NCBI GenBank assembly: GCA_018402765.1
Contig: JAGYIE010000003.1
Span: forward strand, 62,001-126,000
Direction of reading: 5' to 3'
Length of the DNA stretch: 64,000 nucleotides
Source of the DNA: Vicingaceae bacterium
GTDB taxonomy: Bacteria; Bacteroidota; Bacteroidia; Flavobacteriales_E; Vicingaceae
A model generated the notes under the pieces. That model was not told the DNA's origin. It worked only from the letters and a program-made list of their open reading frames with translations, and searched no databases. The translations under genes and the position numbers were made by a program. Every line of letters starts with the position of its first letter. Positions within the stretch are counted from its first letter, which is position 1. Positions 1-64,000 of this stretch are shown one piece after another.

Positions 1-160
1 CCATTTCAGACGTACCAAAATTGATTGTAATTCCCTGTTCTTCAGGCGGAGGATTTAAATGAGTCATCCCAAAAAAGATAAATAGGATAATTAGAACAAT
101 ATGCAATGCTATTGTAGTGGCTAATCCTATTCGTTTATTTTTTGTTTCAGCTATTTGCAT
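1..160 (-). CDS. TonB-family energy transducer, N-terminal part (cut by window edge)
   Basis: Read leftward from the ATG at 160-158, the frame gives MQIAETKNKRIGLATTIALH, then a hydrophobic membrane segment and a PPPEEQGITINFG stretch before the window ends. A short basic N-terminus, one membrane anchor and a proline-rich start of the periplasmic linker are typical of Bacteroidota TonB proteins encoded after exbB and exbD. The ATG overlaps the exbD stop by one base (TAATG), so translation is probably coupled. The C-terminal receptor-contacting domain lies outside the window. The family call rests on the N-terminus and context only. Confidence 0.75.
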   Translation of the reverse strand, partial: MQIAETKNKRIGLATTIALHIVLIILFIFFGMTHLNPPPEEQGITINFGTSEM

Positions 161-552
161 TAGTTCGGATTAGTCGCTAAAACGAGTTTAAATTTATTTC
201 TATTGGCAATGTCCATAACTTTAACTGCCTCTTCTACTGCTATGGTTTTATCTACATGTAAAATAACTGATCCGTCAATGTCACCTGCTAGCTTTTGAAG
301 TAGTAATGGCTCAATGAACTCAAATTGTACTTGTTGTTCATCAATGTAATAATCTAGTTCTTTAGTAATAGAAAGAGAAACTGTTTGCTTAGTAAGTGTT
401 TTGCTAGAGCTGCTTGGCAGTAAAAGCTTCAAAGCGTTTGGACTCACTAGGGTAGAGGTAAGCATAAAAAATATTAACAGTAAGAATACGATGTCAGTCA
501 TAGAAGACATGTTGAAATTCGCACTTACTTTATTTCTTGATCGTATTGCCAT
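160..552 (-). CDS. exbD: ExbD/TolR-family biopolymer transport protein
   Basis: This 130-residue protein has a short cytoplasmic start, one transmembrane helix (about residues 20-38, beginning TDIVFLLLIFFMLTS) and a periplasmic domain. That is the ExbD/TolR layout. Asp20 at the start of the helix matches the conserved protonatable Asp that couples proton flow to TonB or TolA. It sits between an ExbB/TolQ-type gene (1 base away) and a TonB-like gene (1-base overlap), so the three probably form one proton-motive-force unit for outer-membrane transport. ExbD versus TolR cannot be settled by sequence alone, but the TonB-like neighbour favours ExbD. Confidence 0.88.
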   Translation of the reverse strand: MAIRSRNKVSANFNMSSMTDIVFLLLIFFMLTSTLVSPNALKLLLPSSSSKTLTKQTVSLSITKELDYYIDEQQVQFEFIEPLLLQKLAGDIDGSVILHVDKTIAVEEAVKVMDIANRNKFKLVLATNPN

Positions 553-1259
553 TATGCTGGTTCGTTTAAGATGTCTAGAAATTCTGTTGTTCTTGCTTCC
601 ATTCTAAAAACCACTTTCTCTACTTTAGCTACTAAAGTATTGTAACCAATGTAAGCTACTATTCCTACAACAAGCCCTGCAATAGTGGTAACCATAGCCG
701 TGTATATTCCTTCAGCTAACATGGCTACGTCAATATTTCCACCTGCTGCGGCCATTTCATGAAAAGCTAAAACCATCCCAATCACTGTCCCAAGAAATCC
801 AATCATGGGAGCCGCACCTGATATAGTGGCTAATGAAGCCAAATTGGTCTCTAATTTATACAGCTCTAATTTTCCTGTATTTTCAATTGCGGCAGCAATA
901 TCTCCTAATGGTTTTCCAATTCGGTTTACTCCTTTTTCAATCATTCGAGCTATTGGAGATGAGGTGTTTTTGCAAAGTGCTTTAGCTGCATCTATCTTTC
1001 CATCGTGAATAAAATCTTTTATTTGATTCATAAAGTTTTCATCTTCTTTTGCCGCTTTTGTAATACTTAAATAACGTTCTATAAAAATGTAAACTGTTAA
1101 AATTGAAAGTATAAATAGAGTCGACATAATGATTATACCTCCCACGCCACCAGAGGTAATCAGGTTCATTATGGAAAGCGTTTCTTCTTGAGGAACGATT
1201 GCAGTTGGATTTGGAACTTTTGTTCCTGCTTCACCTGACATATTGATTTGCAATAGCAT
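552..1259 (-). CDS. exbB: MotA/TolQ/ExbB proton channel family protein
   Basis: A 235-residue inner-membrane protein with a first membrane helix near residues 38-60 and two more in the C-terminal half (AAPMIGFLGTVIGMVLAF and MVTTIAGLVVGIVAYIGY). The GFLGTVIGM segment and the second helix TTIAGLVVG are hallmark pore-forming helices of the ExbB/TolQ/MotA family. Its stop overlaps the start of exbD by one base. It should form the pentameric channel that, with ExbD, energises TonB. Met7 is a possible alternative start. Confidence 0.9.
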   Translation of the reverse strand: MLLQINMSGEAGTKVPNPTAIVPQEETLSIMNLITSGGVGGIIIMSTLFILSILTVYIFIERYLSITKAAKEDENFMNQIKDFIHDGKIDAAKALCKNTSSPIARMIEKGVNRIGKPLGDIAAAIENTGKLELYKLETNLASLATISGAAPMIGFLGTVIGMVLAFHEMAAAGGNIDVAMLAEGIYTAMVTTIAGLVVGIVAYIGYNTLVAKVEKVVFRMEARTTEFLDILNEPA

Positions 1260-1316
1260 GTTTTTCTGTGTTAAAGTAAATTTACGTAAGCTAAATTAAT
1301 CTTCTGTATTAACAGA

Positions 1317-1362
1317 AAAAGCTAACAACTGACTATTTGTAAACAGTCTGATGTTAGCTTTT
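1317..1362 (-). terminator. Intrinsic terminator after the NhaD gene
   Basis: A perfect 10-base inverted repeat (aaaagctaac at 1317-1326, gttagctttt at 1353-1362) lies between the end of the antiporter gene and the start of exbB. On the minus strand it is followed by a T-rich run, as expected for Rho-independent termination of the upstream dehydrogenase-nhaD transcript. Confidence 0.7.
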
Positions 1363-1382
1363 ATTGTGTCAACTGATTTTTA

Positions 1383-2759
1383 TCAGTGGTATAATCCTAT
1401 AAAAAATACTGCTCCTAAAATATAACCAAGAAGAGCTAACCAACTAATATTTTTTAAGTACCAAAAGAAGGATATTTTTTCCATTCCCATCGCTACAACT
1501 CCTGCAGCCGAGCCGATAATTAGCATAGAGCCACCTGTTCCCGCTGCATATGCAATGAAGTGCCAAATGTGATCATCAGTAGGGAATACATTCATATCAA
1601 ACATACCCATACTAGCAGCCACTAACGGTACATTGTCAATAATCGCAGAACCTACACCTAGTAGTAAAACAAAGTATTTATTGTCCATAACCGCCTGTAC
1701 ATCTTGTCCAAATTGGAAAATCAAGCCTAATGATTCCAGAGCTGCAACAGTCATTAAAATTCCTAAGAAAAATAGGATAGAAGGTAGCTCAATTTTAGTT
1801 AAAGCTTTCATTGTTGGGCTGGAGGCATGAGCGTTATGCTCGATGTCATATTTAGCATCAGCAGTAACACTTGTCATGCTAAATTGCCGATTACTAACCA
1901 TTTCAGCGACGAAAGCAACAACACCTAAAGACAGCATCATTCCAACATAGGGGGGTAGGTGTGTTACTGTCTTAAAAATAGGGACAAATACAATCATGAC
2001 GAGTCCTAAGTATAGCATTGTAGGCCCCATTTTATTCTGTTTCGCCTCTTCTTTTGGCATTTCAAATTTTCCTTTGAATGCCGGTAAAAAGGATGCTATT
2101 ATAACTGGAAGTAGCATACACAATAAGGACGGTATTATTAAATATTCAATAAGTTTTACTGTAGAAACTCTATTTCCCATCCAAAGCATAGTAGTGGTTA
2201 CATCTCCAATAGGAGACCATGCTCCTCCTGCATTAGCGGCCACTATTATTAAACCTGCGTACCAAATTCTGGACTGATTATCAGGAATTAATTTTCTAAG
2301 GATGGTTATCAACACTATAGTTGCTGTAAGGTTATCAATAATTGCTGATAGAATAAATGCTAAGACGGAAACTATCCAAAGTAGTTTGCGTTTGCTATCC
2401 GTTTTTATATATTTTTTAATTGTAGAAAATCCATCAAAATGATCTATAATCTCTACAATAGTCATAGCGCCAATAAGAAATATTAAAATCTCACATGTTT
2501 TACCAAAATGGTGTAATAGAGTGCTTTCCATAGTATGAAGACGTTCTTCATGACCTTGTAAGCCAAAGCCTTCCATAAGTTTATGAGAATGAGAGTCAAA
2601 CCAACCTGTAAATGTATCTAAGCCAAATGCAATAAATGCCCAAGCAAGAGCCATCATTAATAATGCAGGTACAAGTTTATCTATCTTTAGTGTGTGTTCT
2701 ATTGTAATTGCAGTGTATCCAAGGATGAATACAATAACAATAAGCATTTCATATCCCAT
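1383..2759 (-). CDS. nhaD: NhaD-type Na+/H+ antiporter
   Basis: A 458-residue, highly hydrophobic protein of the ion transporter superfamily with roughly 12 membrane segments. Features matching NhaD include a buried acidic motif SAIIDNLTATIVL near residues 138-150 and a second, pseudo-repeat SAIIDNVPLVAAS near residues 373-385. These two IDN motifs mark the inverted halves of the transporter. The gene begins 2 bases after the stop of the upstream amino-acid dehydrogenase, so the two are likely co-transcribed. NhaD antiporters expel Na+ using protons, which fits a marine or saline habitat (inference). Confidence 0.9.
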   Translation of the reverse strand: MGYEMLIVIVFILGYTAITIEHTLKIDKLVPALLMMALAWAFIAFGLDTFTGWFDSHSHKLMEGFGLQGHEERLHTMESTLLHHFGKTCEILIFLIGAMTIVEIIDHFDGFSTIKKYIKTDSKRKLLWIVSVLAFILSAIIDNLTATIVLITILRKLIPDNQSRIWYAGLIIVAANAGGAWSPIGDVTTTMLWMGNRVSTVKLIEYLIIPSLLCMLLPVIIASFLPAFKGKFEMPKEEAKQNKMGPTMLYLGLVMIVFVPIFKTVTHLPPYVGMMLSLGVVAFVAEMVSNRQFSMTSVTADAKYDIEHNAHASSPTMKALTKIELPSILFFLGILMTVAALESLGLIFQFGQDVQAVMDNKYFVLLLGVGSAIIDNVPLVAASMGMFDMNVFPTDDHIWHFIAYAAGTGGSMLIIGSAAGVVAMGMEKISFFWYLKNISWLALLGYILGAVFFIGLYH

Positions 2760-2761
2760 TT

Positions 2762-3991
2762 TTATATTAATTTACTAAGTGCGATACCAAAAGCATTTTT
2801 TGCAATGCCTATTTTACTAGCGTCTTTCTGGTGAGCTGTTACCATCGCTTTTTTAATGATCTCCGAAGTATCTTCAAAAATAGCTTTGTCAGACATATCG
2901 GCTCCTGTTTGCATGAAGTATGCAAATACTCGGGCCATTCCGCAATTGGAAATAAAATCAGGAATTACACTTATTTTACTGTCTGTATATTCTGCTATTG
3001 GTCCGAAGAATATTTCTTGATCAGCAAAGGGAACATTTGCTCCAGAAGAGATAACTTCCATTCCCCCTAAAATCATTCTGTCTACCTGATCTTTTGTAAT
3101 TAATCGAGAAGCAGCACAAGGAATAAAGACGTCTGCTGAAACATCCCATATCTTAGAATTTACTTCATCAAATGAAAGCATATTGTCAGCATTCAAGAAG
3201 TTACCATCTTTTTTTAAGAATAAGGCTTTAATTTCTTCAAAGCTAAATCCTTCTTCATTTATTAATCCTCCAACTCGGTCAATAATACCAACAATCTTTG
3301 CGCCTTGTTGAGCTAAATAATAAGCACCTGCCGCACCTACATTGCCCCATCCTTGAACAATTACTTTTTTCCCATTCAGGTTTAAATTGTGATAGATATC
3401 ATAATAATGTCTTACTGATTCTGCAACTCCATATCCTGTAACCATGTCGGCTACAACAAATCGTCTATTTACTGCTGGACTGTATGCTTTGTCTTCAATA
3501 ACTTTAATAACACCATTTCTCAATTGACCAATAATGTTTATTTTTTCAAATTCAGTTGGTTGATAATGACCAATGAAAACTCCCTCTTGTGGATGCCAAA
3601 CACCGTATTTTTCAGTAATTGGAATAACTTCATGTATTTCATCTACATTCAAATCCCCACCTGTGCCGTAATAATTTTTTAATAAAGGAGAAACAGCCTT
3701 ATACCAACGTTCCAATACACCTTGCTTTCTTGGGTCATTCGGATCAAAATTAATCCCGGATTTAGCACCACCGATAGCAGGTCCAGAAACTGTAAATTTC
3801 ACCTCCATTGTTTTTGCTAATGAGGTAACTTCGTGTTTATCTAAGCCTACACGCATTCTAGTTCCACCTCCTGCAGCTCCTCCACGTAAAGAATTTATAA
3901 CCACCCATCCTTCTGCTTCTGTCTCTGAATCTTTCCATTCAAAAACGATTTCCGGTTGTTTATTTTCGTATTTTTTTAGTAAATCTTGCAT
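2762..3991 (-). CDS. Glu/Leu/Phe/Val dehydrogenase
   Basis: A 409-residue oxidative deaminase. The N-terminal substrate domain has SLRGGAAGGGTRMR and the catalytic-lysine region MEVKFTVSGPAIGGAKSGI (about residues 64-82). The C-terminal Rossmann domain has the dinucleotide motif VIVQGWGNVGAAGAYYLAQQ (about residues 210-229). It should interconvert an amino acid and its 2-oxo acid with NAD(P)+ and release ammonium. Substrate choice cannot be read with confidence; the sequence resembles the broad Glu/Leu dehydrogenase group more than classical hexameric GdhA. A -7-like element lies just upstream at 4009-4016. Confidence 0.85.
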   Translation of the reverse strand: MQDLLKKYENKQPEIVFEWKDSETEAEGWVVINSLRGGAAGGGTRMRVGLDKHEVTSLAKTMEVKFTVSGPAIGGAKSGINFDPNDPRKQGVLERWYKAVSPLLKNYYGTGGDLNVDEIHEVIPITEKYGVWHPQEGVFIGHYQPTEFEKINIIGQLRNGVIKVIEDKAYSPAVNRRFVVADMVTGYGVAESVRHYYDIYHNLNLNGKKVIVQGWGNVGAAGAYYLAQQGAKIVGIIDRVGGLINEEGFSFEEIKALFLKKDGNFLNADNMLSFDEVNSKIWDVSADVFIPCAASRLITKDQVDRMILGGMEVISSGANVPFADQEIFFGPIAEYTDSKISVIPDFISNCGMARVFAYFMQTGADMSDKAIFEDTSEIIKKAMVTAHQKDASKIGIAKNAFGIALSKLI

Positions 3992-4008
3992 GAAATTTTA
4001 TTTTGGGA

Positions 4009-4016
4009 CAAATGTA
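4009..4016 (-). promoter_or_regulatory. Bacteroidota -7 element upstream of the dehydrogenase
   Basis: The plus strand reads CAAATGTA, which is TACATTTG on the minus strand and fits the Bacteroidota TAnnTTTG consensus. It lies 18 bases before the ATG at 3991. I saw no convincing -33 element. Confidence 0.45.
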
Positions 4017-4054
4017 TAAAAAACTATCTTTTGGCTAATGATTAATAGCTTTAA

Positions 4055-5119
4055 TTAAGGTAAATATAATCCGCCTGCTGAGTGATTTTTTTTAGCGCCT
4101 GTAACCGAAGAAATGGTGTTTTGCTCTTCTCGAAATCTTAAAACTCCTAAGAATGCAAATATTATAGCTTCCTTGAACTCTATTATTTCTTTAGTAGGTA
4201 GGATGAGTTGAGATTTACAATTTAGAGCTAATTGATTTACGAAATAGGTGTTGTAAGCTCCCCCTCCCGCAATCAAAATTGTTTTAGCTAAGGAATCGTG
4301 TATGTCACGTGCTATGATTTTGACATATAAATTTATAAGAGTAGCTAAGCTGTCTCTTGCCGTTAGGTTATATTTTTCAATACAAGGTAAAAATTCTTCA
4401 TTAATCCATTCTAAACCTAGCGACTTAGGGAATGTGTTTTTGAAATAAGTCAAATTAATCAGCTCATCTGAAAGTAGTTTATGTACAGTTCCCGTTGCAG
4501 CATTTTCTCCACCCTTGTCAAACTCTTTCCCTAAATCTGATGCATATTTATTCAATGGAATATTAAAAGGACAGCAGTCGTATGCAATTGATTTACCATT
4601 CCTATTAAATGAAAGATTAGCAATTCCTCCTAAATTAAGACAGGCCTCATATTCTTGGAATAATAATTTATCACCAATAGGAACTAAGGGTGCTCCTTGG
4701 CCGCCTAATGCTACATCTCCTGACCTAAAATCTCCTATAACTTTTAGGCCTGTTTTAGCTGCTAATGAGGCATTGTTTGCCAATTGAAAAGTAAGTTCTT
4801 TATGGATTTGATGAAAAATGGTGTGACCATGATTTCCGATTAAATGGATCTGAAGAGAACTATTTTGTTTTAGTTGGTTTACCTCTTTTGCAACAAAGTT
4901 TGTCCAATCATTTTGCAATTCTATTAATTGAATTGCTGAAAGTGAAATACCTTTTTTTAAACGATCAACTAACTCACTAGGATACCTAACTGTTTTTAAG
5001 AGATGTGTTTCAAAAGTCCATTTATTTGAATCATTTACTTGAAAAGTAGTAAGAGCTAGGTCAAGACCATCAAGAGAGGTCCCTGACATAATTCCCAAAG
5101 CGGTATAAACATTAATCAT
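4055..5119 (-). CDS. anmK: Anhydro-N-acetylmuramic acid kinase
   Basis: A 354-residue member of the ASKHA kinase family. It starts with the diagnostic phosphate loop GIMSGTSLDGLDLAL (residues 9-23) and has GNHGHTIFHQ (around residue 96), the LNLGGIANLSF motif and a late AGGGAYN nucleotide-binding motif. AnmK hydrolyses and phosphorylates 1,6-anhydroMurNAc to MurNAc-6-phosphate in cell-wall recycling. Its length is close to the family norm. It is divergent from the acyl-CoA dehydrogenase gene, with 82 bases between them. Confidence 0.93.
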   Translation of the reverse strand: MINVYTALGIMSGTSLDGLDLALTTFQVNDSNKWTFETHLLKTVRYPSELVDRLKKGISLSAIQLIELQNDWTNFVAKEVNQLKQNSSLQIHLIGNHGHTIFHQIHKELTFQLANNASLAAKTGLKVIGDFRSGDVALGGQGAPLVPIGDKLLFQEYEACLNLGGIANLSFNRNGKSIAYDCCPFNIPLNKYASDLGKEFDKGGENAATGTVHKLLSDELINLTYFKNTFPKSLGLEWINEEFLPCIEKYNLTARDSLATLINLYVKIIARDIHDSLAKTILIAGGGAYNTYFVNQLALNCKSQLILPTKEIIEFKEAIIFAFLGVLRFREEQNTISSVTGAKKNHSAGGLYLP

Positions 5120-5149
5120 AATAAATTGTAATAAAAGAGATGAAAGCGT

Positions 5150-5157
5150 TATTTTTG
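5150..5157 (+). promoter_or_regulatory. Putative promoter of the 5.2 kb acyl-CoA dehydrogenase
   Basis: TATTTTTG matches the TAnnTTTG -7 element and sits 44 bases before the ATG at 5202. An ATTG at 5125-5128, 21 bases upstream, could serve as the -33 element. Confidence 0.5.
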
Positions 5158-5201
5158 TAAACTTTCCGAATAAATAGAGTTTAAAATTACATTTTATAAG
5201 T

Positions 5202-6341
5202 ATGGATTTTCAATTATCAGAAGAACATATTGCAGTAAGAGACGCTGCAAGAGATTTTGCCCAAAACGTATTGAAACCGGGTGTTATCGATAGAGATGAA
5301 AAACAGCTATTTCCAACAGAAGAAATTAAGCAACTTAGTGAGCTTGGTTTTATGGGAATGATGGTAGATCCGAAATATGGCGGCGGAGGTATGGATACAA
5401 TTTCTTACGTATTGGCAATGGAGGAGATTTCTAAAATAGATGCTTCTACTTCAGTAGTAATGTCAGTAAATAACTCTTTAGTTTGCTGGGGTATCGAAAA
5501 ATTTGGAACTGAAGAACAAAAACAAAAATATTTAAAGCCCTTGGCAATGGGTCAAAAAATTGGAGCATTTTGTCTTTCTGAGCCTGAAGCGGGGTCTGAC
5601 GCTACCTCTCAAAGAACCACCGCTATTGATAAAGGAGACCATTATTTATTAAATGGGACTAAAAACTGGATTACTAATGGAGGCAGTGCTTCTTATTATA
5701 TCGTAATCGCTCAAACTGATGTTGAAAAGGGCCATAAAGGAATTAATGCTTTTATAGTAGAAAAAGAATGGGAAGGTTTTACCGTAGGTGCTAAAGAGAA
5801 TAAAATGGGCATTAGAGCATCAGATACACATACACTTATGTTTACTGATGTAAAAGTTCCTAAAGAGAATAGAATAGGGGAAGATGGTTTTGGATTTTCA
5901 TTTGCCATGAAGGTATTGTCAGGTGGTCGAATCGGTATAGCCGCACAAGCATTAGGTATTGCCTCAGGTGCTATGGAACTTGCAATCGCATACGCTAAAG
6001 AAAGAGAGGCATTTGGGAAACCAATTAACCAGCACCAAGCTATCGCATTTAAATTAGCGGATATGGCTACTACTGTCGAAGCTTCTAGGTTATTATGTTT
6101 AAAAGCTGCATGGATGAAAGACGCAGGTTTAAATTTTGATAAAGAGAGTGCTATGGCTAAAGTGTTTGCTTCTCAAACTGCTATGGATGTAGCAACAGAG
6201 GCTGTTCAAGTTCACGGAGGTTACGGATTTGTTAAGGAGTACCATGTTGAACGTTTAATGCGTGATGCAAAAATTACTCAAATCTATGAAGGAACCACAG
6301 AGGTTCAGAAAATAGTAATTTCTAGGTCAGTCTTGAGATAA
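5202..6341 (+). CDS. Short-chain-type acyl-CoA dehydrogenase
   Basis: A 379-residue flavoprotein, normal for the family. The domains run in order: N-terminal helices, a beta domain with the FAD/substrate segment CLSEPEAGSDA (about residues 126-136) and the WITNGG loop, and a C-terminal helical domain ending in the family signature IYEGTTEVQKIVISR. It oxidises an acyl-CoA to the trans-2-enoyl-CoA and passes electrons to ETF. It is a single-gene unit with its own promoter-like element and a hairpin after its stop. Chain-length or branched-chain specificity cannot be assigned. Confidence 0.9.
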   Translation: MDFQLSEEHIAVRDAARDFAQNVLKPGVIDRDEKQLFPTEEIKQLSELGFMGMMVDPKYGGGGMDTISYVLAMEEISKIDASTSVVMSVNNSLVCWGIEKFGTEEQKQKYLKPLAMGQKIGAFCLSEPEAGSDATSQRTTAIDKGDHYLLNGTKNWITNGGSASYYIVIAQTDVEKGHKGINAFIVEKEWEGFTVGAKENKMGIRASDTHTLMFTDVKVPKENRIGEDGFGFSFAMKVLSGGRIGIAAQALGIASGAMELAIAYAKEREAFGKPINQHQAIAFKLADMATTVEASRLLCLKAAWMKDAGLNFDKESAMAKVFASQTAMDVATEAVQVHGGYGFVKEYHVERLMRDAKITQIYEGTTEVQKIVISRSVLR

Positions 6342-6360
6342 AAAAGTTTGATAAAATAAC

Positions 6361-6394
6361 AGAAAGGGGAGCGTAAGATTTACGCCCCCTTTCT
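6361..6394. terminator. Bidirectional terminator between acyl-CoA dehydrogenase and murF
   Basis: A strong stem pairs agaaagggg-gcgtaa with ttacgc-cccctttct around a 3-base loop. It lies between two convergent genes and overlaps the last base of murF. A-rich and T-rich flanks allow function in both directions. Confidence 0.7.
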
Positions 6395-7719
6395 TATGGA
6401 AGAAAATCTAATAATTTCTCTAAAGCTACTCCTCGACTTCCTTTAATCAAGATAGCAAAATTTTGCCATGTTTCTATCTTTCTCGATTGAATCAAATTTT
6501 CCCGATCTTCAAAAAATTGGAAAAGGGAAAAATTATTTTTGTGCTCATAGAAATGTTTCCCTACTAAATAAGCATTTGTTAGGTTTAGATTATTAAGGAT
6601 ATTTAAGATCTCATGATGCTCATTAAAGCTTGCTTCTCCAAGTTCAAACATGTCTCCAAGAATAAGTAGCTTTTGCTTATCGGGTCTTAGCTGCGCGAAT
6701 GATTCTAGTGCAGCTTTCATGCTGGTTGGATTTGCATTATAGGCATCTAGATAAATTGTATTGTATCTTTTTTCAAGAATTTGAGATCTATTCATTTCAG
6801 ATTGATATCCTGACAATGCTTCATTTATACTCTCTTCATCGATATTAAAATAATTTCCAACACATACTGCTGCCAATAGATTATCATAATTATAACTACC
6901 AAATAGTTGACTTGTTGTTGGGATATCTGATTTAACAGTGATCCCATCAAATGACCAGTTCCATACAAATGAAATAAACGGATTACTCGATTCTAAACTA
7001 CCTTCTAGATTTGCTTGGAGGTGTTTTCCATAAGTAATTACTGATAGCTCTCTGGATTTAGCCATTTTTTTTAAGACTTCGGAGTCTACATTTAAAAATA
7101 TCGTTCCCTTAGATTTTTGGATATAGTCAAATAGTTCACCTTTACCTTTTATAATTCCTTCAACACCGCCGAATCCTTCTAAGTGTGCTTTCCCAATATT
7201 AGTAATAAGCCCATAGTTTGGTTCTACAAGGCTGCAAAGAAATTCAATTTCTTGTTGATGATTTGCACCCATTTCAATAAGTGCAATCTCATGCTTTTCA
7301 TTTATCGAAAGCAGAGAAAGGGGAACGCCAATATGATTATTTAAATTTCCCTTGGTAAAATAGGTAGGATACTTTGTATTCAAAACAGCAGCTAGCAACT
7401 CTTTTGTGGTTGTTTTACCGTTCGAACCTGTAATACCTATAATCGGAATGGATAATTTTCTTCTATGAAAATTAGATAATTGTTGCAGTGTCTTTAATAC
7501 ATTTTCAACGATAAATACATAATCTGATGACAAGTTATCAGGATTTTCATCTATAACTGCGTATGCAGCTCCATTCTCTAGTGCAGATTTAGCGTACTTA
7601 TTACCATTAAAGTTATCTCCTCTTAGAGCAAAGAAGATGCAGTCTTTGTTAATTTTTCTGCTATCAGTAGATACTTCGCTACTAGATAAGTAGGCAGAAT
7701 ATATTTCATCTAAATTCAT
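6394..7719 (-). CDS. murF: UDP-N-acetylmuramoyl-tripeptide--D-alanyl-D-alanine ligase
   Basis: A 441-residue Mur ligase. The N-terminal domain carries VSTDSRKINKDCIFFAL (UDP-MurNAc binding), followed by the ATP loop GITGSNGKTTTKELL (about residues 95-109), the central IEMGANHQQEI motif and the C-terminal DAYNANPTSMKAAL signature of MurF. It adds D-Ala-D-Ala to UDP-MurNAc-tripeptide in the cytoplasm. It lies directly downstream of gldJ on the same strand, but a strong palindrome at 7736-7759 separates them. Confidence 0.95.
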   Translation of the reverse strand: MNLDEIYSAYLSSSEVSTDSRKINKDCIFFALRGDNFNGNKYAKSALENGAAYAVIDENPDNLSSDYVFIVENVLKTLQQLSNFHRRKLSIPIIGITGSNGKTTTKELLAAVLNTKYPTYFTKGNLNNHIGVPLSLLSINEKHEIALIEMGANHQQEIEFLCSLVEPNYGLITNIGKAHLEGFGGVEGIIKGKGELFDYIQKSKGTIFLNVDSEVLKKMAKSRELSVITYGKHLQANLEGSLESSNPFISFVWNWSFDGITVKSDIPTTSQLFGSYNYDNLLAAVCVGNYFNIDEESINEALSGYQSEMNRSQILEKRYNTIYLDAYNANPTSMKAALESFAQLRPDKQKLLILGDMFELGEASFNEHHEILNILNNLNLTNAYLVGKHFYEHKNNFSLFQFFEDRENLIQSRKIETWQNFAILIKGSRGVALEKLLDFLP

Positions 7720-7735
7720 AATTTGTCAAAAAAAA

Positions 7736-7759
7736 AGCCTCCTCAATATTGAGGAGGCT
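7736..7759 (-). terminator. Terminator after gldJ
   Basis: A perfect 24-base palindrome (half-site agcctcctcaat). On the minus strand it is followed by an uninterrupted T run (A run at 7728-7736 on the plus strand). This is a classic Rho-independent terminator that should end the gldJ transcript before murF. Confidence 0.85.
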
Positions 7760-7777
7760 AAATTTAAAGATCATATT

Positions 7778-9259
7778 TTAATTTCCACCTAATCCTACAG
7801 GACTTCCAACTCTTGTCATCGCACATCTAAAACCCAAATAAGGTGATGATTGATCTTCATCTAAGAATCTTCTTGTACCAGGAGTCATCCAGTAAGCTCT
7901 ATCATTCCACGAGCCACCTTTGTAGACTCTAGCTCTATCAGATATTAATGAGGTTGTACCATAGTTATACATTGCTTTATCACCTTTTTCGTCATAAGTA
8001 GATTTTGTATCATAATAAACACTAGATTCTAAATCACCATCTTCATAATTAATAACATCAGCTTGCTTATAATTTCTTCTTTCTTGTAGATTATCATCTT
8101 CGACATTTACCTTTCTTCTTCTCAATTTACCTAAGCTGTCTTTCTCTGCAATATAACCATCAGCGTCTCTTTGAAGTGTTGTGAATACATTTCCTCTAAA
8201 TGGTCTAAAGTCATCTACATCATCAAAAGAAAGTGGTCTATATACATCCATTACCCACTCTGATACATTTCCTGCCATATTGTATAAACCATAATCATTT
8301 GGCCAGTATGAATAAACAGGTGCAGTAATCTCAGCGTTATCATTTAGGTATCCCGCAACGCCCATGTTGTCACCATTTCCTCTTTTGTAGTTAGCAAGCA
8401 TTTGACCTAAGTAGTTGTCATCTGCATTTCTAACTCCATGACCATTCCAAGGATAAAATTTCTTTTCTACGACTAACTCTCCAACGGTATTTCCTATTAG
8501 ACCATAAGCAGCATATTCCCATTCTGCTTCCGTCGGTAAACGATAGTCAGGTAAAAGGATACCATCCTCCATTTTAACATTTCTGGTTTCTTTGTTTGGA
8601 TCTAAATCAATCATTCCATCTATTCGTTTGCCGCTTTCATACTGTCCATTCATGTATGCACCTGTATTAAAATTATCCTCATTGATCTGATTTGGGTAAT
8701 GATCGAATAGGCCTTCTCTAATTAGAATAATTTCGTTAACACGATCAGTTCTCCATGCACAAAAATCATTAGCTTGTAACCAATTTACCCCAACAACAGG
8801 GTAATCTCTGTAGGCAGGGTGACGTAAATAGTGTTCTACAAAAGGTTCATTGTATGCTAGCTTACTTCTCCATACCAATGTGTCTGGTAATGCTTTTTTG
8901 TAAACTTCAGGGTAGTCTGCACCAAAAACTCTATTAATCCAATATAAATATTCTAAATAATGGAAGTTGGTAACTTCGGTTTCGTCCATATAGAATGAAG
9001 AAACGGTTACTGTTCTTGGCTTATTATTCCAATCATAGAAAATATCTTGTTCAACTCTTCCCATAGTAAATCTTCCGCCTTCTATTAGAACCAATCCCGG
9101 TCCGGTTTCTTGCTCGAAATACGGTATTTTTTCAAAACCACCATTTTTAGGGTTGTTATATTCCCAACCTGTAGAGGAAGAGCGCTCCTTTGCACAAGAA
9201 GCCAATATAAATGTTAAAACACCAATTGCAATAAAGGTGTAATTTTTAAAACTTTTCAT
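7778..9259 (-). CDS. gldJ: GldJ gliding-motility / T9SS lipoprotein
   Basis: The start is placed at the Met that opens a lipoprotein signal (MKSFKNYTFIAIG through LTFILASC-A), nine codons inside the longest reading frame. The mature protein is a formylglycine-generating-enzyme-like (SUMF1) fold. It shows GGRFTMGRVEQD, FYMDETEVTNFHYLEYLYW, RHPAYRDYPVVGVNW with FCAWRTDRVNE, LPTEAEWEYAAYG, the NMAGNVSEWVMD motif and the C-terminal GGSWNDRAYWMTPG...LGFRCA. GldJ is an outer-membrane-associated lipoprotein needed for stability of the gliding/T9SS machinery. The related GldK is the alternative, but the RHPAYRDYPV-RTDRVNE segment and the neighbouring porU/porV favour GldJ. Confidence 0.9.
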   Translation of the reverse strand: MKSFKNYTFIAIGVLTFILASCAKERSSSTGWEYNNPKNGGFEKIPYFEQETGPGLVLIEGGRFTMGRVEQDIFYDWNNKPRTVTVSSFYMDETEVTNFHYLEYLYWINRVFGADYPEVYKKALPDTLVWRSKLAYNEPFVEHYLRHPAYRDYPVVGVNWLQANDFCAWRTDRVNEIILIREGLFDHYPNQINEDNFNTGAYMNGQYESGKRIDGMIDLDPNKETRNVKMEDGILLPDYRLPTEAEWEYAAYGLIGNTVGELVVEKKFYPWNGHGVRNADDNYLGQMLANYKRGNGDNMGVAGYLNDNAEITAPVYSYWPNDYGLYNMAGNVSEWVMDVYRPLSFDDVDDFRPFRGNVFTTLQRDADGYIAEKDSLGKLRRRKVNVEDDNLQERRNYKQADVINYEDGDLESSVYYDTKSTYDEKGDKAMYNYGTTSLISDRARVYKGGSWNDRAYWMTPGTRRFLDEDQSSPYLGFRCAMTRVGSPVGLGGN

Positions 9260-9283
9260 AGTTTTTGCATTAGTTATAAGGTC

Positions 9284-9291
9284 CAAAAATA
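9284..9291 (-). promoter_or_regulatory. Putative -7 element of gldJ
   Basis: CAAAAATA on the plus strand is TATTTTTG on the minus strand, fitting TAnnTTTG. It is 25 bases before the chosen ATG at 9259, which supports that start over the longer reading frame. Confidence 0.5.
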
Positions 9292-9319
9292 GTTAATTTT
9301 ATGATGTGTTTGTTATAAA

Positions 9320-10285
9320 CTAGAAAGAAGGGCAGCTTATTGTCTTAAATTTAACTTTTCTTGGTGGACAAGGGAGATTAATTCTCATTGAAATTTCATG
9401 TGAACCTGCGGCTTTATTGCTTAATCTACTTGTTGTAATGTCGTAACTGTAGCCAAATTTAAATTGGTCCGTTTCCACGCCTACTAAACCAATAAATGAG
9501 TCACCAATTCTATGCCATAAGCCTAGCACTAGGGGGCCTTTGTTTGCATAGACACCGATGTTAATATGTTGGAAGTCTCCTTGTTGTTGAAATAAAATGT
9601 TCGGAGACCATGACATATCTTCTGCTCTTATTCCGAAAGGTAAAACTGCTCCAACATGTGCTGTATATTTTCTATACAGTGGTGATGGTCTTCCTAGAAA
9701 GGATTCTTCTGGCTCTGCTAAATGATGCACCGCTAAGCCAAAATAAAATTTTTCACTAAATCCAAGAATACCTGCAGAGGCATCGAAGTAAGAAGTGCTT
9801 TCATCTATAACCTGTTCATTAGTCTGATATACAAAACCTCTTCTTGGGTCAATCATATCTCCGAATCTTAAATTCTCAGTATTTACTGATCGTTGAAGGT
9901 AAGTTCCTTGAACTCCAAATTTTATTGAAAATTTTCTATTTACTTCAAGTTGATAGGAGTACATTACACTTGCATTGGTCGTATTTAATACTCCTTCTCC
10001 AGTTCTGTCATTTAATATTAAAACACCTAATCCGCCATTGATAGCGTCAAAATGCTGGTCGTAACTTGCACTGTAAGTAATGAATGAATTATCTATTCCA
10101 GGCCATTGATTTCTATAATTCATAATTACCCTTGGGCATTTAGCAGTTCCTGCAAATGCCGGATTAAGGTAAAGTGGATTGGCGTAAAATTGGGAAAAAC
10201 CAGGATCTTGCGCATAGCACACTGAATTCGTAAGTATAATTAGGAATACATATATAGGAAAAAATCGAACTAATTTATCTCGCAT
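9320..10285 (-). CDS. PorP/SprF family type IX secretion membrane protein
   Basis: The start is set at an ATG (10285) three codons inside a TTG-initiated frame. A signal peptide (about residues 1-25, ending CYAQ) precedes the family opening DPGFSQFYANPLYLNPAFAGTA and YRNQWPGI. The rest has alternating beta-strand character, ending FKFGYSYDITTSRLS and a cysteine-containing tail. This is the PorP/SprF family of outer-membrane barrels that partner with T9SS and with specific cargo such as SprB. It is encoded between gldJ and the divergent porU. The exact cargo or PorP orthology is not decidable here. Confidence 0.88.
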   Translation of the reverse strand: MRDKLVRFFPIYVFLIILTNSVCYAQDPGFSQFYANPLYLNPAFAGTAKCPRVIMNYRNQWPGIDNSFITYSASYDQHFDAINGGLGVLILNDRTGEGVLNTTNASVMYSYQLEVNRKFSIKFGVQGTYLQRSVNTENLRFGDMIDPRRGFVYQTNEQVIDESTSYFDASAGILGFSEKFYFGLAVHHLAEPEESFLGRPSPLYRKYTAHVGAVLPFGIRAEDMSWSPNILFQQQGDFQHINIGVYANKGPLVLGLWHRIGDSFIGLVGVETDQFKFGYSYDITTSRLSNKAAGSHEISMRINLPCPPRKVKFKTISCPSF

Positions 10286-10408
10286 GGATAGCAAATATAA
10301 TTAAACAAACTAAAAAAATTATTACGTGTTAATTTCAACTAAAATAATCTTGATAATTCGATTCACAATAATATTAATTTGCAATCGTTTTTATGCAACT
10401 AATTGGAT

Positions 10409-10416
10409 TAATTTTG
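10409..10416 (+). promoter_or_regulatory. Putative -7 element of porU
   Basis: TAATTTTG matches TAnnTTTG and lies 25 bases before the porU ATG at 10442. No good -33 match was seen at the expected spacing. Confidence 0.45.
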
Positions 10417-10441
10417 AATCTATTAATAAAAAGACCTAAAA

Positions 10442-13400
10442 ATGACTGAAATAAAGAACAACTTTAAGGCTTCTATTCTTCTCTTCCTAATGTTAATATC
10501 ACCTTTTTTAAGTATCGGACAAAATACAAACTATAAAATTTCTCCTGCAATTCTTAAAAGCGAAACTCTTTTTAATCAAGATAATAAGAAATTTATCTTT
10601 TTTGAAGGTGCTGATTATCAATTGGAATTGAGCGATTTGCCTGTTAAGTTGATTCAGCTTCCGCTGTCTACAAATAATGAGATAAAACAAATCAGTTTTA
10701 AAAATACAATTTATAAAGAAGTAGAAGATCAAGACGTTTTATCGGTTTTAAGCAGTAATTCACTTTCAGCCTCGGTTAATATTGAGGTTAAGTATGGGTA
10801 TTTTAAGAAGAATAAGTTTGCATCGATTTCATTTGTTCCTTTTAGAATTAATTCACAAACTGGATTGATAGAGCAATTGATTGAATTTGAACTTGATTTT
10901 TCAACTACAACGTTGGCCTTAGCAAAGGTTCAAAAAGCAGCTTCTTTTTCAAATTCTTCCGTATTAGCTTCAGGAGAATGGTATAAAATTTCGGTTTCAA
11001 CAAGTGGAATTTTTAAATTGGATGCAGCGTTTTTTGAGAACATGGGATTGGATATTTCCACTATAGATCCAAGAACGATTAAATTGTATGGAAATGATCA
11101 GGGAATGTTAGCGGCGTTAAATTCTGAGAATTCTGTTGATGATTTGAAAGAGCTAGCTGTTAAATTCGATGGTGAGTCGGATGGCGTTTTTAATGCTTCT
11201 GACTATTTACTATTCTATGGTCAAGGGCCTCATGAGGTTTATTATGATTCGTCGCTTTCGCGTTTTCGTTTTCGCCAGCATTTGTATGAAGAAAAGTCAT
11301 ATTACTTTATAACATTTGGCGGTGTGCAAGGGAAGCGTGTAGCTGATCAATCGTCCTCTTCTGCGACTCCAACAAGATTAATTTCTACTTTTGATGATTT
11401 CAAACATTATGAAAAGGAGAAAATTAATTTAATTAAATCAGGTCAACTCTGGTTGGGTGAAGTTTATGATGTGACCAATAGTTATCAGTATTCTTTCGAT
11501 TTCCCCAATATAGATAATACAAAGCAGGCAATTTTAGAGGCTTCTTTTTATGTGCGGTCAGGTGTTGCAAGCAGGGTAGATTTTGGTGTTGGGGCTTCTA
11601 ATTTTACCATGAATTTAGGAACGGTTAATTTAAATAGATATGACACTCCTTTTGCTTCAGAAGCACGTTCAGTCTTTACGTTTACTCCAAATTCTTCTAA
11701 TCTGCAGGTTAATACAACATATAACAAGCCCCAAGCCTCATCAAAGGCCTGGCTAAACTATCTTTCTGTAAATCTATCAAGGAGATTAATTTTTAGCGGG
11801 AGTCAAATGGGGTTTAGGAATGTAAGTTCTGTTGGTGCCGGAGAGGTTTCTAGTTTTAATATTTCAGGCCAGTTGCAAAATGTCGATATATGGGATGTTA
11901 CTGACCCATTCGATGTAAAAAGACAAATGACTTCAAGCTCAGGTTCATCATTGCAGTTTTCTCTTGCTACTCCCATCCTTAGAGAGTTTATAGTTTTTGA
12001 GAATGGATACGAGGACGTAATATTCGAAGATAAGGTAGAAAATCAAAATTTACATCAATTGACAAATATCGATTATGTAATTGTTAGTCATCCACTATTT
12101 ATTGAACACGCGCAGCAACTAGCAAATTTTCATAGTAATCAAGGTTTAAGAGTTGAGGTTGTTACGCCACAGCAAGTTTACAACGAGTTTAGCGCAGGTT
12201 CTCAAGATCCTATAGCTATTCGTTCTTTACTTAGGATGCTTTATCAAAAAGCTACTGTTCCAGAAAATTTACCGAAGTATTTGTTATTATATGGAGATGG
12301 TTCATATGACCCTAAAGAAAGGCTGTCAGGTAATACCAATATGATAGTGACTTATCAAAGTCCAAATTCGGTGAGTCCTGTTGCGTCATTTGTTAGTGAT
12401 GAGTATATGGGTCTCTTAGATCCCAATGAAGGTAAATTTGGGTCTTTTGATAACGACATGTTGGATGTTGGAATTGGCCGGTTTCCAGTAAAAACATTAG
12501 CTGAGTCTCAAGCTGTATTGAACAAAACAATGGCGTATAATACAAGTGCTACTTTTGGAGATTGGAGAAATGAAGCTGTTTTTGTCGCAGATGATGAAGA
12601 TGGGACGCTACACATGAATCATTCCGCTATAGTTTCTAGAAATCTAGATTCCATTCCATTTTTCAATGTTGAGAAGTTATACCTTGATGCATTTCCACAA
12701 GTATCTACTCCTGGTGGAGATCGATATCCCCAAGCAAATATTGCCGTTAATTCAGCGATTAATAGTGGAAGTCTAATTGTAAACTATACAGGTCATGGTG
12801 GAGAAACCGGTTGGACTGCTGAGCGAGTTGTTGGGGTTAGTGATATAAACAGCTGGAATAACTCAAAACAGCTGTCTCTTTTTATAACAGCCACGTGCGA
12901 GTTTAGTCGATTTGATGACCCTTTCCGAAATTCAGGAGGAGAATTAGTGCTTCTAAATCCAAGAGGTGGAGGTATTGCACTAATGACAACTACTAGATTA
13001 GTATTTGCGACACCTAATTTGTATTTAAATGATACTTTGTATAAACGTATGTTTGAAAAAGTTAATGGCGAATATAAGAGACTTGGGGATGTTTTTGCTG
13101 AAACAAAAGCACAGCATTCAGGATCTACCAATGCAAAAAACTTTACCCTATTAGGAGATCCAGCTACTCGATTAGCAATACCACAATTTAACGTTGTAAC
13201 AACATCTATAAATGGAAATCCTATTTCGGGAAACGATACTTTAAAGGCTTTAAGTAAAGTGACCATATCAGGTGAAGTAAGGGATAAAAATGGAGCTCTA
13301 ATGACTAATTTTAATGGGTTGATTTATCCAACAGTTTTTGATAAAATCAAAACCTATAAAACACTAGACAACGATAATAACGGTCAGTACACCTATAAAC

Positions 13401-14257
13401 TTAGAAATAGTCGCTTGTTTAAAGGAAAGGCTAGTGTTGTTAATGGGGTATTTACCTTTCAATTTATTGTTCCAAAAGACATTACATATAGTATAGGTTC
13501 TGGTAAGATTAGTTACTATGCAAATGATAATAGTACTGATGCTACAGGTGGCACAACAAACTTTTTAATAGGTGGTACTGCTGATTCTGTTAATTTAGAT
13601 ACAGAGGGTCCAGAGATGGAGGCGTATATGAACGATAAGCAATTTATATATGGAGGTATTACAGATGAGAATCCAATATTAATATTGGAATTAACAGACC
13701 CTCAAGGTATAAATACCGTAGGTAATGGAGTAGGTAGAGATATCGTAGCGTATTTAGATGATGAAACGGATAAAGCCTTTGTGCTGAATGAGTTTTACGA
13801 GGCTGAACTGAATGATTACAGCAGTGGAAAGGTAACTTATCCATTCCAAGGTTTAACAGAAGGGAAGCATCGATTAACTATAAAAGCATGGGATGTTCAT
13901 AATAACTCGTCTAACAAAACTATCGAGTTTGAAGTTGTAACTCAAAAAGATATTGCATTAGATAATGTATTGAACTATCCCAACCCTTTCACTACAAATA
14001 CCCAATTTTGGTTTGAGCATAATCAAGCAGGTCAAGTGTTAGATGTAAAGATTGATGTGTTTACGGTAAGTGGAAAGATAGTAAGGTCAATTAGTGAGGT
14101 TGTCGTTGCAGATGGTTACCATTCAAGACAAATTTCTTGGAATGGATTGGATGACTTTGGTGATAAAATCGGCAGAGGTGTTTATGTTTACCGTTTGAAA
14201 GTTAGATCTAGAAATGGTTCCGTTGCGGAGAAATATGAAAAATTAGTCATTTTGTAA
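10442..14257 (+). CDS. porU: PorU, T9SS C-terminal signal peptidase / sortase (C25 family)
   Basis: A 1271-residue secreted protein with a signal peptide ending near SIGQ (residue 27). The gingipain-type C25 domain spans about residues 550-900: DYVIVSHPLFIEHAQQLANF, then the catalytic dyad His785 (NYTGHGGETGW) and Cys819 (TATCEFSRFDDP). A C-terminal FlgD-like/sorting-type module follows (LNYPNPFTTNTQFWF, then SGKIVRSI and GRGVYVYRLKV). PorU removes the CTD signal from T9SS cargo and attaches anionic LPS at the cell surface. It is followed 68 bases later by porV, its known outer-membrane partner. Both catalytic residues are intact. Confidence 0.95.
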   Translation: MTEIKNNFKASILLFLMLISPFLSIGQNTNYKISPAILKSETLFNQDNKKFIFFEGADYQLELSDLPVKLIQLPLSTNNEIKQISFKNTIYKEVEDQDVLSVLSSNSLSASVNIEVKYGYFKKNKFASISFVPFRINSQTGLIEQLIEFELDFSTTTLALAKVQKAASFSNSSVLASGEWYKISVSTSGIFKLDAAFFENMGLDISTIDPRTIKLYGNDQGMLAALNSENSVDDLKELAVKFDGESDGVFNASDYLLFYGQGPHEVYYDSSLSRFRFRQHLYEEKSYYFITFGGVQGKRVADQSSSSATPTRLISTFDDFKHYEKEKINLIKSGQLWLGEVYDVTNSYQYSFDFPNIDNTKQAILEASFYVRSGVASRVDFGVGASNFTMNLGTVNLNRYDTPFASEARSVFTFTPNSSNLQVNTTYNKPQASSKAWLNYLSVNLSRRLIFSGSQMGFRNVSSVGAGEVSSFNISGQLQNVDIWDVTDPFDVKRQMTSSSGSSLQFSLATPILREFIVFENGYEDVIFEDKVENQNLHQLTNIDYVIVSHPLFIEHAQQLANFHSNQGLRVEVVTPQQVYNEFSAGSQDPIAIRSLLRMLYQKATVPENLPKYLLLYGDGSYDPKERLSGNTNMIVTYQSPNSVSPVASFVSDEYMGLLDPNEGKFGSFDNDMLDVGIGRFPVKTLAESQAVLNKTMAYNTSATFGDWRNEAVFVADDEDGTLHMNHSAIVSRNLDSIPFFNVEKLYLDAFPQVSTPGGDRYPQANIAVNSAINSGSLIVNYTGHGGETGWTAERVVGVSDINSWNNSKQLSLFITATCEFSRFDDPFRNSGGELVLLNPRGGGIALMTTTRLVFATPNLYLNDTLYKRMFEKVNGEYKRLGDVFAETKAQHSGSTNAKNFTLLGDPATRLAIPQFNVVTTSINGNPISGNDTLKALSKVTISGEVRDKNGALMTNFNGLIYPTVFDKIKTYKTLDNDNNGQYTYKLRNSRLFKGKASVVNGVFTFQFIVPKDITYSIGSGKISYYANDNSTDATGGTTNFLIGGTADSVNLDTEGPEMEAYMNDKQFIYGGITDENPILILELTDPQGINTVGNGVGRDIVAYLDDETDKAFVLNEFYEAELNDYSSGKVTYPFQGLTEGKHRLTIKAWDVHNNSSNKTIEFEVVTQKDIALDNVLNYPNPFTTNTQFWFEHNQAGQVLDVKIDVFTVSGKIVRSISEVVVADGYHSRQISWNGLDDFGDKIGRGVYVYRLKVRSRNGSVAEKYEKLVIL

Positions 14258-14287
14258 TAATGTGATAATCTCAACGTTTAGAATTGT

Positions 14288-14295
14288 TATATTTG
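14288..14295 (+). promoter_or_regulatory. Putative -7 element of porV
   Basis: TATATTTG fits TAnnTTTG and lies 30 bases before the porV ATG, so porV may have its own promoter in addition to read-through from porU. Confidence 0.45.
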
Positions 14296-14325
14296 TTGCC
14301 CTTTGTGGGTATTTAAATTAGATAA

Positions 14326-15534
14326 ATGAAAATCAAAAATGTAGCATCATTTTGTGCGCTCTTTGCTCTTACTAGTAGCTCAATAAATGCACAAAATCAG
14401 GTTCAAAGGGCAGAGGATGTTCAGTTAAACACCATAACAACTGCCGTTCCTTTTCTTCAAATAACTCCTGATTCAAGATCAGGAGCTTTAGGTGATGCAG
14501 GAGTTGCATTATCTCCGGACGCTAATTCCATTCATTCGAATCCTTCAAAATTAGCCTTCATAGAAGAGGATATGGGATTGTCTTTATCTTATTCTCCTTG
14601 GTTAAGAAATTTAGTGCCTGATATTAACCTTTCTTATGTATCATTTTTTAAGCGTATCGATAAGCGATCTGCTATTGGAGCATCATTAAGGTATTTTTCT
14701 CTTGGGAAAATTACGTTTACCAATGATTTTGGACAGGCAATTGGCGATTTTAATCCGAATGAGTTTGCACTTGATTTTACTTACGCTTCTAAGTTATCTG
14801 ATTATTTCTCAATCGGAGTAACAGGGCGTTTTATTAATTCTAACTTAACTCAAGGTCAATCGGAAACAAATCCAGGAAGAGCAGTTTCGGCTGATGTATC
14901 TGCATACTATGAGAGTGATAGGTTTAGGTTAGGAGATTATAATGCAGTAATAAGAGCTGGGGCAAACATTTCAAACATCGGGTCAAAAATAGCTTATACA
15001 GAAACTTCAGACGCCGATTTTATTCCAATTAATTTAAGATTAGGTTCCGGTCTTACTTTGGATTTAGATGATTACAACCAATTAACTTTCTTGTTTGATG
15101 TAAATAAATTATTGGTTCCAACTCCTCCAATTTACCAAACTGACGAAAAAGGTCAGATTGCTAGAGATAGCGAAGGAAATCCAATAATTGCTTTTGGTGA
15201 AGATCCTAACAGGGGTATTGCTAGTGGTATGTTTGGTTCATTTAATGATGCACCTGGAGGGTCTAAAGAAGAATTTAGAGAGATTAACTATTCTGTTGGA
15301 TTAGAATATTGGTATGATAAGCAATTTGCGGTTAGAATGGGCTACTTTTACGAGCATCCTACTAAAGGTGATCGTCAGTTTTTTACAGCTGGTTTAGGAC
15401 TTCGTCTAAATGTGATTGGTATTGATTTAGCATATTTAGTTGGTAATGCGCAGCGTAATCCATTAGCGAACACAGTTCGTTTATCACTGATGATTAACTT
15501 TGATGATTTGAACAAGTCTAAAGGTGATAGTTAA
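14326..15534 (+). CDS. porV: PorV (LptO), T9SS outer-membrane shuttle protein
   Basis: A 402-residue FadL-like outer-membrane beta-barrel with a signal peptide (cleavage near INAQ, residue 23). It has the PorV opening VPFLQITPDSRSGALGDAGVALSPDANSIHSNPSKLAF, then repeated amphipathic strands, and ends in a final strand. PorV takes CTD-cargo from the translocon and delivers it to PorU. It sits between porU and ispF, with a 2-base gap to the latter, a gene order common in Flavobacteriales. Confidence 0.95.
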   Translation: MKIKNVASFCALFALTSSSINAQNQVQRAEDVQLNTITTAVPFLQITPDSRSGALGDAGVALSPDANSIHSNPSKLAFIEEDMGLSLSYSPWLRNLVPDINLSYVSFFKRIDKRSAIGASLRYFSLGKITFTNDFGQAIGDFNPNEFALDFTYASKLSDYFSIGVTGRFINSNLTQGQSETNPGRAVSADVSAYYESDRFRLGDYNAVIRAGANISNIGSKIAYTETSDADFIPINLRLGSGLTLDLDDYNQLTFLFDVNKLLVPTPPIYQTDEKGQIARDSEGNPIIAFGEDPNRGIASGMFGSFNDAPGGSKEEFREINYSVGLEYWYDKQFAVRMGYFYEHPTKGDRQFFTAGLGLRLNVIGIDLAYLVGNAQRNPLANTVRLSLMINFDDLNKSKGDS

Positions 15535-15536
15535 AT

Positions 15537-16016
15537 ATGAAAATACGTGTTGGTTTTGGATTTGATGTTCATCAATTAAAAGAAGGTAATGACTTCTGGT
15601 TGGGAGGGATTAAGGTTCCTCATGAGAAGGGAGCCACAGGCCACTCTGATGCAGATGTGCTTATTCATACGATTTGTGATGCACTTTTAGGCGCTGCTAA
15701 CCTTAGAGATATAGGGTTTCACTTTCCTCCAACAGATGATACATACAAAGGTATTGATAGCAAGATTCTATTGAAAGATGTTGTCAAATTATTAGCTGAT
15801 AAGGGTTACACTATAGGTAATATTGATGCTACTATAGCTTTAGAGCGGCCGAAAATAAATCCTCATATCCCTGCAATGAAAGCGGTGCTGATTCCACTAT
15901 TGAATATAGAGGAAGATGACTTGTCGATAAAAGCGACCACTACTGAGCGCTTAGGCTTTGAAGGCAGGGAGGAAGGTGTTTCAGCCTATGCCACAGTTCT
16001 GATACAAAAAATATAG
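15537..16016 (+). CDS. ispF: 2-C-methyl-D-erythritol 2,4-cyclodiphosphate synthase
   Basis: A 159-residue enzyme of normal length. Zinc ligands Asp10, His12 (GFGFDVHQL) and His44 (ATGHSDADVLIHTICDAL) are present, as are the ATTTERLGFEGREEG substrate-binding motif and a closing strand. It forms MEcPP from CDP-ME-2-phosphate in the non-mevalonate isoprenoid pathway. It starts 2 bases after the porV stop and probably shares that transcript. Confidence 0.96.
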   Translation: MKIRVGFGFDVHQLKEGNDFWLGGIKVPHEKGATGHSDADVLIHTICDALLGAANLRDIGFHFPPTDDTYKGIDSKILLKDVVKLLADKGYTIGNIDATIALERPKINPHIPAMKAVLIPLLNIEEDDLSIKATTTERLGFEGREEGVSAYATVLIQKI

Positions 16017-16090
16017 TAAGGTTTTAATAAACGCATTCTCATCTCTAGTTTCTATCTTATTCCTTACCTTTATTAGTTCAAACATAAAAT

Positions 16091-16585
16091 ATGAGATCAG
16101 TTAGAAAAGAAATTGAGTTTACAGAATACGATTCTATAGATCAGTTAAATAGTTCAGATAGCGCATTACTGGCTTCTGCTATTGAAATTGCACATACTGC
16201 TTATGCTCCATATTCGAATTTTAAGGTGGGTGCAGCTATTTTATTAAAAAATGGAGAAGTGGTTATAGGGAATAACCAAGAGAATATTGCTTATCCGTCT
16301 GGTTTATGCGCAGAGCGTGTAGCCATTTTTCATGCAGGAGCAACTCACCCAAATGAACCTATTGAGACCATTGCTATATATGCTGAATCACATACTATAC
16401 CTGTAGATAGTCCAATTTCTCCATGTGGTGCTTGTCGTCAAGTAATCATGGAATATCGCCATAAACAAAGCACACCAATTCGTGTTATCTTAAAGCCACA
16501 ACAAGGTAATATTTGGGTATTTAAATGCGTAAGTGATCTATTACCATATGCATTCGATTTAAAAGGGCTTAAAAAACAAAATTAA
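16091..16585 (+). CDS. cdd: Cytidine deaminase
   Basis: A 164-residue zinc deaminase. The catalytic Cys-Ala-Glu motif is at residues 73-75 (SGLCAERVAIF) and the other two zinc cysteines are at 112 and 115 (PCGACRQVIMEY). The substrate loop YAPYSNFKVGAA is intact. It converts cytidine or deoxycytidine to uridine forms in pyrimidine salvage. The start follows a 74-base gap from ispF. The cdd-pdhA-pdhC order recurs in Flavobacteriia. Confidence 0.95.
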   Translation: MRSVRKEIEFTEYDSIDQLNSSDSALLASAIEIAHTAYAPYSNFKVGAAILLKNGEVVIGNNQENIAYPSGLCAERVAIFHAGATHPNEPIETIAIYAESHTIPVDSPISPCGACRQVIMEYRHKQSTPIRVILKPQQGNIWVFKCVSDLLPYAFDLKGLKKQN

Positions 16586-16610
16586 GTACCCAATAGTCGT
16601 TCAAATATTA

Positions 16611-16618
16611 TAAATTTG
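16611..16618 (+). promoter_or_regulatory. Putative -7 element of the pdhA-pdhC operon
   Basis: TAAATTTG matches TAnnTTTG, 24 bases before the pdhA ATG at 16643. Confidence 0.5.
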
Positions 16619-16642
16619 TAATCCATTTTTAAAGAAGGTGTA

Positions 16643-17659
16643 ATGGCTAAAAAAACAACATCAACAAAGAAGACAAACTTTTCAAAAGAAACATATCTCA
16701 AATGGTATGAGTCTATGCTCTTAATGAGAAAATTCGAAGAGAAAGCAGGACAACTATATATTCAACAGAAAATTAGAGGATTTTGCCACTTGTATATTGG
16801 CCAAGAAGCATTAGTTGCGGGTGCTATGTCTGTTTTAACTGATGACGACAATATGATTACTGCATACAGAGATCATGCGCATCCAATTGCAAAAGGTGTA
16901 CATCCAAATGCAATTATGGCAGAGCTGTATGGCAAGGTTACAGGTTGTTCTAAAGGTAAAGGAGGCTCTATGCATATGTTTGACAAAGAGAAAAATTTCT
17001 TTGGTGGACATGGCATTGTTGGAGGGCAAGTTCCTTTGGGCGCAGGGATAGCTTTTGCGGATAAATATAAAGGCAATAAAAATGTGACGGTATGCTACAT
17101 GGGTGATGGAGCTGTTCGTCAAGGAGCATTTCATGAAGCGTTGAATATGGCTATGTTATGGAAATTGCCTGTTATTTTTGTTATTGAGAATAACCAATAT
17201 GCAATGGGTACTTCGGTAGAGAGAACCTCAAATGTTACTGATTTAAATAAACTTGCTTTGGCATTTGACATGCCAAATGAGCAAGTTAACGGAATGGCGT
17301 GCGAGCCAGTTCATGAAGCATTTGAAAGAGCTGTTGAAAGAGCTAGAAACGGAGAAGGACCAACTTTATTAGAGATGAGAACTTATCGCTATAAAGGCCA
17401 CTCCATGTCAGATCCTGCAAAGTATAGAACTAAGGAAGAACTAGAGGAATACAAGTCAATGGATCCAATAGAGAATGCTTTAGCAGTAATAAAAGATAAA
17501 AAGTTTGCTACAGAAGAGCAATTGAAAGAAATTCAAGATAGAGTAAAAGCCCAAGTTAAGGAATCTGTGGATTTTTCTGAGGAATCGGAATTTCCAAAGG
17601 CTGAAGATTTATATAAAGACGTATATGTTCAAGAAGATTATCCTTTCTTGAGAGACTAA
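16643..17659 (+). CDS. pdhA: Pyruvate dehydrogenase E1 component, alpha subunit
   Basis: A 338-residue E1-alpha. After a basic, lysine-rich start it has MRKFEEKAGQLY, the YRDHAHPIAKG segment and GGSMHMF. The thiamine-diphosphate/Mg motif runs from GDG at residues 154-156 to IENNQYAMGTS, and the phosphorylation-loop-like YRYKGHSMSDPAKYR follows. With a separate E1-beta it decarboxylates pyruvate and reductively acetylates the E2 lipoyl group. It sits 13 bases before the E2 gene. No E1-beta gene is present in this window, so that subunit must be encoded elsewhere. Confidence 0.94.
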   Translation: MAKKTTSTKKTNFSKETYLKWYESMLLMRKFEEKAGQLYIQQKIRGFCHLYIGQEALVAGAMSVLTDDDNMITAYRDHAHPIAKGVHPNAIMAELYGKVTGCSKGKGGSMHMFDKEKNFFGGHGIVGGQVPLGAGIAFADKYKGNKNVTVCYMGDGAVRQGAFHEALNMAMLWKLPVIFVIENNQYAMGTSVERTSNVTDLNKLALAFDMPNEQVNGMACEPVHEAFERAVERARNGEGPTLLEMRTYRYKGHSMSDPAKYRTKEELEEYKSMDPIENALAVIKDKKFATEEQLKEIQDRVKAQVKESVDFSEESEFPKAEDLYKDVYVQEDYPFLRD

Positions 17660-17672
17660 AATAAAAACAGTT

Positions 17673-19289
17673 ATGGCTGAAATTATAAAATTACCCCAGT
17701 TAAGTGACACTATGGAAGAGGGGACCGTAGCAAAGTGGCACAAGTCTATTGGTGAGCAAGTTAGTGAAGGTGATTTGCTTGCAGATATTGAGACTGATAA
17801 AGCTACTATGGAGTACGAGTCGTTTCAAGAGGGGGTATTGTTATATCAAGGAATTGATGAGGGAAAAACTGCTAAAGTAAACTCTATACTTGCCATTGTT
17901 GGTGAGAAAGGTGAAGATTACTCTCACTTATTAAATGGTTCATCAAGCGAAGCTCCTTCACAAGAAAACAAGAAGGCTACACCAAAAGCTGAAGTTAAGA
18001 AAACTACTACTAAAGTAGATACTAGTTCAATTAATGCGACCATCGTAAAGATGCCTAAGTTAAGCGATACCATGAAAGAAGGTACCGTAGCTCAATGGCA
18101 TAAAAAAGTGGGCGATGCAGTTGAATCTGGTGAAGTGCTTGCAGATATTGAAACTGATAAAGCCACAATGGAGTTTGAATCATTTGATGATGGCGAATTG
18201 CTTTATATTGGAGTAGAAGAGGGTAAAACCGCAAAAGTTGACTCAGTTTTAGCAGTTATAGGCGAAATGGGTGCAGATGTTGATGCGCTTATTAATGCCT
18301 ATAACCAAAATAGCAATTCGGAAGAAGCTGAAGAAATTTCAGCAGAAGAACCAAACGAACAGGTGGAAAAAGTAAATACTTCTTCTCAAGAAAGAAAAGA
18401 TAGTACAGCATCGTCAACGACAAATAACGGAAGACTTAAAGCATCACCCCTTGCTAAGAAAATGGCAGAAGAGAAAGGAATTAATCTTTTGGATGTGAAT
18501 GGGTCAGGAGATAATGGTAGAATTACAAAGAAGGATATTGAAAGTTACACTCCTTCTGCGAAAACGCAATCATCTTCTAATATAAGTGTATCAGCTTCAG
18601 CTGTATTTGAAGATTTTGAGGAAAGAGAAATTTCTCAAATGCGTAAGACTATCGCTAAGCGATTGGCTGAAAGTAAATTTACAGCACCACACTTCTATCT
18701 AAATATTGATTTAGACATGACGAATGCTATTGAAGCCAGAAAAGCAATAAATAGTATGGAAGGAGTTAAAGTCTCTTTTAATGATATGGTGGTTAAAGCT
18801 GTTGCTGTTGCTTTGCAGAAGCATCCACAAGTAAATTCTTCATGGTTAGGTGATAAAATAAGAATTAATCATCATGTAAATATTGGAGTAGCTGTTGCTG
18901 TTGAAGATGGGTTATTAGTTCCTGTTGTTCGATTTGCAAACACTAAACAATTAACACAAATTGGCGCAGAGGTTCGTGACTTTGCGCAGAGAGCTAAAGA
19001 TAAAAAGTTGCAACCACAAGATTGGGAAGGAAGTACTTTTTCGATATCTAATCTAGGTATGTTTGGAATTGATAGCTTTACAGCTATTGTTAATCCACCA
19101 AATGCATGTATTTTGGCAGTTGGTGCTATTCAAGAAGTGCCAGTTGTTAAAAACGGTCAGATCGTTCCAGGGAATGTTATGAAAGTAACGCTTTCATGTG
19201 ACCACAGAGTTGTAGATGGAGCGACAGGAGCAGCATTTTTGCAAACATTTAAGCAAATGATTGAAAATCCGGTTTCTATGTTAGCGTAA
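17673..19289 (+). CDS. pdhC: Pyruvate dehydrogenase E2, dihydrolipoamide acetyltransferase
   Basis: A 538-residue multidomain E2. Lipoyl domain 1 covers residues 1-78 (modified Lys43 in ETDKATME) and lipoyl domain 2 covers about 121-200 (Lys162 in the same motif). A flexible Ser/Glu-rich linker follows, then a peripheral-subunit-binding domain at about 252-290 (RLKASPLAKKMAEEKGINL) and the catalytic domain at 315-538. The active-site motif DHRVVDGA has His511 and Asp515. The two lipoyl domains are close internal repeats. It forms the core that accepts acetyl from E1 and passes it to CoA. It is transcribed with pdhA and followed by a strong terminator. Confidence 0.95.
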   Translation: MAEIIKLPQLSDTMEEGTVAKWHKSIGEQVSEGDLLADIETDKATMEYESFQEGVLLYQGIDEGKTAKVNSILAIVGEKGEDYSHLLNGSSSEAPSQENKKATPKAEVKKTTTKVDTSSINATIVKMPKLSDTMKEGTVAQWHKKVGDAVESGEVLADIETDKATMEFESFDDGELLYIGVEEGKTAKVDSVLAVIGEMGADVDALINAYNQNSNSEEAEEISAEEPNEQVEKVNTSSQERKDSTASSTTNNGRLKASPLAKKMAEEKGINLLDVNGSGDNGRITKKDIESYTPSAKTQSSSNISVSASAVFEDFEEREISQMRKTIAKRLAESKFTAPHFYLNIDLDMTNAIEARKAINSMEGVKVSFNDMVVKAVAVALQKHPQVNSSWLGDKIRINHHVNIGVAVAVEDGLLVPVVRFANTKQLTQIGAEVRDFAQRAKDKKLQPQDWEGSTFSISNLGMFGIDSFTAIVNPPNACILAVGAIQEVPVVKNGQIVPGNVMKVTLSCDHRVVDGATGAAFLQTFKQMIENPVSMLA

Positions 19290-19313
19290 TAGAATGTTGA
19301 TTAGTATAAAAAG

Positions 19314-19348
19314 AAAAGCCCGAGATTAAATTTTAGTCTCGGGCTTTT
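19314..19348. terminator. Bidirectional terminator between pdhC and the cupredoxin gene
   Basis: The stem aaaagcccgaga (19314-19325) pairs perfectly with tctcgggctttt (19337-19348). T-rich tracts on both sides suit the two convergent genes. Confidence 0.85.
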
Positions 19349-19363
19349 TCTTTTGTCAAGCTT

Positions 19364-19885
19364 TTATTCAGTAACAGTTAACTTGCCAATCATAGCAGGA
19401 TAATGTCCTGGATATGTGCAGATGTATTCATAGCTTCCTGCTTTAGGTGCTGTAAATGTTACAGTTAATTCTTCGCCCATAGTAGTCATTTTTGTTGACA
19501 CAACAATTCGATCATCGTTAGGAGTAAAATTTCCTGCTTCACCAGCAGCAATACCTGCGGTAGCAATCTCTTGACCAATTCCGGTAGGAATTAGCACAAA
19601 GTTATGCAACATGCCTTCTGCACTCGATTGATTTTTAAAGGTAAGTGTTACCTCTGCTCCTTCAACTAATGTCATGGAGGCAGGCTCAAAAGCAATCTCC
19701 ATCATTGATTCTCCTTTGGCTGCAACTTCAACTGCCATATCTTCAACCATCGCTAAGGCTGTTTTTGTTTCTGTTTTTTCAGGCGCTTTTTCAACTGTTT
19801 TAGATTCTTCTTTTGGTTCAGCTCCACCACATGCCACTAATGACACAAAAAGAATAGATGCTAGTGTAATTTTTACTTGTTTCAT
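19364..19885 (-). CDS. Azurin/plastocyanin-like cupredoxin lipoprotein
   Basis: A 173-residue protein with a lipoprotein signal (LFVSLVACGG; lipidated Cys19) and an acidic/lysine-rich linker (to about residue 45). The cupredoxin domain has all four type-1 copper ligands: His94 (MLHNFVL), Cys156, His161 and Met165 in YICTYPGHYPAMIG. The Cys-x4-His-x3-Met spacing is that of azurin. It probably carries electrons in the periplasm between respiratory complexes. It is a monocistronic gene convergent with pdhC. Confidence 0.9.
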   Translation of the reverse strand: MKQVKITLASILFVSLVACGGAEPKEESKTVEKAPEKTETKTALAMVEDMAVEVAAKGESMMEIAFEPASMTLVEGAEVTLTFKNQSSAEGMLHNFVLIPTGIGQEIATAGIAAGEAGNFTPNDDRIVVSTKMTTMGEELTVTFTAPKAGSYEYICTYPGHYPAMIGKLTVTE

Positions 19886-19949
19886 AACTTATTTTATTAT
19901 TCAATTGGTTTATAACATTTACATTTACAATAACATTTTATCTTTAGAT

Positions 19950-20639
19950 ATGTTTAAACGAATTTTTAAATGGATAACTAAAATAATCCTATTTTTCATT
20001 GCTTTGACAATTGGTTTGGTGTTGATTTTTAAATATATAAATCCACCAATTACGCCTTTTATGATCGTAAAGTATTTTGAAGGAGAGGCAGCAGTTATTC
20101 AGAAAGAATGGGTTAAACTTGAAAAAATATCACCCGAAATTCCACTTGCAGTTATTGCTGCTGAAGATCAAAAGTTTTTGGAGCATAATGGTTTTGATAT
20201 GGAAGCGATTGAAATGGCAATTCAAAGTAATTCAAAAAGTAAACGTATAAAAGGAGGAAGCACCATAAGCCAACAGACCGCAAAGAATGTCTTTTTAGTT
20301 CCGAATAGATCTTGGGTTAGAAAGGGGCTAGAAGCATATTTTACTTTTTTAATAGAGTTATTTTGGTCAAAGGGGAGAATTATGGAAGTTTATCTAAATG
20401 TAATTGAGCAGGGTGATGGCGTTTACGGTGTTCAAGCCTCATCAGTGATTAATTTTAACAGAGATGCCATAAAAGTTAATCGTTCACAGGCAGCACTTAT
20501 AGCTGTTGTTCTGCCTAATCCAGTGAGGTTTAAAATAAAGAACCCTTCATCTTACATTCGAGGTAGACAAAGCTGGACAATACGTCAAATGGGGAATTTA
20601 GGTGGAACATCAATTGTAAAAACGCTATATGAAGATTAG
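19950..20639 (+). CDS. mtgA: Monofunctional biosynthetic peptidoglycan transglycosylase
   Basis: The start is set at the ATG at 19950 (MFKRIFKWITKI). The longer frame would begin inside the opposite-strand cupredoxin gene. The 229-residue product has one N-terminal membrane helix (about 10-30) and a GT51 domain with catalytic Glu72 in AVIAAEDQKFLEHNGFD, then KGGSTISQQTAKN, RKGLEAYFTFLIEL and the GRIMEVYLNVIEQGDGVYG motif. It polymerises lipid II glycan strands at the outer face of the inner membrane. Its end overlaps the next gene by 11 bases. Confidence 0.93.
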   Translation: MFKRIFKWITKIILFFIALTIGLVLIFKYINPPITPFMIVKYFEGEAAVIQKEWVKLEKISPEIPLAVIAAEDQKFLEHNGFDMEAIEMAIQSNSKSKRIKGGSTISQQTAKNVFLVPNRSWVRKGLEAYFTFLIELFWSKGRIMEVYLNVIEQGDGVYGVQASSVINFNRDAIKVNRSQAALIAVVLPNPVRFKIKNPSSYIRGRQSWTIRQMGNLGGTSIVKTLYED

Positions 20640-21246
20640 TTGCTTATCAGTAGTTTACTTAATCTTTACTTTTAATCTGCATTCTCAAGTATCTATTCAA
20701 CTTCGAGAAGTAAGTTTACCGGAAAAGGTTTGGGTGATTACACATCCATTTATAGCTAAAAAAGCAATCAGAATTTCTACTAATTCAATGTTGATAGCTA
20801 ATTCAAAGGCGGTAAAGGATACGTTTGGGAATGATGGTAACGGTGGTGCATTAGATGCTTTTAGACACGCTTTTTGGATGTGTTCCTTATCTAATGAGAT
20901 TGGAAGCAGACGAGCATTAAAGTTAGGAGTAGCTCACGAAAAAGGAAACAGAAAAGATTTTGAAAAAGGCAGATTAGAGGATGGTAAATTGCCTGATAAA
21001 GTAAGTGTTGATATGGATTTACATAATAATTCAGTTGGAGTCACACTATGCAATAAACGAGAAGAGGTAACCCAAGATGAGTTAATAACCAGAGTTCTAA
21101 CAGTATATTTAGCGGGAAAGCTAGTTGTAATAAAGAAGGATACTTTAGGCAACTCACTTTCTGTCGATGGTGAAGTATTACCAATAAACGATTGGAGAGG
21201 GCAGTGGGAAAATGCCCGTGTTCTTGTTCCTTCAAATTGCTTTTAG
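20629..21246 (+). CDS. Secreted DUF6973-like protein
   Basis: A 205-residue protein with a likely Sec signal peptide (about residues 1-19, ending FNLHSQ). Its central block has the DAFRHAFWMCSLSNEIG motif, with LGVAHEKGN and DMDLHNNSVG following. That looks like the DUF6973 family (DAFRHAxW) as I remember it; the assignment is from memory of the motif, not a search. Conserved His and Asp residues suggest a metal site or enzyme, but no activity is known to me. The start codon lies inside the end of mtgA (11-base overlap), so translation is probably coupled and a cell-wall-related role is conceivable (inference). Confidence 0.65.
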   Translation: MKISCLSVVYLIFTFNLHSQVSIQLREVSLPEKVWVITHPFIAKKAIRISTNSMLIANSKAVKDTFGNDGNGGALDAFRHAFWMCSLSNEIGSRRALKLGVAHEKGNRKDFEKGRLEDGKLPDKVSVDMDLHNNSVGVTLCNKREEVTQDELITRVLTVYLAGKLVVIKKDTLGNSLSVDGEVLPINDWRGQWENARVLVPSNCF

Positions 21247-21821
21247 AGGCCGATTCCAAATCCTGCCCTAATTTGAGGGTTTTGATAAGGAGAAAATTCT
21301 GATTGATTTAAATTGTATAAAATCAGCAGATTAACAAATGAATTTCCGCCAATAGAGCCTCTATATCCTCCCCCCACAAATAAGGAATGTATATTATCTC
21401 TAACTGTTTCGTTTATGGTAGGGTTTCGAAAGAGATCTAAATTTAATAATTCGTATTCTGCATGTGCTACGAAGCTTTCAAACAAGATATGTTGTGCAAA
21501 CACTCTACCTCCATAGATATTGGTTTCGTAGATATAAGCAAATCTTTTATCCTTCATATAGGAATAGGTTGCTCCTAAGCCTACTATAAAATCATCAGTT
21601 AGATGATAGCCCACATTTGGCGAAATATCTATAAAAGTGACATCTCCAAAAGATGCTCCTAGGTTTCCTCCAAAAGTAAGTCGTTCAAAGAATGACTTTT
21701 TCTTCTGTTTTTTATTTAGCTGAGGCACTGCAGTGGTTGTTTTGTCTTCTACATAATCTTGAGCCCAAGCAGCCTGAAAAGAAAAAATCGAAATCGATAT
21801 AAGTAGAATAAGTTGTTTCAT
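21243..21821 (-). CDS. Small outer-membrane beta-barrel protein
   Basis: The start is placed at an internal Met (21821) that opens a clear signal peptide (MKQLILLISISIFSF to AWAQ). The longest frame would add 26 uncharacteristic residues. The mature 170 residues alternate hydrophobic and polar positions (FGGNLGASFGDVTFIDISP, YHLTDDFIVGLGATYSYM, HAEYELLN, IRAGFGIGL), the pattern of an eight-stranded barrel with a C-terminal strand. Specific function unknown. It overlaps the end of the convergent DUF6973-like gene by 4 bases. Confidence 0.75.
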   Translation of the reverse strand: MKQLILLISISIFSFQAAWAQDYVEDKTTTAVPQLNKKQKKKSFFERLTFGGNLGASFGDVTFIDISPNVGYHLTDDFIVGLGATYSYMKDKRFAYIYETNIYGGRVFAQHILFESFVAHAEYELLNLDLFRNPTINETVRDNIHSLFVGGGYRGSIGGNSFVNLLILYNLNQSEFSPYQNPQIRAGFGIGL

Positions 21822-21993
21822 ATGCTTTGTAATGTGTTCAAATTTCATCATTATTTTCGAATTTATATCACCAAAAATCCATTCGGAGTTCTGCATCACC
21901 TTTTGTAACTATTTTATTGAAACGGTATTTTTTTTAAAATATCTTTACCTCACAGAAACAGAAGGGAATCTATATTAATAAATATCTCGATAA

Positions 21994-23079
21994 TTGAATT
22001 ACAAGCGATTTTTTAAACAACAAAATATTTATTGGATATCTCAGATATACGGCTGGCTGATTTATGTGGTGTTGATGGGATTATTGAATCAATTGAATGG
22101 AGCAGCGTTCAATCGTCTATTATTGTTTAATCTCTCCGTTACTTTTTTCTTGGGTATATCTATTTCTCATACTTATCGCGAATTAATAATTAAAAAGGAT
22201 TGGTTGCGATTACCCCTTTACCAATTAATTCCTTTAGTACTTATTACATCAATTTGTTTAGGTACATTCTTCTTTATAATACATACCATTATTTCCGATG
22301 TGTTAATTGCTGGAGAGACTTATCAATTTGAATGGATTGATGTAATTCGTAATATTATCAATCAGACGGTAATATTCATGTTATGGTCCTCATTATATTT
22401 TCTATTTCATTTTGTGCAGAATTATAGGAAGGAAGAAATTAAAAATTTGAAATGGCAGGCTGCTAAGAATGAGATAGAGTTAAATAAAATAAAATCTCAG
22501 CTAAATCCTCATTTTATTTTCAATTCTATGAATAGTATCCGTGCATTGGTTGAAGAGGATCCTAAATTAGCCAAAGATGCAATTACCCGTCTATCCAATA
22601 TATTGAGAGGTTCATTAATGCTAGGCAAAAAAGAAGTTATAACCCTAAGCGAGGAAATGCAATTAGTACAAGATTATTTGTTACTTGAAAAAACTCGGTT
22701 TGAAGAGCGCTTAACAATCAATTATTCAATCGATGAGAATGCATTTGATTGGTTAGTTCCTCCACTAATGATTCAAACATTAGCCGAAAATGGAATTAAA
22801 CATGGTATTTCTAAACTGACAAAGGGTGGCCGAATCTTTATTCAGGCTTTTGTTCAAGATAATGTGCTATGTATTAAACTAGTTAATAGTGGAAATTATG
22901 ATGAGAATAAAGCAGTTGAAACTGGCTTTGGCTTAGTAAATACGAAGCAACGCTTGCAGCTGTTGTTTGGAAATAAAGCGAATTTTGAAATTAAAAACTT
23001 AAAGAATGAGGTTGAGGTTGTAGTGCTGATACCCTCTGAAATAATACAATTTAAGCATGATGAGAGTAATAATAATTGA
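21994..23079 (+). CDS. LytS-type membrane sensor histidine kinase
   Basis: A 361-residue kinase that begins at a TTG codon; no in-frame ATG lies near the start. Four membrane helices span about residues 13-145. A short coiled linker follows, then the His_kinase domain with LNPHFIFNSMNSIRALVEEDP (phospho-acceptor His173), and an HATPase domain with the N box AENGIKHGIS and G box GFGLVNTKQRLQLLFG. It overlaps the following LytTR regulator by 23 bases, so the two form a cognate pair. Signal unknown. Confidence 0.9.
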   Translation: MNYKRFFKQQNIYWISQIYGWLIYVVLMGLLNQLNGAAFNRLLLFNLSVTFFLGISISHTYRELIIKKDWLRLPLYQLIPLVLITSICLGTFFFIIHTIISDVLIAGETYQFEWIDVIRNIINQTVIFMLWSSLYFLFHFVQNYRKEEIKNLKWQAAKNEIELNKIKSQLNPHFIFNSMNSIRALVEEDPKLAKDAITRLSNILRGSLMLGKKEVITLSEEMQLVQDYLLLEKTRFEERLTINYSIDENAFDWLVPPLMIQTLAENGIKHGISKLTKGGRIFIQAFVQDNVLCIKLVNSGNYDENKAVETGFGLVNTKQRLQLLFGNKANFEIKNLKNEVEVVVLIPSEIIQFKHDESNNN

Positions 23080-23788
23080 TGATGAACGATTGGCTCGAAA
23101 GGAGTTAACTAGTTTGCTAACTGAACTTGACCAAGTAGAGATAATTGACGAATGCAGTAACGCAGATGACGCCATACAGAAGATTGAAGAACTAAAGCCT
23201 GATCTGATTTTTTTGGATATTCAAATGCCAGGCAAGGACGGGTTTTCCATGTTAGAAGAATTATCATTTGTACCAAAGGTTATTTTTACTACTGCATATG
23301 ATGAGTATGCACTAAAAGCATTTGATGTAAATGCATTTGACTATCTAATGAAACCGATAGAAAGTGGTCGATTGAAAGAATCTTTAGATACCCTAATAGC
23401 AGAGCAGGAGCAGATTAAACCGGTAGTTGCATCGAAAGAAGTGCATCGTAAGTTTGATTCAGAAGAACAGGTTTTTTTAAAGGATGGTGATAAGTGTTGG
23501 TTTGTCAAATTAAAGGATATTAGTCTTTTCGAATCGGAAGGAAACTATGTTCGTGTTTATTTTGAAAACAATAAACCATTAATTTTAAAGTCATTGAATA
23601 ATTTAGAAGATCGCCTTGATAAACATGTTTTTTTTAGGGCAAACAGAAAATACATCATTAATCTAAACTGGATTGATAGCGTTGAAAGTTGGTTTAATGG
23701 AGGATTACTCGCGAAATTATCTACAGGAATGCAAGTGGAAATTTCAAGAAGACAGGCTGCTAGATTAAAGGATATGATGAGTCTGTAA
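23057..23788 (+). CDS. LytTR-family response regulator
   Basis: A 243-residue regulator. The receiver domain (1-120) has acidic pocket IIIDDERLA, phospho-acceptor Asp54 (LIFLDIQMPG), the conserved Thr in FTTAYDEYA and Lys in YLMKPI. The LytTR DNA-binding domain spans about 145-243 (ISLFESEGNYVRVYFENNKPL and FFRANRKYIINLNWIDSV). Two start codons are adjacent (MM). It binds imperfect direct repeats in promoters and is activated by the kinase encoded just upstream. Confidence 0.92.
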   Translation: MMRVIIIDDERLARKELTSLLTELDQVEIIDECSNADDAIQKIEELKPDLIFLDIQMPGKDGFSMLEELSFVPKVIFTTAYDEYALKAFDVNAFDYLMKPIESGRLKESLDTLIAEQEQIKPVVASKEVHRKFDSEEQVFLKDGDKCWFVKLKDISLFESEGNYVRVYFENNKPLILKSLNNLEDRLDKHVFFRANRKYIINLNWIDSVESWFNGGLLAKLSTGMQVEISRRQAARLKDMMSL

Positions 23789-24634
23789 TTAATTAGGCCA
23801 ACTATCTGTTATAATAAGACCTCTTTCATCTTTATTATTTTTTACCATAACAGCTCGATGACCCTCTTCAAATAAAACAGAAAAATAGGCTTGAAATTCA
23901 TCTCTGCTAATTCTTTTTTTGCCCGACATGCTCAACCAATCTAATTTTGTGGTGGCGTATAGCTCATTAATATCCTTACTGCTGAGTAGTCCACTTAAGT
24001 TAGTGTACCATCCTCGTTGGTGATTGGGATTAATGTAACTAAAGTAGGTGTCAATTTTTTTCTGGTTTAAGGGGTAGAATAAAATTCCTTTCATTAAGGG
24101 TACTTGAAAATCTATTTTACGATTTCCTGTTATTTGAATAATCTCATTTGTCTCTTTTGGTTGTAGTTGCTTTTCTGTGAGATGATAAAACTTTCTTTCG
24201 AAGTTGTCAACGGAGTTAGGTCCAATAAAAATGGGTTCATTCAACTCATAATATAAATAGAATTTTGTGGCTAACTCTAACTGAAAAATTTCCTTACTTC
24301 TGATATCTTCTATTATAAAATCAATTTCTCCTATTGTTGTTTTACCATCAAATAGCTGAATGTTATTTCCCAATAAGCGATAGAATGGGTTGTTTTTAAA
24401 GAAGAAAGTCATTAACTGTTCTGCATACCAACCTAACTTTCTGGTGTTATTTCCCTCTATAAATAATCTTAAGGATGTGTCATCTTTATCGATACCTTCT
24501 AACCATTGGATAGCTTCCAAAGTGTTAAAGTTTACTTTGGTATTACTTTCTGTAATTAAAGATGGCGACAATAAAATAAATGCTAAATCTGCCACTAGAG
24601 CTGATCGCCAATGGCCTTGTTCAGATAAGTTCAT
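23789..24634 (-). CDS. DUF1853 family protein (nuclease-like fold)
   Basis: A 281-residue protein resembling the DUF1853 family. The core GEIDFIIED (Glu103, Asp105) followed by FQLELATKFYLYY (Glu120, Lys124) fits the acidic-x-ELxxK pattern of PD-(D/E)XK nucleases. GWYAEQLMTFFF and RGWYTNLSG are other likely family blocks. No cellular role is established. It lies convergent and immediately adjacent to the LytTR regulator gene (stop to stop) and has no operon partner. Confidence 0.75.
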   Translation of the reverse strand: MNLSEQGHWRSALVADLAFILLSPSLITESNTKVNFNTLEAIQWLEGIDKDDTSLRLFIEGNNTRKLGWYAEQLMTFFFKNNPFYRLLGNNIQLFDGKTTIGEIDFIIEDIRSKEIFQLELATKFYLYYELNEPIFIGPNSVDNFERKFYHLTEKQLQPKETNEIIQITGNRKIDFQVPLMKGILFYPLNQKKIDTYFSYINPNHQRGWYTNLSGLLSSKDINELYATTKLDWLSMSGKKRISRDEFQAYFSVLFEEGHRAVMVKNNKDERGLIITDSWPN

Positions 24635-24689
24635 AAATCAATGACTAATTCAATTAAATATAGCAACTTTGTAAATTATATCAAAAAAA

Positions 24690-25304
24690 TTGAATTACGT
24701 GAAGAATTTATCAATTATCTTAAACGCAGTATTATTAGTAGCCGTAGCTATTTTATTCTATCTTGTTTTATCTGAGCCTAAAAATGAAGAAAGTCAGAAT
24801 ACAATAATTAATGAGGACAGCACTACAACTGAACAATCATTAAAGATAGCCTTTATCAATACCGATACACTTTGGGAAAAGTATGATTTAGTTAAAGTAT
24901 TGAGATCAGAGTTAGAAAGTAAGCAGGCTCAGTTCAAAAGCCAACTAGAAGCTAAAGTTAAGGGTCTTGAATCTAAATATTTAAAACTTAGAGAAGATGC
25001 TCCTATGTTAACTCAAGCTGAAGGAGAGAAGCGACAAATGGCTTTAATGCAGGAGGAAGAAGGTATTGGGCAAATGCAAGAAGAGCTTGCTATAAAACTA
25101 GGAGAAGCAGAAGACAATATGAAGCGTAAAATAAAAGCCAATTTAGATCGTCAACTTGAGAAGATTAAAGAAGAGAGGGGGTTAGATATGATTTTAGACT
25201 ATTCTACTACCAGTTCACTTTTATTAGCAGATTCTACAATGAGTCTTACAGACTTAGTTGTAAGCCAGTTAAATATAGAATTTAACGAAGCGAATAAAAA
25301 ATAG
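24690..25304 (+). CDS. OmpH/Skp-like periplasmic chaperone
   Basis: A 204-residue protein read from a TTG start (NYVKNLSIILNAVLLVAVAILFYL). It has one N-terminal membrane anchor and a Glu/Asn-rich spacer. An OmpH/Skp domain follows, with KIAFINTDTLWEKYDLVK and a long charged coiled coil (about 75-165), then the short ERGLDMILDYSTTSSLLLADSTMSLTDLV block. Skp-like proteins hold unfolded outer-membrane proteins in the periplasm. Unlike typical Skp it appears membrane-anchored rather than signal-cleaved. It is followed 8 bases later by the DUF4924 gene. Confidence 0.85.
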   Translation: MNYVKNLSIILNAVLLVAVAILFYLVLSEPKNEESQNTIINEDSTTTEQSLKIAFINTDTLWEKYDLVKVLRSELESKQAQFKSQLEAKVKGLESKYLKLREDAPMLTQAEGEKRQMALMQEEEGIGQMQEELAIKLGEAEDNMKRKIKANLDRQLEKIKEERGLDMILDYSTTSSLLLADSTMSLTDLVVSQLNIEFNEANKK

Positions 25305-25312
25305 AAATTACT

Positions 25313-25873
25313 ATGTTGATTGCACAATTAAAGAAAGAGACCAATATTGCCGAGTATATCTTGTATATGTGGCAAATTGAAGATATTATTCGATCATACA
25401 AATTTGATCTCGATTTAATCGATGAACAAGTGGTAGCGAAATATCCTCAACCTTACGAAGTAAAGGTTAAAATCAAACAGTGGTATGCTGAGCTTATTGA
25501 CATCATGCAATCAGAAGGAATAGAAAAGCATGGGCACTTAAGCTATATTATAGAGGACATAAAAGGATTGGGAATTCTTCATCAAACCTTATTAACTACT
25601 ATTCAAGATAAGGAGCATAAGAATAATTATGAAGTCGCTAAGATTCATATTGCTGAATTGATGCAACGTGGAGATGGTAAATACATCAATGAAATTGATG
25701 CATGTTTGACTGGTCTTTATGGTTTAATGCTATTACGACTAAAAAACAAGCCGGTTTCAGATCCTACACGTGTAAGTATGGAGTGTATTTCTAAATTCCT
25801 AGCTCATTTAGTTGCTCAATACAATAAACTGAAAACTGGACAGCTAAAGCTAAGTGAAGAGCAGAATAATTAG
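25313..25873 (+). CDS. DUF4924 family protein
   Basis: A 186-residue soluble, largely helical protein. The opening KKETNIAEYILYMWQIEDIIRS and the block CLTGLYGLMLLRLKNKPVSDPT match the DUF4924 family found in Bacteroidota; this is recognised by motif and not searched. No signal peptide or known catalytic motif. It follows the OmpH-like gene in the same operon, and a strong hairpin ends the unit. Confidence 0.75.
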   Translation: MLIAQLKKETNIAEYILYMWQIEDIIRSYKFDLDLIDEQVVAKYPQPYEVKVKIKQWYAELIDIMQSEGIEKHGHLSYIIEDIKGLGILHQTLLTTIQDKEHKNNYEVAKIHIAELMQRGDGKYINEIDACLTGLYGLMLLRLKNKPVSDPTRVSMECISKFLAHLVAQYNKLKTGQLKLSEEQNN

Positions 25874-25889
25874 CAGTTTTTAAAAGCAT

Positions 25890-25925
25890 AAAAGGCGAAG
25901 TAGTTTCTAAACTTCTTCGCCTTTT
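25890..25925 (+). terminator. Terminator of the OmpH-like/DUF4924 operon
   Basis: The stem aaaaggcgaag (25890-25900) pairs with cttcgcctttt (25915-25925) and is followed by a T run. Confidence 0.85.
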
Positions 25926-25987
25926 TTTATGAATTTGTTTTTAGTTTTTTGTTTAATATAACTGTTCAATTTACCTGCAAATCAAAA

Positions 25988-26113
25988 ATGACGAAAAAGC
26001 AATTCATTTACTACCTTTTTGTGTTAATAAGTTGTATTTTAGGTAATATTTCTGGTATTCAAATGTTAAAGAGTGATTTGTTTTGTCACTTTTTTGATTA
26101 TAAAATTCAATAA
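25988..26113 (+). CDS. Possible 41-residue secreted peptide or truncated lipoprotein start
   Basis: The frame starts ATG at 25988 with MTKKQFIYYLFVLISCILGN, a good signal-peptide or lipoprotein-like opening (basic start, hydrophobic core, LISC lipobox-like end). It then stops after 41 codons. It lies in an otherwise empty, very AT-rich region upstream of a decayed lipoprotein gene. It may be the stranded N-terminus of a broken gene rather than a working small protein. No recognised homologue. Confidence 0.3.
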   Translation: MTKKQFIYYLFVLISCILGNISGIQMLKSDLFCHFFDYKIQ

Positions 26114-26395
26114 AAACAACAGTTCCAACTTTTTTTTCAATTATTCTCAGCTTCTTGATTTTTTAATTGTTCAGAATATATTTTTTTTGTCCTATGTTTG
26201 ACTTTAACAATGAAAGACTTACATACATATTCTATTTTTACCTCATGTTATAATTTTACGACTGGGGTTTGAAATATGTAAAAAGCTCTCTCTACAAAAT
26301 CTATGTTTCCATAAAAATCTACGGTATTTATTTTTTGGACGAGGTTCATTTTATTGATGTTTTTAATCGATTGTAAATAAACGTTAATCCATTAA
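26114..26395. other. AT-rich intergenic stretch with no supported gene
   Basis: Very AT-rich sequence with long T runs and multiple stops in all frames. I see no tRNA-like fold, hairpin terminator or coding frame. It contains a tttg-rich patch near 26190-26200 but no clean promoter pair. Confidence 0.4.
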
Positions 26396-27241
26396 AAAAT
26401 TAAATGCTGTGTTCAACTCATAAATGCAACACATCTATTTTTTACTTCTTGTGATAAAGAAGTAGGTTTTACTCCTGATTCTAGCGTAAATGAAAATTTA
26501 AACTTGAAAGGAATGATTAATAGTTCAAATAAGTCAGGATTCTATGTTTTAGGTTCTGAACTAAATCCATACAATAGCATAGGTTATGAGCATAACGTAA
26601 TTTTGGATTTTATGAGACAATCTTTCAGCACCTCTAAATCTAACCAGAATTTATTTGATGAGGTTATCGATTTTGCATCTTCAGATCTTGGATATGATAA
26701 ATTGGATTCAATATTTGATAATGGCAATTTGGATTCTCATATAATTGGATATACAGTACCAACAGATTTTTATTCTGAAATACTTTCAATGAATTCAGCG
26801 GGAACTATTTCAAATGCCGCTTATGACTATTTAAAATTTATGCTGGATGTTGGATTGGAAGCTCCATGTGAAAGTTGTACATACAATTAGGCAGTTGAGT
26901 ATGCAATTCAGGACATCAGCGTAATTGCAGAGAGTGTGGGTCTTGACAATAGCTTAATTGCAAGTGAAAAAGAAATGATATTTATCGCATTATCAGTTTG
27001 TAAATATAGTATGGATTTTTGGAGACAAGAAGCCCAGCGTGTGTCATCAAATTATTCTATTTCATTGCTTGGTGGTAATGGTACAGGTGAAGATTTCGTT
27101 CCAAACATTTCGTGGTGGAAAGCTGATGCAGTAGGAGCAATAGCAACTTTTTACGCTGGTGGTAGTATATTAATGGATATTAATTTTGGCTTGGGTGTAG
27201 GTGTTATGGCAGTAGGTGGCGCAATGGCTTCTATGGCATAA
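26396..27241 (+). pseudogene. Decayed lipoprotein-like gene with in-frame amber stop
   Basis: One frame stays open from 26396 to 27241 except for a single TAG at 26888-26890. The frame reads HLFFTSCDKEVGF (a Bacteroidota-type lipobox, Cys at 26450), then an Asn/Ser-rich domain to SCTYN, the stop, then AVEYAIQDISVIAESVGLDN. It ends in a Trp-containing, glycine-rich hydrophobic tail (ISWWKADAVGAIATFYAGG to VGVMAVGGAMASMA). No start codon lies in frame with a full signal peptide; an ATG at 26424 is in another frame. Loss of the 5' end plus the internal stop indicates a pseudogene. The family is not recognised; the Gly-rich tail recalls membrane-active peptides (inference). Confidence 0.65.
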
Positions 27242-27280
27242 ATTTAGACAACTAAAGTATTAATTATAAAAAGTTCTACA

Positions 27281-27979
27281 ATGAAAATTCATATTTATCG
27301 TCCTTACTTTCTATCATTCTCATTTAGAAGTTATAAAATTGTCGATGCTGCTAATCGTATTCTTGGATTGTTAGATAATCAATCAGAGGTCGTAATTGAT
27401 AATTCGCCTGATAAAATAAGGTTGAAAGTAGATTGGTATGGAGGTAGTCATCATTTTCAAGAAACAGATGTAGAGGAAAAATTTCTAATTTGCTATTTTG
27501 CAGAAAAGACAGTAGTCGGTGTGGCGCTCAATTTTCGATTCAAAAACCTTATAAAGTTAAAGGAAGTAACAAAGGAGGAGTATCTGAAGGCTATTGAAAC
27601 AAAAGGTACATCTCTACCTTTTTATCAAGGTGCTGTAGTTACGAAATTAGAATCAATATTATCTCGGATTTTGTCTGGGTTGGAACTATTTGCATCAGCT
27701 TTACTATTTTATCAAACAGACTACAATGGGAATGCAGATCTTAAAGATTTGGAGTTTTTACGTTTCATTGCTTTGTTAATTGCTTTAGGGGGTATTTTTG
27801 GCCTAGTTTGGAATATCAATAAGCATATGAAAATATCAACTAGAGTTATTGTTGGTATTGTCCTTATCGGTTATGCCGGTTGGCAAGTTCAGCTTGGAGG
27901 TGGAAATTGGTTGATATTTCTACCTCCTGTGGTTTTAATGTTGGGAGTTCTTGGGTTTTATAATTTGAGGCGCAAGTAA
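27281..27979 (+). CDS. Unknown membrane protein
   Basis: This 232-residue product has no family I recognise. The first 125 residues are soluble-looking (SYKIVDAANRILGLLDNQ, an IRLKVDWYGG segment). The C-terminal third holds three hydrophobic helices (about 128-145, 160-178 and 190-228 split in two), ending in LRRK. It follows the decayed lipoprotein-like gene by 39 bases on the same strand and ends before a terminator. The arrangement could be a secreted peptide with a membrane partner or immunity protein, but that is speculation. Confidence 0.6.
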   Translation: MKIHIYRPYFLSFSFRSYKIVDAANRILGLLDNQSEVVIDNSPDKIRLKVDWYGGSHHFQETDVEEKFLICYFAEKTVVGVALNFRFKNLIKLKEVTKEEYLKAIETKGTSLPFYQGAVVTKLESILSRILSGLELFASALLFYQTDYNGNADLKDLEFLRFIALLIALGGIFGLVWNINKHMKISTRVIVGIVLIGYAGWQVQLGGGNWLIFLPPVVLMLGVLGFYNLRRK

Positions 27980-28058
27980 TTAGGTTGCTTAAAAGTAGAA
28001 CTAACTTCTTTAAGTGGTTTTAAATTAGTTGTTTGAGTTCCTAATTTCATGAACTTAT

Positions 28059-28096
28059 TGAGCTATGGTAAAATAAGACCCTCTTACCATAGCTCA
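28059..28096. terminator. Terminator between the unknown membrane protein and the M42 peptidase
   Basis: A perfect 13-base stem (tgagctatggtaa at 28059-28071, ttaccatagctca at 28084-28096) sits between convergent genes and is followed by a T run on the plus strand. Confidence 0.8.
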
Positions 28097-28136
28097 AGAA
28101 GTTTTTTATAAGAATACACTTAATGAGGTTTAAATT

Positions 28137-29228
28137 TTACTGAATATAGTTAAAATTCTGATTCTCTTCAATGGACATAAGTGTGTTGTAAATCAGGTCA
28201 ATTACATTTAAAACATCCTCTTCGTGAACCATTTCTACAGTGGTGTGCATGTAGCGTAACGGCAAAGATATTAGAGCTGATGCAATACCTCCATTTGCAT
28301 AAGCAAATGCATCTGTGTCAGTACCTGTTGATCTGGATGCTGCTAGTCTTTGGAAAGGTATTTTATTTTCATTTGCTGTTTTTATGATTTGCTTTAGCAA
28401 GTTATTTTGAACAGCTGGGCCATAGGTTAAAACAGGTCCTTTTCCTGCATGAAAATCTCCTTGTTCAATTTTATTGATTAATGGTGTTTGTGTATCGTGA
28501 CAAACATCAGTAATAATAGCAATGTTGGGCTTTATTCGTTGCACGATCATTTCTGCTCCGCGCAAACCAATTTCTTCTTGTACACTGTTGGTAATGTAAA
28601 GTCCAAACGGTAGCTTTTTCTTATTTGCTTTTAGCTTTTTTGCTACTTCAGCTATCATGAATCCACCAATTCGGTTATCTAAAGCTCGTCCAACTAGATA
28701 CTTTTTGTTGAGTATCATAAACTCATCTTCATACGTAATGACGCAGCCTACATGTACGCCTAAAGCTTCCACTTCTTCTTTCGTATTGCAACCGCAGTCT
28801 AGAAATATATTAGAAACTTTTGGAGTATCTTCCTTATCATATCCTGTTCTTGTGTGAATTGCAGGCCAACCGAAAACGGCTTTTACAATCCCATTGTCAG
28901 TGTGAATATTTACGCGCTTAGAAGGAGCTATCATGTGATCAGAACCTCCATTTCTTCTCACGTAAATAAAGCCTTTATCTGAGATGTAATGTACAAACCA
29001 GCTAATCTCATCGGCATGGGCTTCAATTACTACCTTATATTTTGCTTCCGGATTGATTACACCAACTGCAGTACCGTAGGTATCAACAAAAGTTTCATCT
29101 ACGTAAGGTGTAATGTAATTTAACCAAAGTTTTTGCCCTTCACTTTCGAACCCTGTCGGAGAAGGATTGTTTATATATTGTGCTAAAAAGCTAAGCGCTT
29201 TTTTGTCAATGGTATTTTTTTTAGGCAT
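28137..29228 (-). CDS. M42 family metallo-aminopeptidase
   Basis: A 363-residue co-catalytic zinc peptidase. Motifs: the opening NNPSPTGFESEGQKLW, first ligand His in IEAHADEISWFV, bridging Asp and ligands in RALDNRIGGFMIAEV, catalytic Glu pair in SVQEEIGLRGAEM, Asp in AIITDVCHDT, and the last His in LRYMHTTVEMV. M42 enzymes are large cytoplasmic aminopeptidases that trim peptides. Monocistronic, with a -7-like element at 29256-29263. Confidence 0.93.
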   Translation of the reverse strand: MPKKNTIDKKALSFLAQYINNPSPTGFESEGQKLWLNYITPYVDETFVDTYGTAVGVINPEAKYKVVIEAHADEISWFVHYISDKGFIYVRRNGGSDHMIAPSKRVNIHTDNGIVKAVFGWPAIHTRTGYDKEDTPKVSNIFLDCGCNTKEEVEALGVHVGCVITYEDEFMILNKKYLVGRALDNRIGGFMIAEVAKKLKANKKKLPFGLYITNSVQEEIGLRGAEMIVQRIKPNIAIITDVCHDTQTPLINKIEQGDFHAGKGPVLTYGPAVQNNLLKQIIKTANENKIPFQRLAASRSTGTDTDAFAYANGGIASALISLPLRYMHTTVEMVHEEDVLNVIDLIYNTLMSIEENQNFNYIQ

Positions 29229-29255
29229 ACGCTGTTCTTTAATAGTTTAATGATT

Positions 29256-29263
29256 CAAATATA
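29256..29263 (-). promoter_or_regulatory. Putative -7 element of the M42 peptidase gene
   Basis: CAAATATA on the plus strand is TATATTTG on the minus strand (TAnnTTTG), 28 bases before the ATG at 29228. Confidence 0.45.
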
Positions 29264-29297
29264 CGTGTTTCTATTATTAAATTTAAATTGTATTGTC

Positions 29298-29328
29298 TTG
29301 AAATAGAATACATTTCTTTATAATTTTG
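29298..29328 (+). promoter_or_regulatory. Promoter of the 29.3-31.0 kb gene pair
   Basis: TTG at 29298-29300, a 20-base spacer and TAATTTTG at 29321-29328 together match the Bacteroidota -33/-7 promoter layout. The ATG at 29345 follows 17 bases later. Confidence 0.55.
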
Positions 29329-29344
29329 AAAGTAAATTTTCGAT

Positions 29345-29947
29345 ATGGGATTCTTAGATAAATTAATTCAATCAGTATTTACAGAGAAGTCAACAAACAT
29401 AACTTATGAGGGCACTTCTGACCTTATTAAGAAACCCCTAAAACGCTCTGATCAGTTCAGAAAAAAATATCAAATCTGGGTCGAAAATCAGCACTACAAT
29501 TTTATTATACGTTCCATTTCTGAAGAATGGGGAACTCGAAATGAAATATCGTCTATAGAAGCCAAACTTTTTTACTACAATACAGAGAAGTCAAATGGCT
29601 TTTTGTATTATTTCGATAAAGGAGAATCTAAGGAAATGCCCCAATTTTTAATTCAACTATTTGCTGATCGGGTTAAAAAACTGGGTTATTCAATGAATCA
29701 TCAAGAGGAGCAAATAGTGGAGGCAGACTCATTCTTAAAAACGAAAGAAGTAGTTTATCTCAAACCTAAGCTTAAGTATAGAATGGAAACTCCATATGAA
29801 CAACTCTTTGGAAATATTCATATAGAATGTGTGTGGCATGATCAAGAGCCTTATTATATTAAGCTGATGGCCAATTATTTTTCTGATAGAGCTTACAATT
29901 TACCTAGCTCATTTGATAAATTGGTTGCTCATTTATTCGTATTTTGA
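29345..29947 (+). CDS. Unknown conserved-looking protein, first gene of a pair
   Basis: A 200-residue soluble protein with no recognised domain, signal peptide or membrane helix. The N-terminus (MGFLDKLIQSVFTEKST) could form an amphipathic helix. The rest is mixed alpha/beta with many aromatic residues (YQIWVENQHYNFIIRSISEEWGT, GFLYYFDKGESKEMP). It has a good promoter and is followed by the kinase-like gene after 21 bases, so the two are likely one operon. No function is assigned. Confidence 0.65.
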   Translation: MGFLDKLIQSVFTEKSTNITYEGTSDLIKKPLKRSDQFRKKYQIWVENQHYNFIIRSISEEWGTRNEISSIEAKLFYYNTEKSNGFLYYFDKGESKEMPQFLIQLFADRVKKLGYSMNHQEEQIVEADSFLKTKEVVYLKPKLKYRMETPYEQLFGNIHIECVWHDQEPYYIKLMANYFSDRAYNLPSSFDKLVAHLFVF

Positions 29948-29968
29948 GCCTAGTCCCAAAAGATACTT

Positions 29969-31009
29969 ATGAATACCATTTCGAAGAAAAAGTTTTTTTA
30001 CCCAATAACTGACGATTTAAGAGTCTATTTAGATGATTACAGCAGAGAAATAAAACTTCCAATACAGTATAAAGATTTACTTCATTTCGAATCTAGCATG
30101 CCTGTATATGATAAAGAGGGGAGAGATACTCTTTGGGAAACAGTGATGTTTTCACAAGCAGATATGGATGAAATAAATCATGCATTAACACAAGTTTACT
30201 CCTTATTAAAAACTGAAGGAGATGCAGAGGTGGTCGATCATTTATATACCAATCGAATCGATTATTGTCCCTTTGGAAACTCCAAACCGTTCAGAATTAG
30301 AATTACCAATAGGTATAACGATAACTATGATTACTTCTATGTAAAGCGAGCTGACGCTTCTCGAATTTATGGATTAGAATTAGAACATATCTTATCCCCA
30401 AACAGAATAAATTATATTGTTGATGGGGAGACGATTATCGAAGAGCATATAGCCGGTATTCCTGGTGATGTATTTATAAAAAATTGGCTAAATGATGCTG
30501 AATTAAATGAAATTCGGCTTGCAAAAGAGTTTGTTAAATTTAATGAAAGAACCTTTGTAAGGTTATTGGGCGATATGAGGTCGTATAACTATGTGGTAGA
30601 TATGACTCCTGATTTTGATGATATTCAATACAGAATACGTGCAATAGACTTTGACCAACAAACCTATGAAGGAATGCGGACGATGTATTTACCTCAATTC
30701 TTTAAAGATAATAATGCTATAGTAGACTTTGTAGTGAGATACATTAATCCTGAAACAATCCGACAGTATCAATTAGAAGAGCGCGCAATGATTGCCAATA
30801 GGATAAAGGTTTCTAGGTATCGATTAAAAGACTTGCTCGATATTATGGAGAGTAATGAGATATCTACTCCGGAAAAAGTTAGGCAACTTAGGGAAGAACT
30901 GTCAATTCACTTTAATGATCCGGAGTTCTTGGAGTGCGAAAGTATGGGAAAAATTTTAAGACACCGTCTTTATATTTTGCTCTACAACAATAAAGATATC
31001 CTATCTTAG
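29969..31009 (+). CDS. Divergent kinase-like protein of unknown role
   Basis: This 346-residue protein has no clear named family, but motif order suggests a protein-kinase/aminoglycoside-phosphotransferase fold. A candidate ATP-anchoring lysine lies in DYFYVKRADAS (Lys126) and an acidic helix in IYGLELEHIL (Glu138). A hinge-like segment is EEHIAGIPGD (158-166), a catalytic-loop-like segment is LLGDMRSYNYVVD (Asp202, Asn207), and a metal-Asp motif AIDFDQQ (Asp227) takes the DFG position. The Asp-x4-Asn spacing and the following IDFD fit the fold, although the usual His before Asp is Gly. The C-terminal third is helical and charged. Kinase activity is an inference; a pseudokinase is equally possible. 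Confidence 0.6.
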   Translation: MNTISKKKFFYPITDDLRVYLDDYSREIKLPIQYKDLLHFESSMPVYDKEGRDTLWETVMFSQADMDEINHALTQVYSLLKTEGDAEVVDHLYTNRIDYCPFGNSKPFRIRITNRYNDNYDYFYVKRADASRIYGLELEHILSPNRINYIVDGETIIEEHIAGIPGDVFIKNWLNDAELNEIRLAKEFVKFNERTFVRLLGDMRSYNYVVDMTPDFDDIQYRIRAIDFDQQTYEGMRTMYLPQFFKDNNAIVDFVVRYINPETIRQYQLEERAMIANRIKVSRYRLKDLLDIMESNEISTPEKVRQLREELSIHFNDPEFLECESMGKILRHRLYILLYNNKDILS

Positions 31010-32524
31010 TTTTCCTCTTTTCCAGTTAAATATATCATTAACGGATTGAGGTCGATAAGCACCTTGCCACTTAAATCCGGATAGAATTAATTCCTCAGGG
31101 TCTAGCTCGTTCAGAGGATAAAGTGTAGCATCTGGGTCATTCATAAAAGTAATGGTTTCTATATCATTCTCTTTTATACCAATTAATAGGTCACTGCTTT
31201 CTGCTCTGTTTACACCAATAAATTTTTCTTTCTCATCTTTGCCATAGTAGATTGTTTGACCATTCCCTTCTATAAAAACTTTTCTCAATTCATTGTCGAA
31301 GAAGGTGCCGGTTAATTGTTTTCCTTTGATTTGGTTGTATCTGTTCTTTATTGAGTCTATTTCAGAGACTATAAATGCATTTTCTGGAATAAAAAGTTGA
31401 TCAATTTTACCATTTTGGGTATTTATCAATATCGTAGTTCCCGTAATTTGATTTTGATCAGACCAAAGGATAGGGGAGTAATACATTTTTAAAATACTAT
31501 CTGTTAAAGCATATGCAACTGAATCGCAGCTTCCCTGAAGATCATTTTTAAAAATATTTACCTGATAAAATGCTTGCATGATTCTTTTTCCCTCCTTATT
31601 TGGATAAACTCTGAAAAGCTGAGCATGCATAAATAAGGTGTCTTCATCAAATGGTTGGATCAATAAAGCTTTTTTAGAAACTTCAATTGAATCTCTCTTT
31701 TCGTAAAACTTAGCTAAATTTCCATTTACGATGATGTTCTCAACGCTATCGATAATACTAACATTACTTCTTGCTTCTCCATATCCGCGATTTCGATCAT
31801 ATGATATGGTATCGCCTTCTAACGTTTTGCCATCAGACAATAAATAGGCATTTTTGTAAAATAAGGAGCGCTGCGTGTATGTATTATAGTACCCATTTTC
31901 ACAATAAATGTAGTTTTCATCGCTAATGATTTCTGTTGGCCCGTAAAAGCTAACTTCTTCATTGTTGGTATTGTAATTCATTGTGTCAGACTTGATTACA
32001 TAATCCTGACTAGTAAGAACCACATCAGTCTTGAAATACATAATGTTGGTTTTCATATGAAAATAGCCTTTTTGGCTAATGAGGGTGTTGTCATCAGTGC
32101 TACTTTTAATAGTACCACTATTTTCATAATACGCGATATTGGTATTTCTATCAAGTATTATACGGTCGGTTGTAAGTACAAAATCAGGTCTAATTAAACG
32201 GACGTTTCTTTGAATGTCTGCTTTCTTTTCATCACTCTGATACTGCAAATAATCCCCAATCAATAATAAGGAGTCTCCTTGTTTTATCTTAACATGTCCA
32301 AAGGCTTCAATATAGCTAGAGTTTTTATACATGTATGCACTGTCGCAAAACATTAATACATCCTGATGCTTTAATTGAACATTTCCAATAAGGCGTTGAG
32401 CATCTTTTTTTGACTTTTCAGAATAACGAAATTCTTCGGCATTCAAAATCTGGATCTTCTCCTTTTTTTGAGCTACCGAGAAAAACGTAATGAAGCAAAA
32501 TAAAAGGTTAAAAAATATCCTCAT
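31001..32524 (-). CDS. OstA/LptA-like LPS-transport periplasmic protein
   Basis: A 507-residue secreted protein with a signal peptide (about 1-18, LFCFITFFSVAQ). It has multiple OstA/LptA-type beta-repeat units: QRLIGNVQLKHQDVLMFCDSAY, FGHVKIKQGD, and many 'Y-N-x-x-x-G' strands. These are the OstA-like N domain found in Bacteroidota LPS-transport proteins. It should help carry LPS across the periplasm. It starts 8 bases after purA and its end overlaps the convergent kinase-like gene by 9 bases. Confidence 0.8.
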   Translation of the reverse strand: MRIFFNLLFCFITFFSVAQKKEKIQILNAEEFRYSEKSKKDAQRLIGNVQLKHQDVLMFCDSAYMYKNSSYIEAFGHVKIKQGDSLLLIGDYLQYQSDEKKADIQRNVRLIRPDFVLTTDRIILDRNTNIAYYENSGTIKSSTDDNTLISQKGYFHMKTNIMYFKTDVVLTSQDYVIKSDTMNYNTNNEEVSFYGPTEIISDENYIYCENGYYNTYTQRSLFYKNAYLLSDGKTLEGDTISYDRNRGYGEARSNVSIIDSVENIIVNGNLAKFYEKRDSIEVSKKALLIQPFDEDTLFMHAQLFRVYPNKEGKRIMQAFYQVNIFKNDLQGSCDSVAYALTDSILKMYYSPILWSDQNQITGTTILINTQNGKIDQLFIPENAFIVSEIDSIKNRYNQIKGKQLTGTFFDNELRKVFIEGNGQTIYYGKDEKEKFIGVNRAESSDLLIGIKENDIETITFMNDPDATLYPLNELDPEELILSGFKWQGAYRPQSVNDIFNWKRGKLR

Positions 32525-32532
32525 TTTTGAGT

Positions 32533-33813
32533 TTATGCATTAACTGTGCCGCGCATTAATGTTTGGTTACGATCTGGGCCAACAGAAACAATAGTAATTG
32601 GTGTTTCTAGTTCTTTTTCTAAAAATTCAATATACTCATTTAATGCTGCAGGAATTTCTTCTATTGATGCTAATCCGGTTAAGTTTTCGCTCCAACCTTT
32701 TAACTCTTTGTATATAGGCTTTATGTCTTTGTCTAAAACATCATAAGGTAAGAAATCTATTGATTCTCCTTTATAACTATAATGGGTACATACTTTTATA
32801 GTTTCGAAATTGCTCATTACATCCGCTTTGGTCATGATTAGTTGAGTAACCCCATTGATCATTATTGCATATTTTAAAGCAGGTAAATCAATCCATCCGC
32901 ATCTTCTTGGACGACCTGTTGTAGCTCCAAACTCATGACCTACTTTTCTTAATTCTTCACCAGTTTCATCAAACAATTCTGTAGGAAAAGGACCTGAACC
33001 AACACGCGTACAATATGCTTTGAAAATACCGTAAACTTCTCCAATATTATTTGGCGCAATACCTAATCCTGTGCAAGCTCCTGCTGTAATAGTGTTTGAT
33101 GAGGTTACAAAAGGATAAGAACCAAAGTCAATATCCAATAACGTTCCTTGAGCACCTTCAGCTAAAATACTTTGATTGTTTTTAGAAGCATTGTTGATAA
33201 AGTGTTCGCTATCAATTAATGTAAGTGATCTCAATAATTCTATTCCTTCGAACCATGCTGTTTCCATTTCAGTCACATCATATTCAAATGCATACCTGCT
33301 CAGTAAATCATCATGCTTACCTTTAAGCGTCTCGTACTTATTTTGAAATTCTGGGGATTCAATATCTCCAACTCGAAGACCATTTCTACCGGTTTTATCC
33401 ATGTAGGTAGGACCGATTCCTTTTAGTGTAGAACCAATTTTTTGATTCCCTTTAGCTTGTTCAGATGCAGCATCCAACATTCTGTGAGTAGGTAAGATAA
33501 GGTGCGCTTTTCTAGAGATTTGCAGCGATTTTTTAACATCAACCCCCATCGCTACTAAAGCATCTATTTCTTTCTTGAAAATAACAGGATCGATTACCAC
33601 GCCATTTCCGACAACATTTGCTTTATCCTTATGGAAAATTCCAGAAGGTATAGTATGCAATACATGTTTGATGCCATCAAATTCTAAGGTATGACCTGCA
33701 TTTGGACCTCCTTGAAATCGTGCAATAACATTGTATTTAGGAGTTAATACATCTACTACTTTTCCTTTACCTTCATCGCCCCATTGTAGGCCTAATAATA
33801 CGTCTACTTTCAT
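32533..33813 (-). CDS. purA: Adenylosuccinate synthetase
   Basis: A 426-residue enzyme of normal length. It starts with the GTP/phosphate loop LLGLQWGDEGKGKVVD (residues 5-20, catalytic Asp13) and RFQGGPNAGHT (His41). It also has the IMP loop IGSTLKGIGPTYMDK, SILAEGAQGTLLDIDFGSYPFVTSSN and the TTGRPRRCGW arginine loop. It condenses IMP with aspartate using GTP in AMP synthesis. It lies third in the fur-STAS-purA-OstA run. Confidence 0.97.
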   Translation of the reverse strand: MKVDVLLGLQWGDEGKGKVVDVLTPKYNVIARFQGGPNAGHTLEFDGIKHVLHTIPSGIFHKDKANVVGNGVVIDPVIFKKEIDALVAMGVDVKKSLQISRKAHLILPTHRMLDAASEQAKGNQKIGSTLKGIGPTYMDKTGRNGLRVGDIESPEFQNKYETLKGKHDDLLSRYAFEYDVTEMETAWFEGIELLRSLTLIDSEHFINNASKNNQSILAEGAQGTLLDIDFGSYPFVTSSNTITAGACTGLGIAPNNIGEVYGIFKAYCTRVGSGPFPTELFDETGEELRKVGHEFGATTGRPRRCGWIDLPALKYAIMINGVTQLIMTKADVMSNFETIKVCTHYSYKGESIDFLPYDVLDKDIKPIYKELKGWSENLTGLASIEEIPAALNEYIEFLEKELETPITIVSVGPDRNQTLMRGTVNA

Positions 33814-33834
33814 TTTGTTTTTTTATGCTGATGC

Positions 33835-34185
33835 TTATTCGTTTATTGCTTCTAGTGCTTCATCTTCTGTTTTAAAGATATCAAACACGGTGTTTAATTT
33901 AGTGAGAATGATTAGTTCTTCTAGTCTTGGATTGGCGCCAAAAATAGCAACTTCTCCATCATTTTTTCTTGCTTTGGTAAGTAATCGTATAAAGCTATTC
34001 AGACCTACACTATTTACGTACTCTAATTCCTCAATGTTAATGATAAATTTGATTCGATTACTTGCTATTTGAAGATCAAATGCAGCAATTAAATCTGCAG
34101 TTTTTTCTTCAGAAAGGAGTCTGCCTTTCAAATCAATGCGCACAACATTACTCGGCTTAACTGATATGTTAAAATCCAATTCCAA
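33835..34185 (-). CDS. STAS-domain protein (anti-sigma-factor-antagonist-like)
   Basis: A 116-residue stand-alone STAS domain. It has the strand-helix pattern VVRIDLKGRLLSEEKTADL, the phospho-site segment LEYVNSVGLNSFIRLL (Ser59) and AIFGANPRLEELIILTKL. Such proteins bind a serine kinase/anti-sigma partner and are switched by Ser phosphorylation. No kinase or phosphatase partner is adjacent here. It sits 3 bases after fur and 21 bases before purA in one operon. Confidence 0.88.
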   Translation of the reverse strand: MELDFNISVKPSNVVRIDLKGRLLSEEKTADLIAAFDLQIASNRIKFIINIEELEYVNSVGLNSFIRLLTKARKNDGEVAIFGANPRLEELIILTKLNTVFDIFKTEDEALEAINE

Positions 34186-34188
34186 AAT

Positions 34189-34665
34189 TCAGTCTTGTTT
34201 TGGCTTATTTACTTCCTCTAAAGCAGCACAAGAACTACAAATGCCATATAGGTTTAAGGAGTGATGCATTATTTTAAAATCAAGTATTTCTCCAACAGTT
34301 GATTTAATTTGTTGGATTCTTGGATCGCAAAACTCGATTACCTTATTGCATTTTGTGCAAACCAAATGGTCATGTTGTTTAAATTCAAATGAGCGTTCGA
34401 ATTGTGCAATATTATTTCCAAATTGATGCTTACGAACTAAATTACAAGCTAATAGTAATTCAATTGTGTTGTATAGTGTCGCTCTACTAACTCTATACTT
34501 TTTATTTTTCATCGAAATATATAGCGATTCTATATCAAAATGCCCTTCTTGAGAATAGATTTCATTTAGAATTGCAAAACGCTCGGGCGTTTTACGGTGT
34601 CCATTTTTTTCTAAATAGGCCGCAAAAATTTGATTTACTTTTTCTATGGTTTCTTCTGATGCCAT
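34189..34665 (-). CDS. Fur-family metal-responsive regulator
   Basis: A 158-residue Fur-family repressor. The N-terminal winged helix (residues 1-90) has [15 protein letters not shown] and the recognition helix region [13 protein letters not shown]. The C-terminal dimer/metal domain has [15 protein letters not shown] (Cys103, Cys106) and YGICSSC (Cys143, Cys146), the structural zinc cysteines. Whether it senses iron, zinc or peroxide cannot be decided. A promoter-like element lies at 34691-34698. Confidence 0.92.
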
Positions 34666-34690
34666 TGCTTCGGCTAAGTTTTTCAGTGAA

Positions 34691-34719
34691 CAAAGATACG
34701 CTTTATATTAGGATGCAAA
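34691..34719 (-). promoter_or_regulatory. Promoter of the fur-STAS-purA operon
   Basis: On the minus strand a TTTG (complement of 34716-34719) is followed after 17 bases by TATCTTTG (complement of 34691-34698), close to the Bacteroidota TTTG-N19-TAnnTTTG layout. It lies 26 bases upstream of the fur ATG. Confidence 0.5.
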
Positions 34720-34823
34720 AATTGATTTTTGAACAGTTTGTTAACGATTTTTTGATTTGGTTTAGAAAAATTTTATTTCTGTAAAGGTTTAAAAAGTAGG
34801 ATATTAATTTCACTATTTACTAA

Positions 34824-35171
34824 ATCTATGAGAATGCTATTGCTGCCTTTAAGCAGGGTAATCAAAAGCGCACTTATTATTATCAAAAAAATGTTTCAGT
34901 TAATGAGTTGAACACAGCGTTCACTAAAAAACTTGATTTTACAGTATTTCCGAATCCTTAACAAGGTCAAATAACTATTAAAGGAGATCGGTTACAAGAA
35001 GACCAAATTCACATTCGGGATTTAGCAAGAAGAGTAGTTTTTGAATATTAATCTGCTTTAAAGTCTGATGAAATTGTAGTTCCTATTCATCAGTTAGGTA
35101 ATGGTACTTATATTCTTTCTGTTCAATCAAAAGGGCAGCAAAGAAGTCAGAAGATAGTGGTGAGTCTCTAA
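34824..35171 (+). pseudogene. Degenerate T9SS cargo tail (sorting-domain remnant)
   Basis: In one frame the sequence reads YENAIAAFKQGNQKRTYYYQ, then NELNTAFTKKLDFTVFPNP, a TAA stop, QGQITIKGD, then RRVVFEY, a second TAA stop, and SALKSDEIVVPIHQLGNGTY followed by ILSVQSK...SQKIVVSL before the final stop. The FPNP start, the -GNGTYILSVQ- block and the terminal KIVVSL are hallmarks of a type A T9SS C-terminal domain. Two internal stops and no start codon mark it as dead. It fills most of the fur-rel gap. A plus-strand terminator follows at 35199, as expected for a formerly expressed gene. Confidence 0.8.
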
Positions 35172-35198
35172 AGATAAAGCAATTGTTTGATTGAATGA

Positions 35199-35230
35199 GC
35201 CCACATAGTTTTTTCTACGTGGGCTTTTTT
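35199..35230 (+). terminator. Terminator after the T9SS-cargo pseudogene
   Basis: The stem gcccacatag (35199-35208) pairs with ctacgtgggc (35215-35224), with one G-U pair, and is followed by six T on the plus strand. On the minus strand there is no T run, so it belongs to the plus-strand pseudogene rather than to rel. Confidence 0.7.
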
Positions 35231-37430
35231 AAGCCGTATCTATCCTAGAAATATTAATTACTCCATTGACATTTTTTAGCTTTTTTATTAGATCAGTTAA
35301 ATGGCGAGTGTCGTGTACAAATACCATAATCTTACCCTCAAAAACGCCGTCATTACTATCAAAACTAATAGAACGCATGTTTACATTTAATTCCATGGAA
35401 ATGAGTTTGGTGATGTTATTTACAATACCTACGTCATCAATTCCTGTAACCTTTATTCCTGCTAAAAATGCAATTTGTTCCTGACTTGTCCACCTAGCCT
35501 TTACGACGCGATAGGCGTAATTACTTAATAGCTGTACTGCGTTAGGGCAATTGGTTTTATGAATTTTTATCCCTTCATGAATGGTGATAAATCCAAATAC
35601 TTCATCACCAGGTATAGGGTTGCAACAAGGAGAAAGTTTGTAGTCGAAGTGTTCCATATCTTCTCCGATAACAAGCATTTCATCTGCCTGACCTTTAGAT
35701 CGGAGTGCTTCTTCAAACTGCTTACTTGTATTTATTTTTTGAACTTGCTTATTCCAGTTAAATTTTCCATTTTCATAAGGCACAGTATCTAATTTACCAA
35801 GCTTTACTTTATTGATTGCAATTTTATAGTACAATTCCAAAGGAGATGGAAGACGATAAAAGCTTTGGAGTTCTTTTAAATTGTCATTGGTAAAAGGAAT
35901 TTTTAATTTCTTCAGCTTTCTTTCCAGTATTTCTTTTCCATCTTCGGCTATTCTCTTCTTGTCTTCTTTTAAGGCAGATCTAATTTTTGATTTGGCCTTT
36001 CCTGTTATCACATAGTCTAGCCAGCTTTCCGTTGGCTTTTGCTTTTTAGAAGTAATAATTTCTACTTGGTCGCCACTTTTTAACTCATGGCTTAAGGGAA
36101 CTAGCTTGGTATTTACCTTAGCACCAATACAACGCTCACCAACTTGGGAGTGTATTTCAAAAGCAAAATCCAGGGCAGTCGCACCCATCGGTAAACTTTT
36201 AACATCTCCATTAGGTGTAAAAACGAAGATTTCCTCTGCAAATAAGTTGAGTTTGAAATCATCCAAAAAGTCGATGGCATCATTTTCAGGGTTTTCAAGT
36301 AGTTCTCGAATTTTATTGATCCAAGCATCAAAGTTCGATTCTTCTCCACCTTCCTTATATTTCCAGTGGGCTGCAAATCCTTTTTCAGCCACATCATCCA
36401 TTCTAGTAGATCTAATCTGCACTTCAACCCATTTTCCGGATGGGCTCATTACTGTAGTATGCAATGATTCATATCCGTTAGCACGTGGTGTGGAAATCCA
36501 ATCACGCAATCGGTCGGGGCTTGGCTGATAAAAATCAGTAACAATAGAATAGATGTTCCAGCAGTCCGCTTTTTCTCTTTCAGGAGCAGAATCGATAATT
36601 ATTCGAATAGCAAAAATGTCATAAATCTCTTCAAACGAAACATTTTTGTTCTTGATTTTATCATAAATGGAATGAATAGATTTCGTTCTAGCCTTGATCT
36701 CAAATTTAAATCCTTGTTCTTCTAGTCCTTTTCGAATAGGTAATGAAAACTGATTTACAAATCTAGTTCTTACCGCTTTCGTTTTTTTGAGTTTGGCAGT
36801 TATTTCATCAAATATTTCTGGATCTGTATATTTTAATGATAAGTCTTCTAGTTCAGATTTAATGCTATATAATCCTAATCTGTGTGCTAAAGGTGCGAAC
36901 AAATAGAGCGTTTCTGAGGCAATTTTTAATTGCTTATCGCGTCGCATAGAATCCAATGTTCGCATATTATGCAAACGGTCTGCAAGCTTGATTAAAATTA
37001 CCCTTACATCATCAGAAAGTGTTAAAAGAATCTTTCTAAAATTTTCGGCTTGTAAGGAAACATTATGATCAACAACTCCAGATATTTTCGTCAACCCATT
37101 AATAATCTTTTCAGCTTTTTCGCCAAACATTCTTCGCACATCTTCTAAAGTAATGTCGGTATCTTCTACAGTGTCATGTAATAAGGCACAAGCCACTGAT
37201 GTAGCACCTAAGCCTATTTCTTCAGCAACTATTCTCGCGACTTCGATAGGATGATATATATATGGTTCTCCGGTTTTTCGGCGCATATCTTTGTGCGCTT
37301 CTAAGGCAGTATCAAAAGCTTTTCGGATTAACTTTCTTCCATCATCATTTTTAATTTTCGTTACTTTAAGCAATTGCTTGTAACGTTTTATGATTTCTTT
37401 TTTTTCAGCTTCTAGTTCTACTGGAATCAT
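35229..37430 (-). CDS. Bifunctional (p)ppGpp synthetase/hydrolase, RelA/SpoT family
   Basis: A 733-residue stringent-response enzyme. The HD hydrolase domain (about 45-200) keeps the metal residues His60, His85-Asp86 and the Glu-Asp pair 89-90 (LLHDTVEDTD). The synthetase domain (about 240-370) has IKARTKSIHSIYDKIKN, DIFAIRIIIDS and NGYESLHTTV. The TGS domain is near 405-470 (EIFVFTPNGDVKSLPMGATALDFAFEIHSQVG) and a C-terminal ACT domain ends the protein. Both catalytic halves look intact, so it should make and degrade (p)ppGpp. It runs opposite to the upstream pseudogene. Confidence 0.94.
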   Translation of the reverse strand: MIPVELEAEKKEIIKRYKQLLKVTKIKNDDGRKLIRKAFDTALEAHKDMRRKTGEPYIYHPIEVARIVAEEIGLGATSVACALLHDTVEDTDITLEDVRRMFGEKAEKIINGLTKISGVVDHNVSLQAENFRKILLTLSDDVRVILIKLADRLHNMRTLDSMRRDKQLKIASETLYLFAPLAHRLGLYSIKSELEDLSLKYTDPEIFDEITAKLKKTKAVRTRFVNQFSLPIRKGLEEQGFKFEIKARTKSIHSIYDKIKNKNVSFEEIYDIFAIRIIIDSAPEREKADCWNIYSIVTDFYQPSPDRLRDWISTPRANGYESLHTTVMSPSGKWVEVQIRSTRMDDVAEKGFAAHWKYKEGGEESNFDAWINKIRELLENPENDAIDFLDDFKLNLFAEEIFVFTPNGDVKSLPMGATALDFAFEIHSQVGERCIGAKVNTKLVPLSHELKSGDQVEIITSKKQKPTESWLDYVITGKAKSKIRSALKEDKKRIAEDGKEILERKLKKLKIPFTNDNLKELQSFYRLPSPLELYYKIAINKVKLGKLDTVPYENGKFNWNKQVQKINTSKQFEEALRSKGQADEMLVIGEDMEHFDYKLSPCCNPIPGDEVFGFITIHEGIKIHKTNCPNAVQLLSNYAYRVVKARWTSQEQIAFLAGIKVTGIDDVGIVNNITKLISMELNVNMRSISFDSNDGVFEGKIMVFVHDTRHLTDLIKKLKNVNGVINISRIDTA

Positions 37431-37549
37431 AGGGTCTCTTGGAAATGAATAATAACTCTAAGTTACAAAAGGTGCATCAATACTGCTACTATACAATAAA
37501 TAAAAGTGAAGTCAGTATCTATTTTATAGTGAATTCAGGATAGGAATGA

Positions 37550-37557
37550 TAAATTTG
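37550..37557 (+). promoter_or_regulatory. Putative -7 element of the methylmalonyl-CoA mutase operon
   Basis: TAAATTTG matches TAnnTTTG, 25 bases before the ATG at 37583. Confidence 0.5.
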
Positions 37558-37582
37558 TGCAACGTTTAAACGCTTTAATTTT

Positions 37583-38962
37583 ATGAACGAATCGAAATTA
37601 GATATTTCAAATGATTTTCAAGGCATCAGTGATGAGCAGTGGAAGTTGCTTGTAGAGAAAGATTTAAAGGGTAAAAATTTTGAAGATACTTTAGTTTGGA
37701 AAAATGATAACGGTATTTCGCTGCAGCCCTATTATAGAGCTTCTGATTTAGATCAAATACAGAAACCTGAACGTTTTAGAGCTATTCAAAATGAATGGGT
37801 TATTCAACAAGATTTTATTGTTAGAGAAGGGGTAAATGCTTCGATTTTAGCGTCTTTAGAGCGTGGAGCAACAGGAATTGGTTTAATTTTACAAGAAAAT
37901 GTTGATTTATCTGCAGCGCTGCAAGGTGTTTATATAGATGCTATTCCTTTGGAAATTTGTGGTAATGTTAGCTCAAATACACTAAAACAATTGGTAGAAA
38001 TTGCCTCGGAGAAGAATGTTAATCTAGATACATTATCTGGTGTAGTTGCATTTAAGCCACTCGCAGTAAGTGCTGAGTTGGGAAGTAATCAATCTCTTGA
38101 TTTACTTGCAGAGAGTATTAAAGCTTACAGTAACCAACTGACAAATGTTAAGCTGATTCAAATAGACGCATCACCTATAAAAAATGCAGGAGGAAATGAA
38201 CATCAAGAAATTGCTTTTGCTCTTGCTCAAGTAAATGAATATATCGATGGGCTTTCTGAGAAAGGAATTGATGTACAGGTTATTGTTGATAATTTATCGT
38301 ATAAATTCTCTTTTGGTACCTCTTACTTTTCTGAAATCGCAAAGGTTAGGGCATTTCGTTTTTTAGTTGGTTCGATATATAAAAGTTACAATGTTCAATC
38401 CGATGTTCAAATAACAGCTTCAACAGCTACAATAAACTATGCAGCGAAAGATAGTTACACCAATTTATTAAGAGCAACTACGTCTGCTATGTCAGCAGTT
38501 ATAGGTGGGTGTGACCGTTTAGTTATTTTACCTCACGATGTTGTGTTCACGAATCAAACCCAATTTGGAGAACGGGTAGCAAGAAATATTCAAATAGTAT
38601 TGCAAGAAGAAGCGCATTTATCTAAAGTAAAAGATGCTGCTGCTGGCGCTTATTATATAGAGCAGTTAAGTGATGATTTAGCGAAAAAATCTTGGGAGTT
38701 ATTCCAAGAAATCGAGGCGATTGGGGGATTTACGCATTCACTAAGCCAAAATAAATTACAAGAATTAGTAGCACTTAATGCTGCGCAAGTGCTTTCATTG
38801 CTAAAAGATAAGAAGCGAATTTTAGTAGGAGTAAATAAATATGAGCCTGCTAAAAGCGAAGGAAAACAAATTAAAGAGCCGATCACGGTAATAGGTAAAG
38901 ATTATAATGCGCTTAATCCTATTAGATGGAGCGCTATTTTTGAAGTGGAGGAAAATATATGA
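37583..38962 (+). CDS. mutA: Methylmalonyl-CoA mutase, small (beta) subunit
   Basis: A 459-residue homologue of the mutase large subunit without the cobalamin-binding domain. It has a TIM-barrel-like segment with [10 protein letters not shown] and a late block [25 protein letters not shown]. Its C-terminus is truncated relative to MutB. It pairs with MutB to isomerise methylmalonyl-CoA and succinyl-CoA, linking propionyl-CoA to the TCA cycle. The stop overlaps the MutB start in an ATGA, so synthesis is coupled. Confidence 0.92.
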
Positions 38963-41100
38963 AAACAAATTTTGCAAATACGACCTACCACCAATTAGTT
39001 GACAGCTATGTTAGTAAAGAAATAAGTATTGAGGGGAAGGTGTGGGATACGTTAGAAAAAATTGCAGTACAGCCAATTTACAAAGTGAGTGATATTGTTT
39101 CACTAAAACACTTAGATTATGCTGCGGGTTTACCTCCTTTTACGAGAGGGCCATATTCTACTATGTACGTTATGCGTCCATGGACTGTTCGGCAATATGC
39201 AGGCTTTTCTACAGCTGAGGAATCCAATGCCTTTTATAGAAGAAATTTAGCTGCAGGGCAAAAAGGGTTGTCGGTAGCTTTTGATTTGGCTACCCATAGA
39301 GGATATGATTCAGATCACGAGCGTGTAGTTGGTGATGTAGGTAAAGCGGGTGTTGCAATTGATAGTGTAGAAGATATGAAGGTTTTGTTTGATGGAATTC
39401 CATTAGATAAAATGTCTGTGTCTATGACCATGAATGGAGCAGTGCTTCCAATTTTGGCATTTTATATTGTCGCAGCTGAAGAGCAGGGAGTTACTTTAGA
39501 GCAATTGTCAGGAACTATCCAAAATGATATTTTAAAGGAGTTTATGGTGAGGAATACTTACATATATCCCCCAATGCCTTCTATGAAAATTATCGCTGAT
39601 ATTTTTGAGTTTACTTCAGAGAAGATGCCGAAATTCAATTCGATTAGTATCTCAGGCTACCATATGCAAGAGGCCGGTGCAACAGCAGATATTGAGTTAG
39701 CCTATACGTTAGCCGATGGACTTGAATATTTAAGAGCGGGAATTAAGGCAGGTATGGATATCGATTCATTTGCTCCTCGATTATCTTTTTTCTGGGCTAT
39801 TGGAATGAACCATTTTATGGAGATAGCTAAAATGAGGGCAGGTAGAATGCTTTGGGCTAAGATAGTGAAAGAGTTTAGCCCTAAAAGTGCTAAATCTATG
39901 GCACTTAGGACTCACTCGCAAACTTCTGGTTGGAGTTTGACAGAGCAAGACCCATTCAATAATGTTGCTAGAACATGTGTAGAGGCTATGGCTGCTGCTC
40001 TTGGCGGAACGCAGTCATTGCATACCAATGCACTAGATGAAGCGATAGCTTTACCAACCGACTTTTCAGCTCGGATAGCTAGGAATACACAATTGTTTAT
40101 TCAAGAAGAAACAGATATAACCAAAAGTGTGGATCCGTGGGCAGGTTCTTATTATGTAGAAAAGTTAACGAACGATCTAATGGATCGGGCTTGGAACTTA
40201 ATAGAAGAAGTAGAATCTTTAGGTGGTATGGCAAAAGCTATAGAAGAAGGCCTGCCTAAGCTTAGGATAGAGGAAGCAGCAGCAAAAAGACAAGCAAGAA
40301 TTGATGCTGGAAAGGAGACTATTGTTGGGGTTAATAAATATCCGCCTGAAGAAGAAGAGCCAATAGAAATTTTAGATATAGATAATACAAAGGTTCGCTT
40401 AGGGCAATTGGAAGGGTTGAAAAAGCTGAAGGAAACTAGAGATGAAAAGTTGACTCAAACTAAATTAGAGGCACTTACAGTGGCTGCAGAAATTGGTAAC
40501 GGAAATTTGTTAGCTTTAGCAGTTGATGCTGCTAGAGAAAGAGCTACACTCGGCGAAATATCATCTGCATTAGAGAAGATATATGGTCGATATAAAGCGA
40601 AAATTAGTTCTATTTCGGGAGTTTATTCAGCTGAAGCTATGGGAGATAAAGATTTTATATTGGCACAAGAATTAGCAGATCAGTTTGCAAACCTAGCTGG
40701 TCGTCGTCCTAGAATAATGGTAGCAAAAATGGGACAAGATGGTCATGATCGAGGGGCAAAAGTTATTGCCACTTCATTTGCCGATATTGGCTTCGATGTA
40801 GACATCGGTCCATTGTTTCAAACACCTGCAGAGGCTGCTAAGCAAGCAGTAGAAAATGATGTTCACTTACTAGGAATATCCTCATTAGCAGCAGGTCATA
40901 AAACGTTAGTTCCTCAAGTAATGGAAGAACTGAAGAAGTTGGGAAGAGAGGATATTTTAGTGATTGTTGGTGGAGTAATACCACAGCAGGACTATGACTT
41001 TTTATGGGAAAAAGGGGTAGCAGGAATATTCGGACCTGGGACTAAGCTGTCAGCCGCAGCACAAGAAATTTTAAGTATCTTAATCGAAATTAATTCTTAA
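38959..41100 (+). CDS. mutB: Methylmalonyl-CoA mutase, large (alpha) subunit
   Basis: A 713-residue adenosylcobalamin mutase. The substrate-binding barrel (about 40-450) has the [31 protein letters not shown] opening split by tight turns, the [14 protein letters not shown] block and the [11 protein letters not shown] loop. The B12 domain (about 580-713) carries the cobalt-ligating DGHDRGAKV motif with His596 and a following GPLFQTP and GGVIP. It should be catalytically complete. MeaB-type chaperone and epimerase genes are not in the window. Confidence 0.95.
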
Positions 41101-41104
41101 CGCT

Positions 41105-41353
41105 ATGAAATATTTATCCATTACTTTATTGGTGGTTGCACTTGCATTGGCAGGTTACTCATTTTATCAAAAAACTCAAGTAGACCAATTGAACATTGAG
41201 ATAAAAGATAAAATTCAAGAAGTAAGCGATATGAGTGGCAGAGTTGCTTCCTACCAAGCTCAGTTAGACACCATGAAAATGAAGAATGAGGAACTAAAGC
41301 AAACGATATTGAAGTTAGCGAATGATTTAAGTCGAGAGACAAAGCAAAAATAA
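41105..41353 (+). CDS. Small membrane-anchored coiled-coil protein
   Basis: An 82-residue product with a short hydrophobic N-terminus (about 2-20, YLSITLLVVALALAGYSF) then a heptad-rich coiled coil (QVDQLNIEIKDKIQEVSDM to ELKQTILKLANDL). It has no recognised family. It begins 4 bases after the mutB stop and is closed by a hairpin, so it is in the mutase operon, but a functional link is not implied. Confidence 0.6.
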   Translation: MKYLSITLLVVALALAGYSFYQKTQVDQLNIEIKDKIQEVSDMSGRVASYQAQLDTMKMKNEELKQTILKLANDLSRETKQK

Positions 41354-41364
41354 AGGCATAAAAA

Positions 41365-41391
41365 TGGGATTAGAAATCTATTCTAGTCCCA
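41365..41391. terminator. Terminator after the small coiled-coil gene
   Basis: tgggattagaa (41365-41375) pairs with ttctagtccca (41381-41391) with one G-U pair. The T-rich tail on the plus strand closes the mutase operon. Confidence 0.7.
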
Positions 41392-41396
41392 CTTTT

Positions 41397-41468
41397 CTAT
41401 CGATCTATAAATGCTTTTTGAACTAATTGTTTTGCCTCATCAGAAATTACTAAATGCTTTAAATTAAT
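41397..41468 (-). pseudogene. Possible gene-tail remnant
   Basis: On the minus strand, out of frame with the neighbouring SRPBCC gene and starting around its stop, a short frame reads INLKHLVISDEAKQLVQKAF then IDR and a stop (TAG at 41399-41397). The composition resembles a real protein C-terminus. It is only about 20 codons, and chance cannot be excluded. Confidence 0.2.
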
Positions 41469-42477
41469 TTATTGGATAGAATATAGATGTTTTCCACTTT
41501 GTTGTATCAGCTTCTATAGATGGATCAGTAATATATATTTCATAAGGAGATCCTTTTGCTGAAATATTTGCCTTTTTCATATACGCTTCAATCGTTCTGT
41601 GCAGTACTTCTGTTTTCATGTAATCTCCATAGAAAGTACCTGTAATTACTTTTTCTGATGGTTTCTCTTTAAGAACAATTCGTTCATCCGTTGTAAGGTT
41701 TCCTTCTACCGGTATTGCAGCTTCCATTATAACTAAATCTTCATTAAATTGATGATAATAGGCAAGTGGTGCTCCACTTTGATTCATGCCATTGATGGCT
41801 GCAAAAACCATGATGTCTTTATATAGTTCTGCTAACTTGTTGCTCATTCCTGCTGCATTGGTAGAATCTACAATCGCTAAAATCATTTCAGCTTCGGTAG
41901 TTTCAATGCTTAACTCTTCAGGGATGGTAACACTAGTAGGCCTTTTCTCAATAAAATCTTTAAGATTTTTAAGGCTGGTTTGGTAGGCCTCTGTAATCAT
42001 TGATTTCATAAAAAGCGCACTGATTAATCGATAATGAAATGGCATTTCCTGTCCTTTAAATGTCCAAATGACTTGTGTAGAGCCATCAGGATTGGTAGAG
42101 AATTTCCAAACTGCAAAATCGTTACTCTCCATTTCTCCAAATTCCATTTTCATCTTAATATAACTATTGGGTGTAATTTCGACAACAGTCTGCTTACCAT
42201 TGCCAACATATTGATGCTTACTTTCCCATTTATTGTATGCACCAACTACATCCATTTCTTCAGAATATTCATTATTCATTTCAGGATCTATTTGAAACCA
42301 ATACGACCATTCTGTCCAAGTTTTAAAATTGATAACTTCTGAATAGACATCTTCTGTAGACCGATTGATCATTATTTGCTCCTCTATTTGTAACGATTTT
42401 GGGCTAAAAAAAGATGCAATGACTAACAAAATAATAAAGATGAATAATACGCTGAGTATTCGTTTTAGAATTTTCAT
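41464..42477 (-). CDS. SRPBCC-fold protein with C-terminal GyrI-like domain
   Basis: A 337-residue protein. An N-terminal membrane helix (about 5-26) is followed by a SRPBCC/polyketide-cyclase-like module (residues 30-175: INRSTEDVYSEVINFKTWTEW and VIWTFKGQEMPFHYRLI). The C-terminus resembles the GyrI-like small-molecule-binding fold (about 180-337, ending PYEIYITDPSIEADTTKWKT). The pairing is seen in many Bacteroidota proteins of unknown role. The likely function is binding a small hydrophobic ligand, with no evidence for a specific one. Monocistronic. Confidence 0.78.
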   Translation of the reverse strand: MKILKRILSVLFIFIILLVIASFFSPKSLQIEEQIMINRSTEDVYSEVINFKTWTEWSYWFQIDPEMNNEYSEEMDVVGAYNKWESKHQYVGNGKQTVVEITPNSYIKMKMEFGEMESNDFAVWKFSTNPDGSTQVIWTFKGQEMPFHYRLISALFMKSMITEAYQTSLKNLKDFIEKRPTSVTIPEELSIETTEAEMILAIVDSTNAAGMSNKLAELYKDIMVFAAINGMNQSGAPLAYYHQFNEDLVIMEAAIPVEGNLTTDERIVLKEKPSEKVITGTFYGDYMKTEVLHRTIEAYMKKANISAKGSPYEIYITDPSIEADTTKWKTSIFYPIN

Positions 42478-42616
42478 GGTGGGGATAACTTAAGTTTTTA
42501 ACGAAGATAGTCACACTTAATCAACTATGAAATAATCCAATTAAAAATAGTAAGATTTATCTATTGATGAAATTATTTTGTGATTAAATTGTTCAAGTCA
42601 TTTTAAATGAAATTGT

Positions 42617-42624
42617 TATTTTTG
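42617..42624 (+). promoter_or_regulatory. Putative -7 element upstream of the M23 peptidase
   Basis: TATTTTTG fits TAnnTTTG and lies 70 bases before the TTG start at 42695, in a 217-base gap between divergent genes. Confidence 0.4.
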
Positions 42625-42694
42625 AAATTCTAAAAACTAAAAAACTTTTCTCTAGCATCCTATTCACTTAATCTCAATACTGAATTAACATATC

Positions 42695-43693
42695 TTGAAA
42701 GTAAATAAAATCTTACATATAAGTCTATTAATTGGTTTAATCCTTTTTATTCTGCCTATCCACGGTTTTAATACTGAACACGATACATTAAAGGCAATTG
42801 TTATTAATTCGGACGCTCCATTTTCTAATAATATAAAAAATTTAACTGGAGAAGAGGTTATTCGATTAATCGATTCCCTCCTTGATTTAAAGCAACTTTC
42901 GGATGGAGTAATCGAGCAACTTACAGCCATAGTTGGAGAAATAGCTTTAAAAGAGGAGACGCCGATTCTTTTGTCAGGATTTTATGATGATTCTGAATAT
43001 CCATCAAACTCATTTTATGGTAATTGGGACAGTTATCAAATTCACCCACAGATTAATTCTTTTGAAGATAACATCAAATTGGTTCTTCAAGACACACTAA
43101 ACAATTGCTCCTTTTATCCACCATTAAAGGGGTTAATAACATCTAATTTTGGTTGGAGAGATGGAAGAAGTCACCATGGGATAGATATCGATTTACAAGT
43201 TTGGGATCCTGTCCATGCAGCCTTTGATGGTATGGTGAGAGTAGCGAGACATCACCCTACGTATGGTAGAGTAGTGATTGTTAGACATTACAATGGTTTA
43301 GAAACATTGTATGCTCATTTACACCGTCTCAAGGTAAAGCCTGGTGATGTTGTGGAAGCAGGGCAAGTAGTTGGGTTAGGAGGGAGTTCAGGTAGATCTA
43401 CTGGTAGTCATTTGCATTTTGAAACGCGTTTTAGAGGCCGCTCGTTAAATCCGCGTTCGTTTATTGACTTTAATAACAATAGATTAGTTAGCGATTCTAT
43501 CGTGCTTACCAAAAATAGATGGGATAACTTCAGCTGTTATCCTGCAGGAATAAATTATTATACGGTTCAGAAGGGCGATTTTTTGGTTAAAATTGCAAAT
43601 CGTTATGGTACGAGTGTACAGCGGTTGTGCGAACTTAATGGAATTGACCGTAAGTCTGCACTCAGAATCGGTAAAAAATTGCGCATTGACTAA
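42695..43693 (+). CDS. M23 (LytM-type) peptidase with LysM domain
   Basis: A 332-residue secreted protein read from a TTG start (KVNKILHISLLIGLILFILPIHGF signal). The M23 domain spans about residues 140-265. Its Zn ligands are His160 and Asp164 (SHHGIDIDL), and the catalytic His239-Leu-His241 lies in GSHLHFETRF. A C-terminal LysM module (about 287-330, YYTVQKGDFLVKIANRYGT and RLCELNGI) targets peptidoglycan. It likely cuts peptide crosslinks or activates amidases in the envelope. Followed 3 bases later by a small membrane protein gene. Confidence 0.9.
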   Translation: MKVNKILHISLLIGLILFILPIHGFNTEHDTLKAIVINSDAPFSNNIKNLTGEEVIRLIDSLLDLKQLSDGVIEQLTAIVGEIALKEETPILLSGFYDDSEYPSNSFYGNWDSYQIHPQINSFEDNIKLVLQDTLNNCSFYPPLKGLITSNFGWRDGRSHHGIDIDLQVWDPVHAAFDGMVRVARHHPTYGRVVIVRHYNGLETLYAHLHRLKVKPGDVVEAGQVVGLGGSSGRSTGSHLHFETRFRGRSLNPRSFIDFNNNRLVSDSIVLTKNRWDNFSCYPAGINYYTVQKGDFLVKIANRYGTSVQRLCELNGIDRKSALRIGKKLRID

Positions 43694-43696
43694 GCC

Positions 43697-44032
43697 ATGT
43701 CACTAACCCACATCAACTTTCAAGATCATCCGACCAATCGGAACAAAATGGTTTTCTTTTTTAAGGATCCTAAACAGGCTGTATATTTTCAAAATTTATT
43801 AAATGAAAATAAAATTAAGCATGAACGACAAATAGACGAAGAGGGCGATGGACGTGTCTATTTTGGAGTTATGAAAAGTGATTTCAAATTGGCAAAAAGA
43901 TTAAATTATTTGACCTATGGTCATTTTAGAGAGCCATTTATTACCGTTCCTTTTTTTAAGTATTTATTGTTAATAATTACTATTACCGCTATTTTCTTAG
44001 CCTTTTATGGTGCTATTACTTCTGCAAAATAG
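43697..44032 (+). CDS. Small protein with a C-terminal membrane helix, signal-transducing-domain-like
   Basis: This 111-residue protein has an N-terminal soluble part (MVFFFKDPKQAVYFQNLLNE with HERQIDEEGDGRVYFGVMKS), faintly like the DUF2007 'signal-transducing protein' fold, and one membrane helix at about 86-106. Family assignment is tentative. It lies 3 bases after the M23 peptidase and 40 before the outer-membrane barrel, so the three may be co-transcribed. Confidence 0.55.
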   Translation: MSLTHINFQDHPTNRNKMVFFFKDPKQAVYFQNLLNENKIKHERQIDEEGDGRVYFGVMKSDFKLAKRLNYLTYGHFREPFITVPFFKYLLLIITITAIFLAFYGAITSAK

Positions 44033-44072
44033 ACTGCCGTTTTTGCCGTTATTTATCTTAATTTTATAGTCT

Positions 44073-44816
44073 ATGAGGATAAAAATTTCATTTGCTTCTT
44101 TCTTGTTCTTCGCCTTTGCAAGTGTATTTGCTCAAAAAAATGTGACCACTTTTGGTGTGCAAATTAAACCTGTAATTCCACTAAGTTTTATTGGAGCTTC
44201 TGAAGAGACGATTATAGATAACAATACAAGTTTTACGTTGACACCCAGATCAGGATATAGTTTTGGTATGGTTGCCCGCCATGGCTTCACTAAAATGCTT
44301 TCTATAGAATCAGGAATTAACTTTACGACACGTAAATTTGATATAACAATTCAAGACGGGAACTTTAGTGGTCAAACGGATATAAAGTTTGTTACGTATG
44401 ATATCCCGTTATTGGCTTTGCTTTATATACAGCTTGGAGAGCAAATGTATATGAATGCTGCCTTTGGAGCTTCTATAGACTTTTTGCCATCTGATTGGGA
44501 ATCATCAGGAACTTATTTTAGACATTACTCATTTAGAAAAGAATGGATTATTCCTAGCATGCTAGCGAATATAGGATTTGAGTACCGGACATTTGATAAA
44601 GGATATTTCTATTTGGGTGCATCTTACCACAGGCCGTTTCGGGATTTAACTACTACTAATGTGGCCTATTATAATGAAGCCAATAATGTAAATAACATAA
44701 ATGGCTTCGATGCTTTAGCATCTTTTAACTTAGATGGAAGTTATTTGACCTTAGATTTGCGTTACTTTTTTCACGAAGACCCTATTCGGAAAACAAATCG
44801 AAAAAGAAAAAAATAA
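44073..44816 (+). CDS. PorT-family outer-membrane beta-barrel protein
   Basis: A 247-residue protein with a signal peptide (about 1-20, ending VFAQ). Its strand-rich body resembles PorT-like OMP_b-brl proteins: QIKPVIPLSF, FGMVARHGFTKMLSIESGINFT, MYMNAAFGASIDFLPSDW and a final strand YLTLDLRYFFHEDP. The basic tail KTNRKRKK is unusual for a barrel ending in a beta-signal. No specific partner is known. Confidence 0.75.
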   Translation: MRIKISFASFLFFAFASVFAQKNVTTFGVQIKPVIPLSFIGASEETIIDNNTSFTLTPRSGYSFGMVARHGFTKMLSIESGINFTTRKFDITIQDGNFSGQTDIKFVTYDIPLLALLYIQLGEQMYMNAAFGASIDFLPSDWESSGTYFRHYSFRKEWIIPSMLANIGFEYRTFDKGYFYLGASYHRPFRDLTTTNVAYYNEANNVNNINGFDALASFNLDGSYLTLDLRYFFHEDPIRKTNRKRKK

Positions 44817-44822
44817 ACCAAT

Positions 44823-44927
44823 ATGATTGAAGACGGAACTCATTTTCTTACAGAACAACTTCTTAAATTAGGAATGTTCATCATAGAATCTAACCTCGGT
44901 GATCATTTGAGGTTGTTGAGGAATTAA
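44823..44927 (+). CDS. Short 34-codon frame of doubtful reality
   Basis: Begins ATG, reads MIEDGTHFLTEQLLKLGMFI to LLRN and stops. It lies between the barrel gene and the oxidoreductase in the 137-base gap. No homologue recognised; it could be a remnant gene tail or chance. Confidence 0.15.
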   Translation: MIEDGTHFLTEQLLKLGMFIIESNLGDHLRLLRN

Positions 44928-44953
44928 TTTCCTAAACCACTTATCTTGCAGGC

Positions 44954-45985
44954 GTGATAGAGCATCTTCAATTACGCATTCGGGAAGTTATTCAGGAAAC
45001 ATCTGATAGCAAGACGTTTATCTTTGAAAATAAAGATTTAAACTATCAGGCAGGTCAGTTTCTAACTTTTTTAATCCCTTCGGGTATTTCAACTATCCGG
45101 AGGGCTTATTCTTTTTGCACCGCTCCGCAGGTGGATGAATTTCCTGCTGTAACAGTAAAACGGGTGGCGAATGGTGCCGGTTCAAGATATATTCTCGACA
45201 ACTGGAAAACCGGAGATCTTGTAGAATGCATAAAGGCTACCGGAAAATTTACACTTTCGAAAGAAGATGTAAATGAATTAGTACTTTTCGCTGCTGGCAG
45301 CGGAATTGTGCCAATCTTAGCAATAATAAAACAAGCTTTGCATGATCATAACATCAAAAAGATTCATCTATTCTATTCAAACCGCTCAGAAAACGCTACA
45401 ATCTTCAAAGATGAAATCACCAAACTAGAAGCAAATCATAAAGAGAAACTAATTGTTACTTGGTTCTTTAGCAATTCATTCAATATTAGCAAAGCCAGGA
45501 TAAATGCAGAATTTGTTGACTCATACTTTAAAAACCAAGTAAAAAGTAACATAACTCATGTTCATGTGTTTGCCTGTGGACCAGAATCTTATATGTATTT
45601 GGCGGAGGTAAGATGCCTCTTTGCAGGTATTCCTAAAGATAATTATCACCAAGAAGTTTTTTTCAGAGAAGAAAGCTCAAGTCTTAAACCTAACTCATAT
45701 AAAAAAGGTGATTTTGATATACTCATTGAAAGAGAAGGAAAATCATATTCATTTCAAATACCCGGAAACAGAACTATCCTTTCGCAAGCCATAAAAAACA
45801 ATATACCCATTCCTTGGTCATGCTCTAGCGGAAGATGTAGCGCCTGCATGGTAAAATTGAAACAAGGAGATATTTATATGTCTAGAAACGAAGTCCTTAC
45901 AGAAAGCGATTTGCAAAAAGGCTATATCCTAACATGTACTGGATACCCAGTTAGCGGTCCTTTAATTTTACAATCAAAGTCTTAA
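44954..45985 (+). CDS. Ferredoxin--NAD(P)H-type oxidoreductase (PaaE/Hmp-like, FAD and 2Fe-2S)
   Basis: A 343-residue three-domain flavo-iron-sulfur protein from a GTG start. It contains a FAD domain (1-100; RAYSFCTAP), an NAD(P)H domain (100-230; AAGSGIVPILAI and FACGPESYMYLAEVRC) and a C-terminal plant-type 2Fe-2S ferredoxin (about 253-343). The cluster cysteines are in SCSSGRCSACMVKLK plus the late ILTCTGYP. This is the layout of PaaE and related electron-transfer components. The partner oxygenase is not in the window, so the substrate pathway is unknown. Confidence 0.85.
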   Translation: MIEHLQLRIREVIQETSDSKTFIFENKDLNYQAGQFLTFLIPSGISTIRRAYSFCTAPQVDEFPAVTVKRVANGAGSRYILDNWKTGDLVECIKATGKFTLSKEDVNELVLFAAGSGIVPILAIIKQALHDHNIKKIHLFYSNRSENATIFKDEITKLEANHKEKLIVTWFFSNSFNISKARINAEFVDSYFKNQVKSNITHVHVFACGPESYMYLAEVRCLFAGIPKDNYHQEVFFREESSSLKPNSYKKGDFDILIEREGKSYSFQIPGNRTILSQAIKNNIPIPWSCSSGRCSACMVKLKQGDIYMSRNEVLTESDLQKGYILTCTGYPVSGPLILQSKS

Positions 45986-46179
45986 ATATTCACTTAATAT
46001 TTAAATAATGTAAAAATTACAAAATAGTAAACTTCATAACATAGCGGTAGAGTAATAGTTACTTTCTTTTATAGTTCAGTTTATAATTGAATCGGAATTT
46101 TACATAAAGTAGTTTTAACCTTCTTACTCCTAAATGAAAGGGTTAAGGTTTTTAAATGCAAAGTGTGATTCTATCTGTT

Positions 46180-49100
46180 ATGAAAAAGATGTTTAACTTC
46201 CAAAAGCTTACGAGCAATAAACTAATTCAAAGTTTATTTTTTGTTTTTATTTTATCATCAAATAATCTAACCGCTCAAATCCTAAATCAGACCTTTAGAA
46301 CAGGCTCAATACCTTCAGGATGGTCACAAAGCTCAGTTACATTCACAACTTCTGCAAGTGGATACGCTAATTTCACTAATACTTCGGCAGTTTTAACAAG
46401 TCCGGTTTTTGATGGATCGTCCTTTGCTTCAATTAATATCAATTTTAATGTAGCAAAATTTGGCTCTGGCGGCAATGGCCCTATCACTGTTGAATACTCT
46501 CTCAATGGTGGTTCTACTTGGAGTAATTTAGGTAACTCTCCCACTCCTACCTCTTCAACATACCTTTCGGCTTCTTTATCTATATCCTCTGTTTCAAATA
46601 ATATGAGAATAAGATTTAGAAGATTAAATAGCCCATCGCAGAAAAGGTTTAGAGATTTAGTAGTATCAGGAGTAGGTTCAGCTCTATGCTCAGCTCCAAG
46701 TTCTCAGGCCTCAAATATTTCATTTAGCAACGTTCTGGATATTTCAATGGATGTTTCATGGAATAATGGAAATGGCGCTGGGAGGGTAGTATTGATGAAT
46801 ACATCCAATACTTTCACTGCTCCTTCTAATGGCTCAAATCCAACTGCAAATACAACCTACACCAGTGGACAACAAGTAATCTATAATGGAACCGGCAATT
46901 CAGTTTCTGTAAGTGGGCTTTCAGCTTCTACAACATATTGGTTTAGAGTTTACGAATATTGTTCCCCCGACAGGGTTTATAACTCAGGCACTGCTAGCAA
47001 TAATCCAAGAAGCCAGGCAACAACCGCACCTACTTTTACTCCTTCATTAACTGCTGGAAGTCTTAGCCCCTTTGGGAATGAATGTATAGCAGGGACATAC
47101 GGCCCAAATACATTCACAATTTCGGGTAGTAATTTAACTGCTGCTAATAATGTCACCGTTGGAGCTCTATCTGGTTATCAATTTGCAACCTCAGCCGGAG
47201 GTCCTTACTTAAACAGTTTGAGCATTTCTCAACCCGGAGGTACGTTTAACCAAACCATTTATGTTAGATTCTTACCTGTGGCAGCGGTCAATTACAATGG
47301 CAATATTGCCATCGGAGGAGGAGGCGCTTCAAGCGTCAATGTTTTAGCTTCTGGAACAGGGATCAATACTCCACCAACTGCACTGTCAGGCGCATCTTCA
47401 TCAATAACCTATGCCGCAGCAACTATAGAAGGAAGCATAAGTGACATAGGTTGCTCATCAATCTCCGCCTATGGCGTTGAATATAGCACATCATCAGGCT
47501 TTACTCCCGGAACAGGAACTCAAGTTCCTTCTTCTAATCTAAGTGCAGGTAATTTCAGCTCCAACTTAACTGGTCTTGATGCCAATCAAACCTACTACTA
47601 CCTTGCTTATGCAACAAATTCGGGTGGAACAGCATACGGCTCCGAATCATCATTTACAACTTTAAATTTAGATGCTCCTATAGCAAATCCAGGTTCAGGA
47701 ATAGGCGATTTTGCTTTCATGGCCAATTGGGATCCGGTTATTGGCGCTACAGGCTATCGCCTGGATGTTAGTACGACCCCTTTTACTAGCGCTAATGCAA
47801 CTGACTTGTTCATATCTGAGTATGTAGAAGGTTCTGCAAATAATAAATACATCGAAATTTTTAATGGTACCGGAGCGCCGGTTAATCTTAGCAATTACCG
47901 ACTTCGTCTTTTTTCTAACGGAGCAGCAAGCCCTAACAATGATGTTTTACTATCGGGAACTTTAGCAAATAATGACGTTATCGTTTATGAAAATTCTTCA
48001 GCTGCAATCTATGCAGGAATTCCTAATGCCGCTATTAACTTTAATGGAGACGATGCAGTTGCTTTATGGAAAATTTCAACTTCTTCATACGTAGATATCT
48101 TCGGTGTTATTGGAGATGATCCGGGTTCTCAATGGACTTTAGGCGGTAACAATACTGCCGATCAAACCCTGGTTAGAAATGCTGATATTTCGGGCGGGGT
48201 AACTGTAAATCCATCAGGAACCGGACCTGGCGCTTTCTTAACCTTAGCTACTGAGTGGACTGAGTTTCCTCAAAATAACGTTTTGGATTTAGGTTCGCAT
48301 ACCTTCAATTCAGGTGGTGCTACCTATGTTCCCGGATATCAAGATCTTGCAGTAGCAGGAATATCGCAACTTGTTTCAGGTTTATCGCCTAATACCCAAT
48401 ATTACTATAGAGTAAGAGCCGTGTCCTCTACCAGTACTTCCGATAACTCAAATGTTATTTCTGTTTTAACTACAAATACGGGTTGTGCCTCTGGTGTCAA
48501 TATCAGTTCTTTTTCACCAACAAGCGGTCCTGAAGGCACAAGGGTAACTATCACAGGAACTAACTTCAGCACTGCAACTTCGGTTACCTTCAATAATATT
48601 CCTGCTACTTACTTTACAATTATTAGCAGCACTGAAATTGAAGCTCAGGTTCCAGCAACAACATCAGGCATAATCAGAGTTGCTGATAGTGGCGGATGTT
48701 TCGATAATTCTTCCGGTTCATTTACATTCATTGGAAATACAGGAACCTGTATTGGAGTGCTCAGCGATATAATTATCTCTGAAGGATACGACCCGCAAAG
48801 TGGCATTAACCATTACATTGAAATTTATAATGGAACAGGAAATGCCGTAGATTTAAATACAACAGCCGATTATTCGCTGAGACTTCTAAATAAAAGTTCT
48901 GTCTCTGACCCATCGCCTACTACTTATAACCTCGATATCACAGGTGTAATTAATCCTGGCGAAACGAAAGTTTACTTTGCTGGTGCTAACGGTGGTTTAG
49001 CATCCCTTCCTGCTCTTGGGTTTAACAACGGGTTTAATGAATGGGATGAAATAATTCTTTTAAAAGACAATGTGATTATCGATAGAGTTCAATTTCCTAA

Positions 49101-51618
49101 CAACGTTGGATATAATTATCGTCGCTTAAATACGGTAACAGGACCAAATACTACCTATACCGCTGCCGAATGGAATAGGATTGAAACAGGCGAAAACACC
49201 TCTGATATTGGAATATTTGTGGCTAGCTCTGACTATATCATTTCTACTCAACCACCAGACGCTGCTGCAGAGCCCTGCGATCCTTTCGATTTAATTGTAC
49301 AGAGTTCAAATCCGGCTGTTGGCTATCAATGGTATAAATTAAATTCTTTAGGGAATTGGATTGCAGTAATTCCTTCTGTAGAAGTTAGTGGTTACGACAC
49401 CAATCAACTCACAATCGACCCCTCTATAGGATATGATGGAGTTCAATTCTATTGCCAAATCAGCCGAGCTCTTTGCACTAAACGTTCTAATGCCGTTCAG
49501 TTTGATGAAATCCCTAATCCAAGAAGGTATTTCCGCTCCGCGGGAAGTGGCAGCTGGGTAGGAGACAATATTTGGGAATATGCTTCAACACCTGTGGGCC
49601 CATGGTCTACCTCATGTTTTCCTCCTTCTGCCGAAACATCCGACGAAATTGTCATTCAAAATGGTCATTCGGTAATAGTAAACTCGGCTGATATAACTAT
49701 TGACCAAGTGATTATAGAACTTGGAGGAAATTTAAGCTTGAGTGCTTCTGATGCGATAACTTTTGCTAATGGTCCGGGTGTAGACTTTATTATTGAAGGA
49801 ACGTTTACCGACAACACCAATTCTGGCGGTGGCAATGGTGTATTTATGAATTCAGGAGCTACTTGGCAAATGGGAAATTCTGGTACATTAATTAAAACCA
49901 ACAACTCTTCATTTGCCGTTTATCGCGATAATTATGAAGGAGGCATGGCAAACATTCCTGCAACATCAACAGTAATAATTCGCAGTGTTTCAGGCTCTAA
50001 TCCTTCATATACTGCCGTGGGAAATACATTTTACCCTAATCTAACCTTCGAATCTACTGGCGGCAACTGGAATCCTGTTGTTCTTGGAAGCCGATTTAAC
50101 GGTGCATCCGATTTCCCAACGATTAAAGGAAACTTAGATATTGGTGGTAGTGGTTTAGGGATAGTAACTATCTATAATCAAAATACAAACGCTACTCCTT
50201 TAACTGTTGAAGGTGACGTAATTGTGAGAACAGGAAATACGCTTACAAATGCCGGAACTGTTAATGGTACAGGCTTCGATTTCAAAGGAAACGTTTCTGT
50301 AGATGGTACTTTTAATGTAAATTCAACTACAAATCAGAATTACCTCTTATTAAGCGGGAATTCTACTCAATCTCTCTCTGGATCTGGTATAATCAGTGTT
50401 TTTAATCTTAGAGTTAATAATAGCTCTACTTTTGGTATCGACCTTCAAAGAAACTTGACCGTTGTTAATGAACTACAAATGATAGATGGAAACATTCAAA
50501 TAGGTTCTAATCTGCTCACACTTGGATTTAATACTACCAACATTGGTAGTCTCAATCACACCGATGGTTATGTAATTGGAAGAATGAGAAGGTGGTTTAA
50601 TGGAACTAATGCTGGTGATGTATCAGGAAAGTTCCCTATGGGAATTCTTTCGGCAGATTATTACGATAGATCTGTCTTAATTGAATACAACTCTGCTCCA
50701 ACAACTCCTGGTCACCTCACTGTTGAGTATATTAACTCGCCTATGGCAAATGTAAATGCCGGAATTCCTATTGCCCAGGCCAATACTGGTGGAACAACTT
50801 TCGATGTTGTGTATGTTGAAGATGAAGGTTTCTGGCAAATTGATAATCAAACAGGAACCCTCACTGATGGTTTGTATTCTATTTCACTCACAGGTGAAGA
50901 GGTTCAATCTATAACCGACGTAAGTAACTTAACCCTCTTAAAGCGAGTGGGTTCAGGACCTTGGACTTGTCCTGGTAATCACATTATTGCTGCAGGCCCG
51001 GTGAGCAAACCTATTGTTTCTCGTTCTGCTGTTTTTGGTTTCTCGAATTTCGGGTTTGGTTCAGGAGCAAGTAACCCTTTACCAATAGAATTGTTAAGTT
51101 TCACAGCGACCCCTCAGAACGATATTGTAAATCTTGATTGGGTCACAGGCTCAGAAATCAACAATCAATTTTTTACTGTAGAAAGAAGTATCGACGCTCT
51201 AAATTTTGAAGAAGTTCTTAGGAAAGATGGTATTGGCAACTCATCTGCAACTAATTATTATAGTGATGTTGATACAAAACCATTAATGGGATTATCGTAT
51301 TACAGATTGAAACAAACAGATTACAATGGAAATTTCAGCTATTCGCAAATTGTTCCTGTAAGTTTTAATCAAACTAAAACGGTTCAGTGGATGAATATAA
51401 ATCCCTCAAATGGAAATATAAATGGATTTAGCAACAGTGATATAGAATTTACAAGCTACCGCATCTACTCTTTAGGAGGGAAAATAATTTCGGCAGGAGC
51501 CTTAAATTCATTAGACGGATCATTTAATATTAATTCTGGCATAGCTTCAAAAGGGCTCTATTTCGTAGAATTACTTGATAAAAATGAGCAACCAACTGTA
51601 TTCAAACTTGTGTTCTAG
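46180..51618 (+). CDS. Very large T9SS-secreted adhesin-like protein
   Basis: The start is taken at the Met opening MKKMFNFQKLTSNKLIQSLF, eight codons inside the longest frame (46156); the signal peptide ends near NNLTAQ. The 1,812-residue product has fibronectin-like and lamin-tail modules (first near residues 550-660: DLFISEYVEGSANNKYIEIFNG). An IPT/TIG-like segment (about 786-860: SFSPTSGPEGTRVTITGTNF), a second lamin-tail copy (about 871-965) and an Ig-like region follow. The tail (IEFTSYRIYSLGGKIIS to SKGLYFVELLDKNE) is a T9SS sorting-type C-terminus but reads INPSNGNI where PNP is usual. It is likely a cell-surface or secreted adhesive protein. Residue positions count from 46156. Confidence 0.85.
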   Translation: MKKMFNFQKLTSNKLIQSLFFVFILSSNNLTAQILNQTFRTGSIPSGWSQSSVTFTTSASGYANFTNTSAVLTSPVFDGSSFASININFNVAKFGSGGNGPITVEYSLNGGSTWSNLGNSPTPTSSTYLSASLSISSVSNNMRIRFRRLNSPSQKRFRDLVVSGVGSALCSAPSSQASNISFSNVLDISMDVSWNNGNGAGRVVLMNTSNTFTAPSNGSNPTANTTYTSGQQVIYNGTGNSVSVSGLSASTTYWFRVYEYCSPDRVYNSGTASNNPRSQATTAPTFTPSLTAGSLSPFGNECIAGTYGPNTFTISGSNLTAANNVTVGALSGYQFATSAGGPYLNSLSISQPGGTFNQTIYVRFLPVAAVNYNGNIAIGGGGASSVNVLASGTGINTPPTALSGASSSITYAAATIEGSISDIGCSSISAYGVEYSTSSGFTPGTGTQVPSSNLSAGNFSSNLTGLDANQTYYYLAYATNSGGTAYGSESSFTTLNLDAPIANPGSGIGDFAFMANWDPVIGATGYRLDVSTTPFTSANATDLFISEYVEGSANNKYIEIFNGTGAPVNLSNYRLRLFSNGAASPNNDVLLSGTLANNDVIVYENSSAAIYAGIPNAAINFNGDDAVALWKISTSSYVDIFGVIGDDPGSQWTLGGNNTADQTLVRNADISGGVTVNPSGTGPGAFLTLATEWTEFPQNNVLDLGSHTFNSGGATYVPGYQDLAVAGISQLVSGLSPNTQYYYRVRAVSSTSTSDNSNVISVLTTNTGCASGVNISSFSPTSGPEGTRVTITGTNFSTATSVTFNNIPATYFTIISSTEIEAQVPATTSGIIRVADSGGCFDNSSGSFTFIGNTGTCIGVLSDIIISEGYDPQSGINHYIEIYNGTGNAVDLNTTADYSLRLLNKSSVSDPSPTTYNLDITGVINPGETKVYFAGANGGLASLPALGFNNGFNEWDEIILLKDNVIIDRVQFPNNVGYNYRRLNTVTGPNTTYTAAEWNRIETGENTSDIGIFVASSDYIISTQPPDAAAEPCDPFDLIVQSSNPAVGYQWYKLNSLGNWIAVIPSVEVSGYDTNQLTIDPSIGYDGVQFYCQISRALCTKRSNAVQFDEIPNPRRYFRSAGSGSWVGDNIWEYASTPVGPWSTSCFPPSAETSDEIVIQNGHSVIVNSADITIDQVIIELGGNLSLSASDAITFANGPGVDFIIEGTFTDNTNSGGGNGVFMNSGATWQMGNSGTLIKTNNSSFAVYRDNYEGGMANIPATSTVIIRSVSGSNPSYTAVGNTFYPNLTFESTGGNWNPVVLGSRFNGASDFPTIKGNLDIGGSGLGIVTIYNQNTNATPLTVEGDVIVRTGNTLTNAGTVNGTGFDFKGNVSVDGTFNVNSTTNQNYLLLSGNSTQSLSGSGIISVFNLRVNNSSTFGIDLQRNLTVVNELQMIDGNIQIGSNLLTLGFNTTNIGSLNHTDGYVIGRMRRWFNGTNAGDVSGKFPMGILSADYYDRSVLIEYNSAPTTPGHLTVEYINSPMANVNAGIPIAQANTGGTTFDVVYVEDEGFWQIDNQTGTLTDGLYSISLTGEEVQSITDVSNLTLLKRVGSGPWTCPGNHIIAAGPVSKPIVSRSAVFGFSNFGFGSGASNPLPIELLSFTATPQNDIVNLDWVTGSEINNQFFTVERSIDALNFEEVLRKDGIGNSSATNYYSDVDTKPLMGLSYYRLKQTDYNGNFSYSQIVPVSFNQTKTVQWMNINPSNGNINGFSNSDIEFTSYRIYSLGGKIISAGALNSLDGSFNINSGIASKGLYFVELLDKNEQPTVFKLVF

Positions 51619-51688
51619 GTAGTCTTAAAATCATGAATTAACTTCTCTATACGCTTCGAAGAGCAAAACTTTACACCTACCCTAATCT

Positions 51689-51717
51689 AAAAGCTGCTTC
51701 AATTTGAGGCGGCTTTT
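51689..51717 (+). terminator. Terminator after the large T9SS gene
   Basis: aaaagctgc (51689-51697) pairs with gcggctttt (51709-51717), one G-U pair, about 70 bases after the stop. Confidence 0.65.
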
Positions 51718-51865
51718 GTGTTAATTATACACTTTTTCTCTCTTATTGAATTTAATGTTTTGAATAGCATATCTACTACTTTCCAACTATATACTCATAA
51801 TGATTTGCCGTTCGTCCTATCAATTAATCGATTTAATAAGAAAATGAATTTTTCTACCATCTAGT

Positions 51866-52087
51866 TTACAAAAGATTCTTTATAGATTTCTCACTATATA
51901 TTTGATATTGAGTGTATGCTTTCGCAGCTCTAGACCTCATCATCTCTTTTGATTCATTATTAACATAACTTGTAATTGCATTATGCATTTTAAATGCCTT
52001 GGGACCCATTAAGCCAGATGTCCTAACTAGTAGATTTACATACGCTGTTTTCAACAACGGAGAAAAGAATCGCTTGCTATAAATAGC
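51866..52087 (-). pseudogene. Unrecognised gene tail, possible remnant
   Basis: A minus-strand frame stays open from a stop at 52088 to 51866: YSKRFFSPLLKTAYVNLLVR, TSGLMGPKAFKMHNAITSYVN, and KAYTQYQIYSEKSIKNLL. The composition looks protein-like and the frame has only a TTG as a possible start at 52057, so it may be the surviving 3' part of a gene. No family recognised. The remaining sequence from 51718 to 51865 shows nothing I can support. Confidence 0.25.
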
Positions 52088-52107
52088 TCAAATAATTGCA
52101 CATAAAA

Positions 52108-52136
52108 AAGGCTGCCTCTACAAGAGAAACAGCCTT
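52108..52136 (-). terminator. Terminator of the minus-strand T9SS-tail remnant
   Basis: aaggctg (52108-52114) pairs with cagcctt (52130-52136). On the minus strand a T run follows, 25 bases beyond the remnant's stop. Confidence 0.65.
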
Positions 52137-52160
52137 CCTACGTTAAACTAATCCAAATTC

Positions 52161-52350
52161 TTAGTGCTGAATAACCAGTTTCTTGGTTACTGCAATATTG
52201 CCTTGTAGAAATTCTACAAAATAAACTCCGTTAGCTAGATTTGAAACATCTACAGAAGTCAAACTTTTACCTTGAATGCTTTCAGAATAAACTAAATTCC
52301 CAACTGCATTGAAGACAGATAAGTTAACATCTGCATGGTCTATGTTTAAG
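52161..52350 (-). pseudogene. T9SS type A sorting-domain fragment
   Basis: On the minus strand, in the 5' to 3' direction, the frame reads KQGLNIDHADVNLSVFNAVG, NLVYSESIQGKSLTSVDVSN, LANGVYFVEFLQGNIAVTKK and LVIQH then a stop (TAA at 52163-52161). This is the C-terminal part of a T9SS sorting domain; the usual N-terminal PNP start is missing. It has its own terminator, so it is the 3' end of a once-intact secreted-protein gene whose 5' part is lost at the junction with the MscS gene near 52350. Confidence 0.8.
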
Positions 52351-52378
52351 CCTTGTTTTATTAGGCGTATTACTAGTC

Positions 52379-53530
52379 GTGCTTTGTCTGCTGGCAGATC
52401 GGATTTTACGCTTAGTAATGGTTAGAATAATTACCACCCTAGCAAGAAAAAGTAAAACAGAATGGGATGATATTTTAGTAGAAAAGAAGTTCTTTTCGGC
52501 AGTTGCTCACTTAGCTCCTGTTTTGCTTATTGAAATTCTAGTACCCCTATTTTTTAAAGACTTTCCAACATTTGTCGATTATGTTATTCGTGCAAATGAT
52601 GTATATCTTATAGCAATAGTGCTGATTATGGTAAATCGGTTTTTAAATGCTGCACAACTCATTCTCTCTCGATTAGATTTATTTAAAGACAAGCCCTTAG
52701 GAAGCTATTTTCAATTAACTAAAATTGTTATTGGCATTATTGCAGGGGTACTAATGTTGTCTGTTTTGGTAAGTAAGTCGCCCATTTATTTCTTCAGTGC
52801 CTTTGGGGCAATGACGGCAGTAATTCTGTTTGTCTTTAAAGACACTATTTTAGGGTTTATTGCTTCAATTCAATTGTCTGCCAATGATATGATTCGTGTG
52901 GGAGATTGGGTGCAAATGGATAAGTATGGAGCTGATGGTGATGTGTTAGAGATTAATCTGACTACAGTTAAAGTAAAAAATTGGGACAAAACAATTAGTA
53001 CTGTTCCAACCTACTCGTTTATTTCGGATTCATTTAAGAATTGGAGAGGAATGCAGGAAACCGGAGCGAGGAGAATAGCTCGTTCTGTATACATAAACAT
53101 TAGCACTGTTAAGTTTGCTACACCTGAAATGATTGATCGATTTAAGAAGATCCATATTATTAGTAAATATGTGGAAGATAAACAGCAAGAAATTGAAGCA
53201 TATAACAAAGAGCAAGCTGCTGATACTTCTCATGTTTCTAATGGCAGAAGAATGACCAATTTGGGTACATTTAGAGCCTATGCCCAACGGTATTTAGAGC
53301 GTCACCCTAAAGTAGATAAGAACTTAACTATAATGGTTCGCCAATTAGAGCCAAACGAAAAAGGGGTTCCTGTGCAGATTTATTGTTTTTGCAATGATAT
53401 TGCTTGGGAAAATTATGAGGCAGTGCAGTCCGATATAATGGACCATTTGCTTTCAGTAGTTCCTCAATTTGATTTACAAGTATTCCAAAATCCATCTGGT
53501 TCTGATTTTAGGAAATTGCAGGGGGAGTAA
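52379..53530 (+). CDS. MscS-family (YbdG/YnaI-like) channel gene, 5' truncated
   Basis: The reading frame is open from 52328, with only a GTG at 52379 as start. The upstream residues LVLLGVLLVVLCLLADRI clearly form the first membrane helix, so translation from the GTG begins inside that helix. The rest is complete and close to E. coli YbdG: KTEWDDILVEKK, two more helices, the channel helix LSANDMIRVGDWVQMDKYGADGDV, then TTVKVKNWDKTISTVPTYSF and RRMTNLGTFRAYAQRYLERHPK and the tail. It is a mechanosensitive channel for osmotic adaptation if intact. With no start codon or upstream promoter seen, it is probably a truncated gene. Confidence 0.85.
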   Translation: MLCLLADRILRLVMVRIITTLARKSKTEWDDILVEKKFFSAVAHLAPVLLIEILVPLFFKDFPTFVDYVIRANDVYLIAIVLIMVNRFLNAAQLILSRLDLFKDKPLGSYFQLTKIVIGIIAGVLMLSVLVSKSPIYFFSAFGAMTAVILFVFKDTILGFIASIQLSANDMIRVGDWVQMDKYGADGDVLEINLTTVKVKNWDKTISTVPTYSFISDSFKNWRGMQETGARRIARSVYINISTVKFATPEMIDRFKKIHIISKYVEDKQQEIEAYNKEQAADTSHVSNGRRMTNLGTFRAYAQRYLERHPKVDKNLTIMVRQLEPNEKGVPVQIYCFCNDIAWENYEAVQSDIMDHLLSVVPQFDLQVFQNPSGSDFRKLQGE

Positions 53531-53665
53531 AGGTAGTTTGTCTATTTACCGTTTATGCAATGTAATTTCATTCTAACGCTCAATCCTTATCGTATAAAAG
53601 CCAATACCTAAATCTTAATCATGATTCTGGGAGAAGACTTACATGCTAATATAATCTAAAAACTA

Positions 53666-55432
53666 CTAAAAACAATATTCATTTTTCTCAATAAGCTTTG
53701 CAGCTACTACTCTTCTGCTGTCTTTTACGTTAAAAGGTTCATGTTTTGTAAAACGTTTCATTCCCATTAACATCGCTCTTAATTCGTCTCCATCAGCAAA
53801 TGACTGTATCGCATCTCTACCTGCTTTTCCAATTCGATCAGCAGCATCGTATAAGTAAACCTTCATCATAGCAACTTGCTCTTCAGTAGCTTTATCGCCT
53901 AATTTTTGAATTCTCAAAAGTGTAGATTCAGCTACGTAAGCTTCAATCATCATGTCTGCAATATTCATTAATACCTCTTGTTCTTTAGCCAATTGTTGCA
54001 TTAATGTTTTTGCTGCTGCTCCAGCTACTAAAAGAACCGCTTTTTTAAAGTTGCCGATAAGTCTAGTTTCGGTAGCATATGCTTCAGAATCATCAAAATC
54101 AAAATCAGGAATTTCTAATAATTCATCTGCTACTTTCATGGCTGGAGTCATCAAATCCAATTCTCCTTTCATGGCTCTCTTGAGCATTAAATCAACAGAG
54201 AGCATGCGGTTAATTTCATTCGTACCCTCAAATATTCTGTTAATACGTGCATCTCTGTAGGCTCTTTCCATAGGAGCTTCGGCAGAATAACCCATTCCGC
54301 CATATATTTGTACACCTTCATCTACTACATAATCCAATGTTTCGGATCCATGTACTTTTAATAAAGCACATTCTACAGCAAATTGCTTAATTCCCTCTAA
54401 TGTAGCTTTTTGTTTATCCATACCTTCAGAAACTAGATTCTCAATTGCATCTTCAATATTTTGAGAAGCTCTGTAAAGTGCTGATTCAGTTGCAAAACAT
54501 TTAATAGCTTGCTCGCCTAATTTAAATCGGATTGCACCATATTTAGAAATTGATCGTCCAAATTGTTCTCGTTCGTTGGCGTAATTTACAGATCTAGTAA
54601 TGGCCATTTTAGCTGCACCTAATGCTGCTCCGGCTAATTTAATACGGCCAATGTTCAAGATATTTAAAGCAATCATAAAGCCTTCTTGACGCTCTCCTAG
54701 TAGATTTTCAACTGGAACTTTTACGTTATTGAAGAACACTTGACGAGTGGATGAACCTTTAATTCCAAGTTTCTTCTCTTCAGGATTTAAGGTCAAGCCC
54801 TCCATATCTTTGGTAAGAATAAATGCAGATAAATTTTCGTCATCACCAATCTTTGCAAAAACAGTAAATACATGCGCAAATCCACCATTGGTAATCCACA
54901 TTTTTTGACCATTCAAAATATAGTGTTTACCATCTTCTGATAATATAGCTTTTGTTTTTCCTGAATTGGCATCTGATCCAGCGCTTGGCTCTGTTAAGCA
55001 ATAGCATCCTTTCCATTCGCCTGATGCTAATTTTGGGATATATTTCGCTTTTTGTGCATCATTTCCATAGTATAAAATTGGAAGTGTACCGATTCCTGTG
55101 TGTGCCGATAATGCTACAGCAAATGAATGACCTGCTCCTGTAACTTCTGCTGTAAGCATAGAGGTTACAAATCCTTTTCCGAAGCCGCCTAAATCTTCCG
55201 GAACAGATATTCCTAATAGACCTAACTCACCTGCTTTGTCTAATAAAGAAGGCATTAATCCTTCTTCTAATGCATCAATTCTATCCAAATTTGGAAATAC
55301 TTCTGCATCTAAAAACTCATTACAAGAATCAGCAATCATATGCTGTTCTTCTGTATAATCTTCTGGTATAAATATATTTTTCGGATCTGTATCTTTAATT
55401 AAAAACTCTCCGCCTTTTGTGATATTACTCAT
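53666..55432 (-). CDS. Long-chain acyl-CoA dehydrogenase with C-terminal extension
   Basis: A 588-residue acyl-CoA dehydrogenase with about 200 extra C-terminal residues, like the mitochondrial VLCAD/ACAD9 group. Core motifs: GVSVPEDLGGFGKGF-like region near 75-90, FAD/substrate CYCLTEPSAGSDANSG (about 142-157), MWITNGGFAHVF, and the family tail motif IFEGTNEINRM (about 407-417). The extension is helical. It is the last gene of a beta-oxidation run (fadB-like, thiolase, this gene) with 23 bases to the thiolase. It makes trans-2-enoyl-CoA for FadB. Confidence 0.92.
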   Translation of the reverse strand: MSNITKGGEFLIKDTDPKNIFIPEDYTEEQHMIADSCNEFLDAEVFPNLDRIDALEEGLMPSLLDKAGELGLLGISVPEDLGGFGKGFVTSMLTAEVTGAGHSFAVALSAHTGIGTLPILYYGNDAQKAKYIPKLASGEWKGCYCLTEPSAGSDANSGKTKAILSEDGKHYILNGQKMWITNGGFAHVFTVFAKIGDDENLSAFILTKDMEGLTLNPEEKKLGIKGSSTRQVFFNNVKVPVENLLGERQEGFMIALNILNIGRIKLAGAALGAAKMAITRSVNYANEREQFGRSISKYGAIRFKLGEQAIKCFATESALYRASQNIEDAIENLVSEGMDKQKATLEGIKQFAVECALLKVHGSETLDYVVDEGVQIYGGMGYSAEAPMERAYRDARINRIFEGTNEINRMLSVDLMLKRAMKGELDLMTPAMKVADELLEIPDFDFDDSEAYATETRLIGNFKKAVLLVAGAAAKTLMQQLAKEQEVLMNIADMMIEAYVAESTLLRIQKLGDKATEEQVAMMKVYLYDAADRIGKAGRDAIQSFADGDELRAMLMGMKRFTKHEPFNVKDSRRVVAAKLIEKNEYCF

Positions 55433-55455
55433 TTTAGTATGTTTTTAGTGATTGA

Positions 55456-56628
55456 TTATAGTAATTCGAAGATTCCTGCGGCTCCTTGTCCGGCTCCAAC
55501 ACACATGGTTACCATACCATATTTGCCGCCTCTCTTTTTTAATTCGTTTAATACTTGAACGGTTAATTTCGCACCTGTGCATCCAAGTGGATGTCCTAAA
55601 GCTATTGCACCTCCATTTACATTTACTTTTGATTTGTCTAACCCTAATTCGCGAATTACAGCAACTGATTGAGAAGCAAATGCTTCATTTAATTCAATCA
55701 AATCGATGTCTTCTAATTTTAGGTTAGCTTGTTCTAATGCAATTGGAATTGCCTTGATTGGTCCTATTCCCATTATTTTTGGGTCAACTCCTGTAGCGGC
55801 ATAAGAAACTAGTCGTGCAATTGGTTTTAGATTTAATTCTTTCACCATTTTCTCCGACACGACTAATACAAATGCAGCTCCATCATTAGTTTGAGAAGAG
55901 TTTCCTGCAGTTACTGAACCGCCATTTGCGAATACAGGACGTAACTTAGAAAGCGCTTCTACACTGGTTCCTGCTCTTGGACCTTCATCTACATTTACTG
56001 TATAGTTTCTTTTTTTCTTCTTTCCGTTGTCGTAGTAATTTTCTTCTACTTCAATAGGTGCTATGTCATCTGCAAAACGATTCTCTGCTTGTGCTTTTAA
56101 GGCTTTCATGTGTGACTCGAAAGCAAATTGATCTTGTTCTTCTCGAGATACGTTGTATTCTTTGGCAACTGCTTCAGCTGTCAACCCCATTCCCCAGTAG
56201 TAGGTAGGATTTTCTTTTGCTACATCTGCGTTTGGAACTATTCTCCATCCGCCCATTGGCATACAACTCATAGATTCTACACCACCTGCAATTACACAGT
56301 GATTCATGCCACTTTTAATTTTAGCGGCTGCTATTGCTATGGTTTCAAGTCCTGAAGAACAGTATCTGTTTACTGTCATACCTGGCACAGTAATATTGTT
56401 TAACCCAATTAATGAAATCAACCGACCGACATTAAGACCTTGTTCTGCCTCAGGACTTGCATTTCCCACGATTACATCATCTATATGATCAGATGTAACT
56501 TGAGGGTTATCTTTCATTAAGTGTTTGATTACTTGTGCTGCTATATCATCTGGACGGGTAAAGCGCAATTGGCCTCTGCCTGCTTTGCCCACCGCTGATC
56601 GATATCCTGCTACTATATATGCTTCCAT
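55456..56628 (-). CDS. Acetyl-CoA C-acyltransferase (thiolase)
   Basis: A 390-residue degradative thiolase. The nucleophile Cys90 lies in [12 protein letters not shown], the base His in [13 protein letters not shown] and the second Cys376 in [15 protein letters not shown]. It cleaves 3-ketoacyl-CoA to acetyl-CoA in beta-oxidation. It lies between the FadB-like protein and the acyl-CoA dehydrogenase, 43 bases after the former. FadA-like naming is possible, but biosynthetic thiolase cannot be strictly excluded by sequence. Confidence 0.92.
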
Positions 56629-56671
56629 GTTATTGTCTTTATAAGTTGTGAAAACTTTGATTCAGTATTAT

Positions 56672-59080
56672 TTAGTTTCTAAGAACTTTGCCTTTGGTTA
56701 CAATGCTTTGTAGTCGTTCCAACGTTTTTTTCTTGGTGCATAATTCTACAAAAGCTTTACGCTCTAGCTCTAAAAGGTAGGTTTCAGAAACTTCTGTGAT
56801 TTCAGATAAATCTCCTCCACACATTACATACCCTAATTTTTCAGAAATTAATGCGTCATGCTCAGAAATGTAATTTCCTGATTTCATAGAATTTGCTCCT
56901 ACATAAACAATACCCAAACCTTCTTTTCCTAGCACTTTAATATCTGTTCTTTCCACAGGTTGACTATACCCTTTGTCTGCTAATGCAATAGCTGCTTCCT
57001 TAGCTCTTTTCAATTGAAACTCTCTACTCACAACTATTTCGTCTACACCTTCACGTAAGTAACCCTTATCGAATGCCTCATATGCTGAGGTGGAAACCTG
57101 TGCTTGCCCGATTGTTAAGAACCTTTCTCTCATTGCATTAATTCGGATATCACCTTCTTTAAGGCTGTCAGATAAACGAAGAACAAATTCCTTCGTTCCG
57201 CCACCTCCTGGAATTACGCCAACTCCAAACTCAACCAATCCCATATACAATTCAGCATGTGCAACTACTTTGTCGGAATGCATGCATAATTCACAACCTC
57301 CACCTAACGCCATTTGGTGAGGAGCAGCCACTACTGGAATTGCACTGTATCTGATTCGCATCATCGTTTTTTGGAATTGAGCGATCGCGAATGATAATTC
57401 ATCATATTCTTGCTCAACTGCCATCATGAAAATCATTCCCACATTTGCTCCTGCAGAGAAGTTTTGTCCGGTGTTGGAGATTACCAAACCTTTGTAGTCT
57501 GCTTCCGCTAAGTCAATGGCTTTGTTAATACCTTGAATTACTTCAGCACCAATCGTATTCATCTTGGTATGGAATTCTAAGTTCAAAATTCCATCACCTA
57601 AGTCTACGATAGTTGTTCCTTTATTACTCCAAATCGTATTGGCAGCTCTCAAGTTATCCAATACCACTAAGTCTTCAGTTCCTGGAATTACTTTGTAAGA
57701 TTTAGAAGGAATATCGTAATAGAATTTCGCTCCATTTTCTACTTTGTAGAATGTCTTAGCTCCGCTAGCGATCATTTCATTGATCCAGTTTGCAGGTTTT
57801 TGACCTTTCGCTTTCATCAATTCAATTCCTTTTTCTAATCCCAATGCATCCCAAGCTTCAAATGGACCTAGTTGCCATCCAAAACCTGCTCTCATTCCAT
57901 CATCTATGCGAAATAATTCATCTGATATTTCAGGAATTCGGTTCGATACATACTCAAATAAGCCTAAGAAATTTGCTCGAAAGAAATCCCCAACTTTTCC
58001 ATCAGATTCAATTAAAAGTTTTGTTCTTTTTCGGACATCTTCTATTTCTCTTACTTTTCCAATAATATCAAAGCGTACTTTCGTTTGTTCTTCATATTCT
58101 AATGTCTCCAAGTTTAGTGAAAGAATAGTACTTTGTCCATCTTCACCTTTTACTTTTTTGTAAAACCCTTGACCTGATTTAGAACCCAACCATTTATTGT
58201 CCAATAAATGTTGTACGTAGTTAGGAATCGCAAACATATCTTTTGCTTCATCACTAGTGCAGTTTTCACGAACACCGTTTGCTACATGAACCAAAGTGTC
58301 TAATCCAACTACATCACATGTTCTAAACGTTGCTGATTTTGGTCTTCCTAATATACTTCCGGTTAATTTATCAACTTCTTCCACCTTGAAGCCCATTTCC
58401 TTTACGGTATGAAAAAGATTCATAATGGAGTAAACACCAATTCGGTTAGCAATAAAGGCAGGAGTATCTTTAGCAAGTACTGTTTTCTTTCCTAAGAAAC
58501 GTCTACCATAGTCCATCAAAAATTCAACTATTGAGGAGTCCGTTTTAGGGGTTGGAATTATCTCTAATAGCTCCAAATATCTTGGTGGATTAAAAAAGTG
58601 AGTTCCTAAAAAGTGTGTTTGGAAATCTTCACTTCTTCCTTCTAACATCATATGAATTGGAATTCCTGATGTATTTGATGAGATAATAGTTCCTTTTTTT
58701 CTATATTTTTCAACATTGTCAAAAACGATTTTTTTAATTTCTAATCGTTCTACGACTACTTCGATTACCCAATCAGCTGATGCAATATCTTTCATATTGT
58801 CATCCATGTTTCCTGTAGTAATTCTTTTAGCGAAAGATTGCCTATAAATAGGAGAGGGGCTGGATTTTAAAGCGGTCGTTAATGCGTCATTAACGATTCG
58901 GTTTTTTACCACCGTATCTTCTAGTTTTAATCCCTGTTTTTCTTCTTTTGCAGTGAGCTCTCTTGGAGCTATGTCCAATAATAGAACCTCTAAGCCAATA
59001 TTTGCGAAATGGCATGCAATCTGAGAGCCCATAACGCCTGAGCCAAGTATTGCAACCTTTCTTATTCTTCTTGTAGCCAT
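56672..59080 (-). CDS. Fused 3-hydroxyacyl-CoA dehydrogenase / enoyl-CoA hydratase
   Basis: The start is taken at the Met (59080) before ATRRIRKVAILGSGVMGSQIAC, as the longest frame adds 15 residues lacking any motif. The N-terminal Rossmann and 3-hydroxyacyl-CoA dehydrogenase domains (about 1-400) have GSGVMGSQIA and the HFFNPPRYLELLEIIPT segment. The C-terminal enoyl-CoA hydratase domain (about 490-700) has GLVISNTGQNFSAGANV and MALGGGCELCMHSD. This order is reversed compared with E. coli FadB. It catalyses two beta-oxidation steps. It is 20 bases after marR. Confidence 0.93.
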   Translation of the reverse strand: MATRRIRKVAILGSGVMGSQIACHFANIGLEVLLLDIAPRELTAKEEKQGLKLEDTVVKNRIVNDALTTALKSSPSPIYRQSFAKRITTGNMDDNMKDIASADWVIEVVVERLEIKKIVFDNVEKYRKKGTIISSNTSGIPIHMMLEGRSEDFQTHFLGTHFFNPPRYLELLEIIPTPKTDSSIVEFLMDYGRRFLGKKTVLAKDTPAFIANRIGVYSIMNLFHTVKEMGFKVEEVDKLTGSILGRPKSATFRTCDVVGLDTLVHVANGVRENCTSDEAKDMFAIPNYVQHLLDNKWLGSKSGQGFYKKVKGEDGQSTILSLNLETLEYEEQTKVRFDIIGKVREIEDVRKRTKLLIESDGKVGDFFRANFLGLFEYVSNRIPEISDELFRIDDGMRAGFGWQLGPFEAWDALGLEKGIELMKAKGQKPANWINEMIASGAKTFYKVENGAKFYYDIPSKSYKVIPGTEDLVVLDNLRAANTIWSNKGTTIVDLGDGILNLEFHTKMNTIGAEVIQGINKAIDLAEADYKGLVISNTGQNFSAGANVGMIFMMAVEQEYDELSFAIAQFQKTMMRIRYSAIPVVAAPHQMALGGGCELCMHSDKVVAHAELYMGLVEFGVGVIPGGGGTKEFVLRLSDSLKEGDIRINAMRERFLTIGQAQVSTSAYEAFDKGYLREGVDEIVVSREFQLKRAKEAAIALADKGYSQPVERTDIKVLGKEGLGIVYVGANSMKSGNYISEHDALISEKLGYVMCGGDLSEITEVSETYLLELERKAFVELCTKKKTLERLQSIVTKGKVLRN

Positions 59081-59099
59081 AAAACGTTTAATTTTTAGG

Positions 59100-59537
59100 T
59101 TATTTGTTTTCCTTGTAATTAGCAATTAATTCGTTGATGTTTCCCATTACTTCGAAATAGATGTCTAAGTTTTTTTGAGGGATATTTTTGATGATGTATT
59201 CATTTAACTCTTTTACTACTTGTTTGGCAATGCGCTTTTTTGTTATTCCTTCCTCAGTAAGATGAATTCTAACCATTCTTCCGTCTGATTTGTCCCCTTT
59301 ACGTTCGATGAGTCCTGCTTCTTCCATATTTTTTAAAATACGACTCAAACTAGTTGCTTTCATTCCCATAAGTGGAGCTATTCTAGTAGCAGGAGTTCCA
59401 GTTTCATCTTCAATATTTAAGAGTACAAAGCCTGTAGCCTGGGTTAAGCTATGTTTTGCAGCGATGCTGTTATATAAATTGGTTAAAGCATGCCAATTAA
59501 CTTTGATGTGGTAGTCTACGGTTTCGTTGGGTTTCAT
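59100..59537 (-). CDS. MarR-family transcriptional regulator of the beta-oxidation operon
   Basis: A 145-residue winged-helix protein. Helix-turn-helix region: TPATRIAPLMGMKATSLSRILKNMEEAGLIERKGDKSDGRMVRIHLTEEG broken by the wing DKSDGRMVR, the DxRxxx pattern of MarR wings. MarR proteins bind a palindrome as dimers and usually respond to a ligand; here an acyl-CoA or fatty acid is the natural guess (inference). It is the first gene of the fadB-thiolase-dehydrogenase run, and a palindrome lies upstream at 59574-59595. Confidence 0.9.
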   Translation of the reverse strand: MKPNETVDYHIKVNWHALTNLYNSIAAKHSLTQATGFVLLNIEDETGTPATRIAPLMGMKATSLSRILKNMEEAGLIERKGDKSDGRMVRIHLTEEGITKKRIAKQVVKELNEYIIKNIPQKNLDIYFEVMGNINELIANYKENK

Positions 59538-59558
59538 TTATTGTAATATCATTTCTAA

Positions 59559-59566
59559 CAAATATA
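59559..59566 (-). promoter_or_regulatory. Putative -7 element of marR
   Basis: CAAATATA on the plus strand is TATATTTG on the minus strand, 22 bases before the marR ATG at 59537. Confidence 0.5.
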
Positions 59567-59573
59567 GCAAATA

Positions 59574-59595
59574 TTTATTATGCAAGCATAGTAAA
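59574..59595. promoter_or_regulatory. Candidate MarR operator palindrome
   Basis: Half-sites tttattatgc (59574-59583) and gcatagtaaa (59586-59595) form an inverted repeat with 9 of 10 pairs and a 2-base centre. On the minus strand it covers the -33 region of the marR promoter whose -7 element is at 59559-59566, the expected place for autorepression. Confidence 0.5.
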
Positions 59596-59619
59596 TTATG
59601 TTAATTTAATGCAAAAAAA

Positions 59620-59647
59620 ATCCCTTCTCAAAACTAAGAGAAGGGAT
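59620..59647 (-). terminator. Terminator after the fadD gene
   Basis: The stem atcccttctc (59620-59629) pairs with gagaagggat (59638-59647), and on the minus strand is followed by eight T. It ends the fadD transcript before marR. Confidence 0.85.
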
Positions 59648-59655
59648 AAAAGAAA

Positions 59656-61443
59656 CTATCTATAAATGGCTTCAATTTGATCGAGGTATTTTGCTTTGAC
59701 TATGGCTCGTTTAATTTTCATGGTTGGTGTCATTTCTCCAGTGTCAATTCCCCAAAAATCCGGAACTAAAATAAACCGTTTCACTTGTTCGTATTTTGCG
59801 AAGTTCTCATTATAGTGATCCACTTCTTTTTGAATTCTATCAATAATCGTCTGGTTGTTGACTATAGAAGCATTGCTGCTATATGGGATATTTTTTCTTT
59901 TACAATAATCCTTCAAAAAGTCGAAAGCAGGTTGAATTATTGCAGATGGGTGTTTTTCTCCCTCTCCAACTACCATCAATTGCTCAATAAAAGACGATTC
60001 TTTCATTTTGTTTTCGATAACCTGAGGAGCAATATATTTACCACCTGAGGTTTTAAATGTTTCTTTTTTACGTCCTGTAATTTTTAAGAAATTATCAGCA
60101 CTTAGTTCTCCTATATCTCCTGTTTTGAAAAAACCATCTTCAGTGAATACCTCCTTGGTAGCTTCGGGTTTATTGTAATACCCCATCATTACATTAGGAC
60201 CTTTTACCAATATTTCTCCATCTTCTGCAATTTTTACCGTTACATCATCTAGTGGTCTTCCAACAGTCCCAATTCTAACACCATCATTTTCTTCACAGTT
60301 TACAGAAATTACAGGAGACGTTTCTGTCAATCCATATCCTTCCATTACAGGAATCTGAGCTGCTAAGAAAATTCGCGCTAAACGTGGCTGAAGAGCAGCA
60401 GCACCGGAAGCAACTGCAATGGCATTTCCACCTAAAGCTTCACGCCATTTGCTAAAAATAATTTTGTTAGCCAATTTTAATTGGAAGTTGTAAAATGGAT
60501 TCTTCCCACCAATTTCATATCGATTACCTAGACCCACAGCCCAAAAGAATAGAGCTTTTTTGATTCCAGTTAAATCCATTCCTTTTGCTATGATTTTATC
60601 ATATACTTTCTCGAGTAATCGTGGAACAGCTGTAAAAATTTGAGGTTTTACATCTCGCAGGTCATCACCTATTGTTTCCATTGATTCAGCATAATAGATA
60701 GAAACCCCAACATAGATATACATATACGCTACCATTCGCTCGTACACATGGCAAAGAGGTAAGAAACTAAGCGCTTTGCTATTGTGATCGCATGGAAGTC
60801 TTTTTCTAGATGATAACGAATTGGCGACCAAGTTACGGTGTGAAAGCATCACGCCTTTAGGTCTTCCGGTAGTTCCTGAAGTATAGATTAATGTCGCAAG
60901 ATCTTCAGTTTTAATTCCATTCATTATCGATTGAACAGCACTAAAATCTCCATTAGCATCTAATTCTAATACTTCTTTCCAGTTTTTCGCACCTGAAACT
61001 TGATCATATGTATAAACATGCTGCAATGAAGCTACTTGACTTTTAATATTGCTCACTTTTTGGAAAAGATCGGCGTCCGACACAAAGCAACACTTCACTT
61101 CCGCATCGTTCATTATATATGCATAATCTTCTTCTGTAATTGTTGGGTATATTGGGACACTGATACCGCCCATTTGGGTAATTCCTAAATCAGTAATGTG
61201 CCATTCAGATCGATTGTTAGAAATAATGGCAATTTTATCTCCTGGTTGAAGCCCCATTTTTAGAAAAGCGATACTGATTTTCTGTCCCATGGATATAAAC
61301 TCATCAGTGCTTATTTTCTCCCACTTTCCATTAACTTTTGATGTTAATGAATCCTCTTTCTTATAATTTTTCTGCTGATGATAATGCAGATCGAATATTC
61401 TTGTCAACTGGTTGTCCATCTTCTTGAGTGATTTATTTTGCAT
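59656..61443 (-). CDS. Long-chain acyl-CoA synthetase
   Basis: A 595-residue adenylate-forming enzyme. Motifs in order: ATP loop TLIYTSGTTGRPKGVMLSH (about 188-206), EGYGLTETSPVISVN (about 374-388), FKTGDIGELSADNFLKITGRKKETFKTSGGKYIAP (hinge and A8, about 437-471) and the lysine-containing tail MTPTMKIKRAIV. It activates free fatty acids to acyl-CoA, feeding the neighbouring beta-oxidation genes. It has its own transcript. The Met at position 9 (61419) is a possible start. It may be more specifically FadD15-like, but that is not certain. Confidence 0.9.
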   Translation of the reverse strand: MQNKSLKKMDNQLTRIFDLHYHQQKNYKKEDSLTSKVNGKWEKISTDEFISMGQKISIAFLKMGLQPGDKIAIISNNRSEWHITDLGITQMGGISVPIYPTITEEDYAYIMNDAEVKCCFVSDADLFQKVSNIKSQVASLQHVYTYDQVSGAKNWKEVLELDANGDFSAVQSIMNGIKTEDLATLIYTSGTTGRPKGVMLSHRNLVANSLSSRKRLPCDHNSKALSFLPLCHVYERMVAYMYIYVGVSIYYAESMETIGDDLRDVKPQIFTAVPRLLEKVYDKIIAKGMDLTGIKKALFFWAVGLGNRYEIGGKNPFYNFQLKLANKIIFSKWREALGGNAIAVASGAAALQPRLARIFLAAQIPVMEGYGLTETSPVISVNCEENDGVRIGTVGRPLDDVTVKIAEDGEILVKGPNVMMGYYNKPEATKEVFTEDGFFKTGDIGELSADNFLKITGRKKETFKTSGGKYIAPQVIENKMKESSFIEQLMVVGEGEKHPSAIIQPAFDFLKDYCKRKNIPYSSNASIVNNQTIIDRIQKEVDHYNENFAKYEQVKRFILVPDFWGIDTGEMTPTMKIKRAIVKAKYLDQIEAIYR

Positions 61444-61464
61444 AAATATATCACTTTCTAATGA

Positions 61465-61472
61465 TAGTTTTG
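61465..61472 (+). promoter_or_regulatory. Putative -7 element of the cupin gene
   Basis: TAGTTTTG fits TAnnTTTG, 22 bases before the ATG at 61495. Confidence 0.45.
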
Positions 61473-61494
61473 TGAATCATAAATGTGAAGAAAT

Positions 61495-61992
61495 ATGAAA
61501 AAAGTAGACTATTGGGTAAATCATCTTGATTTATTGCCACATCCAGAGGGCGGATTTTATAAAGAAATGTACCGATCACCTTTATCCGTTTCCGCTGATA
61601 TTATGGAAGAAGGATTAGCCGGAGATCGAAATCTAGCAACAGGAATTTATTTTTTGATAACCGAAGGTAATTTTTCTGCTTTTCACCGAATAAAATCTGA
61701 TGAAATGTGGCATTTCTATTATGGAGAACCACTTATTGTGCACGTAATTGAATTAAGTGGAAAATATACAAAACTAGCTATCGGATTAGATATAGAAAAA
61801 GGACAAACCCCGCAAGCTATAGTGCCTGCGGGAGCTTGGTTTGCTAGTGAATCGTTAGGAGCATATTCTTTTGTTGGATGCACAGTTTCTCCTGGCTTCG
61901 ATTTTCAAGATTTTGAGTTGGCTAAGAAAGCTGAGTTAATTCGGGAATTTCCCCATCACTCAGAGCTAATTGAACGATTAAGTCGAGAATAA
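61495..61992 (+). CDS. DUF985-type cupin protein
   Basis: A 165-residue cupin. Recognisable: WVNHLDLLPHPEGGFYKEMYRS, the metal-binding-like FSAFHRIKSDEMWHFYYGEPL (His in the first cupin motif) and VPAGAWFASESLGAYSFVGCTVSPGFDFQDFELA (second motif). The family (DUF985) is known in bacteria and fungi; its substrate is not established. It is convergent with the following Kelch-like gene, 6 bases apart. Confidence 0.85.
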   Translation: MKKVDYWVNHLDLLPHPEGGFYKEMYRSPLSVSADIMEEGLAGDRNLATGIYFLITEGNFSAFHRIKSDEMWHFYYGEPLIVHVIELSGKYTKLAIGLDIEKGQTPQAIVPAGAWFASESLGAYSFVGCTVSPGFDFQDFELAKKAELIREFPHHSELIERLSRE

Positions 61993-61998
61993 GCTTTA

Positions 61999-63612
61999 CT
62001 AGCGTTTAACAATCAATTTGTGGGTTAACTTTTCAGAGGCAGTTTCTATTGAAATTAAATAAACACTGCCTTTGGCTAAATTCGTTATGGTTTTCTTGAA
62101 ATTATTTGGTCCAGGATTTAGGCCTGTTAAAATAGTTTTTTCAATTAAGGCTCCCTTAGTGTCGACAATAGAGATGGTTACATTCTCTTTTTTTGATAGA
62201 TTAAATAAAATATTTAGTTCTCCATTATTGGGATTAGGGTAGATGGTAAGGTTTAATACACTTACACTAGATTTATTTAGGTTGTCAATAGATAGAGGAC
62301 TTGGTTTTTTGATATAAACCTTAAATATTTGACTACTTGCACTACTTTGGGTTCCTGTATTTGTGAAAAATATGTTGGGCTGAGTACTACTGATACCGCC
62401 ATATATGTAACCAATTAACGTGCTATCTGTAGTTAAGCTGTCTAATTTAAAAACCTCATTTCTATAGTGCGGGAAATTAACATTCGGAATAAACTCAGCA
62501 CCTGCACCCAGCAGAGATGGCATTTCTACAGGAAGTTTATATTCTGCCATGCTTCCTGAGGAGTCTCTGGTTACCCGCGCTATTGTATTTACAAAGGGAA
62601 CATTATTATCTTGTACCAAAGTGCCTTGATTATCATAAAATTGGGCAATACCGCCAAAGAATACCGTATGCATTTCATTTTTTTGTTCTGAATAGATAGG
62701 CAAAACAGGGCAATGGTAGTGATTGTAGTATTGCTGAAATGTATTGTTTACAGTGTATGAGTTTGAGTCTACTGTCACTGAATTGAGAAAGGGTAAGTTA
62801 GCATTTTGTTGGAAAACTCCTGAAAATAGTGTAATTCCTTCTTCTCCATTCGGCAGAATTTGTGGTTCTGCATTATAATCCCTTCTGCGAAGATTGGCTG
62901 CGTCTATTGAGGGACTTAAGTGAGTGATAGAAATGGTAGTTCCATTATCAGTTAAGTTAAATTTTCTGATCGCATTAGTATATTCTTGAATAAATCCTGG
63001 GCCATTAGTTGGTCCCATTGGATTATATCGCCCAATAAACTTGTGTCCCCCTAATAGATAAAAGGTGTTGCCTATTTTTTCGAGTCTTCCGCCAGTTACT
63101 TGAAATTGGTTGTCGGTAATTTGTCGAAAATAGCTAGTGAAGCTAGTGTTGTTAATCACTGCATTTATAACATCAGAAACCTTTACCGCAGTTAAGTTAT
63201 TATAAGTTGTATGATCACCAGCGGTAGCACTATAGCCATAGCCTCCTAAGATATATAAATAGTCTCCATCTTGATAGAACTCCATATTAGTTGAGCTTAA
63301 CTGTTCTTGCAGAGCTGTTGGTAGTGAGGTTAAGGGAGCCGACCATTTTTGCTGAGTAGTAGGATCTACAACAATTAACTGATTATTATGACCTGCGATA
63401 TCAAATGCAGCAAACGGCTGTCTTTGATGTAAACCGTCTAGTCGTCCACCTATAATCAGCCATTTTCCATTGTCTTGTCCTACAGCAAAAGATTGGATAC
63501 CACCAAGGCCCGATATATTCATTGGCTCAATAAAAACTTCAAATGGTGCAGTTTGAGAATAACTGAAGTAGGAAATAAGGTAGGAAACTGTTATTAGTAA
63601 ATATTTTTTCAT
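61999..63612 (-). CDS. T9SS-secreted Kelch-like protein
   Basis: A 537-residue secreted protein. Signal peptide (about 1-19, SYFSYSQ), then Kelch-type repeats of beta-strands (IGGRLDGLHQRQPF, LYILGGYGYSATAGDH, FYLLGGHKFIGRYNPMG, YIYGGISSTQPN). The C-terminal T9SS type A sorting domain (about 455-537) has the LTIYPNPNNGELNI start, the VDTKGALIEKTIL block and the end SEKLTHKLIVKR. Such proteins are delivered to the surface by the T9SS encoded earlier. The propeller likely binds a partner or carbohydrate, not resolved. Confidence 0.85.
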   Translation of the reverse strand: MKKYLLITVSYLISYFSYSQTAPFEVFIEPMNISGLGGIQSFAVGQDNGKWLIIGGRLDGLHQRQPFAAFDIAGHNNQLIVVDPTTQQKWSAPLTSLPTALQEQLSSTNMEFYQDGDYLYILGGYGYSATAGDHTTYNNLTAVKVSDVINAVINNTSFTSYFRQITDNQFQVTGGRLEKIGNTFYLLGGHKFIGRYNPMGPTNGPGFIQEYTNAIRKFNLTDNGTTISITHLSPSIDAANLRRRDYNAEPQILPNGEEGITLFSGVFQQNANLPFLNSVTVDSNSYTVNNTFQQYYNHYHCPVLPIYSEQKNEMHTVFFGGIAQFYDNQGTLVQDNNVPFVNTIARVTRDSSGSMAEYKLPVEMPSLLGAGAEFIPNVNFPHYRNEVFKLDSLTTDSTLIGYIYGGISSTQPNIFFTNTGTQSSASSQIFKVYIKKPSPLSIDNLNKSSVSVLNLTIYPNPNNGELNILFNLSKKENVTISIVDTKGALIEKTILTGLNPGPNNFKKTITNLAKGSVYLISIETASEKLTHKLIVKR

Positions 63613-63742
63613 TGTGTTTGGTTTGTCAATTTTTTTGCTAAACTACTATATTGAAACAAGTAGAATTGTAACATTTATTACATAAGAAATTTCCTTTATT
63701 TACTAGTAAATTAAGAAAGCATTTAGAATTTTTTAGATAAAA

Positions 63743-63777
63743 AAAGCCACACAGCTAATTGTTTGTTGTGTGGCTTT
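63743..63777 (-). terminator. Terminator of the DUF4399 gene
   Basis: The stem aaagccacac (63743-63752) pairs with gtgtggcttt (63768-63777), and the minus strand then runs into a T run. Confidence 0.8.
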
Positions 63778-63796
63778 AAATGGTAATTTATTTTTC

Positions 63797-64000
63797 TTAT
63801 TCTACAATCACCTTAATTGTTGTGCTCATTTGCTCACCATAACTTTGGTGATAGCCGTCTGCAAATTGCATTGTTAGAGTATGCTCTCCTTTTGGTAACT
63901 CTAATTCAGTTTCAGTTTGTCCTTTTCCATAGTGGATGTTTACTGAATCAGCGGGAACCATTGTTCCTTTTTCTAATGCACCGCCATTTATTATAACATG
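63797..64000 (-). CDS. DUF4399-like protein, C-terminal part (cut by window edge)
   Basis: On the minus strand the frame reads HVIINGGALEKGTMVPADSV, NIHYGKGQTETELELPKGEH, TLTMQFADGYHQSYGEQMST and TIKVIVE then a TAA stop. The HYGKGQTE and LQFADG-like HQSYG patterns are characteristic of DUF4399 as I remember it. Function is not established. The N-terminus lies beyond the window. A -like terminator follows its stop. Confidence 0.75.
   Translation of the reverse strand, partial: HVIINGGALEKGTMVPADSVNIHYGKGQTETELELPKGEHTLTMQFADGYHQSYGEQMSTTIKVIVE

Follow-up and report, generated by a model that had tools for sequence, protein, structure and literature searches.

A mechanosensitive channel gene split by a putative chromosomal fragment from a distant member of the Bacteroidota

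The window analysed here (the whole stretch of 64,000 nucleotides from a Vicingaceae bacterium) contains, near position 52350, a point at which two truncated genes of opposite orientation meet (Table 1). On the plus strand, an MscS-type frame that is open to 53527 resembles its relatives only from about 52352-52361 onward, within the first membrane stretch, and its first in-frame ATG, GTG or TTG is the GTG at 52379. This fragment is over the cut-off for PF00924 (MS_channel_2nd; 60.2 bits vs. 20.2) and slightly under it for MS_channel_3rd (20.6 vs. 21). All 17 relatives extracted, which are those with a long match among 40 other genomes searched, have at least 36 more residues before the position of the GTG, and the N-terminal part is therefore incomplete in the window frame. 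The gene is presumably of the YbdG type. Its beta-domain, over the PF00924 cut-off, and its 87% identity to the orthologue of a same-genus genome (G001) place it with the MscS-family channels; it differs from them in being split, with about nine codons and the native start apart from the rest.

On the minus strand, the open frame 52164-52418 encodes a T9SS type A sorting domain (PF18962, E = 1.1e-11, 45.3 bits vs. 27; TIGR04183, 39.3 bits vs. 23). In the 75-position profile of PF18962, the match starts at position 10, at about 52347-52349. The tail at 52164-52349 is like other domains of this type in being over both curated cut-offs, but it is cut before profile position 10 and has no cargo protein ahead of it. 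An earlier note on this DNA had described a sorting domain that loses its 5' part at about 52350, together with a plus-strand MscS gene that keeps its first membrane stretch and lacks its native start. Both descriptions agree with the present results, and the breakpoint that joins the two genes is real; it is, however, the right edge of an insertion and only one of two junctions.

Table 1. Features around the split mscS gene (positions in the window; genes X, Y and Z are named after their counterparts in genome G129, and "foreign" denotes a putative origin)
Feature	Position	Strand	Evidence
Native gene upstream of mscS (outer-membrane beta-barrel-like), the final intact gene ahead of the insertion	44073..44816	+	Matches the G001 gene directly upstream of mscS
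mscS codons 1-18 (5' fragment)	44823..44876	+	G001 alignment; codons 17-18 also match donor gene Y
Left join	44870..44877		G001 similarity ends, G129 Y similarity begins
Putatively foreign gene Y, 3' end, in frame with the mscS fragment; stop 44925-44927	44871..44927	+	16/18 residues identical to the G129 Y C-terminus
Putatively foreign PaaE-like ferredoxin/FAD reductase, 343 aa, intact	44954..45985	+	76% aa identity to G129; Fer2, NAD_binding_1 and FAD_binding_6 over cut-off
Putatively foreign T9SS-type surface protein, 1820 aa, intact; lamin-tail and other surface domains	46156..51618	+	LTD over cut-off; sorting tail under cut-off
Putatively foreign gene Z remnant, last ~80 codons	51857..52100	-	58.8% aa identity over 80 residues to G129 Z
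Putatively foreign T9SS gene X, 3' end: sorting domain and stop, last ~62 codons	52161..52349	-	PF18962/TIGR04183; G129 X
Right join (the junction of the earlier note)	52347..52361		T9SS similarity up to 52349; mscS similarity from 52352-52361
mscS 3' fragment, ~codon 28 to stop, without native start	52352..53530	+	86.8% aa identity to G001 over 378 residues; PF00924

The missing N-terminus of mscS is found 7.5 kb upstream of the 3' part, directly after the native upstream gene. The 18 codons that begin with the ATG at 44823 are identical to codons 1-18 of the G001 mscS at 8 of 18 positions, with a BLOSUM62 score of 48 that was matched by none of 100,000 shuffles of the window peptide. Similarity to mscS ends after codon 17-18 and restarts at about codon 28 at 52352, so that about nine codons are gone. 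The upstream gene itself is slightly under the cut-off for PF13568; it is 59% identical to its G001 counterpart at the amino acid level, while the genes on both sides are 87% identical.

G001, the one same-genus genome with a long mscS match (the other, G002, is 69% complete and gives a weak match only), has the undisturbed form of this locus. Its mscS is intact (419 aa) and lies a few bases after a 256-aa gene, with nothing between the two points that are 7.5 kb apart in the window. This 256-aa gene and the two genes before it match window positions 42782-44783, and pieces of the window from about 31.2 to 64.0 kb are collinear with G001, with some other gaps on both sides. Given the intact mscS of G001, the collinear flanks and the surviving mscS start, the stretch from about 44873 to 52350 is therefore an insertion that splits mscS, with about nine codons removed. 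Comparison with close relatives, which the earlier note had recommended, was thus decisive, since G001 supplies both the intact gene and the empty site. The insertion is the derived state, because the other relatives have the long form of mscS. Orthologues of the gene are 45-66% identical between genera of the bacterium's own family and 40-43% identical in two other families of the class that have a long match. A scan of named genomes for mscS returned no near relative (best match 66%), the bacterium's own record possibly lying outside that set.

Two further differences from G001 lie in this part of the window. Between mscS and the acyl-CoA dehydrogenase gene, G001 has a 609-aa protein with a C-terminal part like that of T9SS proteins where the window has about 135 bp (53531-53665), which makes a second presence/absence difference next to mscS. 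Farther downstream, about 1.7 kb (61994-63739) is without a DNA counterpart in G001, in which the matches on both sides nearly touch; this is possibly another insertion or deletion.

The contents of the insert have a counterpart in G129, a genome of the same class and another family. There, Y, the reductase, a large T9SS surface protein, Z and X occur in the order and orientation of the insert, with Z and X on the minus strand. The insert aligns with this block in three pieces at 80.9%, 73.5% and 72.4% nucleotide identity, the 73.5% piece being window 46686-52100. The insert runs from the last ~18 codons of Y to the last ~62 codons of X, and each end falls within a donor gene that G129 has in full. 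The X tail is 56.9% identical to G129 X over 58 amino acid residues, which is below the identity of the reductase; it also has many diverged relatives in the bacterium's own family (best, 44%) and is uninformative on origin. G129 Y narrowly passes the NCBIfam cut-off for a sorting domain (26 vs. 23 bits), and Pfam gives no such call. The G129 counterpart of the 1820-aa surface protein (L149:11871-17486) is broken into several frames, while the window copy is a single open frame. Compared with G129, the Z region of the window is shorter by about 650 bp. In G129 this stretch is flanked by an imperfect short direct repeat, which suggests a slippage-type deletion.

Of 46 genomes of the order, only the bacterium's own has the reductase at E <= 1e-80; the other 45, which belong to a single family, contain no close homologue. 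Among the more complete genomes of the order the count is 1 of 32. Across 395 genomes of the class, three have it at E <= 1e-75: the bacterium's own genome, G129 (76% aa identity) and G321 (48%). The latter two belong to one genus of another family, in which the reductase occurs in 2 of 10 genomes. The 76% identity of the reductase to its G129 counterpart is higher than that of mscS orthologues, both between genera of the own family (45-66%) and in other families of the class (40-43%). Other PaaE-like genes, present in 11 relatives, are at most 37% identical to the insert reductase, and the other PaaE-like copy of the own genome is 32% identical to it. No DNA match of the insert was detected elsewhere in the own genome, in G001 or in G002, by a search that also missed the short mscS flanks in G001 and is hence blind to short or diverged copies. 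Partial stretches like Y occur in 6 of 13 own-family genomes searched, corresponding to its N-terminal part in G007, G013 and G016, to a region near its C-terminus in G000 and G009, and to both in G010. Three of these stretches (L155, L156 and L157, in G007, G010 and G016) comprise about 140-150 aa that are 42-45% identical to the N-terminal part of G129 Y, the rest of Y not being shared. The insert has a G+C content of 0.379, its flanks 0.349 and 0.362, and the G129 region 0.385, values that are weakly suggestive of, and compatible with, a foreign insert. On the best reading of these comparisons, the insert would be DNA of a distantly related member of the Bacteroidota, a relative of G129. 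Because its ends lie inside Y and X, it would be a plain fragment of a donor-type chromosome.

The sequence at the two joins bears on how such a fragment could have been inserted. The window, G001 and G129 all have AGG at the left join (44870-44872), and at the right join nothing clear is shared. As G001 and G129 are proxies for the true parents, no microhomology is claimed. There is no direct repeat of at least 7 bp at the two joins (words under 7 bp were outside the search) and no target duplication of that length was seen. A 9-bp word occurs in both end regions (44826-44834 and 52308-52316), as does an 8-bp inverted word (44939-44946 and the 52323-52330 region), each lying some 40 bases or farther from at least one of the joins. 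An element with terminal repeats was considered and rejected, since none of the repeats listed for 44700-52550 (20 of 35 direct families and 25 of 28 inverted pairs) pairs the joins. Insertion at a tRNA gene was likewise rejected, there being no tRNA in the window. As for vehicles, 11 pattern matches in viral contigs include none related to the reductase, and the 1176 matching plasmid records are all below 60% identity (33.5% for the best of eight listed). No recombinase domain was found with Pfam in the reductase, the surface protein, the Z remnant or the X tail. Ku was not found in G000, G001 or G129 (0/3), and among 14 controls only B. subtilis was positive. The ComEC family is present in all three genomes, but also in 10 of the 14 controls, and is no evidence of competence.

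Taken together, these data favor, with a probability of roughly 80%, a ~7.5-kb chromosomal fragment of a distant member of the Bacteroidota that would have been inserted at mscS codons ~17-28 by illegitimate recombination, removing about nine codons. A contiguous stretch of chromosome from a relative of G129 would have arrived as plain DNA, and both of its ends would have been joined by recombination with little or no homology, without a transposase or an integrase; insertion between codons ~17 and ~28 would then have taken the intervening codons out. Illegitimate recombination fits because no recombinase domain, direct repeat of 7 bp or more at the joins, tRNA, DNA match elsewhere in the own genome, viral relative, close plasmid relative or Ku was found, and because target bases were lost. 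Double illegitimate recombination has been described in natural transformation of Acinetobacter baylyi (Hulter and Wackernagel, 2008, as presented in PMC4437187 and PMC13344027). Going by those accounts, the present locus is similar in that a foreign segment is integrated without a homologous anchor, but it differs in being a natural case in the Bacteroidota, about 7.5 kb in length and deduced from sequence. Homology-facilitated illegitimate recombination (de Vries and Wackernagel, 2002, as presented in PMC9711863, PMC13344027 and PMC4437187) is described as depending on a homologous anchor at one end. It is similar, as far as these accounts go, in that foreign chromosomal genes are captured without mobile-element enzymes, but no anchor was found in the window, where just the three bases AGG are shared at the left join.

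An unlikely variant is that a larger insertion carried the whole of X, and that a later deletion of the 5' part of X and of about nine mscS codons made the junction at 52350. The absence of the 5' part of X is in keeping with this, the deletion in Z shows that such events have occurred in the block, and part of the deletion idea of the earlier note would be kept. It needs an extra step, however, and nothing in the sequence calls for one. That the insert is the remnant of a mobile element, with a decayed end and with its transposase or integrase supplied from elsewhere or since deleted, is quite unlikely. A clean multi-gene insertion into a gene is what an element could produce, and the deletion inside Z shows that the block has lost sequence. 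However, the insert begins and ends within donor genes that G129 has in full, and the target has lost about nine codons instead of showing the duplication expected of an element. The remnant would also have neither a recombinase domain, nor a 7-bp direct repeat at its joins, nor a further copy in its own genome, and none of seven scanned neighbour proteins in G129 matches a recombinase model.

An assembly artefact, in which the contig of another organism was joined into mscS, is very unlikely. Though the nearest relative of the insert does belong to another family, this would need mscS to have been misjoined twice, at points about nine codons apart, with the order and orientation of the flanks kept, in a genome that is 99.78% complete, has 0.05% contamination and consists of 16 contigs. 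The earlier note had offered, besides misassembly, a deletion between divergent genes or an inversion endpoint; neither is supported, and an insertion that splits mscS was absent from its list. A deletion between two divergent native genes is hardly tenable: it would account for two genes that lack their 5' ends at one point, but the beginning of mscS is still present at 44823-44876, G001 shows which gene natively lies upstream, and the T9SS gene is not a neighbour of mscS there, its tail belonging to a foreign-type block that is collinear with G129 and ends at this point. A simple inversion was rejected, since both parts of mscS are collinear with G001.

Under the preferred reading of an inserted chromosomal fragment, the local gene order has consequences for the native operon. 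The left join is in frame, and the frame opened by the mscS start continues through the final codons of Y to the stop at 44925-44927. The 26 bases from this stop to the start of the reductase equal the spacing in G129 (10533 to 10560), and the reductase occupies the former place of mscS in the native gene row. With the left join in frame, a 34-codon mscS-Y fusion would be part of native operon transcripts, and the putatively foreign reductase would follow it after 26 bases.

The 3' part of mscS, in turn, shows no visible decay. Among 146 columns that are invariant in nine relatives, none is changed in the window alone, two are changed in G001 alone and 10 in both, and such columns cannot tell a recent loss from a gene still in use. 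A sigma-70-type scan of 51550-52460 gave no promoter-like site (shuffle mean 3.6), Bacteroidota promoters being outside that model. The fragment retains neither its start codon nor its operon position, and it most likely represents a young pseudogene; the alternative is that a shortened product is still in use, with which the unchanged columns would agree equally.

The event is a clear natural example of a kind that is already known. Gene trees are the usual basis for inferring that plain chromosomal DNA has passed between distant bacteria without the enzymes of mobile elements. Here the empty site, the filled site and a donor-type locus are all visible, and the two joins can be located to within about 8 and 15 bases. 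It is possible, though doubtful, that the capture was more than destructive. In one event, a foreign electron-transfer protein would have replaced a mechanosensitive channel in the final position of the native operon, with the donor's 26-base spacing kept; moreover, a T9SS tail may be encoded by each of the two cut donor genes (clearly so in X), a possible sign that sorting-domain ends are favored points of breakage or joining in the Bacteroidota. The target is still legible as a young split gene, and the locus offers a natural example for how foreign fragments join a chromosome and whether they take over a local operon.
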